This document shows, piece by piece, positions 1 to 64,000 of a stretch of 64,000 nt of DNA. The notes below the pieces were generated by a model. That model saw nothing but the letters and a program-made list of their open reading frames with translations, was not told where the DNA came from and searched no databases. Source of the stretch: Halopseudomonas sabulinigri (GTDB lineage: Bacteria; Pseudomonadota; Gammaproteobacteria; Pseudomonadales; Pseudomonadaceae). How positions within the stretch are numbered: position 1 is the stretch's first letter; the number at the start of each line of letters is the position of its first letter. Both the position numbers and the translations under genes were made by a program. The stretch is from the NCBI RefSeq assembly GCF_900105255.1, contig NZ_LT629763.1:2418001-2482000 (forward strand), written 5' to 3'.

Positions 1-391
1 GTGATTCAAAGCGCATTTCCCGATCCTCAACGCCGACCGCGACCTGCACCGTCCAGGCGCGATTAAGCCGCTTGCGCGTCTCGGCATCGCGAATGGTGTA
101 ATCGATCTTCAGGCGGTTTTCCCATTCACTGAGCCGCGCCTCGATGGCAATCTGCTGGGTGAACACTGCCGGCGCCGCGTAGCGCAGACGCATGTCGATC
201 ACCGGCCAGCCGTAACCGGAGTCACGCATCTGATTGTAGTTGTAATCCAGCTCATCCAGCAGCGCGCAGCGGGCGATTTCCAGATAACGCACGTAATGCC
301 CGTGCCAGACGATATGCATCATATCCACATCGTGGAAGGGGATGGTCAGGCAGATTTCAGCCTGCGGCAGCGGGTGTTCAGCGGGCGTCAT
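1..391 (-). CDS. Acyl-CoA thioesterase, 4HBT hot-dog family (partial, 3' end outside window)
   Basis: Translating the minus strand from the ATG at 391 gives an open frame to the window edge (130 codons) beginning MTPAEHPLPQAEICLTIPFH, then DVDMMHIVWHGHYVRYLEIAR. This is the 4-hydroxybenzoyl-CoA thioesterase signature, with the Asp/His region DxDxxxxVxHxxYxxYxE. Family role: hydrolysis of acyl-CoA or acyl-ACP thioesters. The start overlaps the end of the ammonia-lyase gene by 14 bases, so it belongs to the same transcript. In aryl-polyene clusters a thioesterase of this family commonly follows, which fits (ApeK-like by position, an inference). The C-terminus is not visible. Confidence 0.85.
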   Translation of the reverse strand, partial: MTPAEHPLPQAEICLTIPFHDVDMMHIVWHGHYVRYLEIARCALLDELDYNYNQMRDSGYGWPVIDMRLRYAAPAVFTQQIAIEARLSEWENRLKIDYTIRDAETRKRLNRAWTVQVAVGVEDREMRFES

Positions 392-1946
392 AGAGGCTCC
401 AGTGGCGTTGCAGGATCAGGCCGCACAGGTGACGCAGATCGCTTTCGAGCGCGCGGTCCTCACACAAGGGGGCGACCTGCTCGCGGCAGTCGGCGACAAA
501 AGCCGCCAATTGCACTGGCAGCGGGGCAGCGTCCGCCAGCTGGCTGCGCTGCTCCACGCCCTGACAGACCGCATGCAGCACCGCAGCTGCGACCTGTTCG
601 ACCAGCGTCAATACGCGCAACGCATCGCGCGCGGCTATGGTGCCCATGCTCACCTTGTCCTGATTGTGGCACTCGGTTGAGCGTGAGAACACACTCGCCG
701 GCATGGTCAGCTTGAGCGCTTCGGCAGTCCAGGCCGAGGCGCCGATCTGTACCGCCTTATAGCCATGGTTCAGCGGAGCGCGCGCGGCGCTGGCACCACT
801 GAGGTTGGCGGGCAGACCGTGGCTGAAACGGGTATCCACCAACTGCGCCAACTGGCGGTCGAGCAGGTCGGCAAGATTGGCGACCGCCTGCTTCAGGCTG
901 TCCATGACGAAGGCCACATGGCCACCGTAGAAGTGGCCACCATGCATAACCTTGCCGCCCTCGACGTCGATCAGCGGGTTGTCGTTGGCGCTGTTCAGCT
1001 CGGTTTCCAGCAACTGCCGCCAGAATGGCAAGGCATCGGCCACCACACCGATCACGTGTGGCGCGCAGCGGGTGGAGTACCGATCCTGCAGGCGCGGTGA
1101 ATTACGCGGGGTGGCCGGCGCGTGCAGATCCTCACGCAGCCGCGCGGCGACCTGCGCCTGGCCGGGGTGCGGCTTGGCGCGGAACAGTGTCTCGTCGAAG
1201 TGATAGGGATTGCCGTCCAGCGCGTAGACGCTGAGGGCGGTAAGCCGAGTGCTGAGCCGCGCCAGGTATTCGGTGCGGGCGAACGCCTGCAGCGCCAGCG
1301 CGGTCATCACCGCGGTGCCGTTCATCAACGCCAGGCCTTCCTTGGGCTTGAGCTGGTAGGCCGTGAGGCCACGCTCGGCGAACACCTCGGCGGTGGCGCG
1401 GCGTTCACCGGCAACCCAGACCTCGCGCTCGCCACAGAGTACCGCCGCCAGATAGGACAGCGGCGTCAGATCGCCACTGGCGCCGACCGAGCCCTCTTCC
1501 GGAATCACCGGCAGCACGTCCTGTTCCAACAGCCAGACCAGGCGCTCCAGCAGCTCCCAACTGACCCCGGAGTAACCTTGACACAGTGACACCAGCCGCA
1601 CCATGACCACCGCCCGCGACGCCTCGGCCGAGAGCACCTGCCCCAGGCCGCAGCCGTGAAAGGTGTACAGGTGCTGCGGCAACTCGCCCAGCACCTCGGC
1701 AGGCACCGCGCGGGTGCAGGAATCGCCGTACCCGGTGGTAACGCCGTAGATCACGCCCTCTTCCGCGAGCAGTTGCTCAAGAAAGCGGTTACCCGCGCTG
1801 ATGCGTTCACGGAATGCTGGTTCTAGCGACAGCGCTACGCGGCAGCGGCGCTGGGCAACGGCCAGCACCTGCTCAATGCTCAGCGGGCTGCCGTCGAGTT
1901 GCAGGCAGGCGGGCGCGGTGTCAGTGCGGGTGTTTGTCAGACTCAT
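378..1946 (-). CDS. Aromatic amino acid ammonia-lyase (HAL/PAL/TAL family)
   Basis: A 522-residue protein of the histidine/phenylalanine/tyrosine ammonia-lyase family, which eliminates ammonia to give an aryl acrylate using an MIO cofactor formed autocatalytically from Ala-Ser-Gly. The triad is at A156-S157-G158 (GSVGASGDLTPLSYLAAVL) and the catalytic Tyr region is IYGVTTGYG near residue 67. The ATG at 1946 is chosen because it overlaps the stop of the acyltransferase by 26 bases and gives the usual family length; the frame is open further upstream. At the substrate-selectivity pair (Ser-His in HutH, His-Leu in TAL, Phe-Leu in PAL, from memory) this protein has Phe96-His97, so the substrate cannot be assigned. 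No hut genes are nearby. Context favours supplying the aryl starter for an aryl polyene rather than histidine catabolism. Confidence 0.88.
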   Translation of the reverse strand: MSLTNTRTDTAPACLQLDGSPLSIEQVLAVAQRRCRVALSLEPAFRERISAGNRFLEQLLAEEGVIYGVTTGYGDSCTRAVPAEVLGELPQHLYTFHGCGLGQVLSAEASRAVVMVRLVSLCQGYSGVSWELLERLVWLLEQDVLPVIPEEGSVGASGDLTPLSYLAAVLCGEREVWVAGERRATAEVFAERGLTAYQLKPKEGLALMNGTAVMTALALQAFARTEYLARLSTRLTALSVYALDGNPYHFDETLFRAKPHPGQAQVAARLREDLHAPATPRNSPRLQDRYSTRCAPHVIGVVADALPFWRQLLETELNSANDNPLIDVEGGKVMHGGHFYGGHVAFVMDSLKQAVANLADLLDRQLAQLVDTRFSHGLPANLSGASAARAPLNHGYKAVQIGASAWTAEALKLTMPASVFSRSTECHNQDKVSMGTIAARDALRVLTLVEQVAAAVLHAVCQGVEQRSQLADAAPLPVQLAAFVADCREQVAPLCEDRALESDLRHLCGLILQRHWSLYDAR

Positions 1947-2862
1947 GTTTCTCAGCCAACCAGAAAGGGAAGAAGTTGTACCACTGCAGCGGTTGCTCAC
2001 GCACCCAGCCGGCGAGGATATCGGCATAGCGCTGCATGGCCTCGGCCAGCCACTGTTCACGCGCCTTGCGCGGCAGCTGGCGGGTGTCGTCAAAGGCGGC
2101 AAAACGAATACGAAAGCGCTCACCCACGCGCACGCACGACAGGGTGTAGAGCGGGCAACGCAGCAGGGCGGCAAGCCAGAACGGCCCCTCTGGGAAGGTC
2201 GCCGGGGCGCCAAGGAAATCCAGCTCGCGCTGCCGCCCACCATTGACCGGCGGCCGGTCGGCGGCAATCACCACAAAACCGCCTGCGGCAATGCGCTCAT
2301 CGAGCATTTGCGCGGTAGCCGGGGTGATTTCCGTCACTTCCAGAATCTGCGGCCGCGGCCGCCCGGTGACCTGCTCCAGCAACAGGTTGAACTTGCCGGC
2401 ATTGCGCGTGTGCATCAGCACCAGCAGGTCCAGACGCGGATGTCGCTCAGCCATGGCGTTGGCGATATCCAGGTTGCCGTGGTGGGCTACCAGCACCAGT
2501 CCGCCCTGGCCGCTTTCCAGCGCCTGCGCAAAGCGCGCCACACCGTCGCCGCACAGGCGCTCGTCGGCGACCGGGGCGCTCCAGCCTGCGACCTTGTCCA
2601 TCAGCGTGTTACCGAAGCTCATGAAGTGAGCAAAGCTGCGCCAGTACAGCCTAAGCGGGCGGCTCGCCAAGGCTGGTTCCAGCCGCCGCCAGTAGTCACA
2701 GGACGCGCGCCGCGCGGTGCCATGACTAAGGAAATACCAGAGCATCACCGGCCAGAGCACCAACTGAAAGGGCCAGCGACCCAGATGCCGCTGAATCCAC
2801 ACCAGCAGCTGCATACCCAGCAGGCTGCCGCGCTCGCCGATCTGTGCCCAATGCTCGCTCAT
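1921..2862 (-). CDS. LpxL/HtrB-like lipid acyltransferase of the aryl-polyene cluster
   Basis: A 313-residue protein starting MSEHWAQIGERGSLLGMQLL, with an N-terminal hydrophobic anchor (LLVWIQRHLGRWPFQLVLWPVMLWYF). It has an HX4-type acyltransferase motif (VAHHGNLDIANAM) and the later block VVIAADRPPVNGGRQRELDFLGAPATFPEGPFWLAAL. These are hallmarks of the lauroyl/myristoyl acyltransferase family acting at the inner membrane. The start at 2862 overlaps the glycosyltransferase stop as ATGA, indicating translational coupling. Such proteins are standard in aryl-polyene and flexirubin-type clusters, where they are thought to esterify the polyene onto a lipid or sugar carrier; the precise acceptor is not deducible here. 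Confidence 0.85.
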   Translation of the reverse strand: MSEHWAQIGERGSLLGMQLLVWIQRHLGRWPFQLVLWPVMLWYFLSHGTARRASCDYWRRLEPALASRPLRLYWRSFAHFMSFGNTLMDKVAGWSAPVADERLCGDGVARFAQALESGQGGLVLVAHHGNLDIANAMAERHPRLDLLVLMHTRNAGKFNLLLEQVTGRPRPQILEVTEITPATAQMLDERIAAGGFVVIAADRPPVNGGRQRELDFLGAPATFPEGPFWLAALLRCPLYTLSCVRVGERFRIRFAAFDDTRQLPRKAREQWLAEAMQRYADILAGWVREQPLQWYNFFPFWLAEKHESDKHPH

Positions 2863-3599
2863 GCGCGCTTCCTGCCGCGCAACAGCCAGCCCGGCGCACG
2901 GCGCAACATGCCAAAAAATAGCCGCGCATGCATGGCCGAGATGTGCAGATTGTCGCGCCACAGGTTGAAGTGGCTGACGCCGCCCTCCGGATAGTGCACC
3001 TGTACCGGCAGGTTGATCACCGCCCCGCCGCGCCAGTGCCAGCGCACCAGCACCTCGGTATCAAAGGCCATGCGATTGCCGCAGAGCCGCGCCGCCAGCA
3101 GACGATTGACCTCTGCCAGCGGATAAATGCGCGCACCACACATGGAATCGCGGATGGCCAGCGACAGGGTATTGATCCAGACCCAGATGTGCGTCGCATA
3201 GCGGCCGTAAAAGCGCAGCCGCGAGACGCTGTCGTCATATTGCGGATAGCCAATCACCAGGGCCTGCGGCTGCGACCGCATGGCGGCCAGAAAGCCCGGC
3301 AGATCGGCGACCGCGTGCTGGCCGTCGGCGTCTACCTGCAGGGCATGGCTGTAGCCCAGCTGCTCGGCGCGGGCGAGACCGGCGCGCACCGCGGCGCCCT
3401 TGCCCTGATTGTGCGGCAAGCGCAGCAGCTGATGGCCGGCGGCCTGCAGCTCGTCCAGCACGGCGGCGCACTCGGCATCGCTGCCATCATCGACCAGCAG
3501 CACCGGCAAACCCAGTTGCTGCAGCTGGTTGCAGACCGCTGCGATGGTGGTCGGATGGTTGTAGACCGGGATCAGCGCGCAGACCGATGGCGTCGTCAT
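2859..3599 (-). CDS. Family 2 glycosyltransferase (GT-A fold)
   Basis: A 246-residue protein starting MTTPSVCALIPVYNHPTTIA. It contains the GT2 N-terminal nucleotide-sugar fold (IPVYNHP; VLLVDDGSD), the region GKGAAVRAGLARAEQLGYSHALQVDADGQH with a DxD-type metal site (DADGQH), and a C-terminal acceptor part ending in basic residues (LLRGRKRA). It most resembles polyprenol-phosphate or lipid sugar transferases. Start at 3599 is supported by an ATGA overlap with the preceding acyl-ligase gene, and its own stop overlaps the next start in the same way. In this cluster it probably glycosylates the polyene or its lipid carrier (inference). Confidence 0.88.
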   Translation of the reverse strand: MTTPSVCALIPVYNHPTTIAAVCNQLQQLGLPVLLVDDGSDAECAAVLDELQAAGHQLLRLPHNQGKGAAVRAGLARAEQLGYSHALQVDADGQHAVADLPGFLAAMRSQPQALVIGYPQYDDSVSRLRFYGRYATHIWVWINTLSLAIRDSMCGARIYPLAEVNRLLAARLCGNRMAFDTEVLVRWHWRGGAVINLPVQVHYPEGGVSHFNLWRDNLHISAMHARLFFGMLRRAPGWLLRGRKRA

Positions 3600-5290
3600 G
3601 CGGGCACATCCGCAGCGGCTAGAAAGCGCGCGGTGGCGGTGCAGTGACGGCCCGCGGCGGACTCCAGGGTGAAGGTTACCGCGTCCGGCTTGCGCGCCAG
3701 CGTCAGCTGAAAGCGCATGCCGGGACGCAGCATGGTCTGGAACTTCAAGCGCTCCAGCCGTTGAAACTGGCCCAGCGCCCCAAAGCTCTGCTCGGCGGCC
3801 TGCAGTGCCCACTGGATCATCACCACCCCCGGCACCAGGGCGAAGCCGTTGAAATGGCCGCGCAGGTAGATCAGTCGCTCGGGCACCTCATAATGCTGGC
3901 AGCAATGCTCGGCATCCTGCCACTGCTCGCCCAGCCAACGCGGCAGACGGTCATCGTCCAGATCGGCAAACAGCCGTGCGATCAGCGCACGATCCAGCTT
4001 GCCCTGCGCGTTACTGGGCAGCTGCTCGACAAACCGCCAGTAGCGCGGCAAGGCCACGCGCTCGAGTTGATCGGCCAGCAGCGTGCGCAGGCGCTCGGTC
4101 AGCGCACGGCGCGCGGCGTGGCCCTGTGGCAGAGCGTCGGCGCGCAGGGCCACCACCACACCTAGCCGGCCATCCGCACGGCCGGGATCGACGCAGCGCA
4201 CGGCGGTCACCTCGGGCAATTGCCCCAGACGTTGCTCAATCTGCTCCAGCGAGACCCGTTTGCCGGCCACCTTGGCGACCCGGTCGCCGCGCCCAAGCAA
4301 GACAAAGCCGTTCGCCTGCGCCGCCACGCGGTCGGCCTGCTGCCAGCCCAGCGCCGGTTGCTCAAGAAAGGCCGAATGCAGCAACAACGTATCGCCTGCC
4401 ACCTGCCAATCCACGCCCGGCAACGCGTGCCACACCGCGGACTGCGTCTGTTGGCGCGAGGCGATACCGCCCGTCTCGGTGCTGCCGTAAATCTCCAGTA
4501 CCGGCGCCTGCAACAAGCGCTCGGCCTGCGCCGCGTGCTCGAGCTGCAGCGGTGCGCCGGAAGAAAAGAGCCGCAGCGGCGTACCGGCGGCGGCCCAGTC
4601 GATGTGCGCGGGCAAGCGTGAAAGAGGCGCAGGCGAACTGACCACCACAGCTGCCAGCGCGGCGTTCTGCGCCTCACTCAGACGTGCTGCCAGCACCTCG
4701 GGGTAAAGGGCGTCACGGCCGCAAAAGGGCACGCCGGCGCAGAGCGGATGCAGCACCCCGGCCAGCAAGCCGTAGATGTGCTGGTGACTGACCTGCGCAA
4801 TCACCGCCGCGCCGGCCAGCGGCCAAAGCTCGGCATGCACCGCCAGTTCACTGTCGAGCTGATCAAAGCGTTTGCTCAAGCGCAGCGGCTGGCCAGTGGA
4901 ACCCGAGGTATAAAGCGCCAGAGCGATGGCCTGCGGTTCCAGTGGCGGCAGTTGCTTGGGCTCAAGCTCGTCCCATTCCAGAGCGTTCGGCGGCAGGCTG
5001 GTGGGCAATTGCCCGTCCAGCTCGGCGGCGATGGCCTGCAGGGTCTCCGGACGATCATCAGCCGGCAGCACCGCGATGCGGCCACTATCCCAGAGCGCCA
5101 GTAGCGCAGCGGTAAACTGCAGCGGATCGGGCTGATGCAGCAGCCATTGGCCACTGGGCTGGTCGGCCAGCCAGTGCAGCCAGCGCCGCCGCAGCGTCAA
5201 CAACGGGGGCAGCTGGCACCAGTGTGCAGGTAACTCGACGGCCGCGCCCTGACGCAGCCAGGGGCGCTCAACCAGCGGCTGAAAACTCAT
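3596..5290 (-). CDS. Acyl-adenylate ligase fused to a FabA/FabZ-like hot-dog dehydratase
   Basis: A 564-residue two-domain protein. Residues about 1-445 are an AMP-forming ligase with the P-loop-like motif LYTSGSTGQPLRLSK, the YGSTETGG motif, the hinge region LLGRGDRVAKVAGKRVSLEQIEQRL and the C-terminal lysine region NAQGKLDRALI. Residues about 450-564 are a hot-dog domain with YLRGHFNGFALVPGVVMIQWAL, matching the FabA/FabZ GHF...PG active-site region. This corresponds to a fusion of ApeH-like and ApeI-like functions: activating the aryl acid for loading on ACP, and dehydrating the growing chain. The start at 5290 overlaps the upstream stop as ATGA. Confidence 0.88.
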   Translation of the reverse strand: MSFQPLVERPWLRQGAAVELPAHWCQLPPLLTLRRRWLHWLADQPSGQWLLHQPDPLQFTAALLALWDSGRIAVLPADDRPETLQAIAAELDGQLPTSLPPNALEWDELEPKQLPPLEPQAIALALYTSGSTGQPLRLSKRFDQLDSELAVHAELWPLAGAAVIAQVSHQHIYGLLAGVLHPLCAGVPFCGRDALYPEVLAARLSEAQNAALAAVVVSSPAPLSRLPAHIDWAAAGTPLRLFSSGAPLQLEHAAQAERLLQAPVLEIYGSTETGGIASRQQTQSAVWHALPGVDWQVAGDTLLLHSAFLEQPALGWQQADRVAAQANGFVLLGRGDRVAKVAGKRVSLEQIEQRLGQLPEVTAVRCVDPGRADGRLGVVVALRADALPQGHAARRALTERLRTLLADQLERVALPRYWRFVEQLPSNAQGKLDRALIARLFADLDDDRLPRWLGEQWQDAEHCCQHYEVPERLIYLRGHFNGFALVPGVVMIQWALQAAEQSFGALGQFQRLERLKFQTMLRPGMRFQLTLARKPDAVTFTLESAAGRHCTATARFLAAADVPA

Positions 5291-5823
5291 GTCAGCCCCC
5301 GGCGCAGGCGGCGACGGCAAAGCCATTCCACCGCGAACATCAGCCCCATCAGCAGGTAGCTGATGCAGCCGTTATACAGGGTCCAGGTGGCGAGATCGGC
5401 GTAGACCGCTGTCCAGGCCGCGATGCTGCCATTGAGGATGAAAAAGCCGCACCAGGCCCAGGTCACCTTGCGCGTGTAACGCACGCCTTCGGGCGGCAGA
5501 TCAGGCTCCTGCAACCGCGCCAGACGTTCGACGATCGGCATGCCGCGCAGCAGGCTGCCGGCAAACAGCGCCAGCATGATCAGGCTGACCGCCACCGGGT
5601 AGGCCCGCATGCCCAGCTCGGCTTCGCCGAGCAAGCCGAGCAGCAGCAACAGCGCCGCCGCCAGCAAGGCCAATGGTCGCGCCTGCGGCAGGCGCCAGAC
5701 CAGCAGGGCCGCGCCCACCAGCAACAGCCAGCCACTGGCCACCTGCCCGTGCAGCGCATAGACCGCAAAGGGCCAGGCGATCAGGGCGAGCATCCCTGCC
5801 CACTTCAGCATCCGGTAAACCAT
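5287..5823 (-). CDS. Integral membrane protein of the aryl-polyene cluster (COG4648-like)
   Basis: A 178-residue very hydrophobic protein (MVYRMLKWAGMLALIAWPFA...) with about five or six predicted membrane segments, including the leucine-rich run WLLLVGAALLVWRLPQA and RPLALLAAALLLLLGLLG. The region RGMPIVERLARLQEPDLPPEGVRYTRKVTWAWCGFFILNGSIAAW resembles the COG4648 membrane proteins found in these clusters. The molecular role is unknown; it may be part of the export or lipid-modification stage. It starts 3 bases after the upstream ACP stop and its own stop overlaps the ligase start. Confidence 0.75.
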   Translation of the reverse strand: MVYRMLKWAGMLALIAWPFAVYALHGQVASGWLLLVGAALLVWRLPQARPLALLAAALLLLLGLLGEAELGMRAYPVAVSLIMLALFAGSLLRGMPIVERLARLQEPDLPPEGVRYTRKVTWAWCGFFILNGSIAAWTAVYADLATWTLYNGCISYLLMGLMFAVEWLCRRRLRRGLT

Positions 5824-5825
5824 TG

Positions 5826-6086
5826 TCAGGGCTGCATGATGCGGTCGACGGCGTTAACCACATCGTCGATGGTGCGCACCGACTTGAAGTCTTCAGGGTT
5901 CAGGCGTTTGCCGGTGTAGCGCTTGAGCTCAACCACCAGATCGACGGCATCGATGCTGTCGATATCCAGGTCTTCGTACAGACGCGCTTCAGGGGTGATC
6001 TCATCCGCGTCCAGCTCGAAGAGCTCGACCAGGGTCTTGCGCACCTGGGCGAAAGTCGCCTCACGGCTTGGTGATTCAGTTGACAC
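5826..6086 (-). CDS. Acyl carrier protein (second ACP)
   Basis: An 86-residue acidic ACP. The phosphopantetheine attachment serine lies in YEDLDIDSIDAVDLVVELK (DSID motif). The GTG start at 6086 (reading VSTESPSREATFAQVRK) is preferred because it gives normal ACP length and an 11-base overlap with the stop of the preceding ACP; the frame also has an ATG at 6116. Paired ACPs are typical of aryl-polyene clusters, where they carry the starter and the growing polyene. Confidence 0.87.
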   Translation of the reverse strand: MSTESPSREATFAQVRKTLVELFELDADEITPEARLYEDLDIDSIDAVDLVVELKRYTGKRLNPEDFKSVRTIDDVVNAVDRIMQP

Positions 6087-6345
6087 GGCGGTCCTCCACG
6101 AGCGCTTGCAAGGCATTCAGGCTGGTGAAGTGCTGGCGGGTTTCTTCGGCCTCGGCATCCAGCTTGATGCCGTACTGCTTCTGCAGCGCCAGGCCGATTT
6201 CCAGCGCGTCGATGGAATCCAGGCCCAGGCCTTCGCCAAACAGCGGTGCATCGGGCTCGATGTCGTCGGGGGTGATGTCTTCGAGCTCAAGCGTTTCGAT
6301 AATCATCCGCTTCAGTTCCAGCGACAAATCTTGGGTTTCGCTCAT
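6076..6345 (-). CDS. Acyl carrier protein (first ACP)
   Basis: An 89-residue acidic ACP starting MSETQDLSLELKRMIIETLE, with the carrier serine in FGEGLGLDSIDALEIGLALQ. The start at 6345 lies 59 bases inside the coding sequence of the upstream acyltransferase, an unusually long overlap for this operon. The start is supported by normal ACP length and by an acidic start of helix I. It works with the second ACP immediately downstream. Confidence 0.88.
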   Translation of the reverse strand: MSETQDLSLELKRMIIETLELEDITPDDIEPDAPLFGEGLGLDSIDALEIGLALQKQYGIKLDAEAEETRQHFTSLNALQALVEDRRVN

Positions 6346-7111
6346 GACTGAACTGCTCCAGTTCCTTGTTGAAATAGTCACTCAACCACTGGGTCAAGTG
6401 TCTGGCCTGCTGTCCCGCAGGTTGTGTTTCATCCCTGGTGACCGCGACGTCATCCAGCACGCGCAGGCGCATCTGAATCCGGCTCGGCGGGATATGATAC
6501 CAAGGCTCGCCCTTGGTCAGGGTAGTGGGCGTGCAGCTAATCAGTACCGGTGTTATCGCGGTATGCGTGCGCAGCGCGATATTGGCGCCACCGCGGCGAA
6601 ACTTGATCGCGCGTCGCGGCGAGGTGCGGGTGCCCTCGGGGAATAGAATCAGTGATTTGCCCTGCGCCAGGCTACGCTGCGCTGCCGCCAGCACGGCGTC
6701 CGGCTCACTGTTGGTGATGTAGCCCGCCATGTGAATTGGCCCGCGGGTAAAGGGGTTGCGCGCCAGCGCGCCATTGACGATGCAGTCGGCCTCGGCGGTG
6801 TAGGCCACCAGGTAAATCACATCGATCAACGAGGGATGATTGGCCAGCACCAGCAGCCCCGGACGCTGCAGCTTTTCTAATCCGTCGATACGGTAATCGG
6901 CTACACCGAGAAACTTCATCAGACCGATAAAGGCGCGAAAGCTGTACTGAATCAGCCGGCGAGCCGCCTGCTGGCGCCGCTGCGGGTCGCGTACCAGCAG
7001 CCATAACAGCGGCGCGGCAAACAACCCCAGCAGCGCGCCACCCACCCCGAACGCAGTAAACGACAGCGCCGTGCCGAAGCCGCGCCAGAGCCGGTCCAGC
7101 AGCGCGATCAC
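6287..7111 (-). CDS. PlsC-like 1-acyl-glycerol-3-phosphate acyltransferase family protein
   Basis: A 274-residue protein with GTG start at 7111, overlapping the upstream stop as GTGA, and a hydrophobic N-terminus (LSFTAFGVGGALLGLFAAPLLWLLV). The family motifs are clear: LANHPSLIDVIYLV (a variant of NHX4D, here NHPSLID) and LILFPEGTRTSPRRAIKFRRGGANIA (EGT block). Expected role: acyl transfer from acyl-ACP to a glycerol-type or other alcohol acceptor at the inner membrane. In aryl-polyene clusters such enzymes are regular members. The last 20 codons are shared, in another frame, with the first ACP gene. Confidence 0.87.
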   Translation of the reverse strand: MIALLDRLWRGFGTALSFTAFGVGGALLGLFAAPLLWLLVRDPQRRQQAARRLIQYSFRAFIGLMKFLGVADYRIDGLEKLQRPGLLVLANHPSLIDVIYLVAYTAEADCIVNGALARNPFTRGPIHMAGYITNSEPDAVLAAAQRSLAQGKSLILFPEGTRTSPRRAIKFRRGGANIALRTHTAITPVLISCTPTTLTKGEPWYHIPPSRIQMRLRVLDDVAVTRDETQPAGQQARHLTQWLSDYFNKELEQFSHERNPRFVAGTEADDYRNA

Positions 7112-7770
7112 GCCAGACTCCAGCGCTGCTGTGCCTGCAGCTCGCCGCCGTGGGCCAACCAACGCGCCACATCCAGCGGCGCCGGCTGCGCGGGTGCCTC
7201 ACCGGCGCTTGCCTGCAGCGCCCGACCCCGATCGCGCGACAGTCGCAGGGCCACACAGGCCGCGGCCTCGGGGCCCGCGCTCTGCTGCTGATAGGCGGCC
7301 GGCAGGTCGCTGTCCGAAAATACCGCCAGCACCGCCGCGTGGCCTTCCAGCAGATACCCCGCCGCCTCCAGCAGCATGGCATCCAGCTCGTGGCCGCACG
7401 CCGCCAGCGCCTGCATCGAGCGAGTATTTTTTCGGGAGATGGAATGCACACCCAGCACCGCGTTGTGCACCGACATGGAAAACTTGGCAGGGGACAAGGG
7501 TTGTTGCTCCGCCAGCGCCTGCAGCATGGCCAGCGAGCTTTTCACATCGCCGTGGCGCGAGGCGTGCACCACCGGATATTGGTGTTCGGGATCGAGCAGG
7601 CTGAGCGCATCACAGACCGCGCGGCCGGTGCTGTCCAATCGCCGCCGCAGCATGGCTGGCAACGGCGGCTCGGGGCCCTCGCGCTGACTCAGGTCATGCC
7701 GGCTATCCAGCGCAAAATCCATTTTCTCGGCACTCCAGGCCAGCCAGTCTTCCAGCAACAGGTTCATCAT
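7108..7770 (-). CDS. Beta-ketoacyl synthase-like protein (chain-length-factor type, PF13723-like)
   Basis: A 220-residue protein with the signature FSMSVHNAVLGVHSISRKNTRSMQALAACGHELDAMLLEAAGYLLEG of the short ketosynthase-N-terminal-like family found at the head of aryl-polyene clusters. No canonical ketosynthase active-site cysteine block or catalytic histidines are visible, so it is probably non-catalytic, acting as a chain-length factor or partner. Start MMNLL at 7770 (an in-frame ATG also at 7767). It is the first gene of the minus-strand operon; the operon promoter should lie in the 300-base gap to the divergent response regulator. Confidence 0.8.
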   Translation of the reverse strand: MMNLLLEDWLAWSAEKMDFALDSRHDLSQREGPEPPLPAMLRRRLDSTGRAVCDALSLLDPEHQYPVVHASRHGDVKSSLAMLQALAEQQPLSPAKFSMSVHNAVLGVHSISRKNTRSMQALAACGHELDAMLLEAAGYLLEGHAAVLAVFSDSDLPAAYQQQSAGPEAAACVALRLSRDRGRALQASAGEAPAQPAPLDVARWLAHGGELQAQQRWSLA

Positions 7771-8074
7771 GCGTCAGTGCTTTCATTGCGCCGCAGAGGG
7801 GGGCATTCTACGGTCGGTTGCGGTTTGGTCAAGCCTTCCACGCGGCGCACTCCGCCCCACCGATATGGCACACTGCGCAGAGGGCTCGACCCCGATGCCA
7901 TTTATATCAGACTTCCGCCGGGGCACCCGCGTTTTGCCGACGAGCGCTCGCGCATGCGCCAACCAGTTCAAATAATGGCACAATGATCTCAAAACTACCC
8001 TACAGAGACCAGCCGAGAGCGTCTAGACTGACAGCTGTTGGCAGCAGCTAAAAGTCGTACATCCGGGACACCCT
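7771..8074. other. Intergenic region between divergent operons
   Basis: 304 bases with no convincing gene. It must hold the promoter of the leftward polyene operon and of the rightward response regulator gene. No confident -35/-10 pair or operator was recognised by eye. Confidence 0.5.
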
Positions 8075-9679
8075 ATGATCAGCTATAACAAAAGACGCTT
8101 CCTTATCGTCGATGACTTCTCCGACTTCCGCTCCTCGGTCAAGGGCATGCTCAACCAGATGGCCGCGCAGCACGTGGATGCCGCCGCCAACGGCGACGAG
8201 GCGATCAAGCTTTGCCGCGAAAACCAGTACGACATCATCCTGCACGATTACAATCTGGGCGAAGGCAAGAACGGTCAGCAGGTCCTCGAGGAGCTGCACC
8301 ACGCTGGCCTGATCAGCCCGAACTGCATCTTCGTCATGGTCACCGCCGAGAGTAGCCAGGCCATGGTCATGGCCGCACTCGAGTTTGAACCCGATGCCTA
8401 CCTGACCAAACCCTTCACCCGCGCCAGCCTGCAGCAACGCCTGGACAAACTGGTGGAACGCAAGGTCGCCCTGCAGCCGATACTCGCGCCGCTGGCCAAA
8501 CAGCAATACGGCGCGGTGCTGCAGGCGTGCGAGCAGATCATCGCCAGCCAGCCGCGCTACGCGCCCCTGTGCCAGCGCTACAAGGCTGATGCGCTGAAAA
8601 CCCTGGGCCTGCACGAAGAACTGGAAAGCCAGTTGCAAGGGCTGTTGGCCGATCGCCCCATGCCGTGGGCGCTGCTCATGCTGGCCAATCACTGGCTGGA
8701 GCGTGGCGAACTGGAACAGGCCGAAGCCTGCTTCGAGCAGGGCATCAGCCAGTTTCCCATGTTGCCGGCGCTGTTTGATGGCCTGGCACAGGTCAAGCAG
8801 GCCAAGGGCGAACTGCTCAAGGCGCAGGTGTTCCTTGAGCAGGCGGTGAAGATTTCGCCGAACAGCCCCCAGCGTCAAGCCGAGCTGGGCAAACTGGCAC
8901 GCACCAACCAGGACCCGGAGCGCGCGGTGCGCGCCTATCGCCAGGCAGTCAGCCTGGGCCGCCATTCGCAGTTTCGCGACCCCGAGTGCCACCTGCACCT
9001 GGCCGGCAGCCTGCAGGACCAGGCCGGTGATGCCGCTCCATCGCCCAAGGCCATGCTGGAGATACGGCAGACACTGGGTGACCTGAGCAAGAGCTGGAAA
9101 CACGACCCTGGTCTGACCGCACGCGCCGACCTGCTGCAAGCCAAGAGCCTGGTCAAGGCCGGCAAACAGAGCGAAGCCGATGAACTGGTGCGCAACGCCA
9201 GCCACAAGCTGGGCGACCTGAAAACCTTTTTCTCGGCCGCAGCCGCGCTGGAGGTGGCCGAGCAGTTGCGCGCACTCGGCCAGCCGGACACCGCCGACAA
9301 CCTGCTGGGCACCTGCGCCGAAATGTACGGCGACGATCCCAAGGTGATGGCCGGCATTGCTGCACAAACCAGCAATCCGGCGATCCTGGAAGCCGGCCAA
9401 CAGGCCCAGACCCACAACCGCGAGGGGGTTCGCCTGTATCAGCAACAGCAGTACCCGGCCGCCCTGGACAGCTTTCGCGCCGCCCAGGCACTGCAACCGC
9501 GCAATATCAGTTTTGCCCTGAATACCGCGCAGTCGCTGCTGCGCCTGTTGCTCAGCGAACCCACCGACGAGCTGCGCGACGAATGTCTGTCTTGTCTGGA
9601 GCAGGTCCGCAGCATGCCCGAGTCGGATCACCGCTACGCCCGCTACCGCAAACTGTGCGAGCGTGTGGAGGCACTATGA
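8075..9679 (+). CDS. Response regulator with receiver domain and C-terminal TPR repeats
   Basis: A 534-residue soluble protein. Residues 1-125 are a receiver domain: acidic pair D13-D14 (FLIVDDFSD), phosphoacceptor Asp58 (IILHDYNLGEG), Thr90 (VMVTAES) and Lys112 (YLTKPFT). The rest is helical and rich in tetratricopeptide-type repeats (ALLMLANHWLERGELEQAEACFEQGI, LAQVKQAKGELLKAQVFLEQAV and others). There is no DNA-binding or enzymatic output domain, so output is likely through protein interaction. Its stop overlaps the start of the histidine kinase as ATGA; the two surely form one signalling unit. Confidence 0.87.
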   Translation: MISYNKRRFLIVDDFSDFRSSVKGMLNQMAAQHVDAAANGDEAIKLCRENQYDIILHDYNLGEGKNGQQVLEELHHAGLISPNCIFVMVTAESSQAMVMAALEFEPDAYLTKPFTRASLQQRLDKLVERKVALQPILAPLAKQQYGAVLQACEQIIASQPRYAPLCQRYKADALKTLGLHEELESQLQGLLADRPMPWALLMLANHWLERGELEQAEACFEQGISQFPMLPALFDGLAQVKQAKGELLKAQVFLEQAVKISPNSPQRQAELGKLARTNQDPERAVRAYRQAVSLGRHSQFRDPECHLHLAGSLQDQAGDAAPSPKAMLEIRQTLGDLSKSWKHDPGLTARADLLQAKSLVKAGKQSEADELVRNASHKLGDLKTFFSAAAALEVAEQLRALGQPDTADNLLGTCAEMYGDDPKVMAGIAAQTSNPAILEAGQQAQTHNREGVRLYQQQQYPAALDSFRAAQALQPRNISFALNTAQSLLRLLLSEPTDELRDECLSCLEQVRSMPESDHRYARYRKLCERVEAL

Positions 9680-10386
9680 ATCGCGAGCGCCCGGAGCAGG
9701 AAGACGAACAGGCGCTGGGGTTCTCCACCGTGATCGCCTCCACCGTGCATGACATGAAAAACTCGCTGGGCATGCTGATGCAGGCCCATGCGGCGCTGGC
9801 CGCGCGCTTGCCCGCAGAGCTGGGCGACAGCCGCGAGCAGGGCATTATCGAATATGAGTCGATGCGCCTGAACGGCATGCTGGTACAGATGCTCGGGCTA
9901 TACAAACTGGGCGTTAACCAGTTACCGCTGCAGCCAACCCACATCGAGGTGGAAGACTTCTTTCAGGCTTCACTCGCGCGGCACGACAACATCCTGCGCT
10001 CCCGGCAGATCAAGGGTAGCTATCAGGTTGCCGAAGACGGCCTCATGGGCTTCTTTGATGCCGAACTGGTCGACTCCGTGGTCGGCAACGTGATCAACAA
10101 CTCGATTCGCTACGCCCAGAACGCAATCGAACTGCGCGCCTGGGTAGAAGAAGAGCAACTGGTACTGGCGATCAGCGACGACGGCCAGGGTTATCCGCAA
10201 CCGATGCTGGATGCGCAATCCGAATACGTACTGGGCATCAACATGAGCAGCGGTTCCACTGGCCTGGGTCTGTATTTTGGTGCGCGCATCGCCGAGCGGC
10301 ATCAGCGCAATGGCGTACAGGGGCGTATCGCCATCAGCAATGACAGTGAACTGGGGGGTGGGGAGTTTCGGATTTATTTGCCGTGA
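9676..10386 (+). CDS. Short soluble sensor histidine kinase
   Basis: A 236-residue protein starting MNRERPEQEDEQALGFSTVI. The dimerisation/phosphoacceptor block is ASTVHDMKNSLGMLM with His25. The ATPase region has an N box (VVGNVINNSIRYAQNAIELRA), a G1 box (ISDDGQGYP) and a G2 box (SSGSTGLGLYFGARIAERHQ). No transmembrane segment or sensory domain is present, so the input must come from a partner, perhaps through the TPR part of the coupled response regulator (inference). Start is fixed by the ATGA overlap. Confidence 0.88.
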   Translation: MNRERPEQEDEQALGFSTVIASTVHDMKNSLGMLMQAHAALAARLPAELGDSREQGIIEYESMRLNGMLVQMLGLYKLGVNQLPLQPTHIEVEDFFQASLARHDNILRSRQIKGSYQVAEDGLMGFFDAELVDSVVGNVINNSIRYAQNAIELRAWVEEEQLVLAISDDGQGYPQPMLDAQSEYVLGINMSSGSTGLGLYFGARIAERHQRNGVQGRIAISNDSELGGGEFRIYLP

Positions 10387-10500
10387 TCGGCGGGCCGCTG
10401 CAGGCCGGAGTCAATCAATTTGGCAAATAGACCGGAAGCGACCTCTGGTTTTCATCGGCTCTACGGGTGGCTCCCTATCGCTTTCGCCTCTAGGCGAGCC

Positions 10501-10528
10501 AAGGGGGAATGCTTGCCCATTCCCCCTT
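10501..10528. repeat. Perfect 11-bp stem-loop
   Basis: AAGGGGGAATG at 10501-10511 and CATTCCCCCTT at 10518-10528 are exact reverse complements separated by the six bases CTTGCC. No U-tract follows. It could attenuate transcription from either side or be part of a repeat element. Confidence 0.75.
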
Positions 10529-10584
10529 AGCAATCCCCCAGGGCACCCCGCTGCGCGGCCCTGCGGGTTCGCTGCGTTGCTCAA

Positions 10585-10647
10585 GCTGCCGGGGGAGCGC
10601 GCAAACTCGCTCCGCTCAGACATCGCGCGCCCCTTTTTCCCGGCAGC
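10585..10647. repeat. Long imperfect inverted repeat
   Basis: GCTGCCGGG at 10585-10593 is the reverse complement of CCCGGCAGC at 10639-10647, and GCGCGC occurs inside both arms, giving a roughly 63-base foldable unit. It lies in the same intergenic element as the 10501-10528 stem-loop. Confidence 0.65.
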
Positions 10648-10747
10648 TCTGCGCTACTCGCCCGCTCAGAGGGGATTTCTGCCCCGTGCATTGGTCGAGC
10701 TGTTCGTCAAAAGCGATGAGTAGAACCTTTACGCATCCGAATACAGG

Positions 10748-13700
10748 CTAACGCGGCATCATCCGCACGCCTTCCAGCTCGCTCAATGGCTGCGGACGAC
10801 CCAGGTGATAGCCCTGTGCATAGTCCACACCCAGCTCGCGCAGCTGATCCAGAATCGCCTCGTTCTCGACGAACTCGGCCACGGTTTCCAGGCCCATCTC
10901 GTGGCCGATGGTGTTGATGGAGGCGACCATGGCGCGGGCGATCGGGTCGTTGGCGATGTCCTTGACGAAGACGCCGTCGATTTTCAGGTAATCCACCGGT
11001 AGCGACTTGAGGTAGGCAAAGGACGACAGCCCGGAGCCAAAGTCGTCCAGCGCGAACTTGCAGCCGATCACCTTCAGTTGCTGCATGAAGGTCACCGCCT
11101 TGGCCAGATTGGCAATGGCGCTGGTTTCGGTAATTTCAAAGCAGATGCTTTGCGGCGGCACGGCGTGGCGCTCGATGGCATCCAGCACAAAGGCCAGAAA
11201 GCTTTCTTCCACCAGCGAGGCCGCCGACAGGTTGATCGAGTAGTTGCCAATATCGCCGTTGCGCCTGCGGTTGTAGTCGCCAACCCAGGCGAGGAAGTTG
11301 CCCACCACCCAGCGGTCGATGGCCGAGGCCAGATCGTAGCGCTCGGCGGCCGGCATAAAGGCGCCTGGCGGAATGATACGGCCATCGTCACCCAGCATCC
11401 GCACCAGTACTTCGTAACCCGGCACGGTCTGCTGCTGACTGATCGGATGAATCGGCTGCACGTACAACCGCATCAGGTCGCCATCCAGCGCATGGCGCAG
11501 GCGGTTCACCCACATCATTTCGCCGCGCCGTTCCAGCAGCTGGGCGTCGTCTGCCTGGTACAGGTGAATGCGGTTGCGGCCTGCTTCCTTGGCCGCGTAG
11601 CAGGCGCTGTCGGCGGCGCTGAGCAGCACATCCATGGTCGCCATCTGCTCCTCGACCGAGACCAGACCGATACTGACGCCCACGGCAAAGGTCTTGTCCT
11701 GCCAACTGAAGCGAAACTCCTCTACCAATGCGCGTATACCGTCGACGATCGGAATCGCCTCTTCCAGCGAGCAACCGGATAACAGCAGGCCAAACTCGTC
11801 GCCGCCGAGGCGGGCCAATACGTCGCTGCTGCGCACGTGCGCCTGAAACAGCTTGGCCAGCTGCCGCAGCAGTTCGTCGCCGGCGGCATGGCCGCAGGTG
11901 TCGTTGACGATCTTGAATTGGTCCAGATCCATATAGCAGAGCACCTGATCACCGCGCTCGTGCGGCTGCTTGGTCAGCGCCAGCGCCACTCGCCGCTCGA
12001 ACTCCTTGCGATTGCTCAGCCCGGTCAGGGTGTCGTGCGCCGCCTGGTGCGACAGCTCTCGCGCCAACCGCCGGTTGACGGTCACATCGCGGAAGGTCAG
12101 CACTGCACCAATGATGTGGCCCTCGGCGTCGCGAATCGGCGCCACCGCATCCTGAATCGTCACTTCGCTGCCGTCGCGCCGCCGCAACTGGCACATGGCA
12201 CCGTCTTCCCGCGCCAGTGCCTGGCGGTAGCGCCGCAGCAGCGCGCTGACCGGGTTGCCCAGGCGCTCACCGTCGGCCTCGTCATACAGGCAATAGACAT
12301 CGTCCAGCGGGCGCCCGGCGGCTTCCTCCTCGCTCCAGCCGGTCAACTTCTGCGCCACCGGGTTGAGATACCGCACGCGGCTGTCCGGCCCGGTGGTAAT
12401 CACGCCATCACCGATCGAGGCCAGGGTTACCTGCGCCAGCATCTTTTCCTGAAACAGCTGCTGCTCGATGCGCCGGCGCTCGGTGATATCGCGGATCATG
12501 CAGGTATACACATCATCATCGAAGGCGCCCCGGCTGACCGTCAGCTCCGCGACAAACTGATCGTGCTCGTTACGGCTGAACAGCACCTCGCGCATCATTT
12601 CGCTGCCGGCCTCGGGCAACGGCATGCCTTGCCAGCTGCGGTCAGCCACCAAGCGCTCGATCGGCTGCCCGATCAGGGCGCCGGCCGACATGCCGAACAG
12701 CCGTTCGGCGCCCGGATTGCAGCTGGCCAGCACGCCATCACGGCTGCAGGTGACCACGCCATCGCGAATGTCGCGAATGATGCTCTGGGTCATGCCCACG
12801 GCCCGGCGCAGCGCGTGAATCACCTTGTTGTACTGCGCGGCAATCTGGCCGACCTCGGTAAAAGGCTCGACCGGCACGTCCTGCTGCATGTCGCCGGCCT
12901 GCTGATGCGCTGCCATGGCCTCCAGCAGCTCGATCAACTCGGTACGCGCGCCGTGCTCTGCAACGTTCAAGCCCTGACGTTCCGCCTCCTCGGTGACCCG
13001 CATCGGCCAGAAGCGATTGATCCCGCGCAGCAGAATCCAGGTCAGGCCAAAGGCCCAGAGCGCGGCGACCAGCACACCCTCAATCTGCGCGATCAACTGC
13101 TCGAAACGCGTCAGACCGGTGCCCAACAGCGTGAGGTCGCCAAACAGCGCCACCGCCAGCGTACCCCAGATGCCGGCTGCCAGATGCACCGGCACCGCGC
13201 CCACGGCATCGTCGATGCGCAGGTGCGTGAGCAGCCGATCAGCAAAGTACATCACCACCGCGCCGCCGAGGCCGATCAGCACCGAGGCGCCGGCGTCCAC
13301 CACGTGTGCGCCAGCGGTGACCGCCACCATGCCGGCAATCAGGCCGTTTAGCGGATAGACTGGATCGACCAAGCGCCAGCGTAGCCACGACATCATCATG
13401 CCGCCCAAGGTACCGGCGATAGCCGCCAATACCGTATTGGCGATAATCCCGGGCACCCGGCCATCAAACGCCAGCGCACTGCCGCCGTTGAAGCCGAACC
13501 AGCCAAACATCAGCATCAGCGCGCCGAGCATCGCCACCGGCAGATTCGAGCCCGGCATGCTGCGACCCTCACGATCCTGTTCATAGCGACCCTGCCGCGG
13601 GCCGAGAATCAGAATCACCGCCAGCGCGATCCAGCCGCCAATACCATGTACCACGGTAGAACCGGCGAAATCGACAAAGCCACGATTGGCCAGCCAGCCT

Positions 13701-14137
13701 TCGCCGTCACTGAAGCTGCCACCCCATGCCCAATGGCCAAAGAACGGATAGATCAGGCCGGCGGCGATGGCGGTAACCAACAGGTAGGCGCTGAACCGCA
13801 TGCGTTCGGCAGCGGCGCCGGAGACAATGGTCGCGGCGGTGGTGCAGAACATAGCCTGGAAGAGGAAAAAGGCGGCCTGCCAGGTGTCGTTGAACGACAG
13901 CATGTTGAAGCCACTGCCGAACAGGCCGGTCGAGCTGACGCCGAACATCAGGCTGAAGCCGAACAACCAATAGAGGAAGACAGCCAGACCCAGGTCGGCC
14001 ATGTTCTTCACCGCCACGTTGATCGCGTTCTTGCTGCGGGTAAGACCCGACTCCAGGCAGAGAAAGCCGATCTGCATGTTGAATACCAGCCCAGCGCAAA
14101 GCACAAGCCACAGAACATCAATCATTGAGACGGGCAT
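10748..14137 (-). CDS. Ammonium transporter fused to PAS-PAS-GGDEF-EAL (c-di-GMP signalling)
   Basis: A 1129-residue fusion. Residues 1-380 are an Amt/Rh channel: FLCLESGLTRSKN, Asp156 in VDFAGSTVVHGIGG, pore histidines H164 and H318 (AVPVHLAAGIWG), and WFGFNGGSALAF. Residues 380-450 are a HAMP-like or helical linker. Two PAS domains follow (around 452-555 and 570-690). The GGDEF domain has an intact GGDEF at 778-782, preceded by a product-inhibition RxxD (R769-D772). The EAL domain has YEVLVRM (E909) and DDFGSGLSSFAYLKSLPVDYLKIDGVFV. The ATG at 14137 (MPVSMIDVLWL) fits Amt N-termini better than the in-frame TTG at 14185. No glnK is adjacent. Likely couples ammonium occupancy or flux to c-di-GMP turnover; the net sign of activity cannot be read from sequence. 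Confidence 0.9.
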   Translation of the reverse strand: MPVSMIDVLWLVLCAGLVFNMQIGFLCLESGLTRSKNAINVAVKNMADLGLAVFLYWLFGFSLMFGVSSTGLFGSGFNMLSFNDTWQAAFFLFQAMFCTTAATIVSGAAAERMRFSAYLLVTAIAAGLIYPFFGHWAWGGSFSDGEGWLANRGFVDFAGSTVVHGIGGWIALAVILILGPRQGRYEQDREGRSMPGSNLPVAMLGALMLMFGWFGFNGGSALAFDGRVPGIIANTVLAAIAGTLGGMMMSWLRWRLVDPVYPLNGLIAGMVAVTAGAHVVDAGASVLIGLGGAVVMYFADRLLTHLRIDDAVGAVPVHLAAGIWGTLAVALFGDLTLLGTGLTRFEQLIAQIEGVLVAALWAFGLTWILLRGINRFWPMRVTEEAERQGLNVAEHGARTELIELLEAMAAHQQAGDMQQDVPVEPFTEVGQIAAQYNKVIHALRRAVGMTQSIIRDIRDGVVTCSRDGVLASCNPGAERLFGMSAGALIGQPIERLVADRSWQGMPLPEAGSEMMREVLFSRNEHDQFVAELTVSRGAFDDDVYTCMIRDITERRRIEQQLFQEKMLAQVTLASIGDGVITTGPDSRVRYLNPVAQKLTGWSEEEAAGRPLDDVYCLYDEADGERLGNPVSALLRRYRQALAREDGAMCQLRRRDGSEVTIQDAVAPIRDAEGHIIGAVLTFRDVTVNRRLARELSHQAAHDTLTGLSNRKEFERRVALALTKQPHERGDQVLCYMDLDQFKIVNDTCGHAAGDELLRQLAKLFQAHVRSSDVLARLGGDEFGLLLSGCSLEEAIPIVDGIRALVEEFRFSWQDKTFAVGVSIGLVSVEEQMATMDVLLSAADSACYAAKEAGRNRIHLYQADDAQLLERRGEMMWVNRLRHALDGDLMRLYVQPIHPISQQQTVPGYEVLVRMLGDDGRIIPPGAFMPAAERYDLASAIDRWVVGNFLAWVGDYNRRRNGDIGNYSINLSAASLVEESFLAFVLDAIERHAVPPQSICFEITETSAIANLAKAVTFMQQLKVIGCKFALDDFGSGLSSFAYLKSLPVDYLKIDGVFVKDIANDPIARAMVASINTIGHEMGLETVAEFVENEAILDQLRELGVDYAQGYHLGRPQPLSELEGVRMMPR

Positions 14138-14387
14138 AGTCGACACCTGATCCGATTCAGAACTGGCACTTTGATAGCGCGCCAATTATGGTAACGCCCT
14201 GTTTTGGGGCGACCGCAGTGTGTTTGCGGCTCCGCCGGCTCAGGACAGTGCAACCAATGCAGTTTTTGTACCAAAAGGTGTCGAAACGTCAGCAAATCGT
14301 CGCCATAAAACCGCAACGGGAGCAGAACAGGTGCAAGAGGCAGATTACAGAAGGGAGTAGGGAGGCAGGGCAAAGTGTGGCGCAGTT

Positions 14388-14419
14388 ATCACTGAGCGGA
14401 CTTTATGCCGCCCAGTGAT
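14388..14419. terminator. Stem-loop downstream of the oxidoreductase gene
   Basis: ATCACTGAGCGG (14388-14399) and CCGCCCAGTGAT (14408-14419) pair in 11 of 12 positions around an 8-base loop, just past the leftward oxidoreductase stop. There is no T-run on either side, so it is only a possible terminator. The rest of the 14138-14436 gap shows no gene. Confidence 0.5.
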
Positions 14420-14436
14420 GGCTCAGCGGGGAAAAA

Positions 14437-15459
14437 TCAGTCGGCGATATGCACCAATTGCTTGCCGAAGTTCTTGCCCTTGAGCATGCCCTTGAAGGCT
14501 TCAACTGCGTTGTCCAGACCTTCAGCGACGGTTTCGCTGTATTTCAGCTCACCTGAGGCTACCTGACCGGCCAGCAGCGCGGTGATTTCCTGGTGCTTGT
14601 CCTGCCACTCGGTAACCAGGAAGAAGCGATGCTCAGGCTTGGGATCAAGCGCGCCGAAGATGTGGAATGGGGTTTCCACCTTGCTCTGGTCAGCTTCGTT
14701 ATAGGCAGATACGTAACCGCAGATCGGCACGCGCGCACCCGGGTTGATCAGCTTGGCAACCGCCTTGGCGACGTCACCACCGACGTTTTCGAAGTACACG
14801 TCGATACCGTCCGGGCAGGCAGCCGCGAGGTCCGCGTCGAGGTTGCCTGCCTTGTAGTCGATGCAGGCATCAAAGCCCAGCTCCTCCACGACGTATTTGC
14901 ACTTCTCGGGGCCGCCGGCAATACCCACCACGCGGCAGCCTTCCTTCTTCGCGGTCTGACCCACCACGGTACCGACCGGACCAGAGGCCGCCGCCACCAC
15001 CACGGTTTCACCGGCTTTCGGCTTACCAACATACATCAGGCCGCAATAACCGGTGCGGCCCGGCATGCCGGCGACGCCCAGGTAGGTTTGCAGCGGCGCG
15101 CCCTGATCCTTGATCTTGTACACCATCGGAGCGTCGCCGGGGATGATGCCGTACTCCTGCCAGCCGGTGTAGGCGGTCACCACATCGCCGACGGCATAGT
15201 TGTCCGACTTGCTTTCAACCACACGGCCGATGCTTTCGCCGACGATGGGCGCGCCGATCTCGATCGGGTCCATATAGCCCTTGCTGTCGTTCATGCGCGG
15301 ACGCATGTAGGGGTCGAGCGACAGCCACAGGGTTTGCAGCAGTACTTCGCCGTCTTTCAGCGCACGGACCGGCTCTTCCTTGATCAGCAGATCGCCATCC
15401 TGGATTTCGCCCTGCGGGCGCTGGTTAAGTACGACTTTACGATTGGTATGGGCAGACAT
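14437..15459 (-). CDS. NADP-dependent oxidoreductase, zinc-independent MDR family (CurA/YncB-like)
   Basis: A 340-residue protein starting MSAHTNRKVVLNQRPQGEI. It matches the leukotriene-B4-dehydrogenase/CurA type of medium-chain reductase: LWLSLDPYMRPRMND near residue 50, GAPIVGESIGRVVESK, and the nucleotide-binding stretch ETVVVAAASGPVGTVVGQTAKKEGCRVVGIAGG (AxxGxxG type). No catalytic-zinc cysteine cluster is present. Family role: NADPH-dependent reduction of alpha,beta-unsaturated carbonyls. A purine-rich GAGAGG lies upstream of the ATG. It appears monocistronic. Confidence 0.87.
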   Translation of the reverse strand: MSAHTNRKVVLNQRPQGEIQDGDLLIKEEPVRALKDGEVLLQTLWLSLDPYMRPRMNDSKGYMDPIEIGAPIVGESIGRVVESKSDNYAVGDVVTAYTGWQEYGIIPGDAPMVYKIKDQGAPLQTYLGVAGMPGRTGYCGLMYVGKPKAGETVVVAAASGPVGTVVGQTAKKEGCRVVGIAGGPEKCKYVVEELGFDACIDYKAGNLDADLAAACPDGIDVYFENVGGDVAKAVAKLINPGARVPICGYVSAYNEADQSKVETPFHIFGALDPKPEHRFFLVTEWQDKHQEITALLAGQVASGELKYSETVAEGLDNAVEAFKGMLKGKNFGKQLVHIAD

Positions 15460-15609
15460 ATTTGCCTCTCGCTATCAGGTGTATGGGCGGACAGGTTGCC
15501 GCGAACTCGCCGATAATAGACTAGCAAAGGGGCAAGTCGTGCCCTTGCGGCCCACTATTCACGCGGCTGATTGTTTGCCAGTTGGCTGGCCGAAACCCGG
15601 TCTGGCGGA

Positions 15610-16695
15610 TCAGCCCAAATCACTCACCGCGAGCCCCGCACCGTCGCTGATCACCCGATTACGTCCGTAGGCCTTACCGCGATACAGGCGCTGGTCGGCA
15701 CAGCGGTAGAGCGTCTCCGGGTCGTTGCCGTCAACCGGCCACTGCGCCACGCCAAAGGTCGCTGCCAGCGGCACCTGCATGCCCTTGAGCTGCAACGGCC
15801 GGGCGCTCAGGGCCTCGCGCAGGTCTTCCACCAGGGTTGCACCCGCCTCCACGTCGGTATTGAGCAGCAGCAGGCCAAACTCTTCGCCGCCCAGGCGGCC
15901 CAGGTGATCGGTCTTGCGCAAGCGCTGTTGCAGCACCCTGCACAGGTGCTGCAGGGCGTGGTCGCCCACCACGTGCCCCCAACTGTCATTCACCTGCTTG
16001 AAGTGATCGACATCCAGCAGCACCAGACAAAAGGGCTGCTGGCTGCGTTCCGCCTGCTGCGCCGCCTGGACAAACAGCTGTTGAAAGCGGCCTCGATTGA
16101 ATACGCCGGTCAGCGCGTCGGTTTCCGCCACCCGCTCCAGTACCCGCTGCGCCGCCGCCCGGCGCCCTTCATAGATGTGCACAAACAGCATCAGCAGCAC
16201 GCCGCAGAGCATGGCATTGCCCAGGTCGATCATCCCGCCTACCGTGCGCACCGCAGCGTAACGCCAGATATACAGTGCCGCCGCCAGCACAATAAAGGGC
16301 GCGGCCAGCCAGAACCCGGCGCTGCGCCCCAGCAGCAGATACGACATGATCGGCACCAGGTACATCCAGACAAAGGCGGTCGGCGAGGCGCCGGGCATGA
16401 CGATGATGTACACCATGAAACAGAAGGTGGGCAGCAGGTATAGATAGATCCAGGGCGTCAGATCCTGCACGGCGACGATCTTCCAGGCAGCCCAGAGCAG
16501 CAGCAGGCCGGCGGCGATTTCCAACAGCGCCAGCAGCAGGTTGTCGTTGCTCAGCTGCAAGACAGCAAAGCCGCACAGCGTCAGCCCGGTGGACGACAGC
16601 ACCAGGCGCAATAGGCTACGACGGTCTGCATCGGCGAGCGCGTTACGCGCAGAAGCACCAGAGTCCGGTGTCGGGGGTTTGAGTTTTGCTGGCAT
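15610..16695 (-). CDS. Membrane-bound diguanylate cyclase
   Basis: A 361-residue protein. After a polar N-terminus there are about six hydrophobic segments between residues 30 and 175 (LVLSSTGLTLCGFAVLQL, LLLALLEIAAGLLLLWAAW, IYLYLLPTFCFMVYIIVM, and others), then a GGDEF domain (about 190-350). The active-site loop is GGEEF at 269-273 and an I-site RxxD (R260-D263) lies five residues before it. Both point to an active, product-inhibited c-di-GMP synthase. The input domain resembles MASE-type membrane sensors but I cannot name the class. The 150-base gap to the oxidoreductase gene holds no gene. Confidence 0.88.
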   Translation of the reverse strand: MPAKLKPPTPDSGASARNALADADRRSLLRLVLSSTGLTLCGFAVLQLSNDNLLLALLEIAAGLLLLWAAWKIVAVQDLTPWIYLYLLPTFCFMVYIIVMPGASPTAFVWMYLVPIMSYLLLGRSAGFWLAAPFIVLAAALYIWRYAAVRTVGGMIDLGNAMLCGVLLMLFVHIYEGRRAAAQRVLERVAETDALTGVFNRGRFQQLFVQAAQQAERSQQPFCLVLLDVDHFKQVNDSWGHVVGDHALQHLCRVLQQRLRKTDHLGRLGGEEFGLLLLNTDVEAGATLVEDLREALSARPLQLKGMQVPLAATFGVAQWPVDGNDPETLYRCADQRLYRGKAYGRNRVISDGAGLAVSDLG

Positions 16696-16748
16696 TTCCC
16701 TCGCCTGCAGGGGCTGTGAAGCCTTTCAGTTTAGTGGGTGCACCGCAT

Positions 16749-17291
16749 CTAGCCAGCCCAGCTTTCGCGCAGGTGCTGATCCTTGAGCCGCACATAGTTG
16801 TCGGCCGAATAGCTGAAAAACGCTTTTTCCTTGTCGGTCAGCGCGCGCACTTGCCGCGCGGGACTACCCATATAGAGATAGCCGCTTTCCAGCGTGCGAT
16901 TGGCCGGCACCAGCGAGCCGGCGCCGACGATCACCTCGTCTTCCACCACAGCGCCATCCATAACGATACTTCCCATACCGATAAGCACGCGATTGCCGAT
17001 GCTGCAGCCGTGCAGCAACACCTTGTGCCCGACCGTTACCTCATCGCCAATCACCAGCGGGTAACCATCGGGGTTGAACGGCCCGGCGTGGGTGATGTGC
17101 AGCACGCTGCCGTCCTGAATACTGGTGCGGGCGCCAATGCGGATGCGGTGCATGTCGCCGCGTATCACCGTGGCCGGCCACACCGAGCAATCCGCTCCGA
17201 GCACCACGTCTCCCAGCACCACGGCCGAGGGATCGACGAACACCGCCTGGCCAAGCTGTGGAATCTTGTCGCCAAAGGGTCTTACATTCAT
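16749..17291 (-). CDS. Gamma-carbonic-anhydrase-like hexapeptide repeat protein
   Basis: A 180-residue left-handed beta-helix protein of the YrdA/PaaY family starting MNVRPFGDKIPQLGQAVFVD. Hexapeptide repeats run through the protein (VVLGDVVLGADCSVWPATVIRGD, IRIGARTSIQDGSVLHIT). Candidate metal ligands are His in GDMHRIRIG and two His in VTVGHKVLLHGC, matching the gamma-CA zinc site pattern. The C-terminal helix follows GSPARQVRALTDKE. The ATG at 17291 gives family length; an upstream extension in frame lacks homology. It is divergent from prlC, an arrangement I recall from Pseudomonas. Catalytic carbonic anhydrase activity is not assured in this family. Confidence 0.87.
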   Translation of the reverse strand: MNVRPFGDKIPQLGQAVFVDPSAVVLGDVVLGADCSVWPATVIRGDMHRIRIGARTSIQDGSVLHITHAGPFNPDGYPLVIGDEVTVGHKVLLHGCSIGNRVLIGMGSIVMDGAVVEDEVIVGAGSLVPANRTLESGYLYMGSPARQVRALTDKEKAFFSYSADNYVRLKDQHLRESWAG

Positions 17292-17475
17292 GTCACTACC
17301 TCGTTTGCCTGTTTGCCCGGCCTGCAAGAACAGCACCGCGCGCCTTGAAATGCCGGGGCCGCGCCCATAGATCTTGTGGACGACGAGGGCGTTGAGCAAT
17401 CTGCTCGCCATGCCCTGCACCGATTTAATATGATGGCCGTCGAACGCCGTCACTGTCCAATCAGGAAGCCACTCC

Positions 17476-19518
17476 ATGTCCAATCCGCTGCTGCAACCCT
17501 ACGACCTGCCGCCGTTCAGTGCCATCCGCGCCGAGCACGTCAAGCCCGCTGTCGAGCAGATTCTGGCTGACAGCCGTGCCCAGGTAGAAGCCCTGCTGGC
17601 CAACCCGCCGGCCCAGTGGAGCTGGGCCAACCTGGTGGAGCCGCTGGATGACATGGGCGAAAAGCTGTCGCGCGCCTGGTCGCCGGTCAGCCATCTGAAC
17701 GCGGTGATGAACAGCCCGGAGCTGCGTGAGGCCTATGAAAGCTGCCTGCCGCTGCTGAGCCAGTACTTCACCGAGCTGGGCCAGAACCAGGCGCTGTTCG
17801 AGGCCTATCAGCAACTGGCCAACAGCGCCGAGTTTACCCGCCTCGACAAGGCGCAGCAGACCATTATCGAGCACGCGCTGCGCGACTTCCGGCTGTCCGG
17901 TATCGCCTTGCCGCCCGCCCAACAAAAGCGCTACGGCGAGTTGCAGATGCGCTTGTCCGAGCTGCAAAGTCGCTTTTCCAATCAGGTGCTCGACGCCACC
18001 CAGGCCTGGACCAAGCAGCTGAGCGACGCCGCGCAGCTTGATGGCCTGCCCGACTCCGCGCTGGAACAGGCCCGACAAGCCGCCGCCGCCCGCGAACTGG
18101 ACGGCTGGCTGGTCACCCTCGACTTCCCCAGCTATTACGCGGTGATGACCTACGCCAACGATCGCGCGCTGCGGGAAGAGGTATATACCGCCTTCTGCAC
18201 CCGAGCCTCGGATCAAGGCCCGAATGCCGGCCAGCTGGATAACGGCCCGATTATCGAAGAAATCCTCACCCTGCGCCAGGAACTGGCGGAGCTGCTTGGC
18301 TTTGCCAACTACGCCGAACTCTCGCTGGCCACCAAGATGGCCGAAAGCACCGATCAGGTGCTTGGCTTTCTGCGCGACCTGGGCCAACGCAGCAAGGGCC
18401 ACGCCGAGCAGGACCTGGCCGCCCTGCGCGCCTTCGCTGCCGAGCAGGGGTGTGCCGAACTGCAGCCCTGGGATGTCGGTTACTACAGCGAGAAACTGCG
18501 CCAACACCGCTACGCCATTTCGCAGGAAGTGCTACGCCCGTACTTCCCGGTCAACACCGTCATCAAGGGCATGTTTGGCGTCGTACAGAAGCTGTACGGT
18601 ATCGAGCTGCGTGAGGTGGAGCAGTTCGAGCGCTGGCACGCCGATGCACGACTGTTTGAAGTACTGGAGAACGGCGAGGTTATTGGTCGCTTCTTCCTCG
18701 ATCTCTACGCCCGCTCGCACAAGCGCGGCGGCGCCTGGATGGACGGCTGCCGTGATCGCCGCCTACTGCCGGGTGGCCAGCTGCAACGCCCGATCGCCTA
18801 CCTGGTATGCAATTTCACACCGCCAGCCGGTGGCAAGCCCGCGCTGCTGACCCACGATGAAGTCACCACCCTGTTCCACGAATTTGGCCATGGCCTGCAC
18901 CACTTGCTGACCCGCGTTGACTACGCCTCCGCCAGCGGCATCAACGGTGTGGCCTGGGATGCCGTCGAGCTGCCCAGCCAGTTCATGGAAAACTGGTGCT
19001 GGGAGCCAGAAGGCCTGGCGCTGATCTCCGGGCACTTCGAGACCGGTGAGGCCCTGCCCCAGGCACTGCTCGACAAGATGCTGGCGGCAAAAAACTTCCA
19101 GTCCGGCATGGGTATGCTGCGCCAGATCGAGCTCTCGCTGTTCGACTTCGAACTGCACGTACGTCAGCACCCGGAACTGAGTGTGCAGCAGGTGCTCGAT
19201 CAGGTGCGCGACGAAGTGGCAGTGATGCGCCCACCGGCGTTTAACCGCTTCCAGAATGGCTTCAGCCATATCTTTGCCGGCGGTTACGCAGCGGGTTATT
19301 ACAGCTACAAATGGGCTGAGGTGCTGTCGGCTGACGCCTTCTCGCGCTTCGAGGAAGAGGGTGTATTGAACGAGGCGACCGGACGTGCCTTCCGCGACAA
19401 CATTCTGGCCCGCGGCGGCAGTGAAGAACCCATGGCGCTGTTCGTTGCCTTCCGCGGTCGTGAGCCGTCCATCGACCCGCTGCTGCGCCATCTTGGCCTG
19501 TCCGGAGAGGCGGCATGA
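17476..19518 (+). CDS. prlC: Oligopeptidase A (M3 family zinc metallopeptidase)
   Basis: A 680-residue cytoplasmic M3 peptidase starting MSNPLLQPYDLPPFSAIRAE. The zinc site is TTLFHEFGHGLHHLL with H468-E469-H472, followed by SQFMENWCWEPEGLALIS that supplies the third ligand region. Length and both termini match PrlC. Role: degradation of signal peptides and short peptides. An AGGAAG ribosome-binding site lies upstream of the ATG. The stop overlaps yheV as ATGA, so the two are co-transcribed. Confidence 0.95.
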   Translation: MSNPLLQPYDLPPFSAIRAEHVKPAVEQILADSRAQVEALLANPPAQWSWANLVEPLDDMGEKLSRAWSPVSHLNAVMNSPELREAYESCLPLLSQYFTELGQNQALFEAYQQLANSAEFTRLDKAQQTIIEHALRDFRLSGIALPPAQQKRYGELQMRLSELQSRFSNQVLDATQAWTKQLSDAAQLDGLPDSALEQARQAAAARELDGWLVTLDFPSYYAVMTYANDRALREEVYTAFCTRASDQGPNAGQLDNGPIIEEILTLRQELAELLGFANYAELSLATKMAESTDQVLGFLRDLGQRSKGHAEQDLAALRAFAAEQGCAELQPWDVGYYSEKLRQHRYAISQEVLRPYFPVNTVIKGMFGVVQKLYGIELREVEQFERWHADARLFEVLENGEVIGRFFLDLYARSHKRGGAWMDGCRDRRLLPGGQLQRPIAYLVCNFTPPAGGKPALLTHDEVTTLFHEFGHGLHHLLTRVDYASASGINGVAWDAVELPSQFMENWCWEPEGLALISGHFETGEALPQALLDKMLAAKNFQSGMGMLRQIELSLFDFELHVRQHPELSVQQVLDQVRDEVAVMRPPAFNRFQNGFSHIFAGGYAAGYYSYKWAEVLSADAFSRFEEEGVLNEATGRAFRDNILARGGSEEPMALFVAFRGREPSIDPLLRHLGLSGEAA

Positions 19519-19781
19519 GCCAGCCGGTAAAACGTTTCATCGCCGGGGCAGTTTGCCCGGCGTGCAGCACCATGGACACCATCCGCATGTTTGAGGTGGA
19601 AGGCGTGCCGCACCGCGAATGCGTGCAGTGCGGCTACGCCGATACGCTGGACGAGCGTGGTAACTCGGTGCCCAGCGAGCTGACCACACGGGTCAACGTC
19701 AGCAAACCCAAGGCAGACAAGCCCACCACGCAAACGGTGCAGTTCTTCCCCAACCCACGGCTGAAAAAAAAGCCGGAGTAA
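19515..19781 (+). CDS. yheV: YheV family zinc-ribbon protein
   Basis: An 88-residue protein with two CxxC pairs (CPAC at 14-17 and CVQC about 25 residues later), the putative zinc ribbon of YheV/DUF2387, and a basic proline-rich C-terminus (FFPNPRLKKKPE). Function unknown. It follows prlC in gammaproteobacteria including Pseudomonas. Start by ATGA overlap. Its stop codon lies in the loop of the transcription terminator. Confidence 0.88.
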   Translation: MSQPVKRFIAGAVCPACSTMDTIRMFEVEGVPHRECVQCGYADTLDERGNSVPSELTTRVNVSKPKADKPTTQTVQFFPNPRLKKKPE

Positions 19782-19796
19782 TCTCCGGCTTTCTTC
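19771..19796 (+). terminator. Rho-independent terminator of prlC-yheV (possibly bidirectional)
   Basis: AGCCGGAG (19771-19778), loop TAAT, CTCCGGCT (19783-19790), then TTCTT. The yheV stop TAA is in the loop. An A-run (eight A's before GCCGG) on the left would give a U-tract for the convergent leftward gene as well. Confidence 0.88.
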
Positions 19797-19816
19797 CTGT
19801 TCGTTGGCCGTGCCGC

Positions 19817-20458
19817 TCAGGCGGCGCCGCGCCACTCTATCCCTATGCCCAACTGCTCGCTCATGCATGGCCACTGTTGCCAAAGCTCGCGTCTGGCCTC
19901 GGTCTGCTGAGCTAGATAGCTCTGAAAGGTCTCCGAGCTGAAGGTATCGGCCGGCAGCAAGCCTGCAACCGCCGTTTCGACAGCGGCGTCCAGCTGATTG
20001 GCAAAGTCATCGCCCAGCAATTGATGCACGATCAGGTTGGCGCGCGTGGTATCCATTGGTATCAGTGCTTCGCCGCCGTGCGCCACATAGCGGTCGTTCA
20101 CTTCTTCTACCAGCCGATGGGCCAGGTAAGCCTCATCCAGCAACGCCAGTAACCCCTGATGCTCGGCAGGCAGATCCGGCGGCTGCAGAAAGAACGCCTC
20201 GGCCACCTTCAGCACCGGCAGCAGGCGGTCGCGCATACGCGCAGCCTCGGCCACGGCGGCGGCGGCGTCGAGTACGTTGGGTACCTGTTCAACGTAGGCC
20301 TGCACAAATTTGAACAGTGTATCAATGCCATCGTCTTCCAGACGGATGGCCGGATGCAGACCTGGCAGGCGCTCGGCCAGCCAGGCACGCAGATGTTGCT
20401 GCGTATGTGGTTGATTCAGAGCCAGTTCGACCTGGCTTTTCAAAGCGGGCGTATTCAT
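19817..20458 (-). CDS. Hypothetical protein (unknown function)
   Basis: A 213-residue soluble, mostly helical and acidic protein starting MNTPALKSQVELALNQPHTQ. Features visible: a proline-containing N-terminal segment (AWLAERLPGLHPAIRLEDDGIDTLFKFVQAYVEQVPNVLDAA) and a central EEVNDRYVAHGGEALIPMDTTRANLIVHQLLGDDFANQLD. No signal peptide, membrane segment or catalytic motif is recognised. The start at 20458 is the first ATG giving a protein-like sequence; the 31 upstream in-frame codons look non-coding. It shares a terminator region with yheV in convergent orientation. I do not recognise the family. Confidence 0.75.
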   Translation of the reverse strand: MNTPALKSQVELALNQPHTQQHLRAWLAERLPGLHPAIRLEDDGIDTLFKFVQAYVEQVPNVLDAAAAVAEAARMRDRLLPVLKVAEAFFLQPPDLPAEHQGLLALLDEAYLAHRLVEEVNDRYVAHGGEALIPMDTTRANLIVHQLLGDDFANQLDAAVETAVAGLLPADTFSSETFQSYLAQQTEARRELWQQWPCMSEQLGIGIEWRGAA

Positions 20459-20893
20459 GATTTCTCTCCACAACGACAGCCGTATGCTGCAGATGAGTCG
20501 GTAGCGCGACGAGGTGCAAGACAAGCTAGCAGAGGTCGCATAACCCGTCAAAGTGGCTCAACGTGAGGCATTAGACCATTTTGCAATAACGCCGCAATAG
20601 AAATCAGTGTTGCCACAGCGCGATACCACCAAGACAATTTATAGCGGCCTTCTGCTATCTCCGCCAGCCGCCCATACCGGTTAAAAAATAACCTGTGGCA
20701 ACATTGCCAAGCCGAATGCCGGGTCTATACTCGAGATTGTCCGGTAGCCATTGGGGGTACTGGCCGGGGGATTTAAAGCGACAGTCTAGTCGCTTGCTGA
20801 CTCTGGTCCATCGCGTCTACAGCGACTTAATGTCGCAAGGTAGCGACTTCCCTACGCGCCTGGAGTGATAAAAAAAATAAAGGGGAACCGGGA
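20459..20893. other. Intergenic promoter region upstream of the cytochrome oxidase operon
   Basis: 435 bases between divergent genes with no credible gene. It should hold the promoter of the cox operon and a long 5' leader. A strong ribosome-binding site (AAAGGGGAACC) lies just before the coxB ATG, preceded by an A-rich stretch. No specific operator was identified. Confidence 0.55.
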
Positions 20894-22018
20894 ATGTTGC
20901 GATCAGCAATGACCTGGCTGGTTGGTCTGTCCTTGTCCGCCGTTGGCACTGCCGCCAATGCCGAGTGGGGCGTCAACATGCAGCCGGGCGTCACCGAAGT
21001 TAGCCAGTCCGTGTTCGACCTGCACATGACCATTTTCTGGATCTGTGTAGTGATCGGCGTAGTCGTTTTCGGCGTCATGTTCTGGTCGATGCTCATGCAT
21101 CGAAAATCCGCGGACAGCAAGCCCGCCACCTTCCATGAGAACCTCACGGTCGAGATTCTCTGGACCGTCATTCCGCTGATCATCCTCATCGTCATGGCGG
21201 TGCCTGCCACCAAGACGCTGATCGATATCTACGACGCCGAAGAGTCCGACGTCGATATCCTCGTCACCGGCTACCAATGGCGCTGGCAGTACAAGTATGT
21301 GGGCGAGGGCGTCAGCTACTTCAGCTCGCTGGCCACGCCCCGCGACGAGATCAACAACGTCGCGGAGAAAAACCCCAACTACCTGCTGGAAGTCGACAAC
21401 CCGCTGGTGGTGCCAATCGGCAAGAAAATCCGCTTCCTGATTACCTCGGCTGACGTCATCCACTCCTGGTGGGTACCCGCCTTTGCGGTCAAGAAGGATG
21501 CCATTCCCGGCTTCGTCAACGAGTCCTGGACGCGCATTGATCAACCCGGCATCTATCGCGGCCAGTGCACCGAGCTGTGCGGCAAGGATCACGGCTTCAT
21601 GCCCATCGTGGTGGAAGCCAAGACCCAGGCCGACTACGACGCCTGGATGGCCGAACAGAAAGAGGCCGCCGCCAAGGAAGCCGAGCTACGCGAGAAGGAC
21701 TGGACGCTTGACGAGCTGGTTGCGCGCGGTGAGAAGGTTTACGGCTCTGCCTGCGCCTCCTGTCACCAGGCCAACGGCGAAGGCATACCGCCGATGTTCC
21801 CGGCGCTCAAGGGCAGCGACATTGTGCTCAACGACATTCAGGAACACATCAACACCGTCGTGAATGGCCGTCCTGGTACGGCAATGGCGGCCTTCGGCAA
21901 ACAACTCTCTGAAGTGGATACGGCTGCGGTCATCACCTATGAACGCAATGCCTGGGGCAACGACACCGGTGAGGTAGTCAGCCCATTGGATATCCTCAAC
22001 TTCAAAGACGGCCAATAG
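20894..22018 (+). CDS. coxB: Cytochrome c oxidase subunit II with fused cytochrome c domain (caa3-type)
   Basis: A 374-residue protein: signal peptide (MLRSAMTWLVGLSLSAVGTAANA), two membrane helices (about 45-68 and 88-106), then a periplasmic cupredoxin domain with the CuA site H190, C225, E227, C229, H233 and M236 (CTELCGKDHGFM). A C-terminal cytochrome c domain has CASCH at 287-291. It receives electrons from cytochrome c and passes them to subunit I. First gene of the eight-gene cox/heme A locus. Confidence 0.96.
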   Translation: MLRSAMTWLVGLSLSAVGTAANAEWGVNMQPGVTEVSQSVFDLHMTIFWICVVIGVVVFGVMFWSMLMHRKSADSKPATFHENLTVEILWTVIPLIILIVMAVPATKTLIDIYDAEESDVDILVTGYQWRWQYKYVGEGVSYFSSLATPRDEINNVAEKNPNYLLEVDNPLVVPIGKKIRFLITSADVIHSWWVPAFAVKKDAIPGFVNESWTRIDQPGIYRGQCTELCGKDHGFMPIVVEAKTQADYDAWMAEQKEAAAKEAELREKDWTLDELVARGEKVYGSACASCHQANGEGIPPMFPALKGSDIVLNDIQEHINTVVNGRPGTAMAAFGKQLSEVDTAAVITYERNAWGNDTGEVVSPLDILNFKDGQ

Positions 22019-22028
22019 GAGACCTGTC

Positions 22029-23612
22029 ATGAGCGCAGTGATCGATCACCATCACGCCGACCATGCTCATGGTCCGGCCAAGGGGCTGATGCGGTGGGTT
22101 CTGACCACCAACCACAAAGACATCGGCACCATGTACCTGTGGTTCAGCTTCATCATGTTTCTGGCCGGTGGCAGCATGGCCATGGTCATCCGGGCCGAGC
22201 TGTTCCAGCCCGGTCTGCAGCTGGTGCAGCCGGAGTTCTTCAACCAGATGACCACCACCCACGGCCTGATCATGGTGTTCGGCGCCGTGATGCCGGCCTT
22301 TGTCGGCTTGGCCAACTGGATGATCCCGCTGATGGTCGGCGCGCCGGATATGGCGCTGCCACGCATGAACAACTTCAGCTTCTGGCTGCTGCCGATGGCG
22401 TTCGGCTTGCTGCTCTCGACGCTGTTCATGGAGGGCGGCGGACCCAACTTCGGCTGGACCTTCTATGCGCCGCTATCGACCACTTATGCGCCGCCCAGCG
22501 TCACCTTCTTCATTTTCGCCATTCACCTGGCGGGCATCAGCTCAATCATGGGCGCGATCAACATCATCGCCACCATTCTCAACCTGCGCGCTCCCGGCAT
22601 GACGCTGATGAAAATGCCGCTGTTCGTCTGGACCTGGCTGATTACCGCCTTCCTGCTGATCGCGGTAATGCCGGTGCTGGCGGGTGTGGTGACCATGATG
22701 CTGATGGACATCCACTTCGGCACCAGCTTCTTCAATGCCGCCGGCGGCGGTGACCCGGTGATGTTCCAGCACATCTTCTGGTTCTTCGGCCATCCCGAGG
22801 TGTACATCATGATCCTGCCCGCCTTCGGCGCGGTCAGCCAGATCATCCCGACCTTCAGCCGCAAGCCGCTGTTCGGCTACACCTCAATGGTCTACGCCAC
22901 TGCAGCGATTGCCTTTCTGTCGTTCATTGTCTGGGCGCACCACATGTTCACCGTGGGCATTCCGATCACCGGCGAGCTGTTCTTCATGTACGCCACCATG
23001 CTGATCGCCGTGCCGACGGGGGTGAAGGTGTTCAACTGGGTGAGTACCATGTTCCGCGGCGCGCTGACCTTCGAAACGCCGATGCTGTTCGCCGTGGCCT
23101 TTGTCATCCTGTTCACCATCGGCGGTTTCTCCGGGCTGATGCTGGCGATCGCTCCGGCCGACTTCCAGTACCACGACACCTATTTCGTCGTGGCGCACTT
23201 TCACTATGTGCTGGTGCCCGGCGCGATCTTCGGCATCTTTGCCTCGGCGTACTACTGGCTGCCCAAGTGGACCGGCCACATGTATGACGAAGTGCTCGGC
23301 AAGACGCATTTCTGGATGAGTTTCATCGGCATGAACCTGGCGTTCTTCCCGATGCACTTTGTTGGTCTGGCGGGCATGCCGCGCCGGATTCCCGATTACA
23401 ACATCATGTTTGCCAACTTCAACATGGTGTCCTCCATCGGGGCCTTCATGTTCGGCGCGACCCAGCTGCTGTTCCTGTTCATCGTCATCAAGTGCATCAA
23501 GGGCGGGCCGAAGGCGGCTGCCAACCCCTGGGAGGGCGCCGAAGGGCTGGAGTGGACGGTGCCGTCCCCGGCGCCCTACCACACCTTCACCACACCGCCT
23601 GAAGTGAAGTAG
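22029..23612 (+). CDS. coxA: Cytochrome c oxidase subunit I
   Basis: A 527-residue polytopic protein with the heme-copper oxidase signatures. These are TTHGLIMVFGAVMPAF (low-spin heme His), WFFGHPEVYIMILPAFG (CuB His and the cross-linked Tyr region), VWAHHMFTVG (two CuB His), and VVAHFHYVLVPGAIFG (heme a3 and a ligands). It forms the catalytic, proton-pumping core reducing oxygen to water. AGGAG lies upstream of its ATG, 10 bases after coxB. Confidence 0.97.
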   Translation: MSAVIDHHHADHAHGPAKGLMRWVLTTNHKDIGTMYLWFSFIMFLAGGSMAMVIRAELFQPGLQLVQPEFFNQMTTTHGLIMVFGAVMPAFVGLANWMIPLMVGAPDMALPRMNNFSFWLLPMAFGLLLSTLFMEGGGPNFGWTFYAPLSTTYAPPSVTFFIFAIHLAGISSIMGAINIIATILNLRAPGMTLMKMPLFVWTWLITAFLLIAVMPVLAGVVTMMLMDIHFGTSFFNAAGGGDPVMFQHIFWFFGHPEVYIMILPAFGAVSQIIPTFSRKPLFGYTSMVYATAAIAFLSFIVWAHHMFTVGIPITGELFFMYATMLIAVPTGVKVFNWVSTMFRGALTFETPMLFAVAFVILFTIGGFSGLMLAIAPADFQYHDTYFVVAHFHYVLVPGAIFGIFASAYYWLPKWTGHMYDEVLGKTHFWMSFIGMNLAFFPMHFVGLAGMPRRIPDYNIMFANFNMVSSIGAFMFGATQLLFLFIVIKCIKGGPKAAANPWEGAEGLEWTVPSPAPYHTFTTPPEVK

Positions 23613-23624
23613 CCGGAGGCCGCC

Positions 23625-24191
23625 ATGAGCGAGCAGCTGTCGAACGCGCGACTGGTCAAACGCCTGCTGTTTACAGTGGTGGCCATGTTCGCCTTTGGCT
23701 TCGCCATGGTGCCGCTGTACGACGTCATGTGTGATGCCCTGGGCATTAACGGCAAGACCAGCGGCACCGCCTACCAGCAGGAAAGCGAGCACATCGATGG
23801 CAGCCGCACGCTGCGCGTGCAGTTTCTGGCCACCAACGCCGAAGGCATGAGCTGGTCGTTCGGCCCGGAAGCTGACGAGCTGTCGCTGCACCCGGGGGAA
23901 ACCCGCGAAATGCTGTTTCGCGCCAGCAATCCGACCGACCACCCCATGGTGGCGCAGGCCATTCCCAGCGTTGCGCCATCCAAGGCGGCGGCCTACTTCC
24001 ACAAGACCGAATGTTTCTGCTTCACCCAGCAGGTGCTGCAACCGGGCGAGACCGTCATGATGCCCGTGCGCTTCATCGTCGACCCGGCACTGCCCAAGGA
24101 CGTGAAACACCTGACGCTGGCCTACACGCTGTTTGATGTAACCGATCGGATGCCTGAAAAGCTGGCGCTGTCAGCCGTGCAGGCCAACTGA
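23625..24191 (+). CDS. ctaG: Cytochrome c oxidase assembly protein CtaG/Cox11
   Basis: A 188-residue protein with one N-terminal membrane helix (LLFTVVAMFAFGFAMVPLYDVMCDALGI) and the copper-binding motif KTECFCFTQQVLQPGE (CFCF). It delivers CuB to subunit I. A GGAGG ribosome-binding site precedes the ATG. The position between coxA and coxC is conserved in Pseudomonas. Confidence 0.95.
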   Translation: MSEQLSNARLVKRLLFTVVAMFAFGFAMVPLYDVMCDALGINGKTSGTAYQQESEHIDGSRTLRVQFLATNAEGMSWSFGPEADELSLHPGETREMLFRASNPTDHPMVAQAIPSVAPSKAAAYFHKTECFCFTQQVLQPGETVMMPVRFIVDPALPKDVKHLTLAYTLFDVTDRMPEKLALSAVQAN

Positions 24192-24221
24192 GTACAGACT
24201 GCCGGATAAGGAGAACAACAG

Positions 24222-25109
24222 ATGGCGAGTCATGAAACCTACTACGTACCGGCCCAGAGCAAGTGGCCGATCATTGCCTCGGTGGGCCTGCTGCTCACCG
24301 TGTTTGGCGGTGGCAGCATCATCAATGGCATGAGCAGCGGCGAGGGCGCCGGCTTCGGCAAATGGATTTTCTTCGCCGGCGCGCTGACCATCGCTTACAT
24401 GATGTTCGGCTGGTTCGCCAATGTGGTGAAAGAAAGCGATCAGGGACTGTACAGCCCGCAGATGGACCGCTCTTTCCGCATGGGCATGGGCTGGTTCATC
24501 TTTTCCGAGGTGATGTTCTTTGCCGCGTTTTTTGGTGCGCTCTTCTATGCTCGTACCTTTGCCGGCCCCTGGCTCGGCGGTGAAGGTGACAAGGGCGTCG
24601 CCAACATGCTCTGGCCGGAGTTCCAGTTTTCCTGGCCGCTGATGAACAACCCCGACCCCAAGGCGTTTCCGGGGCCGGCAGAAACCATCGGGCCCTGGCA
24701 ACTGCCCTTGCTCAACACCATTATCCTGATTACGTCCAGCGTGACCGTTACCTTCGCGCATCACGCCCTGCGCGCCGACAAACGCGGCGCCACCAAGGCC
24801 TGGCTAGGCCTGACAGTACTGCTGGGCGCCGTCTTTCTAATACTGCAGGCACTGGAGTATCAGCACGCCTACCATGAGCTGGGGCTGACACTGAACTCCG
24901 GTATCTACGGCTCGACCTTCTTCATGCTGACCGGCTTTCACGGCGCGCACGTGACCATGGGCACGCTGATTCTGGCGATCATGCTAATCCGTATCACCCG
25001 TGGCCACTTCACCCCCGGCAAGCATTTCGGCTTTGAGGCAGCGAGCTGGTATTGGCACTTTGTTGATGTCGTCTGGGTGGGACTGTTTGTCTTTGTCTAC
25101 ATTCTCTGA
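24222..25109 (+). CDS. coxC: Cytochrome c oxidase subunit III
   Basis: A 295-residue membrane protein (MASHETYYVPAQSKWPIIAS) with seven membrane segments. Typical subunit III sequences are MGWFIFSEVMFFAAFFGALFYAR, TFFMLTGFHGAHVTMGTLILAIML and ASWYWHFVDVVWVGLFVFVYIL. It stabilises the catalytic core. AAGGAG ribosome-binding site. A GC-rich hairpin, GCGCCAG/CTGGCGC at 25110-25125, follows directly without a T-run. Confidence 0.96.
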   Translation: MASHETYYVPAQSKWPIIASVGLLLTVFGGGSIINGMSSGEGAGFGKWIFFAGALTIAYMMFGWFANVVKESDQGLYSPQMDRSFRMGMGWFIFSEVMFFAAFFGALFYARTFAGPWLGGEGDKGVANMLWPEFQFSWPLMNNPDPKAFPGPAETIGPWQLPLLNTIILITSSVTVTFAHHALRADKRGATKAWLGLTVLLGAVFLILQALEYQHAYHELGLTLNSGIYGSTFFMLTGFHGAHVTMGTLILAIMLIRITRGHFTPGKHFGFEAASWYWHFVDVVWVGLFVFVYIL

Positions 25110-25146
25110 GCGCCAGACCTGGCGCCCAACCAAGGCAGGCTCTGGC

Positions 25147-25362
25147 TCAATGCAGCCAGGGCGTGCCCCAGCGCAACTCGCCAGACCAGAAGCCCCAGGC
25201 AATCAGCGCCAGCAGCAATACCGTCAGGCTGATCCGCACGGTAAGCGCCTTGACCAGACGGCCACTGCTGTTGTCACTGTCTTTCATCAGAAAAAACAAA
25301 CCGCTGAACAGGCTGCAAACCACCGCCGCCAAGAGCACCAGAATCGCAATTTTCAACCACAT
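25147..25362 (-). CDS. Twin transmembrane protein (DUF2909-like)
   Basis: A 71-residue protein starting MWLKIAILVLLAAVVCSLFS with two membrane helices (about 3-25 and 42-62) joined by a short polar loop (LMKDSDNSSGRLVKAL). The start at 25362 is preferred over longer in-frame extensions because the helix begins at once. It lies on the opposite strand inside the cox locus, as in other Pseudomonas. Function unknown; probably related to oxidase assembly by position only. Confidence 0.8.
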   Translation of the reverse strand: MWLKIAILVLLAAVVCSLFSGLFFLMKDSDNSSGRLVKALTVRISLTVLLLALIAWGFWSGELRWGTPWLH

Positions 25363-25426
25363 GGGCACCGGCTCCCCTTTGTTGTTATGGGGGCCAGTAT
25401 AGCCCTGCAGGCAGACCACCGTGATC

Positions 25427-26182
25427 ATGTCTGAAACCGGCGACAGCGCACGGCGTTTTGCACCCGGTTTGGGGCTCTGGGTGTTCACCCTGAGCCTGCT
25501 GCCACTGCTGCTGGGGCTGGGCGTCTGGCAGCTGGAGCGCGCCGGCCAGAAACAGGCACTGGAGCAGCAGATGCAGGAGCGGCGCCAGGCGCCCGCACTG
25601 CCGCTGAATCAACTGGACCACTCGCGACCCGCCAATTGGCAGCAACTGGCTCTACGCGGGCATTTTGATCGCCAACGCATCTGGCTGCTGGACAACCGCA
25701 CCCGCGACGGCGCCGCCGGGGTTGAAGTACTCCAGGCGTTTCGCGCCGACAACGGACAGTGGCTGTTGATCAATCGCGGCTGGACTGCCTGGCCGGACCG
25801 CCGCGAAGCCATTCACATCAGCACGCCGAGCGGCGACCAGCAGCTGCTGGTCGAAGCGCTGCCCGATCCCGACAGCGGCTTCCGCCTCGGTGACGCGGGT
25901 GCCAGCACCCAGGGCTGGCCGCGCCTGATTACCCGCATCAACCTGAACGAACTACGCCAACAGGGCGGCGTCCAATTGGCAGAATGGCGCGCTCGCCTGA
26001 TCGAGCCCGGCAGCAATGCCGCCCTGCGCCTGGACTGGCCTGCGCTACCAATGAGTTCCAGCCGCCATACCGGTTACGCCGTGCAATGGTTCTGCTTGGC
26101 CGGTGCATTACTGATCTTGTTTGTCTGGGCCGGTCTGTGGCCCGAATCACGGGGGAATAACAATAATGATGAGCATGACTGA
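25427..26182 (+). CDS. SURF1 family oxidase assembly protein
   Basis: A 251-residue protein (MSETGDSARRFAPGLGLWVF) with N- and C-terminal membrane helices and the SURF1 signatures LGVWQLERAGQKQALEQQM, LRGHFDRQRIWLLDNRTRDGAAGVEVL and LLINRGWTAWPDRREAI. The SURF1 C-terminal HTGYAVQWF is present. It assists heme a3 insertion into subunit I. An alternative GTG start lies two codons upstream (25421). The end overlaps the next gene by 17 bases. Confidence 0.9.
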   Translation: MSETGDSARRFAPGLGLWVFTLSLLPLLLGLGVWQLERAGQKQALEQQMQERRQAPALPLNQLDHSRPANWQQLALRGHFDRQRIWLLDNRTRDGAAGVEVLQAFRADNGQWLLINRGWTAWPDRREAIHISTPSGDQQLLVEALPDPDSGFRLGDAGASTQGWPRLITRINLNELRQQGGVQLAEWRARLIEPGSNAALRLDWPALPMSSSRHTGYAVQWFCLAGALLILFVWAGLWPESRGNNNNDEHD

Positions 26183-26765
26183 TAACCCTTCAAGCAGCCG
26201 TCCACGCGGCCAACTCAAGCTGCTGGCGATCTGCGCGGTGGTATTCGGGCCGATTCTGGTGGCTGGCCTGATGGCGCATTTCAATATTGGCATTCCGCAG
26301 ACGCACTCGAACAAGTCAGATCTGGTTGCAGCCGAAATCCAGCTCGACGACTGGCAGATTGCCCTCGATCCGGTGGGCTACGGTGCGCCCTGGCGGCTAG
26401 TGGTCACCAGCCCCGAAGCCTGCACCGAGGCCTGCCTGCAACTGGTGCACGAGGCCCGTCAGATCAACGTTGCCGTGGGCCGCGAAGCCGATCGCGTGGA
26501 GCACTTGCTGGCGTCGGGTGTCGGCCTCTCCAGCCGTCAGCAGGAAAGTCTAGAAGCACGCTTTCCGCGCCTGCAGCAGGTGACCCTTTCGGCCTCAGCG
26601 TACAACAGCAGCGTGCAACAGTTGCCGGCCAGCTGGCAGCAGGGGCCGCAGTTGTGGCTGATTGATCCGCTGGGCCGCGTCGTGCTGCATCAAAGCGCTG
26701 CGGCGCCGGGCAAGCATTTGTTGGATGACCTGAAACGTCTGTTGAAACTGTCCAAGGTAGGCTGA
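26166..26765 (+). CDS. Conserved oxidase-locus membrane protein
   Basis: A 199-residue protein with one N-terminal membrane helix (LLAICAVVFGPILVAGLMAHF) and an extracytoplasmic remainder containing WRLVVTSPEACTEACLQLVHEARQINVAVG and PQLWLIDPLGRVVLH. The fold resembles SCO/thioredoxin-like proteins, with a CTEAC pair. It corresponds by position to the small conserved gene between SURF1 and ctaA in Pseudomonas. Start at 26166 is supported by GGGGAA about 9 bases upstream; in-frame ATGs also occur at 26169 and 26175. Probably a copper or assembly factor (inference). Confidence 0.75.
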   Translation: MMSMTDNPSSSRPRGQLKLLAICAVVFGPILVAGLMAHFNIGIPQTHSNKSDLVAAEIQLDDWQIALDPVGYGAPWRLVVTSPEACTEACLQLVHEARQINVAVGREADRVEHLLASGVGLSSRQQESLEARFPRLQQVTLSASAYNSSVQQLPASWQQGPQLWLIDPLGRVVLHQSAAAPGKHLLDDLKRLLKLSKVG

Positions 26766-26768
26766 GCC

Positions 26769-27806
26769 ATGCACAAATCCGCCTCCAAATGGGCCCTGTT
26801 CGGGCTGCTGTTGTGCTTTGTGGTGGTGATTCTCGGCGCCTACACTCGCTTGGTGCATGCCGGCCTGGGCTGCCCCGACTGGCCCGGCTGCTACGGCTTT
26901 CTCAGCGTGCCGCAAAGTGACAGTGCGCTGGAAACGGCGCAGTTGCGTTTTCCCGATGATCCGGTTGAAGCCTTCAAGGCCTGGGCCGAGATGATCCACC
27001 GCTACGCGGCGGGTTTGCTCGGGCTGGTGATCCTTGGCCTGGCGCTGTTCAGCCTGCGCCAACGCCATCAGCCGGGGTACCCGGTGGCCTTGAGTCTTGG
27101 ACTGCTTGGTTTGGTTATCTGTCAGGCGTTGTTCGGCATGTGGACGGTTACCCTGAAACTCTGGCCACAGGTAGTCACCGCGCATCTGCTGGGCGGCTTT
27201 ACCACGCTCAGCCTGTTGCTACTGCTCACGTTGCGGCTGTCCGGACGCGTCCCGGCCGTGCCGCCCAGCCCACACAACACGCGCCTGCGCAAACTCGCCC
27301 GGCTTACCCTGCTGGTGGTGATAGGGCAGATCATGCTGGGCGGCTGGACCAGTACCAACTATGCCGCCGTCGCCTGCATCGACCTGCCCACCTGCCACGG
27401 CGAGTGGTGGCCGGAGATGGACTTTGCCACCGGCTTCAATCTGCTGCATCAACCCGTGGGGCCCAACTACCTGGGTGGAATGCTGGACGGCCCCGGCCGC
27501 ACGGCGATTCATTTCACCCACCGCCTCGGCGCCGTGCTGACCACCCTGGTGGTTTTGCTGCTGACCTGGCGCCTGTGGCGTAGCCGCCATCCGCGGCTGG
27601 CCATGCTGATTACCCTGACCCTGGCGCTGCAGGTCAGCCTGGGCATCACCAACGTGCTGGCGCATATCCCGCTGCCGGTGGCGGTGGCGCACAACGGCGT
27701 TGCCGCGCTGTTGCTGCTGGGCGTCATCAGCGTCAATTACCGCCTGCGCGCACCGGCCCGGGAACGCTTGCGCCTGCACAGTCGCTCGCTGGCGGGTTCG
27801 GTCTGA
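26769..27806 (+). CDS. ctaA: Heme A synthase (COX15/CtaA)
   Basis: A 345-residue protein with eight membrane segments in two four-helix halves. Hallmarks: GAYTRLVHAGLGCPDWPGCYG near the N-terminus, EMIHRYAAGLLGLVIL, GGWTSTNYAAVACIDLPTC in the middle, and IHFTHRLGAVLTTLVV. The histidines in these segments are the heme ligands. It oxidises the heme O methyl group to give heme A for subunit I. It starts 3 bases after the previous stop. Confidence 0.95.
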   Translation: MHKSASKWALFGLLLCFVVVILGAYTRLVHAGLGCPDWPGCYGFLSVPQSDSALETAQLRFPDDPVEAFKAWAEMIHRYAAGLLGLVILGLALFSLRQRHQPGYPVALSLGLLGLVICQALFGMWTVTLKLWPQVVTAHLLGGFTTLSLLLLLTLRLSGRVPAVPPSPHNTRLRKLARLTLLVVIGQIMLGGWTSTNYAAVACIDLPTCHGEWWPEMDFATGFNLLHQPVGPNYLGGMLDGPGRTAIHFTHRLGAVLTTLVVLLLTWRLWRSRHPRLAMLITLTLALQVSLGITNVLAHIPLPVAVAHNGVAALLLLGVISVNYRLRAPARERLRLHSRSLAGSV

Positions 27807-27867
27807 CTGACCCATACTCAAGGCACAACGATAACGGCGGGCCAGACCCGCTGAAGGGGGAACGACC

Positions 27868-28773
27868 ATGACCACCGTGACGCAAATGCTGACGGCCCGT
27901 GCCGGCTGGCGCGATTATCTGGAACTGACCAAACCCAAGGTCGTCGCGCTGATGATCATTACCTCGGCGATCGGCATGCTGCTGGCCAGCGACGGCGCTG
28001 TGCCCTGGAGCACGCTGCTGCTGGGCAACCTGGGCATTGCGCTCTGCGCCGGCTCGGCGGCGGCGGTCAACCATGTGGTCGATCGCCGCATCGATATTCA
28101 CATGGCCCGCACCCAGCGCCGCCCGCTGGCCCAGGGCCGGGTAAATCCGCTGAATGCGCTGCTGTTCGCCCTGGCCCTGGGCAGCATCGGCATGGCCATT
28201 CTGCTGCAGTGGGTCAACGCCATCACCGCCTGGCTGACGCTCGGCTCACTGCTGGGGTACGCCGTGGTCTATACCTCTTTCCTCAAGCGTGCCACACCGC
28301 AGAACATCGTGATTGGCGGGCTAGCCGGCGCCGCGCCGCCGCTGCTGGGCTGGACCGCCGTTACCGGTCAGGTGCAGGCCGAAGGTCTGCTGCTGGTGCT
28401 GATCATCTTTGCCTGGACGCCACCCCACTTCTGGGCGCTGGCGATCCACCGCAAGGCGGAATACGCCAAGGTAGACATCCCCATGCTGCCGGTGACGCAT
28501 GGCGAGCGCTACACCAAGCTGCATATTCTGCTGTATACCTTTATCCTGTTGGCCGTCAGCCTGCTGCCCTTTGTGATTCACATGAGCGGCGTGCTGTATC
28601 TGGTTGTCGCCACCGCGCTGGGCCTGCGTTTTATCGACTGGGCCTGGGCCCTGTGGCGCGACAGTCGCCCGCATGCGGCGATCAAGACCTTCAAATTTTC
28701 ACTGTGGTACCTGCTGTGGCTGTTTGTCGCCTTGCTGGTTGACCATTACGCGGGAGTAGCCGGATGGCTTTGA
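27868..28773 (+). CDS. cyoE: Heme O synthase (protoheme IX farnesyltransferase)
   Basis: A 301-residue UbiA-superfamily protein with about nine membrane helices. The first Asp-rich motif [20 protein letters not shown] and the second, [20 protein letters not shown], are the prenyl-diphosphate binding sites of CyoE/CtaB. It farnesylates heme B to heme O, the substrate of CtaA encoded just upstream. Its last 10 bases overlap the SCO gene. Confidence 0.95.
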
Positions 28774-29396
28774 GTGGGGTGCAGAAGACCGTACTGATTT
28801 GTGCGGCCAGTGTGGCGCTGGTGTTGGGCGCAATTATTCACAAAGTCACCCGTCCGGTACCGATTGATCGCAACGCCCTGCAAAACGCCGGTATTTTTCT
28901 GTTTGATAGCCCGCGCTCGATTCCGTCAGTGAAGCTGCAGGCGGCCTCCGGCCAGCCCTGGACAACAGACGCACTGAAAGGTCAGTGGGATATGCTGTTT
29001 TTCGGCTACACCTTCTGCCCTGACATCTGCCCTACGACGCTCGCCGAGTTGCGCCAGCTGAGTGAGCAGCTGCCCGCCGAGACCCGCAACCAACTGCAGG
29101 TAACCCTAGTCAGCGTAGACCCCAACCGCGACACGCCAGAGCAATTGACGACCTACCTGGACTACTTCAACGCCGACTATGCCGGCGCGACCGGCGAGTC
29201 CGCCGAGCTGGCAAAACTGGCCAAGGCGCTGTCCATTGCCTATATCGAGCCCGATACCAGTAATGAGAACTATCTGGTCGATCACAGCGGTCAGGTGGTG
29301 CTGGTCAACCCGGCAGGCGAGTACGTGGGCTTTATTCGCCCGCCGCTGAAGAACGATCAGTTGGTCAACTGGCTGCCGCGGATCATGACGCCGTAA
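28764..29396 (+). CDS. SCO1/SenC family copper chaperone
   Basis: A 210-residue protein with an N-terminal membrane anchor ([17 protein letters not shown]) and a periplasmic thioredoxin-like domain. The copper motif is [17 protein letters not shown] (C85, C89), and a conserved His occurs in [15 protein letters not shown]. It delivers copper to the CuA site of subunit II. Last gene of the locus; it overlaps cyoE, indicating coupling. Confidence 0.93.
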
Positions 29397-29423
29397 ACAT
29401 CGCAACGCAGGTGACCTCAGCGA

Positions 29424-30248
29424 CTAGCGTGCTGGCGAGCGAATCACCTTGCCGGCTTTGGCGCTCACCGCTTCAGCCTGGCCATCGCGTTGCGCGCCCG
29501 CCCGTGTGCGGCTGATCAGCCGTGGAATCAGGCGCCCTTCAGACAACCCGGCCCAGAACCGCAACGGCATATGCCCCTGCATCACCTTCGGATTGAGCCG
29601 CGCCGGGTTGTAGATACTGCTGTAGTAGGTCTGCCATAACGGGTCATCGTGATCCTTCACCGAGGCCGCAAGGGCCGCCCAGTCTGCCGGGCAGGGCTGG
29701 CGATAATGCAGCACCTGACCGTCGTACCACACGGCATCGCGTGACGACACAATCATCCAGCGCTGACGCCCCAGCCGCTCGGCAAAGTGCAGGCTGGCAC
29801 TGGCCAATACATCGTGCGCCGGCTCATGGGTGGCGACATAATCCAGCCCGCCCCGCCCCATAACCGGGTGGAAACGCACAAAAGCATGCAGGTGATGCGC
29901 CTCGCGGCTGACCGCCTTGATGCGCTTTTGCAGCTGGCTGCCGTCCGGATCACCGGCCAGCATCGCCGCGCGCTCGCCGTGCGCTACCCGCCAAAGCACG
30001 CGGTAGAGCAGGCCCCAACGCCCAGCCACGCGATACTGCGCCGCCAGCTCCAGGTCTTTCAACAGCGATGGCGGCACCCGCGGCGCGGCGCGCACAACAG
30101 GCTCGGCGAGCGGCGCCTCGTTGCCAAACAATTGGCCGTGCTCCTGGTCTTCCCAGATTACCGCGTGCGGCGGCACTGCCCGCAGCAACAACTGCCGGGC
30201 CTGCTCGCGCCAACGGGCGAACTCATTATTACAGTGCAGAATATGCAT
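29424..30248 (-). CDS. TIGR03915-type putative DNA metabolism protein (DUF4130)
   Basis: A 274-residue protein starting MHILHCNNEFARWREQARQL. It has the family core AVSREAHHLHAFVRFHP and PAHDVLASASLHFAERLGRQRWMIVSSRDAVWYDG. This family partners a radical-SAM protein and is fused to UDG-like domains elsewhere, hence the presumed role in repair of damaged bases; the reaction is unknown. The ATG at 30248 is chosen; a GTG at 30269 overlapping the upstream gene is possible. It is the second gene of an SOS-box-controlled pair. Confidence 0.85.
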   Translation of the reverse strand: MHILHCNNEFARWREQARQLLLRAVPPHAVIWEDQEHGQLFGNEAPLAEPVVRAAPRVPPSLLKDLELAAQYRVAGRWGLLYRVLWRVAHGERAAMLAGDPDGSQLQKRIKAVSREAHHLHAFVRFHPVMGRGGLDYVATHEPAHDVLASASLHFAERLGRQRWMIVSSRDAVWYDGQVLHYRQPCPADWAALAASVKDHDDPLWQTYYSSIYNPARLNPKVMQGHMPLRFWAGLSEGRLIPRLISRTRAGAQRDGQAEAVSAKAGKVIRSPAR

Positions 30249-30259
30249 GGCCTGTACGC

Positions 30260-31474
30260 TCACCCCCACAACGCCATCTGCGCCGGTTGATCACTCAGCT
30301 GCTGGCGCAGTGTGCTGGACTCCTGAGCGTCCTGACGCGGGCGATAGTCACTGGTCACGATGAAGGGTTTGGCCTTCTCGATCACACAGCGCAGCCGCAC
30401 CACATCGTCGTAACGTATTCGCTTTAATCGCCGCAGGCTGACGATACGCTCGGCCGAGCGAACGCCGATCCCCGGTACGCGCGCAATCAAATGCGGCTCG
30501 GCCAGATTCAGATCCAGTGGAAATAGCTCGCGATTGGCCAGCGCCCATGCCAGCTTGGGATCGATATCTAGCGGCAAATTGCCCTGCGCACCAATTAGCT
30601 CCTTGACCTTGAAACCATACCCGCGCAACAGAAAGTCCGCCTGATACAGCCGATGCTCGCGCAGCAGTGGCGGCGCTTGCATCGGTACCGAAGCAGGGCT
30701 GTTGGGAATCGGGCTGAAGGCAGAATAGTAAACCCGACGCAGCCGGTACGCCCCGTACAGCGTCTCGGCGGTATGCAGAATGCGGCTGTCGTCACTGGCA
30801 TCGGCCCCCACGATCATCTGGGTACTCTGGCCGCCCGGGGCAAATTTTGGCGCTCGCCGATCAGCACGCGACTCCTGCGAGGCCGTTTCAATAGTGCCCA
30901 TGGCGCCGGTGATGCTGCCGGCTTGCTTCTCCGGTGCCAGCCGAATCAGGCTATCGGGGCTGGGCAATTCGATGTTGACGCTCAAGCGATCGGCAAAGCG
31001 GCCCGCCTCGGCAATCAGCGCCGGGCTGGCCTCCGGGATGGTTTTCAGGTGAATGTAGCCGCGAAACTGGTGTTCCTCTCGCAGCACTTTCGCCACCCGA
31101 ATCAGTTGCTCCATGGTGTAATCCGGCGATTGAATGATGCCGGAGCTGAGAAACAGGCCGCTGACGTAATTGCGCTGATAGAAATCCAGCGTCAGCCTGA
31201 TCACTTCTTCTGGTGTAAAGCGCGCGCGTGGCACATCGCTGGAGCGACGATTCACGCAATACTGGCAGTCGTAGAGGCAAAAATTGGTCAGCAGAATTTT
31301 CAGCAGTGAGACACAACGGCCATCCGGCGTGTAGCTGTGGCAAATACCCATGCCGTTGGTCGCGCCTATACCCTCCTTGCCCCGGGAGCTGCGCTTGGGC
31401 GCGCCGCTGCTGGCGCAGGACGCGTCGTACTTGGCGGCATCCGCCAGGATGGTGAGTTTTTCAATCAACTCCAT
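30260..31474 (-). CDS. Radical SAM protein, putative DNA modification/repair (TIGR03916)
   Basis: A 404-residue radical-SAM enzyme starting MELIEKLTILADAAKYDASC. The [4Fe-4S] motif is C66-X3-C70-X2-C73 (NFCLYDCQYC). Family-typical sequences are GICHSYTPDGRCVSLLKILL and FLSSGIIQSPDYTMEQLI. The C-terminus has a helix-hairpin-helix-like DNA-binding segment (RVPGIGVRSAERIVSLRRLK). It is always associated with TIGR03915 proteins in my knowledge and is presumed to act on DNA. The start lies 22 bases from a LexA-type operator, so DNA-damage induction is likely. Confidence 0.9.
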   Translation of the reverse strand: MELIEKLTILADAAKYDASCASSGAPKRSSRGKEGIGATNGMGICHSYTPDGRCVSLLKILLTNFCLYDCQYCVNRRSSDVPRARFTPEEVIRLTLDFYQRNYVSGLFLSSGIIQSPDYTMEQLIRVAKVLREEHQFRGYIHLKTIPEASPALIAEAGRFADRLSVNIELPSPDSLIRLAPEKQAGSITGAMGTIETASQESRADRRAPKFAPGGQSTQMIVGADASDDSRILHTAETLYGAYRLRRVYYSAFSPIPNSPASVPMQAPPLLREHRLYQADFLLRGYGFKVKELIGAQGNLPLDIDPKLAWALANRELFPLDLNLAEPHLIARVPGIGVRSAERIVSLRRLKRIRYDDVVRLRCVIEKAKPFIVTSDYRPRQDAQESSTLRQQLSDQPAQMALWG

Positions 31475-31495
31475 AGCGCTTTACCGCCCTATATA

Positions 31496-31511
31496 CTGTA
31501 TATAAATACAG
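31496..31511 (-). promoter_or_regulatory. LexA operator (SOS box)
   Basis: CTGTATATAAATACAG fits the CTGT-N8-ACAG LexA consensus with an AT-only centre. It is 22 bases upstream of the radical-SAM ATG and overlaps the last two bases of the -10 element, so bound LexA would block initiation. Confidence 0.9.
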
Positions 31512-31538
31512 CATAAAGAAGAGCTGAAGCCTTCTCAA
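31510..31538 (-). promoter_or_regulatory. Sigma-70 type promoter of the SOS pair
   Basis: Reading leftward: -35 TTGAGA (31538-31533), 17-base spacer, -10 TATGCT (31515-31510). The -10 runs into the LexA operator. It lies in the 104-base gap after the PdeM gene, giving the pair its own promoter. Confidence 0.7.
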
Positions 31539-31578
31539 GCGCTAAGCCCCGCAGCGCGGCCTGCGCCGACCGCCGGCA

Positions 31579-32226
31579 CTAGCCCGGCACAGCAAACAAC
31601 TGGCCCTCCACGACCATGACTGCCTGAGCGCCGGGTTCGGACGCCACGTTCCAGCCACCGGTGAACGCACCGAAGGAAGGCAGCACAGTGACCTGCTCAC
31701 GCAGCCAGAATATCGGCGCACGCAGGCGGTCACCTGCCACCGTCAGTTGCATCGCCGGATGTACGTGGCCTGCCAACACATGCCTGCCGGGAACCGGCTC
31801 GGGCTCGTGACACAGGCGGAACGGGCCCAGATCAAGGTGTGTATGCCATTGAATACCGATATCTAGCCCCGCCGCGTGTCGGTCATGATTGCCGATGACC
31901 GCTTCAACGGATAACCCACTGTGTTCTGCCAGCCACGCAGGGAACTGCTGCAAAAACGGTTCGCCGGCAATCGGTCGGTGGTGCAGCACATCACCCAACA
32001 CGATCAGCCGCTGCGCGCCAAATTCCGCCACCAGCCGACTCAGGCGCTGCAGATCATCCCGGCTCTGCCCGCTGGGCACCGCCAGCCCGCGCCGGCGCAT
32101 CAGCGCGGCCTTGCCAAAATGGGTGTCGGCCACCAGCAAGGTGGCTTCGGCGGGATAAAACAGCGCTTTGTCTCCATGCAGCATTACCTCGGCGCCCGCC
32201 AGTATCCAGTCCAGCGTACGGCTCAT
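31579..32226 (-). CDS. pdeM: Ligase-associated DNA damage response metallophosphoesterase PdeM
   Basis: A 215-residue calcineurin-like phosphoesterase. Metal motifs in order: VADTHFGKAALMRRRG (DxH), VLGDVLHH (GD), VIGNHDRH (GNHD) and LAGHVHPA (GHxH). It belongs to the ligase-associated endonuclease family (TIGR04123). Its start overlaps the helicase stop as ATGA. Last gene of the four-gene ligase operon. Confidence 0.92.
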   Translation of the reverse strand: MSRTLDWILAGAEVMLHGDKALFYPAEATLLVADTHFGKAALMRRRGLAVPSGQSRDDLQRLSRLVAEFGAQRLIVLGDVLHHRPIAGEPFLQQFPAWLAEHSGLSVEAVIGNHDRHAAGLDIGIQWHTHLDLGPFRLCHEPEPVPGRHVLAGHVHPAMQLTVAGDRLRAPIFWLREQVTVLPSFGAFTGGWNVASEPGAQAVMVVEGQLFAVPG

Positions 32227-34712
32227 CGGCGTTTTCCCGTCTTGCGCTGGGCGTGTTGCTCCAGGCTGGCGATCATGCGTTGCACGCGGTCTTGCCAGCT
32301 TTCGGTCGTGATGCGATTGCGCTGGCGCTCCACCCAGAGCGGGAAGGCCAGCGGCGAAAAGCGCTCGAGCGGCATCTGCAACAGGGTTTGCCCCGCTGCG
32401 CGCTGCAACACCGCCTGCAAGCGCTGCAGCTCCAGCTGATCTTCCAGCACCTCGCGGCTGGCCTGCGCCAGCAGCCGGTGCTCGGGATCGTAGCGCTGCA
32501 GGGTGTCGTACAGCAGGCCGGTGGATGCCTGCAACTGGCGGTCACTCTTGCCGCGTCCCGGAAACCCCTGAAACACCAGGCCGCTGATACGCGCTATGTC
32601 GCGAAACTGGCGGCGCGCCAGCTCGCCGGCATTCAGCGCCGCCAGCACATCGTCCAGCAGGTTGTCCGGGCTCAGCAGCGTCCGCCAGTCCGCATCGTTC
32701 AGCTCCGGCAGACGGGTAGAGGTCAACAGCTCGAGCCCGTAATCGTTTACCGACAGCGAGAAGGTCGCCGGCACCCACTGACCCAGGCGCCAGGCCAGCA
32801 ACGCTGCCAGCCCCTCATGTGCCAGCCGCCCCGCAAAGGGGAAGAGAAACAGGTGTTCACCCTCCCGCGAGCGACAGCGCTCGATCAACAGCTGCGTGCG
32901 TCCCGGCAGCGCCGACTGCTGTTTCTGCAACTCCAGCACCGGCGCGATCGCTTGCACCTCTGCGTCGGCATACTCACCCGCCTGCACTTCTTCGAGTATC
33001 TCCAGCACGCTGTCGGCCAACTCGCTCGACAACGGCAAGCGCCCGCCATACCAGCGCGGCACGCGATGGCGCCGGGTCTTCGCTAGCCGCACATAGGCCA
33101 CCAGGTCGCGTACCTTGACCAGTTCCAGGGCGCGCCCGGAAAACAGAAAGACGTCGCCCGGCTTGAGGCGTGCGATGAAGGTTTCCTCGATACTGCCCAG
33201 ACTGCCACCCTTCATGAAACGCACGTGGATTTGTGCGTCGCTGGTAATGGTGCCGATAGACAGCCGGTGACGCCGCGCGATGCCGGTATCCTCCACGCTG
33301 TAACGGCCAGCCTGCGCCACTACGCGCTGAAACTGCGGGTAATGTTCCAGCACCGGGCCGCCCTGGGTAATAAACGTCAGGCACCAGTCGAACTGATCCC
33401 GCGTCAACGCGGCAAAGGCGTGCGTAGTGCGCACCTCATCAAAGGCCCGATCAGCGGTAAAGCCGGGGCCAGCGGCCAGCGTAACCAGATGCTGCACCAG
33501 GACATCCAGGCTCAGGCGCGGTGGCCGCCTGGCCTCAACCCGGCCAGCCGCCCAGGCGCGCCGCGCCGCAGCAATCTCGACCAGTTCAAACGCATGACTG
33601 GGCACGCAGAGAATTTCACTCGCCGCGCCCGGCTGATGACCCGAGCGGCCGGCACGCTGCATCAAACGCGCAACGCCTTTCGGGCTGCCCACCTGCACAA
33701 CCCGATCTACCGGCGAAAAATCCACGCCCAAATCCAGGCTGGAGGTACACACCACACAGCGAAAATCGCCCTGGCGCAGCCCCTCCTCGATGCGCTTGCG
33801 CACACCGCGATCAATCGAGCCATGATGCAATCCCAGCTCGGTCAGCCAATCGATCCGTGCCTTGAGAATCGCCTCGAACCAGAGTTCGGCCTGCGAGCGG
33901 GTATTGGTAAACAGCAGCGCAGATTGGCCCTGCTGCAGATACTCGAGCACGCCCTCGAGTTGCGACAGGCCAAGATGCCCAGCCCATGGAAAGCGCTCTA
34001 TGTTCTGTGGACACAGCCCACGAATCGTCAGCGGCTTTTCATCTGTTTCATTCGCTGCGGCAGTGATGCGCTCGCCGGGCGCTGCGCCTTCACCCAGCAA
34101 CACATCCATCGCCTCATCGAGATTGCCCAGCGTGGCGGACAAGCCCCACACCACCAGCGCCGGATTGCATGCGCGCAACCAGGCCAGACACAGCTGCAGC
34201 TGTACCCCGCGCTTGCTGCCCAGTAGCTCGTGCCACTCATCTACAATTACCGCCTCCAGCTGACGAAAGCTGTCTTCAGCATTGCGATAGGAGAGCAGCA
34301 CGGACAGACTTTCCGGGGTGGTCACCAAGGTCTCGGGCATTTTGCGCCGTTGCCGGGCACGGACGCTGGCGGAGGTGTCGCCGGTGCGGGTTTCGACCTT
34401 CCAGTCCAACCCCAGCGCACTGGCAGACTGCTGCAAGTGCCCGGCGGTATCGGCGGCCAGGGCGCGCAGCGGCGTAATCCACAGCACGCGCAAGCCGCCG
34501 CTGCGCGCTGGCTGTTCAAGCGCGCGGGAGACCGGCCCCAGCCAGGCTGCCAGCGTTTTGCCGGAGCCGGTAGAGGCATGAATCAAGCCACTGCGCCCGG
34601 CCCGGAAGGCCTGCCAGGCGCGCCGCTGAAAAGGCGCCGGCTGCCAGTTGTGCGCGGCAAACCATTGCTCAATTGCAGCCAGACCATCGACGCTTTGCGG
34701 TTCAGCCACCAT
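32223..34712 (-). CDS. Ligase-associated DEXH-box DNA helicase (Lhr-like)
   Basis: An 829-residue superfamily 2 helicase starting MVAEPQSVDGLAAIEQWFAA. Motif I is LIHASTGSGKTLAAWLG, motif II VIVDEWHELLGSKRG (DEWH), motif III WGLSATLGNLDEA, and motif VI MQRAGRSGHQPG. An Lhr-like C-terminal region follows. The start at 34712 overlaps the ligase stop by 11 bases and matches family length (TIGR04121). It presumably unwinds DNA for the nuclease and ligase partners. Confidence 0.92.
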   Translation of the reverse strand: MVAEPQSVDGLAAIEQWFAAHNWQPAPFQRRAWQAFRAGRSGLIHASTGSGKTLAAWLGPVSRALEQPARSGGLRVLWITPLRALAADTAGHLQQSASALGLDWKVETRTGDTSASVRARQRRKMPETLVTTPESLSVLLSYRNAEDSFRQLEAVIVDEWHELLGSKRGVQLQLCLAWLRACNPALVVWGLSATLGNLDEAMDVLLGEGAAPGERITAAANETDEKPLTIRGLCPQNIERFPWAGHLGLSQLEGVLEYLQQGQSALLFTNTRSQAELWFEAILKARIDWLTELGLHHGSIDRGVRKRIEEGLRQGDFRCVVCTSSLDLGVDFSPVDRVVQVGSPKGVARLMQRAGRSGHQPGAASEILCVPSHAFELVEIAAARRAWAAGRVEARRPPRLSLDVLVQHLVTLAAGPGFTADRAFDEVRTTHAFAALTRDQFDWCLTFITQGGPVLEHYPQFQRVVAQAGRYSVEDTGIARRHRLSIGTITSDAQIHVRFMKGGSLGSIEETFIARLKPGDVFLFSGRALELVKVRDLVAYVRLAKTRRHRVPRWYGGRLPLSSELADSVLEILEEVQAGEYADAEVQAIAPVLELQKQQSALPGRTQLLIERCRSREGEHLFLFPFAGRLAHEGLAALLAWRLGQWVPATFSLSVNDYGLELLTSTRLPELNDADWRTLLSPDNLLDDVLAALNAGELARRQFRDIARISGLVFQGFPGRGKSDRQLQASTGLLYDTLQRYDPEHRLLAQASREVLEDQLELQRLQAVLQRAAGQTLLQMPLERFSPLAFPLWVERQRNRITTESWQDRVQRMIASLEQHAQRKTGKRR

Positions 34713-36309
34713 ACAAGCGCAGCAGCTCCTTGACCTGCTCCAGGGTGTCGGCCTCGGCGACGGGCTTGTCCTGCCGCCAACGCAGGATGCGCGGGAAGCG
34801 CAGAGCAATGCCCGATTTGTGCCGGGGCGAAGGCTGGATACCTTCAAAGGCGATCTCCAAGACGTGTTCAGGCTTGAGGGAGCGCACCGGTCCGAACTTC
34901 TCTACCGTGTTGCGCCGGATCCAGTGGTCGAGCTTTTGAATTTCCTTGTCGGTGAGACCGGAGTAGGCCTTGGCGATGGGCACGTAGGTTTCGGTTTGTG
35001 CCTGACCGTCGCGCACTGCCAGGGTGTAATCGGTATACAGGTTGGCGCGCCGGCCGTGGCCGGGCTGGGCATACAGCAATACCGCATCAATGGTCAGCGG
35101 CTCGATCTTCCACTTCCACCAGTCACCGCGCAGGCGGCCGCTGCGGTAGGGGCTATCCAGGCGCTTCAGCATTAACCCTTCGACCATGCGCTCACGGCTG
35201 CCTTCACGCTGCGCTGCCAGCTGCGCCCAGTCGCTGGCCGCCACACGGGGGCTGAGGCGGATGGCTTGGTCGTCAGTGCTAGCCAGCAGTTGTTCCAGCA
35301 GGGCGCGACGCTCGCGCAGCGGCTTGTCGCGCCAATCTTGCTGCTGGTACTCGAGCACATCGTAGGCGAGGAAAATTACCGGTACTTCGCGCAGCATCTT
35401 GGGGCCAACGGTCTTGCGCTGAATGCGGCGCTGCATCTGCGAAAATGGCAGCACGTCGGTATCCCAGGCGAGAATTTCACCATCGAACACCACCTCCGGC
35501 AGCGCTGCGGCAGCCGCCTCCACCTCGGGAAAGCGGCCATTCATCGGTTCTTCTCCGCGCGACCAGACCCACACCCCGCCGGGCCGGGCAATCAACTGCG
35601 CGCGAATACCGTCCCACTTCCATTCCGCCAGCCACTCGTGCGGGTCGCCCAAGGTGTCAGGTTCGCCCTCCAGCGGCGAGGCGAGAAAAAACGGGTAGGG
35701 TTGGCCTTCGCTTTCCTCGCGTTGTTCGGCATCGAACAGCGCCGTATAAAAGTCGGCGGTGGGGTCGAACTCGCCAATCAGCCGCCGTGCGATCAAGGCG
35801 CGCGGGAGTTCCGTGAGCGCCGCCAGTGCGCGCTCGACCAGCCCCCGGGAGACCCCCACTCGCAGGCTCCCGGTCAACAATTTGTTGTAGAGAAAACAGG
35901 CAGGCCTCGGCAGGCTGCGCCAGTGCGCCATTACCTGTTCTCGCTGTTGCTGCTCATCCAGCCCGCGCAAACCCAGTACCGCCTGCTCGATCCACTCGGC
36001 CAGCGAGCCTGTTACCGCGGTGCGCTCGCGGTCGTCTTCCATCAGCAAGCTGATGGTTTCGGCCAGATCGCCAACATGCTGGTAGCTTTCTTCCACCAGC
36101 CAGTCGGGTAAACCGGTCGCCTCGGCCAGCCAGTCACGCAACTTGCGCGGGCCTATCAGGCGCCGCATCCGCCGACCCGCCAGCATGTATACCGCCCAGG
36201 CGGCATCGGCGGGCGGCGCGTTACGAAAATAGGCAACCAGCGCATCCAGTTTTACCTGGGTGCGGGTGGTGGCATCGAGTTCAGCGTAGAGGTCAGCGAA
36301 AGCCTGCAT
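34702..36309 (-). CDS. Ligase-associated ATP-dependent DNA ligase
   Basis: A 535-residue ligase. The N-terminal DNA-binding helical domain covers about residues 1-205. The nucleotidyltransferase domain has the AMP-accepting lysine K231 in EWKWDGIRAQLI, then FDGEILAWD and, towards the C-terminus, EGLMLKRLDSPYRSGRLRGDWWKWK. An OB-fold end follows. The start at 36309 shares a base with the exonuclease stop (TGATG-type junction). It belongs to the ligase-associated family TIGR04120, a replication-independent repair ligase. Confidence 0.93.
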   Translation of the reverse strand: MQAFADLYAELDATTRTQVKLDALVAYFRNAPPADAAWAVYMLAGRRMRRLIGPRKLRDWLAEATGLPDWLVEESYQHVGDLAETISLLMEDDRERTAVTGSLAEWIEQAVLGLRGLDEQQQREQVMAHWRSLPRPACFLYNKLLTGSLRVGVSRGLVERALAALTELPRALIARRLIGEFDPTADFYTALFDAEQREESEGQPYPFFLASPLEGEPDTLGDPHEWLAEWKWDGIRAQLIARPGGVWVWSRGEEPMNGRFPEVEAAAAALPEVVFDGEILAWDTDVLPFSQMQRRIQRKTVGPKMLREVPVIFLAYDVLEYQQQDWRDKPLRERRALLEQLLASTDDQAIRLSPRVAASDWAQLAAQREGSRERMVEGLMLKRLDSPYRSGRLRGDWWKWKIEPLTIDAVLLYAQPGHGRRANLYTDYTLAVRDGQAQTETYVPIAKAYSGLTDKEIQKLDHWIRRNTVEKFGPVRSLKPEHVLEIAFEGIQPSPRHKSGIALRFPRILRWRQDKPVAEADTLEQVKELLRLYGG

Positions 36310-37304
36310 CAGTCGTCCTCCGCGCCATACAAGGTGGTCAGCGCGCGGGCGTCCACGCCCTCGTGTTCGCGCAGATAGCGCACCAGATCGTCGCTGCGAC
36401 CGTGGGTAGTCAGCACGGTGCTGGCACCGCAGTCGCGGATGGTCGCCAGCAACGCCGGCCAATCGGCGTGATCACTCAGCTCAAAGCCTTGATCGTAGCC
36501 ACGGCGCCGACGATTGCCGCGTATGCGCATCCAGCCCGAAGCAAAACCGGTACTGGCGTTCTTGAACCGCCGCATCCACCGCGAGCCGGCCGCCGATGGC
36601 GGCGCCAGTATCAACTGGCCATTGAAGGAGGCGTCGCGGGGTAGCTCGGATACCGGCTGGGTCGGCAGCATGGCCACCCCGGCGTCGCGGTACAGCTCGG
36701 TCAGCGCCACCATGGCGCCATGCAGATACACAGTGCGGTCGGTGTGTTCGGCCAACGCGGCCAACACGCGCTGCGCCTTGCCGAAGGCATAGGTGAACAG
36801 GATGCAGGGGCGCTCCGGGTTGCTCTGCCACCACTGCCACATTTGCCTACCCACTTGCTCGACCGGCGGCCAGCGATAGCACGGCAGCGCGAAGGTGGCC
36901 TCGGTAATCAGGGTATCGCAGGGCACCACCTCAAAAGGTGCGCAGGTCGGATCGGCATCGCGCTTGTAATCGCCGCTGACGACCCACACCCGGCCATCGT
37001 CATGCGCCACCCGCACTTGCGCCGAACCCAGCACATGCCCGGCAGAATGCAGGCTCAGCGTGGTCGGACCAAAGCGCCGTTGCTCGCCATACGGCAGACC
37101 AATAAGTTCATGTTCGCCCAGGCGATGCCGGAGGATGGGCACGCTCGCCTGGTGCGCGTAGTAGAGCTGATGGCCGGACCGGGCGTGGTCGGCGTGGGCA
37201 TGGGTAATCACGGCCGTGACAACCGGCCGCCACGGGTCGATATGAAAATTGCCTGCGGGACAGAACAGCCCCTCGTCGGTGGGAATGATCAGGGGATCAA
37301 GCAT
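36309..37304 (-). CDS. Ligase-associated exonuclease, metallo-beta-lactamase fold
   Basis: A 331-residue protein starting MLDPLIIPTDEGLFCPAGNF. The MBL metal motif is THAHADH (H35, H37, D39, H40), with HSAGHVLGSAQV and VSGDYKRDADP following. It belongs to the SNM1/CPSF-like exonuclease family TIGR04122. The ATG at 37304 is preferred; the slightly longer frame would need a GTG at 37316. First gene of the ligase operon, divergent from the molybdenum hydroxylase operon. Confidence 0.92.
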   Translation of the reverse strand: MLDPLIIPTDEGLFCPAGNFHIDPWRPVVTAVITHAHADHARSGHQLYYAHQASVPILRHRLGEHELIGLPYGEQRRFGPTTLSLHSAGHVLGSAQVRVAHDDGRVWVVSGDYKRDADPTCAPFEVVPCDTLITEATFALPCYRWPPVEQVGRQMWQWWQSNPERPCILFTYAFGKAQRVLAALAEHTDRTVYLHGAMVALTELYRDAGVAMLPTQPVSELPRDASFNGQLILAPPSAAGSRWMRRFKNASTGFASGWMRIRGNRRRRGYDQGFELSDHADWPALLATIRDCGASTVLTTHGRSDDLVRYLREHEGVDARALTTLYGAEDD

Positions 37305-37511
37305 GCAGCGATGCACTCATTGGTCCGTATCCATTTCAGTAGTCACAGCCCTTGTGACAACGCGATCGCCCCACTGTTACCACCCACACACCGCCCGCCC
37401 GGCACAAACGGCTGAACGATTGCCCCCTCACCCAGTCGTATTTTTTAGACGCACACACTGCGCAATCCTGGCGCGCCAGCGGCTGGCGCCCTCCCTTACC
37501 GTGAGGCACGC

Positions 37512-38051
37512 ATGAGTTCGACAACCGACCCACAGGGCGTGACCGAGGTCGCGACCTACCCGCTGAACATCGAAATCAACGGCGAAACCCGGCAACTGCA
37601 GGTTTACCCCTGGACCACCCTGCTCGACCTGCTGCGCGAGCAACTCGGCCTAAGCGGCACCAAAAAGGGCTGCGATCACGGCCAATGCGGCGCCTGCACG
37701 GTGCTGCTCAACGGCAAACGCATCAACGCCTGCCTGACCATCGCGGTGATGCACGACGGCGCCCGCCTGACCACAGTCGAAGGCCTGGCCGACGGCGATG
37801 AGCTGCATCCGATGCAAGCCGCCTTCGTCAAGCGCGATGCATTCCAGTGCGGCTATTGCACGCCGGGGCAAATCTGTTCCGCCATCGGCATGACCGCCGA
37901 GGGACGCGCCGAGACAGCGGAGCAGATTCGCGAGCAGATGAGCGGCAACTTGTGCCGCTGCGGTGCCTACCCGAACATCCTCTCGGCGATTGAAGACGCC
38001 ATGCCAGATACCCGCAAACAGCTTGAGCGCAGCAGCGAGGTGAGCCGATGA
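37512..38051 (+). CDS. Molybdenum hydroxylase, [2Fe-2S] subunit (PaoA/YagT-like)
   Basis: A 179-residue iron-sulfur subunit with a plant-ferredoxin cluster ([18 protein letters not shown]... NACL) and the C-terminal four-helix cluster ([14 protein letters not shown] and [13 protein letters not shown]). It relays electrons from the Mo site to FAD. Unlike E. coli PaoA, as I recall it, there is no Tat signal before the ferredoxin fold ([20 protein letters not shown]), so the enzyme is probably cytoplasmic. Stop and the next start overlap as ATGA. Confidence 0.9.
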
Positions 38052-39034
38052 ACCCGTTCAGTTACGCTCGCCCAGCCGATGTGGATGAAGCCGTTGGGCT
38101 GTTCGAGCCGGGCAGCCAATACATCGCTGGCGGTACCAATCTGCTCGACCTGATGAAGGAAAACCTCACCCGCCCGGCACAGTTGATCGACATCACTCGG
38201 CTGCCGCTCAAGGACGTGGACGACACCGCCGACGGCGGGCTGCGCATCGGCGCGCTGGTCAGCAATGCCGAGCTGGCGTGGGATGCGCGCGTCGAGCAGC
38301 GCTACCCATTGCTGAGCAAGGCCATTCTCGCCGGCGCTTCGCCGCAGCTGCGCAACATGGCGACCACCGGCGGCAACCTGTTGCAGCGCACGCGCTGTTA
38401 CTACTTTTACGACGCCGATACCCCCTGCAACAAACGCGAGCCCGGCTCCGGCTGCCCGGCGCGCGACGGTCTGAACCGTATTCATGCGATTCTCGGCCAC
38501 AGCGAGCACTGCATCGCCGTGCACCCCTCGGATATGTGCGTGGCCCTGGCCGCGCTGGACGCGAGCGTGATCGTCAAGCGCAGCGACGGCGAACGGCGCA
38601 TTCCCTTCGCCGATTTCCACCGCCTGCCCGGCGACCATCCCGAGCGTGACAACACTCTTGAGGCCGGCGAGCTGATTACTGCCGTGGAGTTGCCTGCCGA
38701 GGATTTATCTACCCATTGCGCCTACCTGAAGGTGCGCGACCGCCAGTCTTACGCCTTTGCACTGGTCTCGGTCGCGGCGGCGTTGCAGCTGGATGGCGGC
38801 GTGATCCGCGACGTGCGCGTGGCACTGGGCGGCGTCGCGCACAAACCCTGGCGCAACCGCGAGGCCGAAGCCCTGCTGGTGGGCAGAGCGGCAGAGCAGA
38901 GTGCCTTTGCCGAGCTGGCCGATGCCCTGCTGGCCGGCGCCAGCGGCTTCAACGACAACCAATTCAAGATAGCGCTGGCGCGCCGCGCGATTGTGCGCGC
39001 GCTGAGCGACGCCCTGGAAGGAGCCGCCCGATGA
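38048..39034 (+). CDS. Molybdenum hydroxylase, FAD-binding subunit (PaoB/YagS-like)
   Basis: A 328-residue FAD subunit ([20 protein letters not shown]) with the FAD loop [13 protein letters not shown] and the second site [15 protein letters not shown]. An extra cysteine-bearing insertion ([21 protein letters not shown] and a later Cys before VALAALD) matches the additional [4Fe-4S] cluster of PaoB. It transfers electrons to the final acceptor. Coupled to both neighbours by ATGA overlaps. Confidence 0.92.
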
Positions 39035-41247
39035 ACGCCACCCATTCTCCCGAGACTTCTCCGGTCGGCAAAGCCCTGGACCGTGTCGATGGCCCACTCA
39101 AGGTGCAGGGGCAGGCGCACTACGCCGGTGAGTTCGCGTTACCGGGGCTGCTGTATGGCAGCGTGGTAAACAGTAATATCGCCTCTGGCCGCCTGCGTAG
39201 TATCGATACTCGCGCCGCAGAAGCGGTGGCCGGTGTCGAACTGGTACTTACACACCTGAACCGCCCGTCGATTGCCGGCTATGACAAACCCTACGAAGAC
39301 GATGACGCCGCAGACGGCTCGCCGTTTCGGCCGCTGTATAACGACCGTATTCTCTATAACGGCCAGCCGGTTGCCCTGGTAGTGGCGGCCGATCCGGAGC
39401 TGGCGCACTACGCCGCCAGCCTGATTACCATCGACTATGAGCAGGACCCGCACGCCACCGATCTGCAGGCCCAGCTTGAGCAGATGAAAAAGGCCCCGGC
39501 GGACCTGCCCGACCCGCGCGGTGATGCACAGCAGGCGCTGGAGTCCGCCGCAGTCAAGGTCGAGGTGCAGTACAGCACGCCAGCCGAGCATCACAATCCG
39601 ATGGAACCGCATGCCTCCACCGTGCACTACCTGCAAGGCGGCAAGCTGGATATCTATGACAAGACCCAGGGCGTGCAGAACTGCATGCGCTACCTGGAAG
39701 ACGTGTTTGCTATGCAGGGGCAGATTCGCATTCTCTCGCCCTTTGTTGGCGGCGCCTTTGGCTCCGGTCTGCGGCCGCAATATCAACTGCCACTGGCGGT
39801 GATGGCGGCGCTCAAGCTCAAGCGGTCGGTGCGGGTAACGCTGAAACGTCAGCAGATGTTCACCTTCGGCTACCGTCCGCCCACCGTGCACCGGCTGAGT
39901 CTGGGCGCCAGCCGCGACGGCCAGTTGCAGGCCATCACGCACCAGACCATCGGCCAGACGTCGCGCTTTGAGGATTACACCGAAAATGAGGTGCAGTGGT
40001 CCGGCATGCTCTACAAGTGCCCGAACGTGGCGCTGGATTACCAACTGGTGCCGCTCGATGTGTACACCCCGCTAGACATGCGCGCGCCCGGCGCCACCAC
40101 CGGCGTGTATGCGCTGGAATGCGCTATGGATGAATTGGCTTACGCTGCCAACATTGACCCGCTGGCGTTGCGCCAGAAGAACTTTACCGACCACAACGCC
40201 AACGAAGACAAACCCTATTCCAGCAAGGCCCTGATGGCGTGCTACGCGCAGGGCGCCGAACGCTTCGGCTGGTCAAAACGCGACATGGCGCCGCGCAGCA
40301 TGCGCGATGGTCATCAACTGGTTGGCTGGGGCATGGCCACCGGTATCTGGGAAGCCCTGCAGATGCCGGCCAGCGCCAAGGCCTGTATCGACGCCAGCGG
40401 CAAGCTGATCGTCAGCAGCGCCACGACGGATATCGGCACTGGCACCTATACGGTGATGGCGCAGATCGCCGCCGAGGCGATGGGCTTTGCCATGGATCAG
40501 GTGGAATTCAAGCTGGGCGATTCGAGCCTCTCCGAAGCGCCGCTGCAAGGCGGCTCCTTCACCGTTTCATCGGTCGGCAGCGCGGTACAGAAGGCCTGCC
40601 AGGAGCTGCGCCTGAAGCTGCTCGATTGCGTGCAGCAAAGCCCGGCCTCCCATTTCAGTGGCAAAACCACCGACGAAATCGACTTTGCCGATGGCTGGCT
40701 GTTTATCCGGGAGGCGCCCGAGCACAGGGTCAAGCTGACCGATATCGCCGCCGAGACCGGCGCGCTGGAAGTGGAAGTGAGCGTCGAACCCGGCGAGGTG
40801 CGCGATGGTTACGCCACCGGCACGCACTCAGCGGTATTCGTTGAAGTGAAGGTGGATGAAGACACCGGCATGATCAAGCTCAGCCGCGTGGTCAGCGCCA
40901 TCGCCGCCGGGCGCGTGGTCAATCCCAAAACCGCTGGCAACCAGATTGCCGGCGGTGTGGTCTGGGGAGTGAGCCAGGCCCTGCATGAAGAAACCCAGAT
41001 GGACCACAACCTGGGCCGCTTCATGAATCACAGCCTGGCCGAATATCACATCCCGGTGCAGGCCGACATCGGTGACATAGACGTGCTCTTCGTGGAGGAG
41101 CATGACGAAATCGTCAACGCGCTGGGCTCCAAGGGCGTGGGGGAGATCGGGATTGTCGGCGTTGCCGCCGCAGTCTCGAATGCGATTTTTCACGCCACCG
41201 GCAAACGCGTGCGCGACCTGCCGGTGACACTGGATAAGCTGCTCTAA
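39031..41247 (+). CDS. Molybdenum hydroxylase, molybdopterin-binding catalytic subunit (PaoC/YagR-like)
   Basis: A 738-residue catalytic subunit starting [20 protein letters not shown]. It has [20 protein letters not shown] (Mo-cofactor contact), [40 protein letters not shown] and, near the C-terminus, [20 protein letters not shown] with the catalytic Glu of the GVGE motif. Family role: hydroxylation of aldehydes or N-heterocycles with water as oxygen source; the substrate is not evident. No PaoD/XdhC-type maturation gene is adjacent. Start by ATGA overlap. Confidence 0.92.
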
Positions 41248-41277
41248 GCTACTGTGGCTGAGGTGCTGTAGCGCAAT

Positions 41278-41303
41278 CCGCCCGGCGCTAGCCGGGCGGT
41301 TTC
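41278..41303 (+). terminator. Stem-loop terminator after the molybdenum hydroxylase operon
   Basis: CCGCCCGGC (41278-41286), loop GCTA, GCCGGGCGG (41291-41299), then TTTC. A strong 9-bp GC stem with a short T-run, placed between convergent genes. Confidence 0.75.
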
Positions 41304-41323
41304 AGGCAGAGCTGAAACAGCGC

Positions 41324-42109
41324 TCAAGCCCGGCGCGGCACACCCAACGCCAGCATAAAGCACAGCACCGCGCAGACCACAATCGAGGGGCCGGCCGGGG
41401 TATCCAGATGCCACGACATGGTCAGCCCACCGACCACCGCCACGCAGCCCAACACACTGGCGCCCAGGGCCATCTGCTCCGGCGTGCGGGCGTGGCGCTG
41501 CGCCGCCGCCGGCGGAATGATCAGCAGTGAGGTAATCAGCAGCACACCGACAATTTTCATCGCCACGGCAATCACGATGGCGATCAGCAGCATCAGCGCC
41601 AGTCGAATCGCCGTGACCGGCAAACCCTCTACCCGCGCCAGCTCCTCATGCACAGTGATGGACAACAGCCGCCGCCACAGTACGCACATCAGCACCAGCA
41701 CGATCAGCAGACCGCCCAGAATCCAGTACAGATCGTCGCGGGTCATCGCCAGCAGATCACCGAACAGATAGGCCATCAGGTCTACCCGCACGTTTTCGGT
41801 CAGCGCCAGTACCACTAACCCCAGCGACAGCGTACCGTGCGCTAGAATCCCCAGCAGGGTATCGCTGGCCAGCCATTCCTTGTGCTGCAGCGCCACCAGC
41901 AGCACGGCAATCAGCACGCAGCCCACGGTTACCGCCAGCGTCAAGTTCACGTCCAGTAGCATACCCAGGGCGACGCCCAGCAACGCCGAGTGTGAGAGCG
42001 TGTCGCCAAAATAGGCCATGCGCCGCCACACCACAAAAGAGCCCAGTGGCCCGGCGACCAGCGCCAGCGCCAGACCGGCCAGCAACGCGTAAAGCAGAAA
42101 ATCAGGCAT
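41324..42109 (-). CDS. znuB: Zinc ABC transporter permease
   Basis: A 261-residue ABC-3 family permease starting [20 protein letters not shown] with seven or eight membrane helices. Signatures are [20 protein letters not shown] and [20 protein letters not shown]. It forms the inner-membrane channel of ZnuABC. The start at 42109 overlaps znuC by 8 bases and excludes an in-frame His-rich-looking upstream stretch that is really znuC in another frame. Confidence 0.95.
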
Positions 42110-42872
42110 GGTTGCAGTCGGGTCCGTGGCTGTGTTCATGGGGCACGACTTCGCCGTGCATATCGTGGGCATGGTCGTGGTGGTGGCTGTACACCGCCAG
42201 GGCGCTGGCCTGCTCGCCAAACATGGCAACAAAGGCCGGGTCCAGGCTGACCTGCTCCGGGTGGCCGGAACAACACACGTGGCGGTTCAGGCAGACCACG
42301 GTATTGGTGGTCGCCATCACCAGATGCAGATCGTGCGAGACCATCAGCACGCCGCAGCCGTAGCGGTCACGCAACCGGGTGATGAGCTGATACAGCTCTA
42401 TCTGGCCGTTCACGTCCACCCCTTGCACCGGCTCATCCAACACCAGCAGATCAGGTTCGCGCAGCAGCGCGCGGGCCAGCAGAATGCGCTGCAACTCACC
42501 GCCCGAGACCTGCTGCAGGGGGCGGTCCAGCAGGTGCTCCGCGCCCACCTCAACCAGCGCGGCGTGCGCGGCGGCCTTCTTCGCACCCGGTGCCAGCAAC
42601 AGAAACCGCTGCACGGTCAGCGGCAGGGAGGCATCAATCTGCAGCTTCTGCGGCATATAGCCAATGCGCAGTCTGGGCTGCCGGTTGACCTGGCCGGCGG
42701 ATGCTTTCAACAGCCCCAGCACAATACGCACCAGGCTGGTCTTGCCCGCGCCGTTGGGGCCAATCAGGGTGACGATTTCACCGCGGTTGACCTGCAGGCT
42801 GACGTGCTCCAGCACATCGGTGCCATGCAGACGCAGGCTCACGTCCTGCAACGACAACAGGGGTTTGCTCAC
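42102..42872 (-). CDS. znuC: Zinc ABC transporter ATP-binding protein
   Basis: A 256-residue ABC ATPase. Walker A is [16 protein letters not shown], signature [15 protein letters not shown], Walker [13 protein letters not shown], and the switch His is in VSHDLHLV. The C-terminus is His-rich ([20 protein letters not shown]), typical of ZnuC. The GTG start at 42872 overlaps the zur stop as GTGA, showing a zur-znuC-znuB operon. Confidence 0.95.
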
Positions 42873-43363
42873 GCAGCCTCCCGGCACTGTGCACAGAGAC
42901 CGCTGATTTCCACAGTCTCGCTTTTCACGGCAAAGCCGTGCGATTCAGCCGCGCCGGCGATGGCTGCCGTGATGGCGCTGGCATCCAGTTCAATGGCGAT
43001 ATGACAGTTGAGGCAGATCAGAAACTGGCCCTCGTGCTGATGCTCCGGGCTGGCACAGCCAATGAAGGCATTCAGCGAAGCGATGCGATGCACCAGCCCC
43101 TGCTCCTGCAGAAAATCCAGTGCGCGGTACACCGTCGGCGGGGCTGCGCGGCGGCCATCATCACGCGACAGGGTTTCCAGAATATCGTAGGCGCCGAGCG
43201 GCTTGTGGCTCTGCCATACCAGTTCCAGAACCCGCTTGCGCAGGGTGGTAAAACGGGCACCCTCACGTGCGCAGACCTGCTCGGCGGCATCCAGGGCGTG
43301 ACTCACACAGCGGCTGTGATCGTGTGGCTGCTGCGCTTCTTGCGGGGAGAGAAACTCGGTCAT
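42869..43363 (-). CDS. zur: Zinc uptake regulator Zur (Fur family)
   Basis: A 164-residue Fur-family repressor with a winged helix ([20 protein letters not shown]). Structural zinc cysteines are in CLNCH and CAQC, and sensory-site histidines in [18 protein letters not shown]. It represses zinc uptake when zinc is plentiful. It is transcribed with znuCB and divergently from znuA; a candidate Zur site lies between them. Confidence 0.93.
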
Positions 43364-43420
43364 GGCGTCATCCTGTCGGGCAGCGCTGCAAAACCTGAGC
43401 TGTGCAGCGGCAATTGAGCT

Positions 43421-43433
43421 GTTATCATATTAC
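43421..43433. promoter_or_regulatory. Candidate Zur operator
   Basis: GTTATCATATTAC matches 9 of the 11 defined positions of GTTATANNATAAC, the gammaproteobacterial Zur core as I remember it. It sits in the 98-base gap between zur and znuA, where it could control both directions. Confidence 0.65.
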
Positions 43434-43461
43434 ACTTTACGATTCAGAGGTACGCCCCACC

Positions 43462-44406
43462 ATGTCGTCATTTCGCCTGTTTGCTGTCTTGTGCGGGCTG
43501 CTGCTCAGTTCTGCTGCCCACGCCGACCAGGTGCGCGTGCTCGCCTCCATCAAGCCGGTACAACAGATTGCCGCCGCCGTCCTGGACGGCATAGATCAAC
43601 CCGCCGCGCTACTACCTGCGGGCGCCTCACCGCACTCCTTCGCGCTGCGCCCCTCGGATCGGCGCGCGCTGGCCAGCGCCGAGCGAGTCTACTGGGTTGG
43701 CCCATCGCTGGAGCTGTTTCTTGAGGGCACGCTGCACTCACTACCAGGCAGCCGCGAGCTGGTAGAGATACCCGGCCTGCAGCTGCGCCACTTTGATGAG
43801 GGGGCAGACGAACACGAGCACGACCATCATGCCCACGCCGACCATGAGGCTCATGAAGGTCATGAAGGTCATGAGCATGGCCCCGGCAGCCTGGACCCGC
43901 ACATCTGGCTATCGCCCGAGAACGCCGTGATCATCGCCCGCTGGATGAAAGACGATCTGGCACCGCTGTACCCGCAACAGCAAAGCCAGCTGAATGCCAA
44001 CGTCGCCGCCTTCGAACAGCGCATGCAGGCGCTGGACCACCAACTGCTGGCGCGCTTTGCGCCGCTCAAGCACAAGCCCTACTTTGTATTTCACGATGGC
44101 TACGGGTATCTGGAAGGCTATCTTGGCCTGCAGCACAGCGGCGTCTTCAGCCTGGCCCATGAGATTCAACCCGGCGCCCGCCACGTTAATGAACTACGTC
44201 AGACCCTGAACGCCGCCGCACCCGCCTGCGTATTCAGCGAGCCGCAATTTACCCCACGGCTGGTGAATAGCCTGACCGAAGGCTTGCCCGTCAAAAGCGC
44301 TCAGCTCGACCCGCTGGGTAGCGCGATTGCGGTAGGCCCGCAGGGTTACGAGCAGCAGCTAAAAGCGCTGACCGAGACCTGGGCGAGCTGCCTGGAGGGG
44401 ATCTGA
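43462..44406 (+). CDS. znuA: Zinc ABC transporter periplasmic binding protein
   Basis: A 314-residue cluster A-I solute-binding protein. The signal peptide is MSSFRLFAVLCGLLLSSAAHA. Zinc ligands include H58 (AGASPHSFALRPSD), H147 (DPHIWLSPENA) and a later His in FHDGYGYLEGYL. Between them, residues about 117-140, lies a charged His-rich loop (EHEHDHHAHADHEAHEGHEG) partly encoded by tandem CATGAAGGT repeats. It captures periplasmic zinc and delivers it to ZnuBC. The ATG at 43462 gives a proper signal peptide; the frame is open further upstream. Confidence 0.95.
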   Translation: MSSFRLFAVLCGLLLSSAAHADQVRVLASIKPVQQIAAAVLDGIDQPAALLPAGASPHSFALRPSDRRALASAERVYWVGPSLELFLEGTLHSLPGSRELVEIPGLQLRHFDEGADEHEHDHHAHADHEAHEGHEGHEHGPGSLDPHIWLSPENAVIIARWMKDDLAPLYPQQQSQLNANVAAFEQRMQALDHQLLARFAPLKHKPYFVFHDGYGYLEGYLGLQHSGVFSLAHEIQPGARHVNELRQTLNAAAPACVFSEPQFTPRLVNSLTEGLPVKSAQLDPLGSAIAVGPQGYEQQLKALTETWASCLEGI

Positions 44407-44422
44407 CCCGGCGCCAACAGCA

Positions 44423-44956
44423 TCAGTCAATCTGCCGATTCCAGGCAGCGCGCCGGCGAAAGCGCCAGAACGCCCAGGCGCAAATAGCCAGCTCCACCAG
44501 AAACACCCAGTGCATGATGAAATTCAGCCACCAGGGCTGATAGCGCGCCGTGACCTTGACCAGTGCATAGCGCTGGTCCACCAGCGGGGCAAACCACCAG
44601 ATATCCCCGGCCAGGGTATCCAGCAGCACGTGCAACATTCCCCCAAGGCTGAATACCAGCAGCAGCCAGGCTACCGCTGAGCGCCGCGCCAGCCAACGCC
44701 AGCCCAGGCTCAGGGCAATAAGCCCCAACCACAGTGACGGCCAATGCGTCATATAGCGGTGATGGTGCGTTTGCCCATGATCCACAAACAGGAAATAAAG
44801 CATATCGAAATCCGGCGCCACCGCACCCAACATCCCCGCCGCAATCACCCATACTGCCGATACCGGCAACGTGCGCACCCGCTCAATCAGGTAGCTGGAG
44901 AGTATGTAGCCCGAGGGCAGGTGAGCAATCAGCATGGGGGGCAGCGCCTGTTTCAT
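44423..44956 (-). CDS. YdjM-like membrane-bound metal-dependent hydrolase family protein
   Basis: A 177-residue polytopic protein. Visible motifs are MLIAHLPSGYILS near the N-terminus, GAVAPDFDMLYFLFVDHGQTHHHRYMTHWPSLW with a PDxD and HHR..TH cluster typical of the YdjM/DUF457 family, and HVLLDTLAGDIWWFAPL. These His/Asp residues suggest a metal site within the membrane. Start at 44956, with an alternative ATG at 44935. A GAGGGG lies about 10 bases upstream of 44956. It is convergent with znuA. Role unknown. Confidence 0.75.
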   Translation of the reverse strand: MKQALPPMLIAHLPSGYILSSYLIERVRTLPVSAVWVIAAGMLGAVAPDFDMLYFLFVDHGQTHHHRYMTHWPSLWLGLIALSLGWRWLARRSAVAWLLLVFSLGGMLHVLLDTLAGDIWWFAPLVDQRYALVKVTARYQPWWLNFIMHWVFLVELAICAWAFWRFRRRAAWNRQID

Positions 44957-45122
44957 ATTGAAATTGGCCCCTCAAGAGGCCGAATGCCCATCAGACCACG
45001 TCGCCGCATTCGGGTTCTAGCCGGCCTCGGAAAGCAGAGCAAGGCGCACGCATCAAAGGCATACATAACCGCCCCCAAGCTATACGCGTCAGTGAGCAGC
45101 GGCCAGCAAATTGATCCAGTGG
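44957..45122. other. Left flank of cassette array, no gene
   Basis: 166 bases without a credible gene. The right part (45063-45122) contains most of the candidate third attC; the left part is chromosomal flank and probably the promoter/leader of the YdjM-like gene. Confidence 0.5.
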
Positions 45123-45128
45123 TTAACT
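45063..45128 (-). repeat. Candidate degenerate attC site of cassette 3
   Basis: On the minus strand the R'' box AGTTAAC (45128-45122) is the exact reverse complement of this cassette's own 5' core GTTAACT (45409-45403), as expected for a once-circular cassette. A possible R' box GTTATGT (45069-45063) deviates from GTTRRRY at one position, and pairing between the inner arms is weak. Left boundary is uncertain. Confidence 0.45.
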
Positions 45129-45395
45129 GGCATTGGCAAATACCCCTGACTGTATTGATAGTAACCACCCAGTAAGCACCAAAATACATAGGCCTTGAAA
45201 CACCACTGCGTACTTTGCCACTTGGTGTGTATAGGCACGCCTTGCATTGAGCAGGAACATTAGCGGCAAGACAACAAACGTGACTAAGGAACCCATAGTA
45301 GGCATACCGACTGAAGGCGTAAGCGGTGACAGTAAACCGACCCCAAATATAAAGAAGGCAAGAACATTTCCAATGACGGCTAGTGCTTTACTCAT
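45123..45395 (-). CDS. Small membrane protein, integron cassette gene
   Basis: A 90-residue hydrophobic protein (MSKALAVIGNVLAFFIFGVG) with three likely membrane helices (about 5-25, 33-50 and 60-82) and a short basic loop (NARRAYTHQVAKY). No recognised family. It starts 7 bases inside the core site of the preceding attC and its TAA stop lies within the candidate R'' box of its own attC, the compact layout of a mobile cassette. Function unknown. Confidence 0.65.
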   Translation of the reverse strand: MSKALAVIGNVLAFFIFGVGLLSPLTPSVGMPTMGSLVTFVVLPLMFLLNARRAYTHQVAKYAVVFQGLCILVLTGWLLSIQSGVFANAS

Positions 45396-45402
45396 TTTTG
45401 AT

Positions 45403-45486
45403 AGTTAACGCCCTTAGCACGCGCGGCTTTGTAGTGGAGGCGCAGCCGGAACGAAAAAGCCGTCGCTGTGCCTGCGATTGTTAGCG
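45403..45486 (-). repeat. attC site (cassette 2)
   Basis: On the minus strand: R'' box CGCTAAC (45486-45480), a foldable interior, and R' core GTTAACT (45409-45403). Inner arms pair, for example ACGGCTTT with AAAGCCG, and L-like boxes GGCACAGCG and CGCGCGTGC are partly complementary. R'' differs at one base from the reverse complement of the cassette's 5' core GTTAGCC. Length 84 bases. Confidence 0.75.
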
Positions 45487-45489
45487 ATT

Positions 45490-45918
45490 TTACACCCACT
45501 GATTCTCATAGATTGTTCTTCGTAGAGCCCTAGCCGCGAACAAGGCCATTTCTTCTAGCTCTCTCTCGGCCTCCTCCGGCGTGTCGATAAGCCCCTGATC
45601 ATCCCAAGGGTCATTCACATGAACCCACTTATTCCGATATTTTCGAAGTATGTGCAGGTCAGAGCGAAGATCGTCTGCTATGGGCGCATCATTGATAAGT
45701 TCAAAAAGTGTGCTCCGCTCTTTCTTGACGTACTCCGAACGCAGATAAGTTTCGATCCCGGAAACAGCTGTCAGTATCGATGCCAGCTTTGCACCATGCA
45801 CAAAGGCAGAATCAGATTCGCGGACAATGAAAGAGCACCATTCCGAGAGAATGCCCCCGCCTTTCAAAAGCCCCTCATCAAGGGACAAAATGTGGTTCCA
45901 ACGCTCGGCTTCATTCAT
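45490..45918 (-). CDS. HEPN-like domain protein, integron cassette gene
   Basis: A 142-residue all-helical acidic protein starting MNEAERWNHILSLDEGLLKG. The segment LHILRKYRNKWVHVNDPWDD carries R95-X4-H100, the RX4-6H signature of HEPN domains, many of which are RNases in toxin-antitoxin and defence systems. An upstream helix (AKLASILTAVSGIETYLRSEYVKKE) fits the four-helix fold. No MNT nucleotidyltransferase antitoxin is encoded beside it. It starts 3 bases beyond the attC core, as cassette genes often do. RNase activity is an inference; it could be a non-catalytic HEPN. Confidence 0.65.
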   Translation of the reverse strand: MNEAERWNHILSLDEGLLKGGGILSEWCSFIVRESDSAFVHGAKLASILTAVSGIETYLRSEYVKKERSTLFELINDAPIADDLRSDLHILRKYRNKWVHVNDPWDDQGLIDTPEEAERELEEMALFAARALRRTIYENQWV

Positions 45919-45920
45919 AT

Positions 45921-46015
45921 GGCTAACGCCTCAAACACCGGCTTGGTGAAGGTGGCGGCTTTTTTTGGAAAAAGATGACAGCTTTACCAAGTCCGCGTGC
46001 TTTGACTTGTTAAGT
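45921..46015 (-). repeat. attC site (cassette 1)
   Basis: On the minus strand: R'' ACTTAAC (46015-46009), L'' TCAAAGCACGCGG, inner arm ACTTGGT, then the other inner arm ACCAAG, L' CCGGTGTTTGAG and R' core GTTAGCC (45927-45921). L'' and L' are complementary apart from extra G bases on one strand, the extrahelical-base hallmark of attC. R'' is the exact reverse complement of the cassette's 5' core GTTAAGT at 47222-47216. Length 95 bases. Confidence 0.88.
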
Positions 46016-46016
46016 T

Positions 46017-46751
46017 TCAATCTGCCCAACGTGTACTATATGAATGTTCTTGGCAATACTTATACATTCCCTCGTACCCGTGAATCCCTCTTCTTGTGAG
46101 TTCTTGGTGTATTTCTCGTTGAATAATCACACCATTATTTATATCTAAGGCCAACATAGGGTTTGTAACCACGCTTTCAATATGTGCAAACTCGACTTCT
46201 GCTCGATTATTGAAAGGAATACCTGTAAATTCACAAGACGTAATATTGTACTCAGCAATACGTTGTGTTTTTAGCAGTGGTCGATTATTTCTAATATCTT
46301 CCAGAAAGAGATCTTTTAAATCTCTAACTTGAGATAGATTCAATATTCTTTCGTATGATTGCATTGCAATCATTAAATATTGCCTTGTCCTACCTGCAGT
46401 CAAGCTTATTCTAGTATCGATCAACCCCCTCAGGGTTGGCCCAGAGATATGCTCAACGCCATCGATCTCAACAATTTCTGAAGCACTAATAATTCCAGGG
46501 ATGCCTTGGTAAATCAAAGGCCTTTCAGCACCTGAATTACCAGTGCGCAATATTGTAGAAAGACCGCTAACTTTCAGATATGGAATTCCATTTACGCAGA
46601 TTTTAGTATTTACGAAAAATGCATTCACGATTGCAGTTATATGACCTGCATTCAATACTTCAGAAGCGGCATTTAACACTAAATCCAGTTCATTTTGTTC
46701 AGTAAGTTCACTTAATGGGTGATATACAACCGCTGGTAGGTTCTGTGTCAT
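46017..46751 (-). CDS. HNH nuclease-like protein, integron cassette gene
   Basis: A 244-residue protein, AT-rich unlike its surroundings. The C-terminal part reads SCEFTGIPFNNRAEVEFAHI then LDINNGVIIQREIHQELTRRGI. C173, T176-G177, H190, N205/N206 and H215 are spaced as in HNH endonucleases of the HNH_2-like type (C..TG, AHI, NG, H). The N-terminal 150 residues (LKVSGLSTILRTGNSGAERPLIY and others) are unrecognised and may sense or bind a target. Its ATG overlaps the stop of the J-domain gene as ATGA, so the two are translated together. Defence against phage or plasmids is my inference from nuclease plus cassette context. Confidence 0.6.
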   Translation of the reverse strand: MTQNLPAVVYHPLSELTEQNELDLVLNAASEVLNAGHITAIVNAFFVNTKICVNGIPYLKVSGLSTILRTGNSGAERPLIYQGIPGIISASEIVEIDGVEHISGPTLRGLIDTRISLTAGRTRQYLMIAMQSYERILNLSQVRDLKDLFLEDIRNNRPLLKTQRIAEYNITSCEFTGIPFNNRAEVEFAHIESVVTNPMLALDINNGVIIQREIHQELTRRGIHGYEGMYKYCQEHSYSTRWAD

Positions 46752-47173
46752 GCTTTACCTACCATTCTGTTGTATATTTTGTTGATGTAGCTTGTTATTT
46801 CATCATAATCAAGAGAGGTATCTCCTTGGTTCTTATCAGGATGAAATTCTTTAGCTAGTTTTGCTTTCCACTCCTTAGCAGCAACCTTATCAATGTAGTG
46901 CTTTTTCGTAATGCCAAGCTCTTTGTCAAAAACTCCCTTTTCATGTTTTTTAAGAAGAAATGCAAGCTTACGCTTTTCAGAAATGAAGTATTTATCCTTT
47001 GAATAAAACTCAACACTTTTTCTATATGAATCAATCACCTTAAGGAGATCTTCCTTTCGGTCAATGGTTAGTAATCCTTCAAGCCCTAACTCTTTAGGTA
47101 CTAGTATTCTTAATTCTTGAAAGCTTTCTTCCAGCTTATCGCTATCCATCAATAGCCACGAAAATTTTTCCAT
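46748..47173 (-). CDS. Protein with C-terminal J domain (DnaJ-like), integron cassette gene
   Basis: A 141-residue protein starting MEKFSWLLMDSDKLEESFQE, rich in Lys and Glu. Residues about 92-139 read as a J domain: KVAAKEWKAKLAKEFHPDKNQGDTS with HPD at 111-113, followed by helix III DYDEITSYINKIYNRMV. Helix I is less clear. The J domain is at the C-terminus with no Gly/Phe or zinc-finger region, so this is a type III J protein that may recruit DnaK to its partner, the coupled HNH-like protein. Composition is markedly AT-rich, supporting acquisition. Confidence 0.7.
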   Translation of the reverse strand: MEKFSWLLMDSDKLEESFQELRILVPKELGLEGLLTIDRKEDLLKVIDSYRKSVEFYSKDKYFISEKRKLAFLLKKHEKGVFDKELGITKKHYIDKVAAKEWKAKLAKEFHPDKNQGDTSLDYDEITSYINKIYNRMVGKA

Positions 47174-47942
47174 CTTCTTTTCTCTTTGTGAGTTGCGTAA
47201 CCTTACCCATGAAAACTTAACAGCTTACTAGACCGACGGCTTTATGATTGCATATCAGTGACTTCTGCATATCAACGCTCCTCGCCGCCGGCAGGTTATT
47301 GAAAATAGCTTTAAATTCAGTGGCTTGGTCATAAGCACCCAATCACCAGTTGTATTCTCGTGACTTCCGCATTTTGTGCGGTCAATAACACTGTATGAGA
47401 TGCAATGTTTCATACTTTGCTGCAGCTCGACGCTGCCACGCGGGCACAAGAACGCGCCTGGGTGGGCAAGCAAGCAGGTGCTGGAAAGCATGGGATTGGG
47501 GGCGGGCATTCTGCCTGGGGGCGAGATGCTTCTGGGTGCTGTAACACTGCGCGCCATCCTTGGGCTCCTGTAATCGGCTCATTGCCGTTCATCGAAAGTA
47601 GCGCCATATCGGTGCGCGGTAAAGCGAATGCTGCTCCGAACCTTACCTCTGCGCCGTCGATTTTCCCGGATGCGTATCGGCGCTCTATGCCGCGTTACAC
47701 CGCACGCGCGGCCCCTTTTGTAGTGCCTTTCACGTTATCACTACAATTTTGCATACAAAATCTGCCATTTTTTGTACACAATATGCGACCTGCTCCACCT
47801 GACTAGCTGCTCACTTTGGTTATTGCGCTGTTTGCGCATAGCCCTGTGAGCGCAGGGGCGGAACAAAAAGTGCAAGCGCAACCGGTATGGCTGTAGCACC
47901 TGGCCATGCATGGCAAACACAACAAGACGCAAGGAAGGGCCC
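47174..47942. other. Non-coding flank upstream of cassette array
   Basis: About 770 bases without a convincing gene on either strand; short frames here do not look protein-like and no tyrosine-recombinase (IntI) motifs were found. The left end has the cassette 1 core site and an AT-rich promoter-like leader. Repeats GCATATCA at 47251-47258 and 47268-47275, and GTGACTTCTGCATAT (47259-47273) versus GTGACTTCCGCATTT (47361-47375), are present. The region may contain a remnant attI or lost integrase, and it should contain the promoter for the permease. Confidence 0.5.
47216..47222 (-). other. 5' core recombination site of cassette 1
   Basis: GTTAAGT on the minus strand fits GTTRRRY exactly and is the reverse complement of the R'' box of the attC at 45921-46015, marking the 5' boundary of the first cassette. 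Confidence 0.7.
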
Positions 47943-49415
47943 ATGGCTAACGACGACTTTCAGATCCGCGACATTGATCCGTCGCTGTACAACGAGGACC
48001 TGGCGCCACTGCCGCCGGGCAAACGCACCTGGGGCTGGTTCGAGATTTTCAACGTCTGGTCCAACGATATTCAAAGCCTGTTCGGCTATACCCTGGCAGC
48101 GACCCTGTTCATCTCGTACGGCCTGAGCGGTTGGGCGGTGCTGGGCGGCATCGTGCTGGCGGGCTTTATCGTCATGGGGCTGGTGCAGCTCACCGGTAAG
48201 CCCAGTGTGAAGTACGGCATTCCCTTCCCGGTGATGGCGCGCTCCAGCATGGGCATACGCGGGGCGAACTTTCCGGCGGTGGTGCGCGGCATAGTGGCGA
48301 TCTTCTGGTATGGCGTGCAGACCTACTTTGCCTCCACCGCAGTTGCGCTGCTGCTGAATGCGGTGCTGGAGTCTCCAGCCGACGCGGCCACCTTTCTGGG
48401 CATGACCGCCGTCGGCTGGGTGTCTTATTGCCTGGTCTGCGCCTTTCAGGTGCTGCTGTTTGTGCGCGGCATGGAGTGGATTACCCGCTTTCTGAATTGG
48501 GCTGGTCCACTGGTGTATGTGGTGATGATCGCGCTGATGTTGATCATCTGGTACCAGGCCGGCCCCAGCCTGCTGAATGAACTGGGCACCATCTTTGCCG
48601 GCAGCGGCGAGTATGCGGCGGGCCCGGTGGCCGCCTTCTTTGCGGTGGTGGGCACCATGGTCGCCTACTTCGCGGCGGTGGTGATCAACTATGGCGACTT
48701 CGCGCGGTTCGTGAAAAACGAGAAGCAGATGACCAAGGGCAACTTCCTTGGCTTGCCGGTCAGCCTGGCGATCTTTTCGCTGATTGCCCTGGTGATCACC
48801 GCGGGCACCGTGGTGGTGTTTGGTGAGACGCTGACCAATCCGACCGATATTGTTGCCCGCGTGGATAGCCTGGCGCTGACCATCATCGCGGCGCTGACCT
48901 TCTTTGCCGCGACCGTGGGCATCAACCTGGTGGCCAACTTTATTCCGCCCGCCTACGACATTGCCAACCTGGCGCCCTCGCGCATCAGCGCACGCACCGG
49001 CGGCTTTATCACCGCGGCCATCGCCTTCTTTATTGGTGCGCTCTGGGTTTCGTTTATCAGTCAGGTGGGCATCGCCGCTTTTGTCGACACCCTGGGCGCG
49101 ATTCTGGCGCCGCTCTACGGCATCATAGTCGCGGACTACTACCTGGTGCGTAAGCAGCAACTGAACCTGCAGGATCTGTTCAGCGCCAAAGCGGGCTCTA
49201 CCTACTACTTTGACGGCGGCTGGAACCGCAAGGCGATGATTTCCTTTGCGGTGGCCTCGGTGTTTTCCGTGGCCTCGGTATGGGTACCGGCGGTGAGCCA
49301 GCTGCATGGCTATGCCTGGTTGCTCGGCGCGCTGCTGGGTGCGGTGCTGCATTACCTGCTGATGCGCAATGCCGCCGCCCTGCACGCAGCCCAGGGTGTT
49401 GAAAGCCAGGGCTAG
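47943..49415 (+). CDS. NCS1 family nucleobase/hydantoin/allantoin permease
   Basis: A 490-residue permease with twelve predicted helices. NCS1 signatures: the Asn-Pro-free start NEDLAPLPPGKRTWGWFEIFNVWSNDIQS, GKPSVKYGIPFPVMARSSMGIRGANFPAVVRGIVAIFWYGVQT, and NLVANFIPPAYDIANLAP. It imports a nucleobase-like substrate with a cation; the substrate cannot be assigned. The ATG at 47943 has AAGGAAGG upstream; an in-frame ATG at 47910 lacks one. No catabolic genes adjoin it. Confidence 0.88.
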   Translation: MANDDFQIRDIDPSLYNEDLAPLPPGKRTWGWFEIFNVWSNDIQSLFGYTLAATLFISYGLSGWAVLGGIVLAGFIVMGLVQLTGKPSVKYGIPFPVMARSSMGIRGANFPAVVRGIVAIFWYGVQTYFASTAVALLLNAVLESPADAATFLGMTAVGWVSYCLVCAFQVLLFVRGMEWITRFLNWAGPLVYVVMIALMLIIWYQAGPSLLNELGTIFAGSGEYAAGPVAAFFAVVGTMVAYFAAVVINYGDFARFVKNEKQMTKGNFLGLPVSLAIFSLIALVITAGTVVVFGETLTNPTDIVARVDSLALTIIAALTFFAATVGINLVANFIPPAYDIANLAPSRISARTGGFITAAIAFFIGALWVSFISQVGIAAFVDTLGAILAPLYGIIVADYYLVRKQQLNLQDLFSAKAGSTYYFDGGWNRKAMISFAVASVFSVASVWVPAVSQLHGYAWLLGALLGAVLHYLLMRNAAALHAAQGVESQG

Positions 49416-49461
49416 TCATCGCCTGGCGCCGGTTCATTGGGGCCGGCGCTGGAGCGGATGA

Positions 49462-50160
49462 CTAAAGGCGTTGGAAGGCCTCGCCGATGGATTGGCCAGC
49501 CTTGCGCAGCCACACCTTGGTGCGTTGCCGCTCCATCATGCTCAGCTGCGCACCATCGCTGCTCTTCAGGTTGATGGCCGACCAGAAGCTGAGCGCCAGC
49601 TTGTCGATACGATGCAGGGTGGCTGTGTGCAGTTCGGGGATGTCGACTACCGCAACCAGCTGCGGCACCTCGGCGCGGCTCAGTACCGCGTCTATGTCGC
49701 TGAAGTCGTTACCTCGGCCGTGGTTTTTGACCACGACAAAGGGCATGACCGCGCCGTATTTCTGCTGAAAGGCCTGCAGTAGCATGACCGAATCGCGGCC
49801 GCCGTCCACCACGTACCAGAACACCGTCTTCAGTCCCAATTCCTCGCACATCTCCAGCACGCCGCTATCTTCCAGCCAACGATCCAGAAAGCGCTGGCTC
49901 TGCGAGGGCAGGTCGACCAGCAGTTGCTTGTCTTCTTCATCGGTGGCTATTTCAACGATCTGATCAATGCTTTCAAAATCGTCCAGCACAATGGGCTGGG
50001 TGAACTCGGGGTAATAATGGGTGAGGGTGGCGTGCGACTGGTCGGCATCAAAACCGGCATACAGCAGGCCGTTATCCAGAAAATACTGTGACAGCAGGCG
50101 TGACAAGACGGACTTGCCGACACCGCCCTTCTCGCCACCAACGAAGTGAATGGTACTCAT
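49462..50160 (-). CDS. Orphan ParA/MinD-like P-loop ATPase
   Basis: A 232-residue protein starting MSTIHFVGGEKGGVGKSVLS. The deviant Walker A motif is GGEKGGVGKS at residues 8-17. A conserved Asp is in YAGFDADQSHATL, and LLVDLPSQSQRFLDRWL corresponds to switch II/Walker B. No ParB partner, replicon or secretion gene is adjacent, and the protein lacks the C-terminal membrane-targeting helix of MinD. It resembles the ParA-like proteins annotated as mobilisation or nucleotide-binding proteins on accessory DNA. Start at 50160 directly precedes the P-loop. Confidence 0.8.
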   Translation of the reverse strand: MSTIHFVGGEKGGVGKSVLSRLLSQYFLDNGLLYAGFDADQSHATLTHYYPEFTQPIVLDDFESIDQIVEIATDEEDKQLLVDLPSQSQRFLDRWLEDSGVLEMCEELGLKTVFWYVVDGGRDSVMLLQAFQQKYGAVMPFVVVKNHGRGNDFSDIDAVLSRAEVPQLVAVVDIPELHTATLHRIDKLALSFWSAINLKSSDGAQLSMMERQRTKVWLRKAGQSIGEAFQRL

Positions 50161-50274
50161 GAACGCATCCTGTGCAGGGCTGGGAAAGTAATTCCAATGC
50201 GAAATATAGGCCAGCAATACGACCGCGTTGTGACGTTTGTCGCGCAGCCCGCCCCAGCCTAACCCAATCCGCAG

Positions 50275-51063
50275 CTAACCGCGCAGCGCGGCCCAGGTCT
50301 GCTGCCCCACGATGCCATCGACCACCAGCCCGGCGGCGCGCTGAAAGTTCATCACCGCCAGTTCGGTGGCCGGACCAAAGTCGCGATCAATCGCCAGCGG
50401 CACGCCCTTGGCGGCGAGCAGTTCCTGCAACTCGCCTACCGCGTCGCCAAAGGAGCCGCGCCGCAGCGCCGCGGTGCTGCCGCCCTGACGCTGCGAAATG
50501 CCGATGGCCTCGATGGCGGCAATCGCGGTTTTGGCCTTTTGCAGGTAGTTGCGCCGGTCTTCCAGCCCGTTCAGGCCACCATTGACCAGCCGCGTAGCGC
50601 GAATCAGGTCATCGCGATCCGCCGCCGGGTTGATCTCGCGCATCTGCCAGTATTCGCAAGCGATGCGCAGAGAGGTCAGCGGGTCGGCGGCCAGTTCTGG
50701 GTCGTCCTCCAGCGGCAGGTTCAGCCGCGCAGACATACTGCGGTAGTTGGACCGGCCGGTCAGTTGAATCAGTCCACGGCCCTTGTAACGCCGGCCGTCG
50801 CCGCGCTGGGTGTTGCCCAGGTCGCGGCGGCCTTCATAGGCAGCGCCGGTGGCGAACTCTTCGGTGGTGCGGAAGCCCGCGCATTCGTGGGTGACCTGCC
50901 CCATGAAATGCGCGATGCGCAGGCGCGTATTGATCTGATAGTGCGCCAGGGTGGGCGCAAAGGCGGCGGAAATCTCACCGACAATGCGCATTTGCGCCTG
51001 GGCCAGATTGCCGGAAAAACGCGGTGCTACGCTAAGAATGAAATTGCCGTCAACAGGAATCAT
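50275..51063 (-). CDS. GH19 chitinase/lysozyme-like protein with peptidoglycan-binding domain
   Basis: A 262-residue protein. Residues about 1-190 are a GH19 fold: IAHFMGQVTHECAGFRTTEEFATGAAYEGRRDLGN carries the catalytic Glu region, followed by RYKGRGLIQLTGRSNYRSMS. Residues about 205-262 are a PG_binding_1 domain (GSFGDAVGELQELLAAKGVP... FGPATELAVMNFQRAAGLVVDGIVGQQTWAALRG). No signal peptide is visible (MIPVDGNFILSVAPRFSGNL), as in phage endolysins that need a holin. No other phage genes surround it. A cell-wall hydrolase acting in division or a domesticated endolysin are both possible. Confidence 0.85.
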   Translation of the reverse strand: MIPVDGNFILSVAPRFSGNLAQAQMRIVGEISAAFAPTLAHYQINTRLRIAHFMGQVTHECAGFRTTEEFATGAAYEGRRDLGNTQRGDGRRYKGRGLIQLTGRSNYRSMSARLNLPLEDDPELAADPLTSLRIACEYWQMREINPAADRDDLIRATRLVNGGLNGLEDRRNYLQKAKTAIAAIEAIGISQRQGGSTAALRRGSFGDAVGELQELLAAKGVPLAIDRDFGPATELAVMNFQRAAGLVVDGIVGQQTWAALRG

Positions 51064-51268
51064 ACGCTCGGGCTCCCCTGTGGCCAGTGCAGGTGAATGA
51101 TCCGAAGATCACCAAACGGCACTGCTTAACGTCGCCGCGAGTTGGGGCTTGCCGGGCAAAGGCTGCCCACGGGGTCAGCCGTAGGCGAGGGTAGTGATGC
51201 GAGCGCGGCAAGCGCATAGGCAAGCTTAGCTGCGAGGGCGCTGAACGCCAGCGCCGCAAGTCGGACAA

Positions 51269-52222
51269 TCAGAGAGCCAGTGGCAAGCCGAGGGGGACGT
51301 TGCGGTGCTGCTGCAGCAGCTGCATGAAGTGGGCAGGGTCTTTTACCAGCACGCCGCGCTGGCCGCTGTGCTGCTGCGCGGCCAGTTGACGCGACAGCCA
51401 GAAGCGCAGTGCGGCGACGCGCAGCATGTCGGGCCAGCACTCGTGCTCGGCAGCAGTAAAGCTGCGCTGGCTGGCGTACCCGGCGAGCAGCGCCTGGGTG
51501 CGGCGCGGGTCGAGGCTGGCATCGGCGCGCAGGCACCAGTCGTTGACCGCGATGGCCACATCGTAGAGCGTCCAACCGCTGGCGGCGTTATAGAAGTCGA
51601 TCACGCCGCTGAGATGATGACCATCGAACATGACGTTGTCGCGGAACAGGTCGGCATGCAGCACGGCGCGCGGCAAGCCGGGATCGTCGCGCTGCCAGGC
51701 CGCCAGAGTGCAGAGCAGGCTGTCGAGCAGCTCGGCTTGCGGGCCACTGCTGGCGTCCAGTTGCTGACGTGTTTCACTCAGCATCCATTCCAGCCCGCGC
51801 TCACTGGGCCGCGCCAGTGGCGTTTGCACCGTCGCGCTGTGCAACCGGGCCAGCCAACGGCCAACGGCCTCGCAATGCGCCGGGTCGGGCTGTTCGACAT
51901 GCCGCCCCGGCAACCGCGGCTGCAGCAGCGCAGGCTTGCCATTGAGTTGCTGCAGGCAGCGGCCCTGGCGATCGGCAATTGCGTAGGGCACGGATAAACC
52001 CGCCTGATGCAAGCACTCGAGTAGTTCGACAAAGAACGGCAGCGCTTCGTTATCGCCGCGCTCGACCAGCGTCAGCACGTATTCGCCGCTGCTGCAGCTC
52101 ACGAAAAAGTTGCTGTTCTCACTGCCGCCGGCAATGCCGGAGAAGGCCACCAGGCGCCCCAGCTCATAGCCCTCCAAGAAGGTCTCGAGCTGCGCCTGGC
52201 TAACCTCGGTAAAGACCGACAT
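51269..52222 (-). CDS. thrB: Homoserine kinase (ThrB2, APH-fold type)
   Basis: A 317-residue aminoglycoside-phosphotransferase-fold kinase starting MSVFTEVSQAQLETFLEGYE. It has the nucleotide loop FSGIAGGSENSNFFVSC, the catalytic loop LHADLFRDNVMFDG and the metal site VIDFYNA. It matches the Pseudomonas homoserine kinase of threonine synthesis, in its conserved position beside DUF2782 and polA. The 205-base gap towards the lysozyme gene shows no gene. Confidence 0.92.
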   Translation of the reverse strand: MSVFTEVSQAQLETFLEGYELGRLVAFSGIAGGSENSNFFVSCSSGEYVLTLVERGDNEALPFFVELLECLHQAGLSVPYAIADRQGRCLQQLNGKPALLQPRLPGRHVEQPDPAHCEAVGRWLARLHSATVQTPLARPSERGLEWMLSETRQQLDASSGPQAELLDSLLCTLAAWQRDDPGLPRAVLHADLFRDNVMFDGHHLSGVIDFYNAASGWTLYDVAIAVNDWCLRADASLDPRRTQALLAGYASQRSFTAAEHECWPDMLRVAALRFWLSRQLAAQQHSGQRGVLVKDPAHFMQLLQQHRNVPLGLPLAL

Positions 52223-52230
52223 GGCTCAAC

Positions 52231-52515
52231 TCACCACTCGAAGATTTTCCAGGAGGGGATGCGCATGCCATCGGGCTGGTCGGAGCGCATGTAGTTGCCC
52301 TCGTCATCCACCGCTACCAGGTAGTAGGGCGCGCCATTTTTCGGGATCACCTTGATGGCATAAAGAAAGCCGTTCACGCGGTATTCTTCCACCGTGCGAT
52401 CACCTTCTTCGCGGATGGTAACGTCGGGTTCGCCGGTGATTGCGTCCTGCGCCATAACCGAGAAACTACTTGCCAGCAGAAGCACGGCCAGGCCACGGCC
52501 AAATAGTCGAATCAT
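52231..52515 (-). CDS. DUF2782 periplasmic protein
   Basis: A 94-residue protein with a signal peptide (MIRLFGRGLAVLLLASSFSVMAQ) and the DUF2782 core EPDVTIREEGDRTVEEYRVNGFLYAIKVIPKNGAPYYLV. Function unknown. It is 8 bases upstream of thrB on the same strand and divergent from polA, as in other Pseudomonas. Confidence 0.9.
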   Translation of the reverse strand: MIRLFGRGLAVLLLASSFSVMAQDAITGEPDVTIREEGDRTVEEYRVNGFLYAIKVIPKNGAPYYLVAVDDEGNYMRSDQPDGMRIPSWKIFEW

Positions 52516-52587
52516 GGTAGTCTTGTCCTGTTGTTGAGTAACGCCCTCATTCTAGACCCATTACCTCCGGAAATGTTGACCTGACGC

Positions 52588-55332
52588 ATGACTGACTCCG
52601 CTCCCCTTGTATTAGTTGATGGCTCCTCGTACCTGTACCGGGCCTTCCACGCGCTGCCCCCGTTGACGACCTCAAAAGGCCTACCCACGGGCGCGGTCAA
52701 GGGTGTGCTGAACATGCTCAAGAGCCTGCGCAAGCAATATCCGCAGAGCCCGCTGGCGGTGGTCTTCGATGCCAAGGGGCCGACCTTCCGCGATACCATG
52801 TTCGAGCAGTACAAATCCCACCGCCCGCCGATGCCAGATGACCTGCGCGTGCAGATCGAACCGTTGCACGCCAGTGTCAAGGCGATGGGCTTGCCGCTGC
52901 TGTGTGTTGAGGGCGTCGAAGCGGACGACGTGATCGGCACTCTCGCGCGCGAAAGCGCTGCCAACGGCCGCGCGGTGGTGATCTCGACCGGCGACAAGGA
53001 CATGGCGCAACTGGTCGATGGCCACATCACCCTGGTCAACACCATGACCAATACGGTGATGGACATAGACGGCGTGAAGGAGAAGTTCGGTATTGGCCCC
53101 GAGCTGATCATCGACTACCTGGCGCTGATGGGCGACAAGGTCGACAACATTCCGGGCGTGCCTGGCGTCGGCGAGAAGACGGCGCTGGGCCTGCTGACCG
53201 GCCTCGGCGGCGGGCTGGACGTCATCTACGCCAACCTCGACAAGATCGCCGACCTGCCGATTCGCGGCGCCAAGAAACTGGCCGAGAAAATGGCCGAGCA
53301 CAAGGATATGGCCTATATGTCCTACGCGCTGGCGACCATCAAGCTCGACGTTGATCTGGACATTCGCGCTGATGCGCTGATGCCCGGCGCGGCCAACCGC
53401 GAAGCGCTGATCGAGCTGTACCAGGAGCTGGAATTCAAGACCTGGCTGGACGACCTGCAGCGCGAGGCCAAAGCCGCCGCACTCGATGGTGACGCCGCTG
53501 CCGAGGTGGCGCCCGAGCAGGAAAACCATTACGAGACCATCACCGAGCAGGCCAACTTCGACCGCTGGCTCGACAAGCTGAAAGCCGCCGAGCTGTTTGC
53601 CTTTGATACCGAGACCACCAGTATCCACGCACAACTGGCTGATTTGGTGGGCGTATCGCTGGCGGTCAGCCCGCACGAGGCCGCCTATATCCCGGTAGCG
53701 CACAGTTACATGGGCGTGCCCGACCAGCTCGACCGCGATCAGGTGCTGGCCGCGCTCAAGCCCTATCTGGAAGACCCGAACAAGGCAAAAGTGGCGCAGC
53801 ACGCCAAGTACGACATCAATGTACTGGCCCATTACGGCATCAACGTGCAGGGCGTGGCCTTCGACACCATGCTCGAATCCTACGTGCTGGACGCCACCGC
53901 CACCCGTCACGACATGGACAGCCTGGCGCTCAAGTATCTGGGCCAGGGCACCATCAAGTTCGAGGACATTGCCGGCAAGGGCGCCAAGCAGCTCACCTTC
54001 GATCAGATCGCGCTGGAGCAGGCCGGGCCTTATGCCGCGGAAGATGCCGATGTAACGCTGCGTCTGCACCAGACGCTGTGGGCCAAGCTGCAGCCGCAGG
54101 AGCGGGTAGCCAAGGTATTGCAAGAGATCGAGATGCCGCTGATGCCAGTGCTCGCGCGTATCGAGCGCTGCGGCGCGCTGGTGGATGCCAAGCTGCTCGG
54201 CGAGCAGAGCATTGAGCTGGGCGAGAAAATGGTCGCGCTGGAGCGCGAGGCTTTTGCCCTGGCAGAGCAGGAGTTCAACCTGGGCTCACCCAAACAGCTG
54301 GGTGCCATCCTGTATGAAAAGCAGGGTCTGCCGGTGCTCTCCAAAACCGCCAAGGGCCAGCCTTCTACGGCGGAGTCGGTGCTTGCGGAGCTGGCGGAGC
54401 AGGGTTACGAGCTGCCGCAGGTGATCATGCAGTACCGCAGCGTCAGCAAGCTGAAAAGTACCTACACCGACCGCCTGCCGGAGCAGATCAACCCGCGTAC
54501 CGGGCGCATTCATACCTCCTACCATCAGGCGGTCGCGGCGACCGGGCGACTGTCGTCCTCCGATCCGAACCTGCAGAACATCCCGATCCGCAGCGCGGAA
54601 GGCCGGCGCATCCGCCAGGCCTTTATCGCGCCCAAGGGCTACAAGCTGCTGGCGGCTGACTATTCGCAGATCGAGCTGCGCATCATGGCCCACCTGGCGC
54701 AGGACGCTGGCCTGCTGGACGCCTTCAAACACAACCTTGATGTGCACAAGGCGACCGCTGCCGAAGTTTTCGGCGTTGAGCTGGACGAGGTCACCACCGA
54801 ACAGCGGCGCAGCGCCAAGGCCATCAACTTCGGCTTGATCTACGGCATGAGCGCCTTTGGCCTGGCCAAGCAGATCGATGTCGACCGCAAGCAGGCGCAG
54901 GCCTATATCGACCGCTACTTCGCCCGCTACCCCGGCGTGCTGGCCTATATGGAACGCACCCGCGAACAGGCCAGCGAACAGGGCTACGTTGAAACCCTGT
55001 TCGGCCGCCGCCTGTACCTGCCAGAGATCAACGCCAAGAACCAGGCCATGCGCAAGGGCGCCGAGCGCACCGCGATCAACGCACCCATGCAGGGCACGGC
55101 TGCCGACATCATCAAGCGCGCGATGATCAAGGTCGACCAGTGGCTGGCCAACAGCAAACTGGATGCCCGCGTGATCATGCAGGTTCACGATGAACTGGTA
55201 CTGGAAGTTCACGAAGACCAAATCGAGGCCGTCAGCCAAGGCCTGCAGGAGCACATGGGCCAAGCCGCCGAACTGGACGTGCCTTTGCTGGTCGAAGTGG
55301 GGGTCGGCAACAACTGGGACGAAGCGCACTAA
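52588..55332 (+). CDS. polA: DNA polymerase I
   Basis: A 914-residue Pol I with all three domains. The 5' nuclease covers residues 1 to about 290 ([49 protein letters not shown]). The 3'-5' exonuclease is intact, with FAFDTETTS (D340, E342) and [12 protein letters not shown]. The polymerase has motif [11 protein letters not shown], motif [20 protein letters not shown] and motif [11 protein letters not shown]. It carries out gap filling and Okazaki fragment processing. Confidence 0.97.
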
Positions 55333-55381
55333 GCGAGCGCCAGATCAGCCGCCGCACGCCTCTAGCTTGCCGGTTGCAGAC

Positions 55382-55413
55382 GAAAAAGCCCGAGCCTAAG
55401 CGCGGGCTTTTTC
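55382..55413 (+). terminator. Rho-independent terminator of polA
   Basis: GAAAAAGCCCG (55382-55392) pairs with CGGGCTTTTTC (55403-55413), giving an A-flanked GC stem followed by a T-run, about 50 bases after the polA stop. Confidence 0.9.
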
Positions 55414-55440
55414 ATAACTAACCGATCTAAATCTTTTTTT

Positions 55441-55467
55441 GAACTTAGCTGCAACTCACCCGTCAGA
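55441..55467 (+). promoter_or_regulatory. AlgU/RpoE-type (sigma-22) promoter
   Basis: GAACTT at 55441-55446, a 16-base spacer, and TCAGA at 55463-55467 match the envelope-stress sigma consensus GAACTT-N16/17-TCTGA at all but one position. Predicted start of transcription is about 55473-55475. Confidence 0.8.
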
Positions 55468-55473
55468 CATTAC

Positions 55474-55608
55474 ATGGACGGCTTAACAGCCCTTCATGCT
55501 CCTTAGATGTGATTTAGTGTTGGCAGAAAACCGGGCACTCCCTTTCCTAGCACAGCCCGGTAGTTAACCCCGAGCCTCCCTCCCCATAGAAGCTCGGGGT
55601 TTTTTTTG
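55474..55608 (+). ncRNA. ersA: ErsA-like regulatory sRNA (Spot 42 position)
   Basis: The polA-engB gap holds an AlgU-type promoter and, about 135 bases further, a strong intrinsic terminator; there is no open reading frame between them. This matches the location, approximate length and sigma-22 dependence of ErsA of P. aeruginosa, as I recall it from the literature. An internal hairpin CCGGGC/GCCCGG lies before the terminator. ErsA acts with Hfq on envelope and biofilm mRNAs; the targets here are unknown. Ends are estimates. Confidence 0.8.
55566..55608 (+). terminator. Rho-independent terminator of the ErsA-like sRNA
   Basis: AACCCCGAGC (55566-55575) pairs with GCTCGGGGTT (55592-55601), followed by an eight-to-ten base T-run, ideal for an Hfq-binding sRNA 3' end. 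Confidence 0.9.
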
Positions 55609-55627
55609 CCTGCAAGTTGGCGCGCGA

Positions 55628-56329
55628 TCAATTGCCGGCGTCATCGCCCCAATCGTCATCACTCAGCTCTGGCGGCTCTTCTTCGTCCAGGTAGTCGCCC
55701 ATCAATTCGTCTTCCGGCGGAAACAACCACTGCTCAAGACGCGCGTAGGCCTCTTCTACACCTTGCCGCTTGGGCGCAGAAAACAATTGCACGGTGGACA
55801 TTTCACCAAAGGTCTTGCGCATCGTGGCCTGAATTTTCAGCAACGCATTTTTTGCCGCCCCAAACGCCAGTTTGTCTGACTTGCTGAGCAGCACGTGGGC
55901 CGGAATATTACTCATCTGCGCCCAGTCGAGCATCATGCAGTCAAACTCGGACAACGGATGACGGATATCCATCACCAGCACCACACCCGCCAGGCTGTTG
56001 CGCTGGGTCAGGTAGGCATCCAGATGCTGCTTCCAGTGTTCTTTCAGCTCCAGCGGCACCTTGGCGTAACCATAACCGGGCAGATCCACCAGGCGACGAT
56101 CCTCGTCCAGCTTGAAGAAGTTGATCAGCTGAGTACGGCCGGGGGTTTTCGAAGTACGCGCCAGGCGCGCGTGGGTCAGGGTATTGAGCGCGCTCGACTT
56201 GCCGGCGTTGGAACGACCGGCAAAGGCTACTTCCAGACCGATATCGGCGGGACACTGCTCGACCAGACTGGCGCTTTTAATGAAAGTGGCCTGTTGGCAG
56301 AGCGATACGAGAGGCGTAGTAGACGACAT
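55628..56329 (-). CDS. engB: Ribosome biogenesis GTPase EngB (YihA/YsxC)
   Basis: A 233-residue GTPase starting [20 protein letters not shown]. Motifs: G1 [17 protein letters not shown]2 region [15 protein letters not shown]3 [12 protein letters not shown], and G4 LLSKSDKL. The acidic C-terminal tail ([19 protein letters not shown]) is longer than in E. coli. Needed for 50S subunit assembly. The start at 56329 gives family length; the frame extends a little upstream. Confidence 0.95.
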
Positions 56330-56633
56330 GGGAAACCTGTTGATTCCGCCCAACGGGCTGGAAAGCTGATGACATTCACGTTTGCGGCCTGCTTAGTATA
56401 TAATGCCGCGGTTGTGGGAAGCACTGACCAATTCCCCTGGCATGCATTGTCGGGTGGTTTTTCAGTCTTGCTCACCCAGCATCGTGTACCTGCGGCAGTT
56501 CGCCCATTGCGCCGGACGAAGGCGGCAGCTAGCATGAGCGGAATATAAGGCAACCTGTGATGAAAACGCGGTCATCAAGGCCGGGCAACAGGTAAGGCCA
56601 TCATTTTTCTTTTAGCCGTAATTGGATTAGCCG
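56330..56633. other. Intergenic region between engB and cytochrome c4
   Basis: 304 bases between divergent genes with no credible gene. It must hold promoters for both. An AT-rich patch around 56395-56405 (AGTATATAATG) could be the -10 of a rightward promoter. Confidence 0.45.
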
Positions 56634-57242
56634 ATGAATAAACTACTCGTTAGTCTGGTATTGACCCTGGGCTTTGCCGCCTCTGCGCATGCCGCTGAAG
56701 GTAACGCAGAAGCCGGTCAGGGCAAGGTCGCCGTCTGCGGGGCCTGTCATGGTGCCGATGGCAACAGTCCTGCGCCGAACTTCCCCAAGCTGGCTGGTCA
56801 GGGTGAGCGTTACCTGCTCAAACAGCTGACCGATATCAAGGAAGGCAACCGCAACGTAGTAGAAATGACCGGCCTGCTGACCGATCTCGATGAACAGGAT
56901 CTGGCCGATATCGCCGCCTACTTCTCATCACAGACCCAGACCATGGGCGCGGCCGACCCAGCGCTGGCCGAGCGTGGCGAAGCCATCTTCCGTGGCGGCG
57001 ACCTGGATACCGGTCTGCCCGCTTGCACCGGCTGCCATTCGCCGACCGGTAAAGGCAACCCGCCTGCCGGCTTCCCGCACCTGGCAGGTCAGCACGCGAC
57101 CTACACCGCCAAGCAGCTGACCGACTTCCGCGAAGGTAACCGCACCAACGATGGCGACGCCGCCATCATGCGCACCATCGCCAGCCGCCTGAGCAACAAG
57201 GACATCGCCGCCGTAGCCAGCTACATCGAAGGCCTGCGTTAA
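56634..57242 (+). CDS. Cytochrome c4 (diheme)
   Basis: A 202-residue periplasmic protein with signal peptide MNKLLVSLVLTLGFAASAHA. It has two class I cytochrome c domains, each with a CxxCH: C35-C38-H39 (VAVCGACHG) and C131-C134-H135 (ACTGCHSP). It is an electron donor to terminal oxidases such as the caa3 oxidase encoded in this window and cbb3. A strong terminator follows. Confidence 0.95.
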   Translation: MNKLLVSLVLTLGFAASAHAAEGNAEAGQGKVAVCGACHGADGNSPAPNFPKLAGQGERYLLKQLTDIKEGNRNVVEMTGLLTDLDEQDLADIAAYFSSQTQTMGAADPALAERGEAIFRGGDLDTGLPACTGCHSPTGKGNPPAGFPHLAGQHATYTAKQLTDFREGNRTNDGDAAIMRTIASRLSNKDIAAVASYIEGLR

Positions 57243-57262
57243 GCGATTGCGTTCTGTGCAGC

Positions 57263-57293
57263 AAAAAAGGATGGCCCAGGCCATCCTTTTTTT
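57263..57293 (+). terminator. Rho-independent terminator after cytochrome c4
   Basis: AAAAAAGGATGGCC (57263-57276), a two-base loop CA, then GGCCATCCTTTTTTT. A 14-bp perfect stem with flanking A and T runs, so it may act in both directions. Confidence 0.92.
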
Positions 57294-57444
57294 ATGTCCC
57301 GCCGAGTATGCTTTGCCCGCATCAGCGGCAACATAGCGCGACAGCTTGCATCTGGTAATCAGGGAATCTTTGTTCTACTGTCGGGTCTGAAAATCGACAT
57401 AAACCAAATAATTACCCGCTTCACTTTCTGCTTTGGAGAACTAC

Positions 57445-58077
57445 ATGCGTGCGTTGTTAACCGTTGGTCTGATCTGGCTGCTTGGCAGCTTCGGCATGGT
57501 CCAGGCGCAGGATGCCCCCTATCAGGCCGGCGTGAATTACGTAGTACTGCCGACCCCGGCCCCCACGCTTGACCCAGACAAGATCGAGGTGTCAGAACTT
57601 TTCTGGTATGGCTGCCCGCACTGCTTTGCATTCCAGCCGACTATTCACGAGTGGTCCAAATCCCTGCCTGACGACGTCAACTTCCGTCCGGTACCCGCCA
57701 TGTTCGGCGGCGAGTGGAATACCCACGGTCAGCTGTTCTACACCCTTGAGAGCCTCGGCAAGCTGGATGAGACCCACGATGCGGTGTTCAACGCCATTCA
57801 CAAGCAGAACAACAAGCTGAAAGATCAGGACGCCATGATCGAGTTTCTGGAGCCCTACGGCATCAGCGAAGAAGACTTCGTCAAGGCCTGGGATTCCTTC
57901 GGCGTGAAGAGCAAGATGAACCAGGCTGAACAGCTTGCCCGCGCCTACCGCGCCAGCGGCGTACCTTGCCTGATCGTCAACGGCAAGTATCGTATTGAAG
58001 GCAAGATGGCCGGCAGCTTTGAAAATATGCTGAAAATCGCCGAGTACCTGGTTGAGCAGGAACGCCAGGCGCAGTAA
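57445..58077 (+). CDS. dsbA: Thiol:disulfide interchange protein DsbA
   Basis: A 210-residue periplasmic oxidase with signal peptide MRALLTVGLIWLLGSFGMVQA. The active site is C57-P-H-C60 (LFWYGCPHCFAF) and the cis-Pro loop SGVPCLIVNG. The thioredoxin fold is interrupted by the helical insertion. It introduces disulfides into exported proteins. The ATG at 57445 is preceded by TTGGAGAAC. It lies between cytochrome c4 and the EEP hydrolase as in PAO1. Confidence 0.94.
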   Translation: MRALLTVGLIWLLGSFGMVQAQDAPYQAGVNYVVLPTPAPTLDPDKIEVSELFWYGCPHCFAFQPTIHEWSKSLPDDVNFRPVPAMFGGEWNTHGQLFYTLESLGKLDETHDAVFNAIHKQNNKLKDQDAMIEFLEPYGISEEDFVKAWDSFGVKSKMNQAEQLARAYRASGVPCLIVNGKYRIEGKMAGSFENMLKIAEYLVEQERQAQ

Positions 58078-58090
58078 ACAGGAGCATCGC

Positions 58091-58960
58091 ATGCTATCGG
58101 CTGGCAACATCGCAGGTTTTCGTAACACCCGCGGCTCCATGTCGTCGGCCGAGCTGCGCACCAACCACCACTGTCAGGGTTCAGCACAAACCTTGCCCGA
58201 TGTGCTGCGGCTGCTGAGCTTCAACATTCAGGTGGGTAACAACACCCAGAAGTTTCATCACTACCTGACCCGCAGCTGGCAGCATCTGCTGCCGCATGCC
58301 GGGCGCCAGGTGCAACTGAGCAAGGTCGCTCAATTGTTGAATGACTTTGATCTGGTGGCCCTGCAGGAGGTAGACGGCGGCAGTCTGCGCTCAGGCTTCG
58401 TCAATCAGGTGGAGCACCTGGCCCGCGAAAGCGGCTTCCCCTACTGGTATCAGCAGCTCAATCGCAATCTGGGGCGCTTTGCCCAGCACTCCAACGGCCT
58501 GCTCAGCCGCTACGCCCCTGACCTGCTGGAAGATCACAAGCTGCCTGGCGTACTGCCAGGGCGCGGCGCCATCCTGACCCAATTTGGCGACGGCCCGGAG
58601 TCGTTGCTGGTGGTGATGATGCACCTGGCGCTCAGCCCCAAGGGCCGCGCCAACCAGTTGGCCTACATCCGCGAGCGGATCGCCGATCATCGCCACGTGG
58701 TGCTGATGGGCGATATGAATACCCACGCCGAAGACCTGCTGGAGAAGTCGCCACTACAGGGCAGCAAGCTGCACACCGCAACCCTGCCCGGCACCTACCC
58801 GAGCTGGAAACCAGCCAAGGTACTGGACCACATCCTGATCAGCCCCAGCCTGAGCATCGAGCAGGTTGATGTGCTGCCGCACGCCATATCCGACCATCTA
58901 CCGGTGGCCATGCACATACGCTTGCCTGCCAGCCTCTGCGGAAGCAGCGGCAAGGGCTAG
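58091..58960 (+). CDS. Endonuclease/exonuclease/phosphatase family protein
   Basis: A 289-residue protein starting MLSAGNIAGFRNTRGSMSSA. EEP motifs: LRLLSFNIQVG, DFDLVALQEVDGGSLRSG (catalytic Glu), MGDMNTHAEDL (DxN), and a C-terminal HAISDHLPVAMHIRL (SDH). No signal peptide. Substrate, whether nucleic acid or phospholipid, is not deducible. AGGAGC precedes the ATG; it sits 13 bases after dsbA and is probably co-transcribed. Confidence 0.9.
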   Translation: MLSAGNIAGFRNTRGSMSSAELRTNHHCQGSAQTLPDVLRLLSFNIQVGNNTQKFHHYLTRSWQHLLPHAGRQVQLSKVAQLLNDFDLVALQEVDGGSLRSGFVNQVEHLARESGFPYWYQQLNRNLGRFAQHSNGLLSRYAPDLLEDHKLPGVLPGRGAILTQFGDGPESLLVVMMHLALSPKGRANQLAYIRERIADHRHVVLMGDMNTHAEDLLEKSPLQGSKLHTATLPGTYPSWKPAKVLDHILISPSLSIEQVDVLPHAISDHLPVAMHIRLPASLCGSSGKG

Positions 58961-59011
58961 CCAGAACCTCAGGTTCACCTATAATCTCTGGAAAAACCGT
59001 CCGGAGCCACC

Positions 59012-60757
59012 ATGTCTGATACTCACCGATACTCAGCCGACGCTGAGCCTGAAAAGGCCTCCAGCGAGCAGGAGGAACTGCTCAAGCGTGGCTTGGTGAG
59101 AGTGAGTATCGCCGCTGACGGCATCGACCCGTTACTCGACCGACGCCTGAAGGAGCTGCGCAACTCGCTGCGCAGTGACGCGCCCCCGAAAATGCTTGGC
59201 GCTCTGCTGCCGGACCTTGAGCGCGCGGTGCTGGCGGCCGATCAGTCACGCCAGCAACGCAGCAGCGAGATCTGTACGCAGCTGAAAAAGCTGATTCGCC
59301 AACTGCAGGATAAGGAGCCGCCGAAGGAAACCGACAAGGCACTGCGCACCCTGAGCAAACAGCTGGATGCTGCAGACAATCTGGCGCAAAGCCTGCCGCG
59401 CCTGCTGCGGGACCTCACCCAACTCCAGGCCGCTACCCTCAGCAGTAGCCCGGAGGAGGCCTCTACCGGGCTGTGGTCGCGGCTGTTCGGAAAATCCAGC
59501 GAAGCTGCAGCCACCCCGCTTCCCGCGCTGGAAGATCCCATTCCGCTGGCCGCCGCCGAACCGATCGCAGAGCCAGAAGTAGAACCGCCCGAGCCCGAAA
59601 CCCCAGCCCCGGTCGACGCGCTGATCCCGAGCACCGAAGCCGAACCACAACCAGCGGCCAAAACCAGCGGCAATATCAGCGGTGAAGAGCAGAGCTACTC
59701 TAAAGTCGCGGCCCACATTGAATCGATCCTACTCAACCTGCTCAGCGATATTCAGCTGCTGGAAGAACAGGAGCTCACCTGCCAGCGGCTGCGTGAGCAG
59801 ATCAGCAAGGGCCTGAACTGGTACGAGCTGACCGCCGCGCTGGACGCGCTCTCCGCCCTGGTCCTGAACGCCCAGCAAAACCGACAGGTTGAGTTTGAGC
59901 GCTACCTGCAGCAGCTGAATCAGCGCTTGAGCCAGTTTCAGGGCAACCTGGAGGAAGCGCAAAGCTCCTATGTCGACTCCCTGGAGGAAGGCCGTTCGCT
60001 CGAAGGAGCCATTCGGGGTGAGGTTGAGGTACTGCATGTGGATGTGCGCGAGGCCGACGACCTCAACTCGCTCAAGGCTAATGTCGAGGCCAAGCTCAAT
60101 GCGCTGTTGAGCAAGGTGGATCAGGCCCGCGCGCTGCGCGAGGCCCGCGATAGCCAGGTGTCCGAGCGCCTGAAAGTGATGGTCGAGCGCATCCAGGTGA
60201 TGGAAGTGGAAGCTCAGACTTTCCGCAAGCACCTGGAAGAACAACGCCAACAGGCCATGCTCGACAGCCTCACCGGGCTGTCCAATCGCGCCGGACTACA
60301 GAAACGCATGGACGAAGAGTACGAGCGTTGGCTGCGTTACGGCGGCCAATTGCTGCTGGTAGTGCTGGATGTCGATCACTTCAAGTCGATCAACGACCGT
60401 TTCGGGCACCTGGCGGGCGACAAGGTACTGCGCCTGATTGCCACGCAGCTTTCTCGCCGCCTGCGCAAGACCGACTATATCGGTCGGTTCGGCGGTGAAG
60501 AGTTTGTCGTATTGATGCCCGGCACCTCGCTGGAACAGGGAGCCATCGCACTGGAAGAACTGCGCGCAGGCATCGAAGCCAGCCCGTTTCATTTCAAGAA
60601 CGCGCCAGTACCCGTCACCATTTCCATCGGCTACACCCAGTTCTGCCAGGGCGACACCCTCGATGACGTCTTTGATCGGGCGGACAAGGCGATGTACCGC
60701 GCCAAGGATCAGGGCCGCAACCGCATAGTGCAGGATACCCAAAGCGCAGTGGCCTAA
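59012..60757 (+). CDS. Cytosolic diguanylate cyclase (DgcH-like)
   Basis: A 581-residue protein. The N-terminal 400 residues are soluble and largely coiled-coil or helical, with a Pro/Glu-rich linker (AEPIAEPEVEPPEPETPAPV) near residues 180-205. The C-terminal GGDEF domain has the active loop GGEEF at 494-498 and an I-site RKTD just upstream, indicating an active, product-inhibited enzyme. Position beside the EEP gene and the amidase matches PA5487 (DgcH) from memory. No membrane segments. Confidence 0.9.
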   Translation: MSDTHRYSADAEPEKASSEQEELLKRGLVRVSIAADGIDPLLDRRLKELRNSLRSDAPPKMLGALLPDLERAVLAADQSRQQRSSEICTQLKKLIRQLQDKEPPKETDKALRTLSKQLDAADNLAQSLPRLLRDLTQLQAATLSSSPEEASTGLWSRLFGKSSEAAATPLPALEDPIPLAAAEPIAEPEVEPPEPETPAPVDALIPSTEAEPQPAAKTSGNISGEEQSYSKVAAHIESILLNLLSDIQLLEEQELTCQRLREQISKGLNWYELTAALDALSALVLNAQQNRQVEFERYLQQLNQRLSQFQGNLEEAQSSYVDSLEEGRSLEGAIRGEVEVLHVDVREADDLNSLKANVEAKLNALLSKVDQARALREARDSQVSERLKVMVERIQVMEVEAQTFRKHLEEQRQQAMLDSLTGLSNRAGLQKRMDEEYERWLRYGGQLLLVVLDVDHFKSINDRFGHLAGDKVLRLIATQLSRRLRKTDYIGRFGGEEFVVLMPGTSLEQGAIALEELRAGIEASPFHFKNAPVPVTISIGYTQFCQGDTLDDVFDRADKAMYRAKDQGRNRIVQDTQSAVA

Positions 60758-60807
60758 GCTGCAGGCGTGTTAACCTGCACTTTTGCGACCGTGACAGGAA
60801 CCTCCCC

Positions 60808-61701
60808 TTGAGTTATTGGAAAGCCTTGCTGCCCGCGCTGGTCTTGCTGGCGGGCTGCACCGAGCAACTGGTCATCGACGACCGTTATCAGGCCCGCAGC
60901 CAGGACAGCCGCGTGCAGTACATAGTGCTGCACTACACCTCATCGGGCTTTGAGCGCTCGTTCAAGGTGCTCACCGAGCAGGACGTCAGTAGCCATTACC
61001 TGATCAGCGACCACGATCCGGTGATCTATCGGCTGGTGGATGAAACGCAGCGCGCCTGGCACGCCGGCGATAGCAGCTGGCAGGGCCGCACCTGGCTGAA
61101 CGCCAGCTCCATCGGCATTGAAATGGTCAACGACGGCTATGTTGACGAGCCCCACTGCCGCCGCTGGCAAGCCTGGGATCAGCGCCAGATCGATGCCCTC
61201 ATTGTGCTGCTGCGGGACATTCAACAACGCCACGGCCTTGGCCCCGATGCTGTGATCGGTCACAGCGATATCGCACCGCAACGCAAGGTGGATCCGGGCC
61301 CGCTGTTTCCCTGGCAGCAGCTGGTTGCCGCCGGCGTCGCACGCGGCCCGGATACCCAGCGCGTGCGGGTGATGTACAACTGGCTGGATGGTCGCGTACC
61401 GGCTGTCAGCTGGTTCCAGGCGGCGCTGGCCGAATACGGCTATCAGGTGCCGCAGAGCGGCGAACTGGATGGCCCCACGCGCAATGTGATCGCCGCATTC
61501 CAGATGCGCTTCCGGCAGAGCAACTACGCCGGCCAGCCGGATAGCGAGACTGCCAGCCTGCTCGCTGCGCTCGCGCCCAAGCAAGCCTCGTCGCTGATCA
61601 GTGCAGTGGCGCCTCGCTGGTACACACCAGTCGAGAATCCATCAGCGCCGCCGTCCGGTGAACCGCTGCCGCCCTGTAGTGCTCATCCTCCAGCAGGCTG
61701 A
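60808..61701 (+). CDS. N-acetylmuramoyl-L-alanine amidase, AmpDh2-like lipoprotein
   Basis: A 297-residue amidase_2 protein. The TTG start at 60808 gives a lipoprotein signal (MSYWKALLPALVLLAGC, lipid-modified C17); no in-frame ATG lies nearby. Zinc ligands are in YIVLHYTSSG (H42), GHSDIAPQRKVDPG (His and Asp). The C-terminal part has a peptidoglycan-binding helical domain (ELDGPTRNVIAAFQMRFR). It cleaves peptide stems from peptidoglycan and, like AmpDh2, is probably outer-membrane anchored. Its 3' end overlaps the convergent DUF1330 gene by 104 bases. Confidence 0.88.
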   Translation: MSYWKALLPALVLLAGCTEQLVIDDRYQARSQDSRVQYIVLHYTSSGFERSFKVLTEQDVSSHYLISDHDPVIYRLVDETQRAWHAGDSSWQGRTWLNASSIGIEMVNDGYVDEPHCRRWQAWDQRQIDALIVLLRDIQQRHGLGPDAVIGHSDIAPQRKVDPGPLFPWQQLVAAGVARGPDTQRVRVMYNWLDGRVPAVSWFQAALAEYGYQVPQSGELDGPTRNVIAAFQMRFRQSNYAGQPDSETASLLAALAPKQASSLISAVAPRWYTPVENPSAPPSGEPLPPCSAHPPAG

Positions 61702-62011
61702 AAAAAGCCGACAGGGAAGGAAACTCGAACACCAGCACCTGATCCCATTGCTCTCCCTGCGGGGCGATCAGGGTATGTAACACCCGGGTTTGCAGCCGAA
61801 TATGCGCGCCCACCGCCGCCATGCTGTCGCTCACCGCGCGCAGATAACGCGCGTACGCCTCGCGCCCTGAACAAGGATGAGCGTCGGTGCCGGACGGGTA
61901 TTCGGCATGCGCATTGAAGCGCAGCAGGTTGAGCATCTGAATCGGCGTATCGCCGGGTACTTTCTCGCTGAGGGTCTTCAGGTTGCTGGCACTGGTATCG
62001 AGACTGGGCAT
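61598..62011 (-). CDS. DUF1330 family protein
   Basis: A 137-residue protein (MPSLDTSASNLKTLSEKVPG) with the dimeric alpha/beta-barrel fold of DUF1330: PIQMLNLLRFNAHAEYPSG, YARYLRAVSDSMAAVGAHI, and QWDQVLVFEFPSLSAFFSLLEDEHYRAAAVHRTAALMDSRLV. Function unknown. The C-terminal 34 codons overlap the amidase gene on the other strand; both reading frames look genuine. Confidence 0.85.
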   Translation of the reverse strand: MPSLDTSASNLKTLSEKVPGDTPIQMLNLLRFNAHAEYPSGTDAHPCSGREAYARYLRAVSDSMAAVGAHIRLQTRVLHTLIAPQGEQWDQVLVFEFPSLSAFFSLLEDEHYRAAAVHRTAALMDSRLVCTSEAPLH

Positions 62012-62132
62012 GGCGCTTCCTTTACGGCAAGGCTGGACTAACTGTCAGCAAAGCAGGCAAGCTCGCTCTACGCCAGCCGCCTGCGGCATATAACCCGGCG
62101 TTGTAGATCGTTTCACAGGACATCAGGCATAC

Positions 62133-63362
62133 ATGCTCAACTGGATCTGGCTCGGTTTCTTCCTCAGCGCTTTCGCCGCGGCTCTCTGGCAATGGCTGGG
62201 ACTGGGCGACGCCGAGGTGTTCAGCCGGCTGGTGACAGCGCTATTCGACATGGCGCGCTTGAGCGTCGAGATCATCCTGGTACTGGTGGGTACCATGACC
62301 TTGTGGCTGGGCTTTCTGAACATTGCCGAGAAGGCCGGGCTAATCAAGCTGATGGCGCGACTGCTTGATCCGCTGTTTCGCCGCCTGATGCCCGAGGTGC
62401 CCAGCGGGCATCCGGCGCTGGGGCATATCACCATGAACTTTGCCGCCAACGTGCTGGGCCTGGACAACGCCGCCACGCCGATCGGCATCAAGGCCATGCA
62501 GTCACTGCAGACACTGAACCCGAGCAAGGACACCGCCAGCAACGCACAGATCCTGTTCATGGTGCTCAACACCTCCTCGCTCACCCTGCTGCCGGTGACC
62601 GTGTTCATGTACCGCGCCCAGCAGGGCGCCAGCGACCCCACCGAGGTCTTCCTGCCGATCCTGCTGGCCACTACCGCGTCGAGCCTGGTGGGCCTGCTCA
62701 GCGTGGCGCTGATGCAGCGGCTGAAACTATGGGACCCGGTGGTACTGGCCTATCTGGCCGCCGGCGCGGCCTTCCTCGGCCTGCTGCTGACCACCCTGGC
62801 CGGGCTGTCTTCCGAGGCCCTGGCGGCCACTTCCACGCTGGTGGGCAACCTGACCCTGTTCGGCATCATCATCGCCTTTTTGCTGGTGGCGGCGCTGCGC
62901 AAGGTGAATGTCTACGATAGCTTTATCGAGGGCGCCAAACAGGGCTTTGAGGTGACCATCTCCCTCTTGCCCTTCCTCGTCGCCATGCTGGTGGCGGTCG
63001 GCGTGCTGCGTGCCAGCGGGGTGCTGGACGCCGGGCTGGATGGCATTCGCTGGCTGGCCGAAACCTGCGGCTGGGATACCCGCTTTGTCGATGCCCTGCC
63101 CACCGCTTTCATCAAGCCGCTGTCCGGCAGTGGCTCGCGCGCGATGATGATCGAGACCATGAACACCTTCGGCGTAGACAGTTTCCCCGCGCAACTGGCT
63201 GCCACCTTTCAGGCCAGTACCGAGACCACCTTCTATGTGCTGGCGGTGTACTTTGGCGCGGTGGGAATCAGCCGCGTGCGCCACGCGCTGGGCTGCGCGC
63301 TGCTGGCCGATCTGGCCGGCATGCTCACGGCCATTGGCGTGTGTTACTGGTTCTTCGGCTGA
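62133..63362 (+). CDS. Nucleoside-recognition (SpmA/SpmB-like) membrane protein
   Basis: A 409-residue polytopic protein that looks like SpmA joined to SpmB. The first half has MTLWLGFLNIAEKAGLIKLMARLLDPLFRRLMPEVPSGHPALGHITMNFAANVLGLDNAATPIGIKAM. The second has EGAKQGFEVTISLLPFLVAMLVAVGVLRASG and FIKPLSGSGSRAMM. These are the Gate/nucleoside-recognition repeats (PF07670). In non-sporing bacteria the transport role is unknown. A 121-base gap separates it from the divergent DUF1330 gene. Confidence 0.88.
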   Translation: MLNWIWLGFFLSAFAAALWQWLGLGDAEVFSRLVTALFDMARLSVEIILVLVGTMTLWLGFLNIAEKAGLIKLMARLLDPLFRRLMPEVPSGHPALGHITMNFAANVLGLDNAATPIGIKAMQSLQTLNPSKDTASNAQILFMVLNTSSLTLLPVTVFMYRAQQGASDPTEVFLPILLATTASSLVGLLSVALMQRLKLWDPVVLAYLAAGAAFLGLLLTTLAGLSSEALAATSTLVGNLTLFGIIIAFLLVAALRKVNVYDSFIEGAKQGFEVTISLLPFLVAMLVAVGVLRASGVLDAGLDGIRWLAETCGWDTRFVDALPTAFIKPLSGSGSRAMMIETMNTFGVDSFPAQLAATFQASTETTFYVLAVYFGAVGISRVRHALGCALLADLAGMLTAIGVCYWFFG

Positions 63363-63499
63363 CGCCGGCGGCAAGCCTCAAGCGTCAGGCCGGGTAGTTG
63401 CCGCTCATCGAGCGGCGTCAGAGCCCGGCCTTATGCTAACCTCCCCTTACACCCACCGCTTGTGGCTAGTAGCTTGCCGCTTGTAGCTGAGAGACCTGC

Positions 63500-64000
63500 A
63501 TGCCCGCCCCGCGCTTTGAACAACTCCACCGCAGCCCCGGTCCCTGGTTTGTCGCGCTGGGCGGGGCGGGCATGTTCGGCGCCAATTTCTACCTGTACGG
63601 CTCAGCCGGCGAATGGATCGCGATTGACTGCGGCTTTGCCCTGAATGCCACACCCAGCGGACGCAACAGCGTGTCGGTACCTAGCCTGTCGGCGCTGGAG
63701 CGGCACGATATCAAACTGTCGGCGATCCTGATTACCCATGGCCATGAAGATCACATTGGCGCCATACCGCACATCTGGCGTGCCATGGACTGCCCCATCT
63801 ACGCCAGCCCCTTTGCCGCGCGGCTGATCCGAGCCAAGCTCGACCCCGGCCTGAGTTGGCCGCGCATTCACGAGATTCAGCCGCTGGAGCCCGTCGGTAT
63901 AGGCGCCTTTCAGGCCGAGTGGATACCGGTCACCCACTCGATTCCCGAGTCCCACGCGATCATGCTGGAGGTCGCTGGCAAGCGGCTGTATCACAGCGGC
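63500..64000 (+). CDS. RNase J-like metallo-beta-lactamase-fold hydrolase (partial)
   Basis: Open from ATG 63500 to the window edge (167 codons), starting MPAPRFEQLHRSPGPWFVAL. The MBL motif is ILITHGHEDHIGAIPHIW (HxHxDH), then VTHSIPESHAIMLE and LYHSG. The N-terminal segment GGAGMFGANFYLYGSAGEWIAIDCG and the HSIPES block match the RNase J/beta-CASP family. The beta-CASP part is beyond the window, so nuclease identity is likely but not certain. Confidence 0.82.
   Translation, partial: MPAPRFEQLHRSPGPWFVALGGAGMFGANFYLYGSAGEWIAIDCGFALNATPSGRNSVSVPSLSALERHDIKLSAILITHGHEDHIGAIPHIWRAMDCPIYASPFAARLIRAKLDPGLSWPRIHEIQPLEPVGIGAFQAEWIPVTHSIPESHAIMLEVAGKRLYHSG

What the first reader, a model, noticed from the sequence alone, without database searches (positions are those of the whole stretch)
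46017..47173. Two-gene cassette pairing a J-domain protein with an HNH nuclease-like protein: candidate undescribed defence system
The AT-rich cassette encodes a 141-residue protein with a C-terminal J domain (HPD at 111-113) translationally coupled to a 244-residue protein with a C-x2-TG...AHI...NNG...H pattern of HNH endonucleases. A co-chaperone recruiting DnaK to hold or release a nuclease would be a logical infection-triggered switch. I know of no named system with this composition. Recent work on cassette arrays shows many cassettes are anti-phage genes.
Basis: partly seen in the sequence, partly recalled or inferred. Interest (0 to 1): 0.85.

Follow-up and report, generated by a model that had tools for sequence, protein, structure and literature searches.

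The report
Chaperone-leashed nuclease travelling in mobile cassettes
A mobile gene cassette carries two overlapping genes, a small J-domain-like (chaperone-partner) protein and a predicted HNH DNA-cutting enzyme, whose relatives stay together in integrons, prophages and plasmids; they likely form an anti-phage weapon in which the chaperone partner would hold and release the enzyme, but this is untested.

Summary
On the minus strand a 141-aa J-like protein (HPD 111-113) and a 244-aa protein (C173, H190, N206, H215) overlap by 4 bp inside one integron cassette (45927-47220) with its own attC. The pair is a real unit: J lies beside H in 15 of 15 loci examined, with the same 4-bp overlap in 14, and their distances correlate (r 0.87). 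The C-terminus is predicted to be an HNH fold, with invariant catalytic residues. J is weak by Pfam score, but HPD/HPE is kept in 63 of 74 tree rows. It is lost in one clade (named members Vibrio), where the one copy examined keeps an intact H: this counts against a universal DnaK step. Relatives sit between cI-like and integrase-like prophage genes (a defence hotspot published for Vibrionaceae), beside Hp1-3, Shedu, DarT, SIR2 or restriction genes, on Vibrio plasmids and in a second attC-like array. PADLOC hit counts were not enriched over a control region. Neither protein matches PADLOC-DB, and ten literature searches listed no such system. Best reading: a chaperone-controlled defence nuclease. 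Defence and DnaK control are inferred, not shown.

The parts
45927..47220 (-). J-H gene cassette (1294 bp), first of two or three cassettes read on the minus strand
   Evidence: G|TT boundaries at 47221 and 45927; R'' ACTTAAC exactly complements GTTAAGT at the far end; homology to relative G161 resumes at 47218
46748..47173 (-). J-like protein, 141 aa; variable N-terminus, C-terminal J-like core
   Evidence: ORF; phrog_17986 E 3.2e-8; DnaJ in 22 of 33 relatives, below cut-off in the window protein; AF2 pLDDT 89.2, helices 96-110 and 123-138 either side of HPD
46835..46843 (-). HPD codons (residues 111-113)
   Evidence: sequence; HPD in 67, HPE in 3, neither in 12 of 82 rows
46748..46751 (-). 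4-bp ATGA overlap of J stop and H start
   Evidence: same overlap in 14 of 15 loci, the window included
46017..46751 (-). Predicted HNH nuclease, 244 aa (H)
   Evidence: 114 homologues; AF2 pLDDT 86.6
46020..46286 (-). HNH domain, residues 156-244
46182..46184 (-). H190, predicted general base of HNH
   Evidence: H in 113 of 113 rows with the column
45921..46015 (-). attC of the J-H cassette
   Evidence: bottom strand -25.5 against top -17.1 kcal/mol; 0 hits in 5 mononucleotide shuffles
45409..45926 (-). Second cassette: ORF 45490-45918 (142 aa, HEPN-like by motif, recalled) with attC-like end at about 45402-45483
   Evidence: (DUF3644 E 0.014); fails my attC thresholds, but 45392-45474 is 83% identical to a segment at the same locus in G161
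45069..45408 (-). Possible third cassette: ORF 45123-45395 (90 aa)
   Evidence: AGTTAAC / GTTAACT complement, but its attC fold is not supported

Best explanation
The two genes form one conserved two-part unit in which the predicted HNH nuclease is likely held inactive and released by its J-domain-like partner, probably through host DnaK in most lineages, to cut DNA during phage infection. Shown by sequence: the unit, the overlap, the cassette, the invariant HNH residues, the HPD kept outside one clade and one singleton, and the mobile contexts. Predicted: the HNH fold and J-like core. Inferred: translational coupling gives a J-H complex at birth; the J core (invariant F63 and H92) binds H; HPD brings DnaK, which would keep H latent; phage diversion of DnaK, or a signal read by J's variable N-terminus, would free H. 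In the clade without HPD, J would act as a plain binding inhibitor or adaptor.
For: 15 of 15 loci examined have J beside H, 14 with the 4-bp overlap. Viral-contig scans with H and with J hit the same 5 contigs, with no J-only or H-only contig among the hits (the short-J scan, hit 4 of the 5; the J alignments held rows from these contigs). J and H distances correlate, r 0.874, 0 of 2000 permutations. HNH residues are invariant and the fold is predicted. HPD/HPE is kept in 63 of 74 rows. Contexts: Hp1-Hp2-Hp3-J-H-SduA (L005), DarT/NADAR (L003), SIR2 (L017), HsdR (L019), PD-T7-3-like (L023), mREase_II in the same attC-like array (L004). In four prophage-type loci the pair lies between a cI-like and an integrase-like gene, a published hotspot type (PMC9122126, passages).
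Confidence: 0.5

Rival explanations
1. A toxin-antitoxin module: H is a DNase toxin and J its antitoxin, kept mainly because losing the cassette would be harmful (cassette or element stabilisation), with any anti-phage effect secondary.
For: Small gene first, toxin-like gene second, 4-bp overlap, mobile carriers (integron, plasmid, prophage); the HPD-less clade suggests J can work without DnaK.
Against: J keeps a J-like core with HPD/HPE in 63 of 74 rows, which a plain antitoxin would not need; placement between cI-like and integrase-like genes and between Hp3 and SduA.
Confidence: 0.27
2. A DNA-processing or entry-exclusion nuclease of mobile elements (anti-plasmid or anti-competitor), using J as its folding partner, not as an infection switch.
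For: Carried by conjugative plasmids (9 of 9 plasmid hits), prophage-type loci and integrons.
Against: Does not explain the chromosomal defence-type neighbourhoods better than phage defence does.
Confidence: 0.13
3. A homing endonuclease or selfish HNH gene with an incidental neighbour.
For: HNH fold predicted; one copy sits just before a phage minor-tail/tape-measure-like gene (L025).
Against: J is present in 15 of 15 loci; shared distances; the unit ends in attC in the window and in an attC-like site in L004. Introns and inteins were not searched for.
Confidence: 0.04

Closest known systems
Toxin-antitoxin-chaperone (TAC) systems such as CmdTAC (recalled; the paper looked up was not held)
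   Same: Works like: a dedicated chaperone-type protein would gate a toxin, and phage diversion of the chaperone would free it
   Different: Recalled TAC chaperones are SecB-like and the CmdT toxin modifies mRNA; here a J-like protein and a predicted HNH nuclease, two genes, no third antitoxin
Septu PtuAB and retron-associated HNH subunits
   Different: The partner is J-like in 15 of 15 loci, not a PtuA-type ATPase; no PADLOC match for J or H
CBASS Cap5 (HNH effector)
   Different: PADLOC gave no match for J or H; no cyclase model among the 25 of 34 neighbour families shown
HNH_2 (PF13391)
   Same: Profile of the C-terminus aligns to 13 HNH_2 proteins, prob 48.8%, E 1.8e-4 against 0.22-0.5 in controls; C..TG, AHI, NG, H pattern
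   Different: No member matches HNH_2 in Pfam (0 of 40); T219 stands where most HNH_2 rows have D
P2-related prophage hotspot between cI and integrase (PMC9122126, passages read)
   Same: Four relatives (L006, L013, L022, L023) lie between a cI-like and an integrase-like gene; a fifth (L021) follows a cI-like gene
   Different: The passage reports this slot for Vibrionaceae; DnaJ and HNH do not occur in that paper's main text

Membership tests
J-domain proteins | HPD between two helices | tested here: met
   HPD 111-113, predicted helices 96-110 and 123-138
J-domain proteins | Pfam DnaJ curated score | tested here: not met
   16.9 against 27.8 bits; hence 'J-like', not filed as a DnaJ member
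J-domain proteins | J fold by structure comparison | not tested
   fold search was off for the J model
J-domain proteins | Stimulates DnaK ATPase | not testable with these tools
   needs protein
HNH superfamily | HNH fold | tested here: met
HNH superfamily | Catalytic H, N, H | tested here: met
   H190 113 of 113, N206 114 of 114, H215 113 of 113
HNH_2 PF13391 | Curated Pfam score | tested here: not met
   no HNH_2 match in 40 members at E up to 1
Integron gene cassette | attC with stronger bottom-strand fold and matching ends | tested here: met
Integron gene cassette | Integrase next to the array | tested here: not met
   Of two PF13495 matches in the genome, the IntI-like one lies about 1.1 Mb away; the other, about 113 kb away, is XerC-like by gene order (recalled)
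Septu | PtuA ATPase partner | tested here: not met
   partner is J-like in 15 of 15 loci; PADLOC none
Known defence system in PADLOC-DB 2.0.0 | Model match | tested here: not met
   0 matches for J and H at E up to 10
Anti-phage defence system | Reduces phage infection | not testable with these tools
   no experiment
Toxin-antitoxin(-chaperone) | Toxic gene neutralised by partner | not testable with these tools
   no experiment

The most novel reading that the evidence does not exclude
An unnamed class of immunity in which a dedicated J protein turns the host Hsp70 machine itself into the phage sensor: DnaK-J clamps an HNH nuclease, and phage capture of the chaperone pool fires it. One clade, with Vibrio as its named members, has dropped the DnaK handle and evolved a chaperone-free latch, giving a natural before-and-after pair.
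Probability: 0.25. Interest if true: 0.92.

Novelty: new variant of a known kind. Interest (0 to 1): 0.72.

Why it matters
Several well-studied phages depend on DnaK/DnaJ (recalled), so a nuclease leashed to that machine would sense infection at a step phages cannot easily avoid. The pair is compact (1.3 kb), mobile and found from Pseudomonas and Vibrio to Epulopiscium. It comes with a ready test: an HPD-keeping majority and one HPD-less clade. It would also give functions to two protein families that pass no Pfam or NCBIfam cut-off and match no PADLOC model.

Tried and rejected

Rows dropped: A1 used 40 of 114 homologues. One search used 25 of 30 Bro-N loci and 13 of 19 HNH_2 loci (contig edges, one with an internal stop, weak matches left out). 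One search used 12 of 15 loci (L007, L008, L017 left out) and 12 of 15 contig-length links. One search used 74 of 82 rows: 8 loci left out, of which 3 repeat other rows exactly; among the 8 only L007 lacks HPD. Contexts were read for 14 of the 15 loci (not L007), 1 of 9 plasmids and 5 of 20 E. coli hits. PADLOC tallies show 25 of 34 neighbour families.

Full report
Observation. They have 36.6% G+C in a 61.8% window. J ends in a J-like core with HPD at 111-113. H carries CEFTG, AHI, NNG and H215.

The cassette. Read on the minus strand, the pair is bounded by GTTAAGT at 47221 and an attC at 45921-46015. The attC's R'' (ACTTAAC) is the exact complement of GTTAAGT, as a circular cassette requires, and its bottom strand folds at -25.6 against -17.3 kcal/mol. 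My attC scan found this site and nothing in 5 mononucleotide shuffles. In 3 of 21 same-genus genomes searched (G000 is one of the 21) the two flanking genes are neighbours at other spacings. In G161, homology resumes at window 47218, the cassette edge, and other ORFs fill the site, among them a TIR-type protein. The genome has two matches to PF13495: an IntI-like gene about 1.1 Mb away and a XerC-like gene about 113 kb away (the XerC name rests on gene order, recalled). The window array is therefore an orphan cluster.

Is it a unit? H was found in 15 loci that I examined (7, 2, 5, 1 of the 9 plasmids). J lies beside H in 15 of 15; the 4-bp overlap recurs in 14. The exception is L008, with a 427-bp gap. 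L008 and L009 carry two H copies each; L007 has a broken H. Scans of viral contigs with H and with J returned the same 5 contigs; a scan with the short J form returned 4 of them. The J alignments held rows from these contigs, so the informative part is that no J-only contig appeared. By equal contig length, 15 H-J links appear (one J twice), against 0-4 at offsets of 1 to 7 bases. Distances of J cores and H proteins correlate at r 0.874 over 24 pairs, 0 of 2000 permutations as high. Shared ancestry alone can produce this, so it shows joint inheritance, not contact.

J. Pfam DnaJ is below cut-off for the window protein but matches 22 of 33 relatives (best E 9.8e-4). AlphaFold2 (pLDDT 89.2) predicts helices 96-110 and 123-138 flanking HPD; its fold could not be searched. 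The N-terminus varies: 106-112-aa forms, 141, 217-225 and a 363-aa fusion. F63 and H92 are invariant in 82 of 82 rows. HPD stands in 67 of 82 rows, HPE in 3, neither in 12. On a 74-row tree 11 rows lack it: 10 form one supported clade (99/98) and one is a singleton. The clade's named members are Vibrio; it includes plasmid copy L017, whose H is full length. So J's pairing with H does not depend on HPD, while nearly all other rows keep it despite wide divergence. That fits a DnaK step in most lineages and a loss in one.

Contexts. L005: integrase-like gene (my reading), Hp1, Hp2, Hp3, J, H, SduA, in that order, with 41 bp and 192 bp around the pair; that Hp1-3 form a tested defence system is recalled and I did not confirm it. 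L003: NADAR-DarT1 antitoxin and DarT next door, then PDC-M41B/M30. L017: SIR2 gene (PDC-S25) 0.36 kb away. L004: mREase_II in the same attC-like array. L019: HsdR at 4.6 kb and an integrase-family gene just before J. L023: PD-T7-3-like at 2 kb. Five prophage-type loci (L006, L013, L021-L023) have a cI-like gene directly before J; in L006, L013, L022 and L023 the next gene is integrase-like. Pfam confirmed cI and integrase for L006 only. In five of 20 E. coli hits to the flanking cI gene, two have nothing between cI and integrase, one holds a KAP NTPase (PDC-S49), one a TIR-like gene, one an unassigned gene. Rousset et al. report a cI-integrase hotspot of defence systems in Vibrionaceae P2-related prophages (PMC9122126, passages). 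Against this, PADLOC matches at E<=1e-8 were 34 families in 117 neighbouring ORFs and 22 in 54 control ORFs of the window. Ten of the 22 control families are described as DEAD-box helicase or SNF2, and one is PolA-related, but by count there is no enrichment. L008, L009 and L025 show no defence gene by my reading. About 10% of V. cholerae integron cassettes (at least 16 of 179) are reported anti-phage (PMC12409362, passages), so being a cassette raises the prior only modestly.

Mechanism. I commit to a J-controlled nuclease. Coupled translation would form J-H at once; J would keep H latent, through DnaK where HPD exists; infection would free H to cut DNA. The unit, cassette, motifs and contexts are shown; folds are predicted; leash, trigger and target are inferred.

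Literature. Ten searches listed no paper on a J-domain plus HNH system, judged by titles and abstract starts. I read passages of PMC3710099, PMC13092281, PMC7159879, PMC12753305, PMC7824862, PMC9122126 and PMC12409362; none of the passages describes it. Two integron-defence papers and one TAC paper were not held, so this absence is limited to what I could search.

Noticed in passing
L109 (G161, same locus): 1481-1864 and 1868-2698: At the same cassette site a relative carries a TIR-type protein followed by a 276-aa protein with apparent membrane segments (my reading): a likely two-gene TIR cassette.
   Followed up: partly
window 45490-45918: Second cassette encodes a 142-aa protein with R-x4-H (RNKWVH), the HEPN RNase motif as recalled; DUF3644 model E 0.014; no relevant PDB match.
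   Followed up: partly
G000 C1:3583708 (L001, L018) and C1:3591902 (L087): An IntI-like gene lies about 1.1 Mb from the window array, with one attC-like site near it; a paralogue (51% identical) of the window's 177-aa flanking gene lies about 8 kb away, so both integron sites have this gene nearby.
   Followed up: partly
L008:5088-5861: Epulopiscium copy has two H genes; one has Y in place of the catalytic H190, a possible inactive partner.
   Followed up: no
L003:4913-6004: J core fused to a long N-terminal region with Cys pairs and no Pfam match; a possible alternative sensor.
   Followed up: no
L080:4276-6060, L030:5171-5974, L081:4191-5162: E. coli prophages hold a KAP NTPase, a TIR-like protein or an unassigned protein between cI and integrase.
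   Followed up: partly
L025:6001-7163: In one phage-type contig J-H sits directly before a minor-tail/tape-measure-like gene, unlike the other locations read.
   Followed up: no
L017: Nine Vibrio/Photobacterium conjugative plasmids carry an H copy of the same identity to the query; the one read has it near SIR2 and NERD genes and 12-14 kb from sul2 and mef(C).
   Followed up: partly
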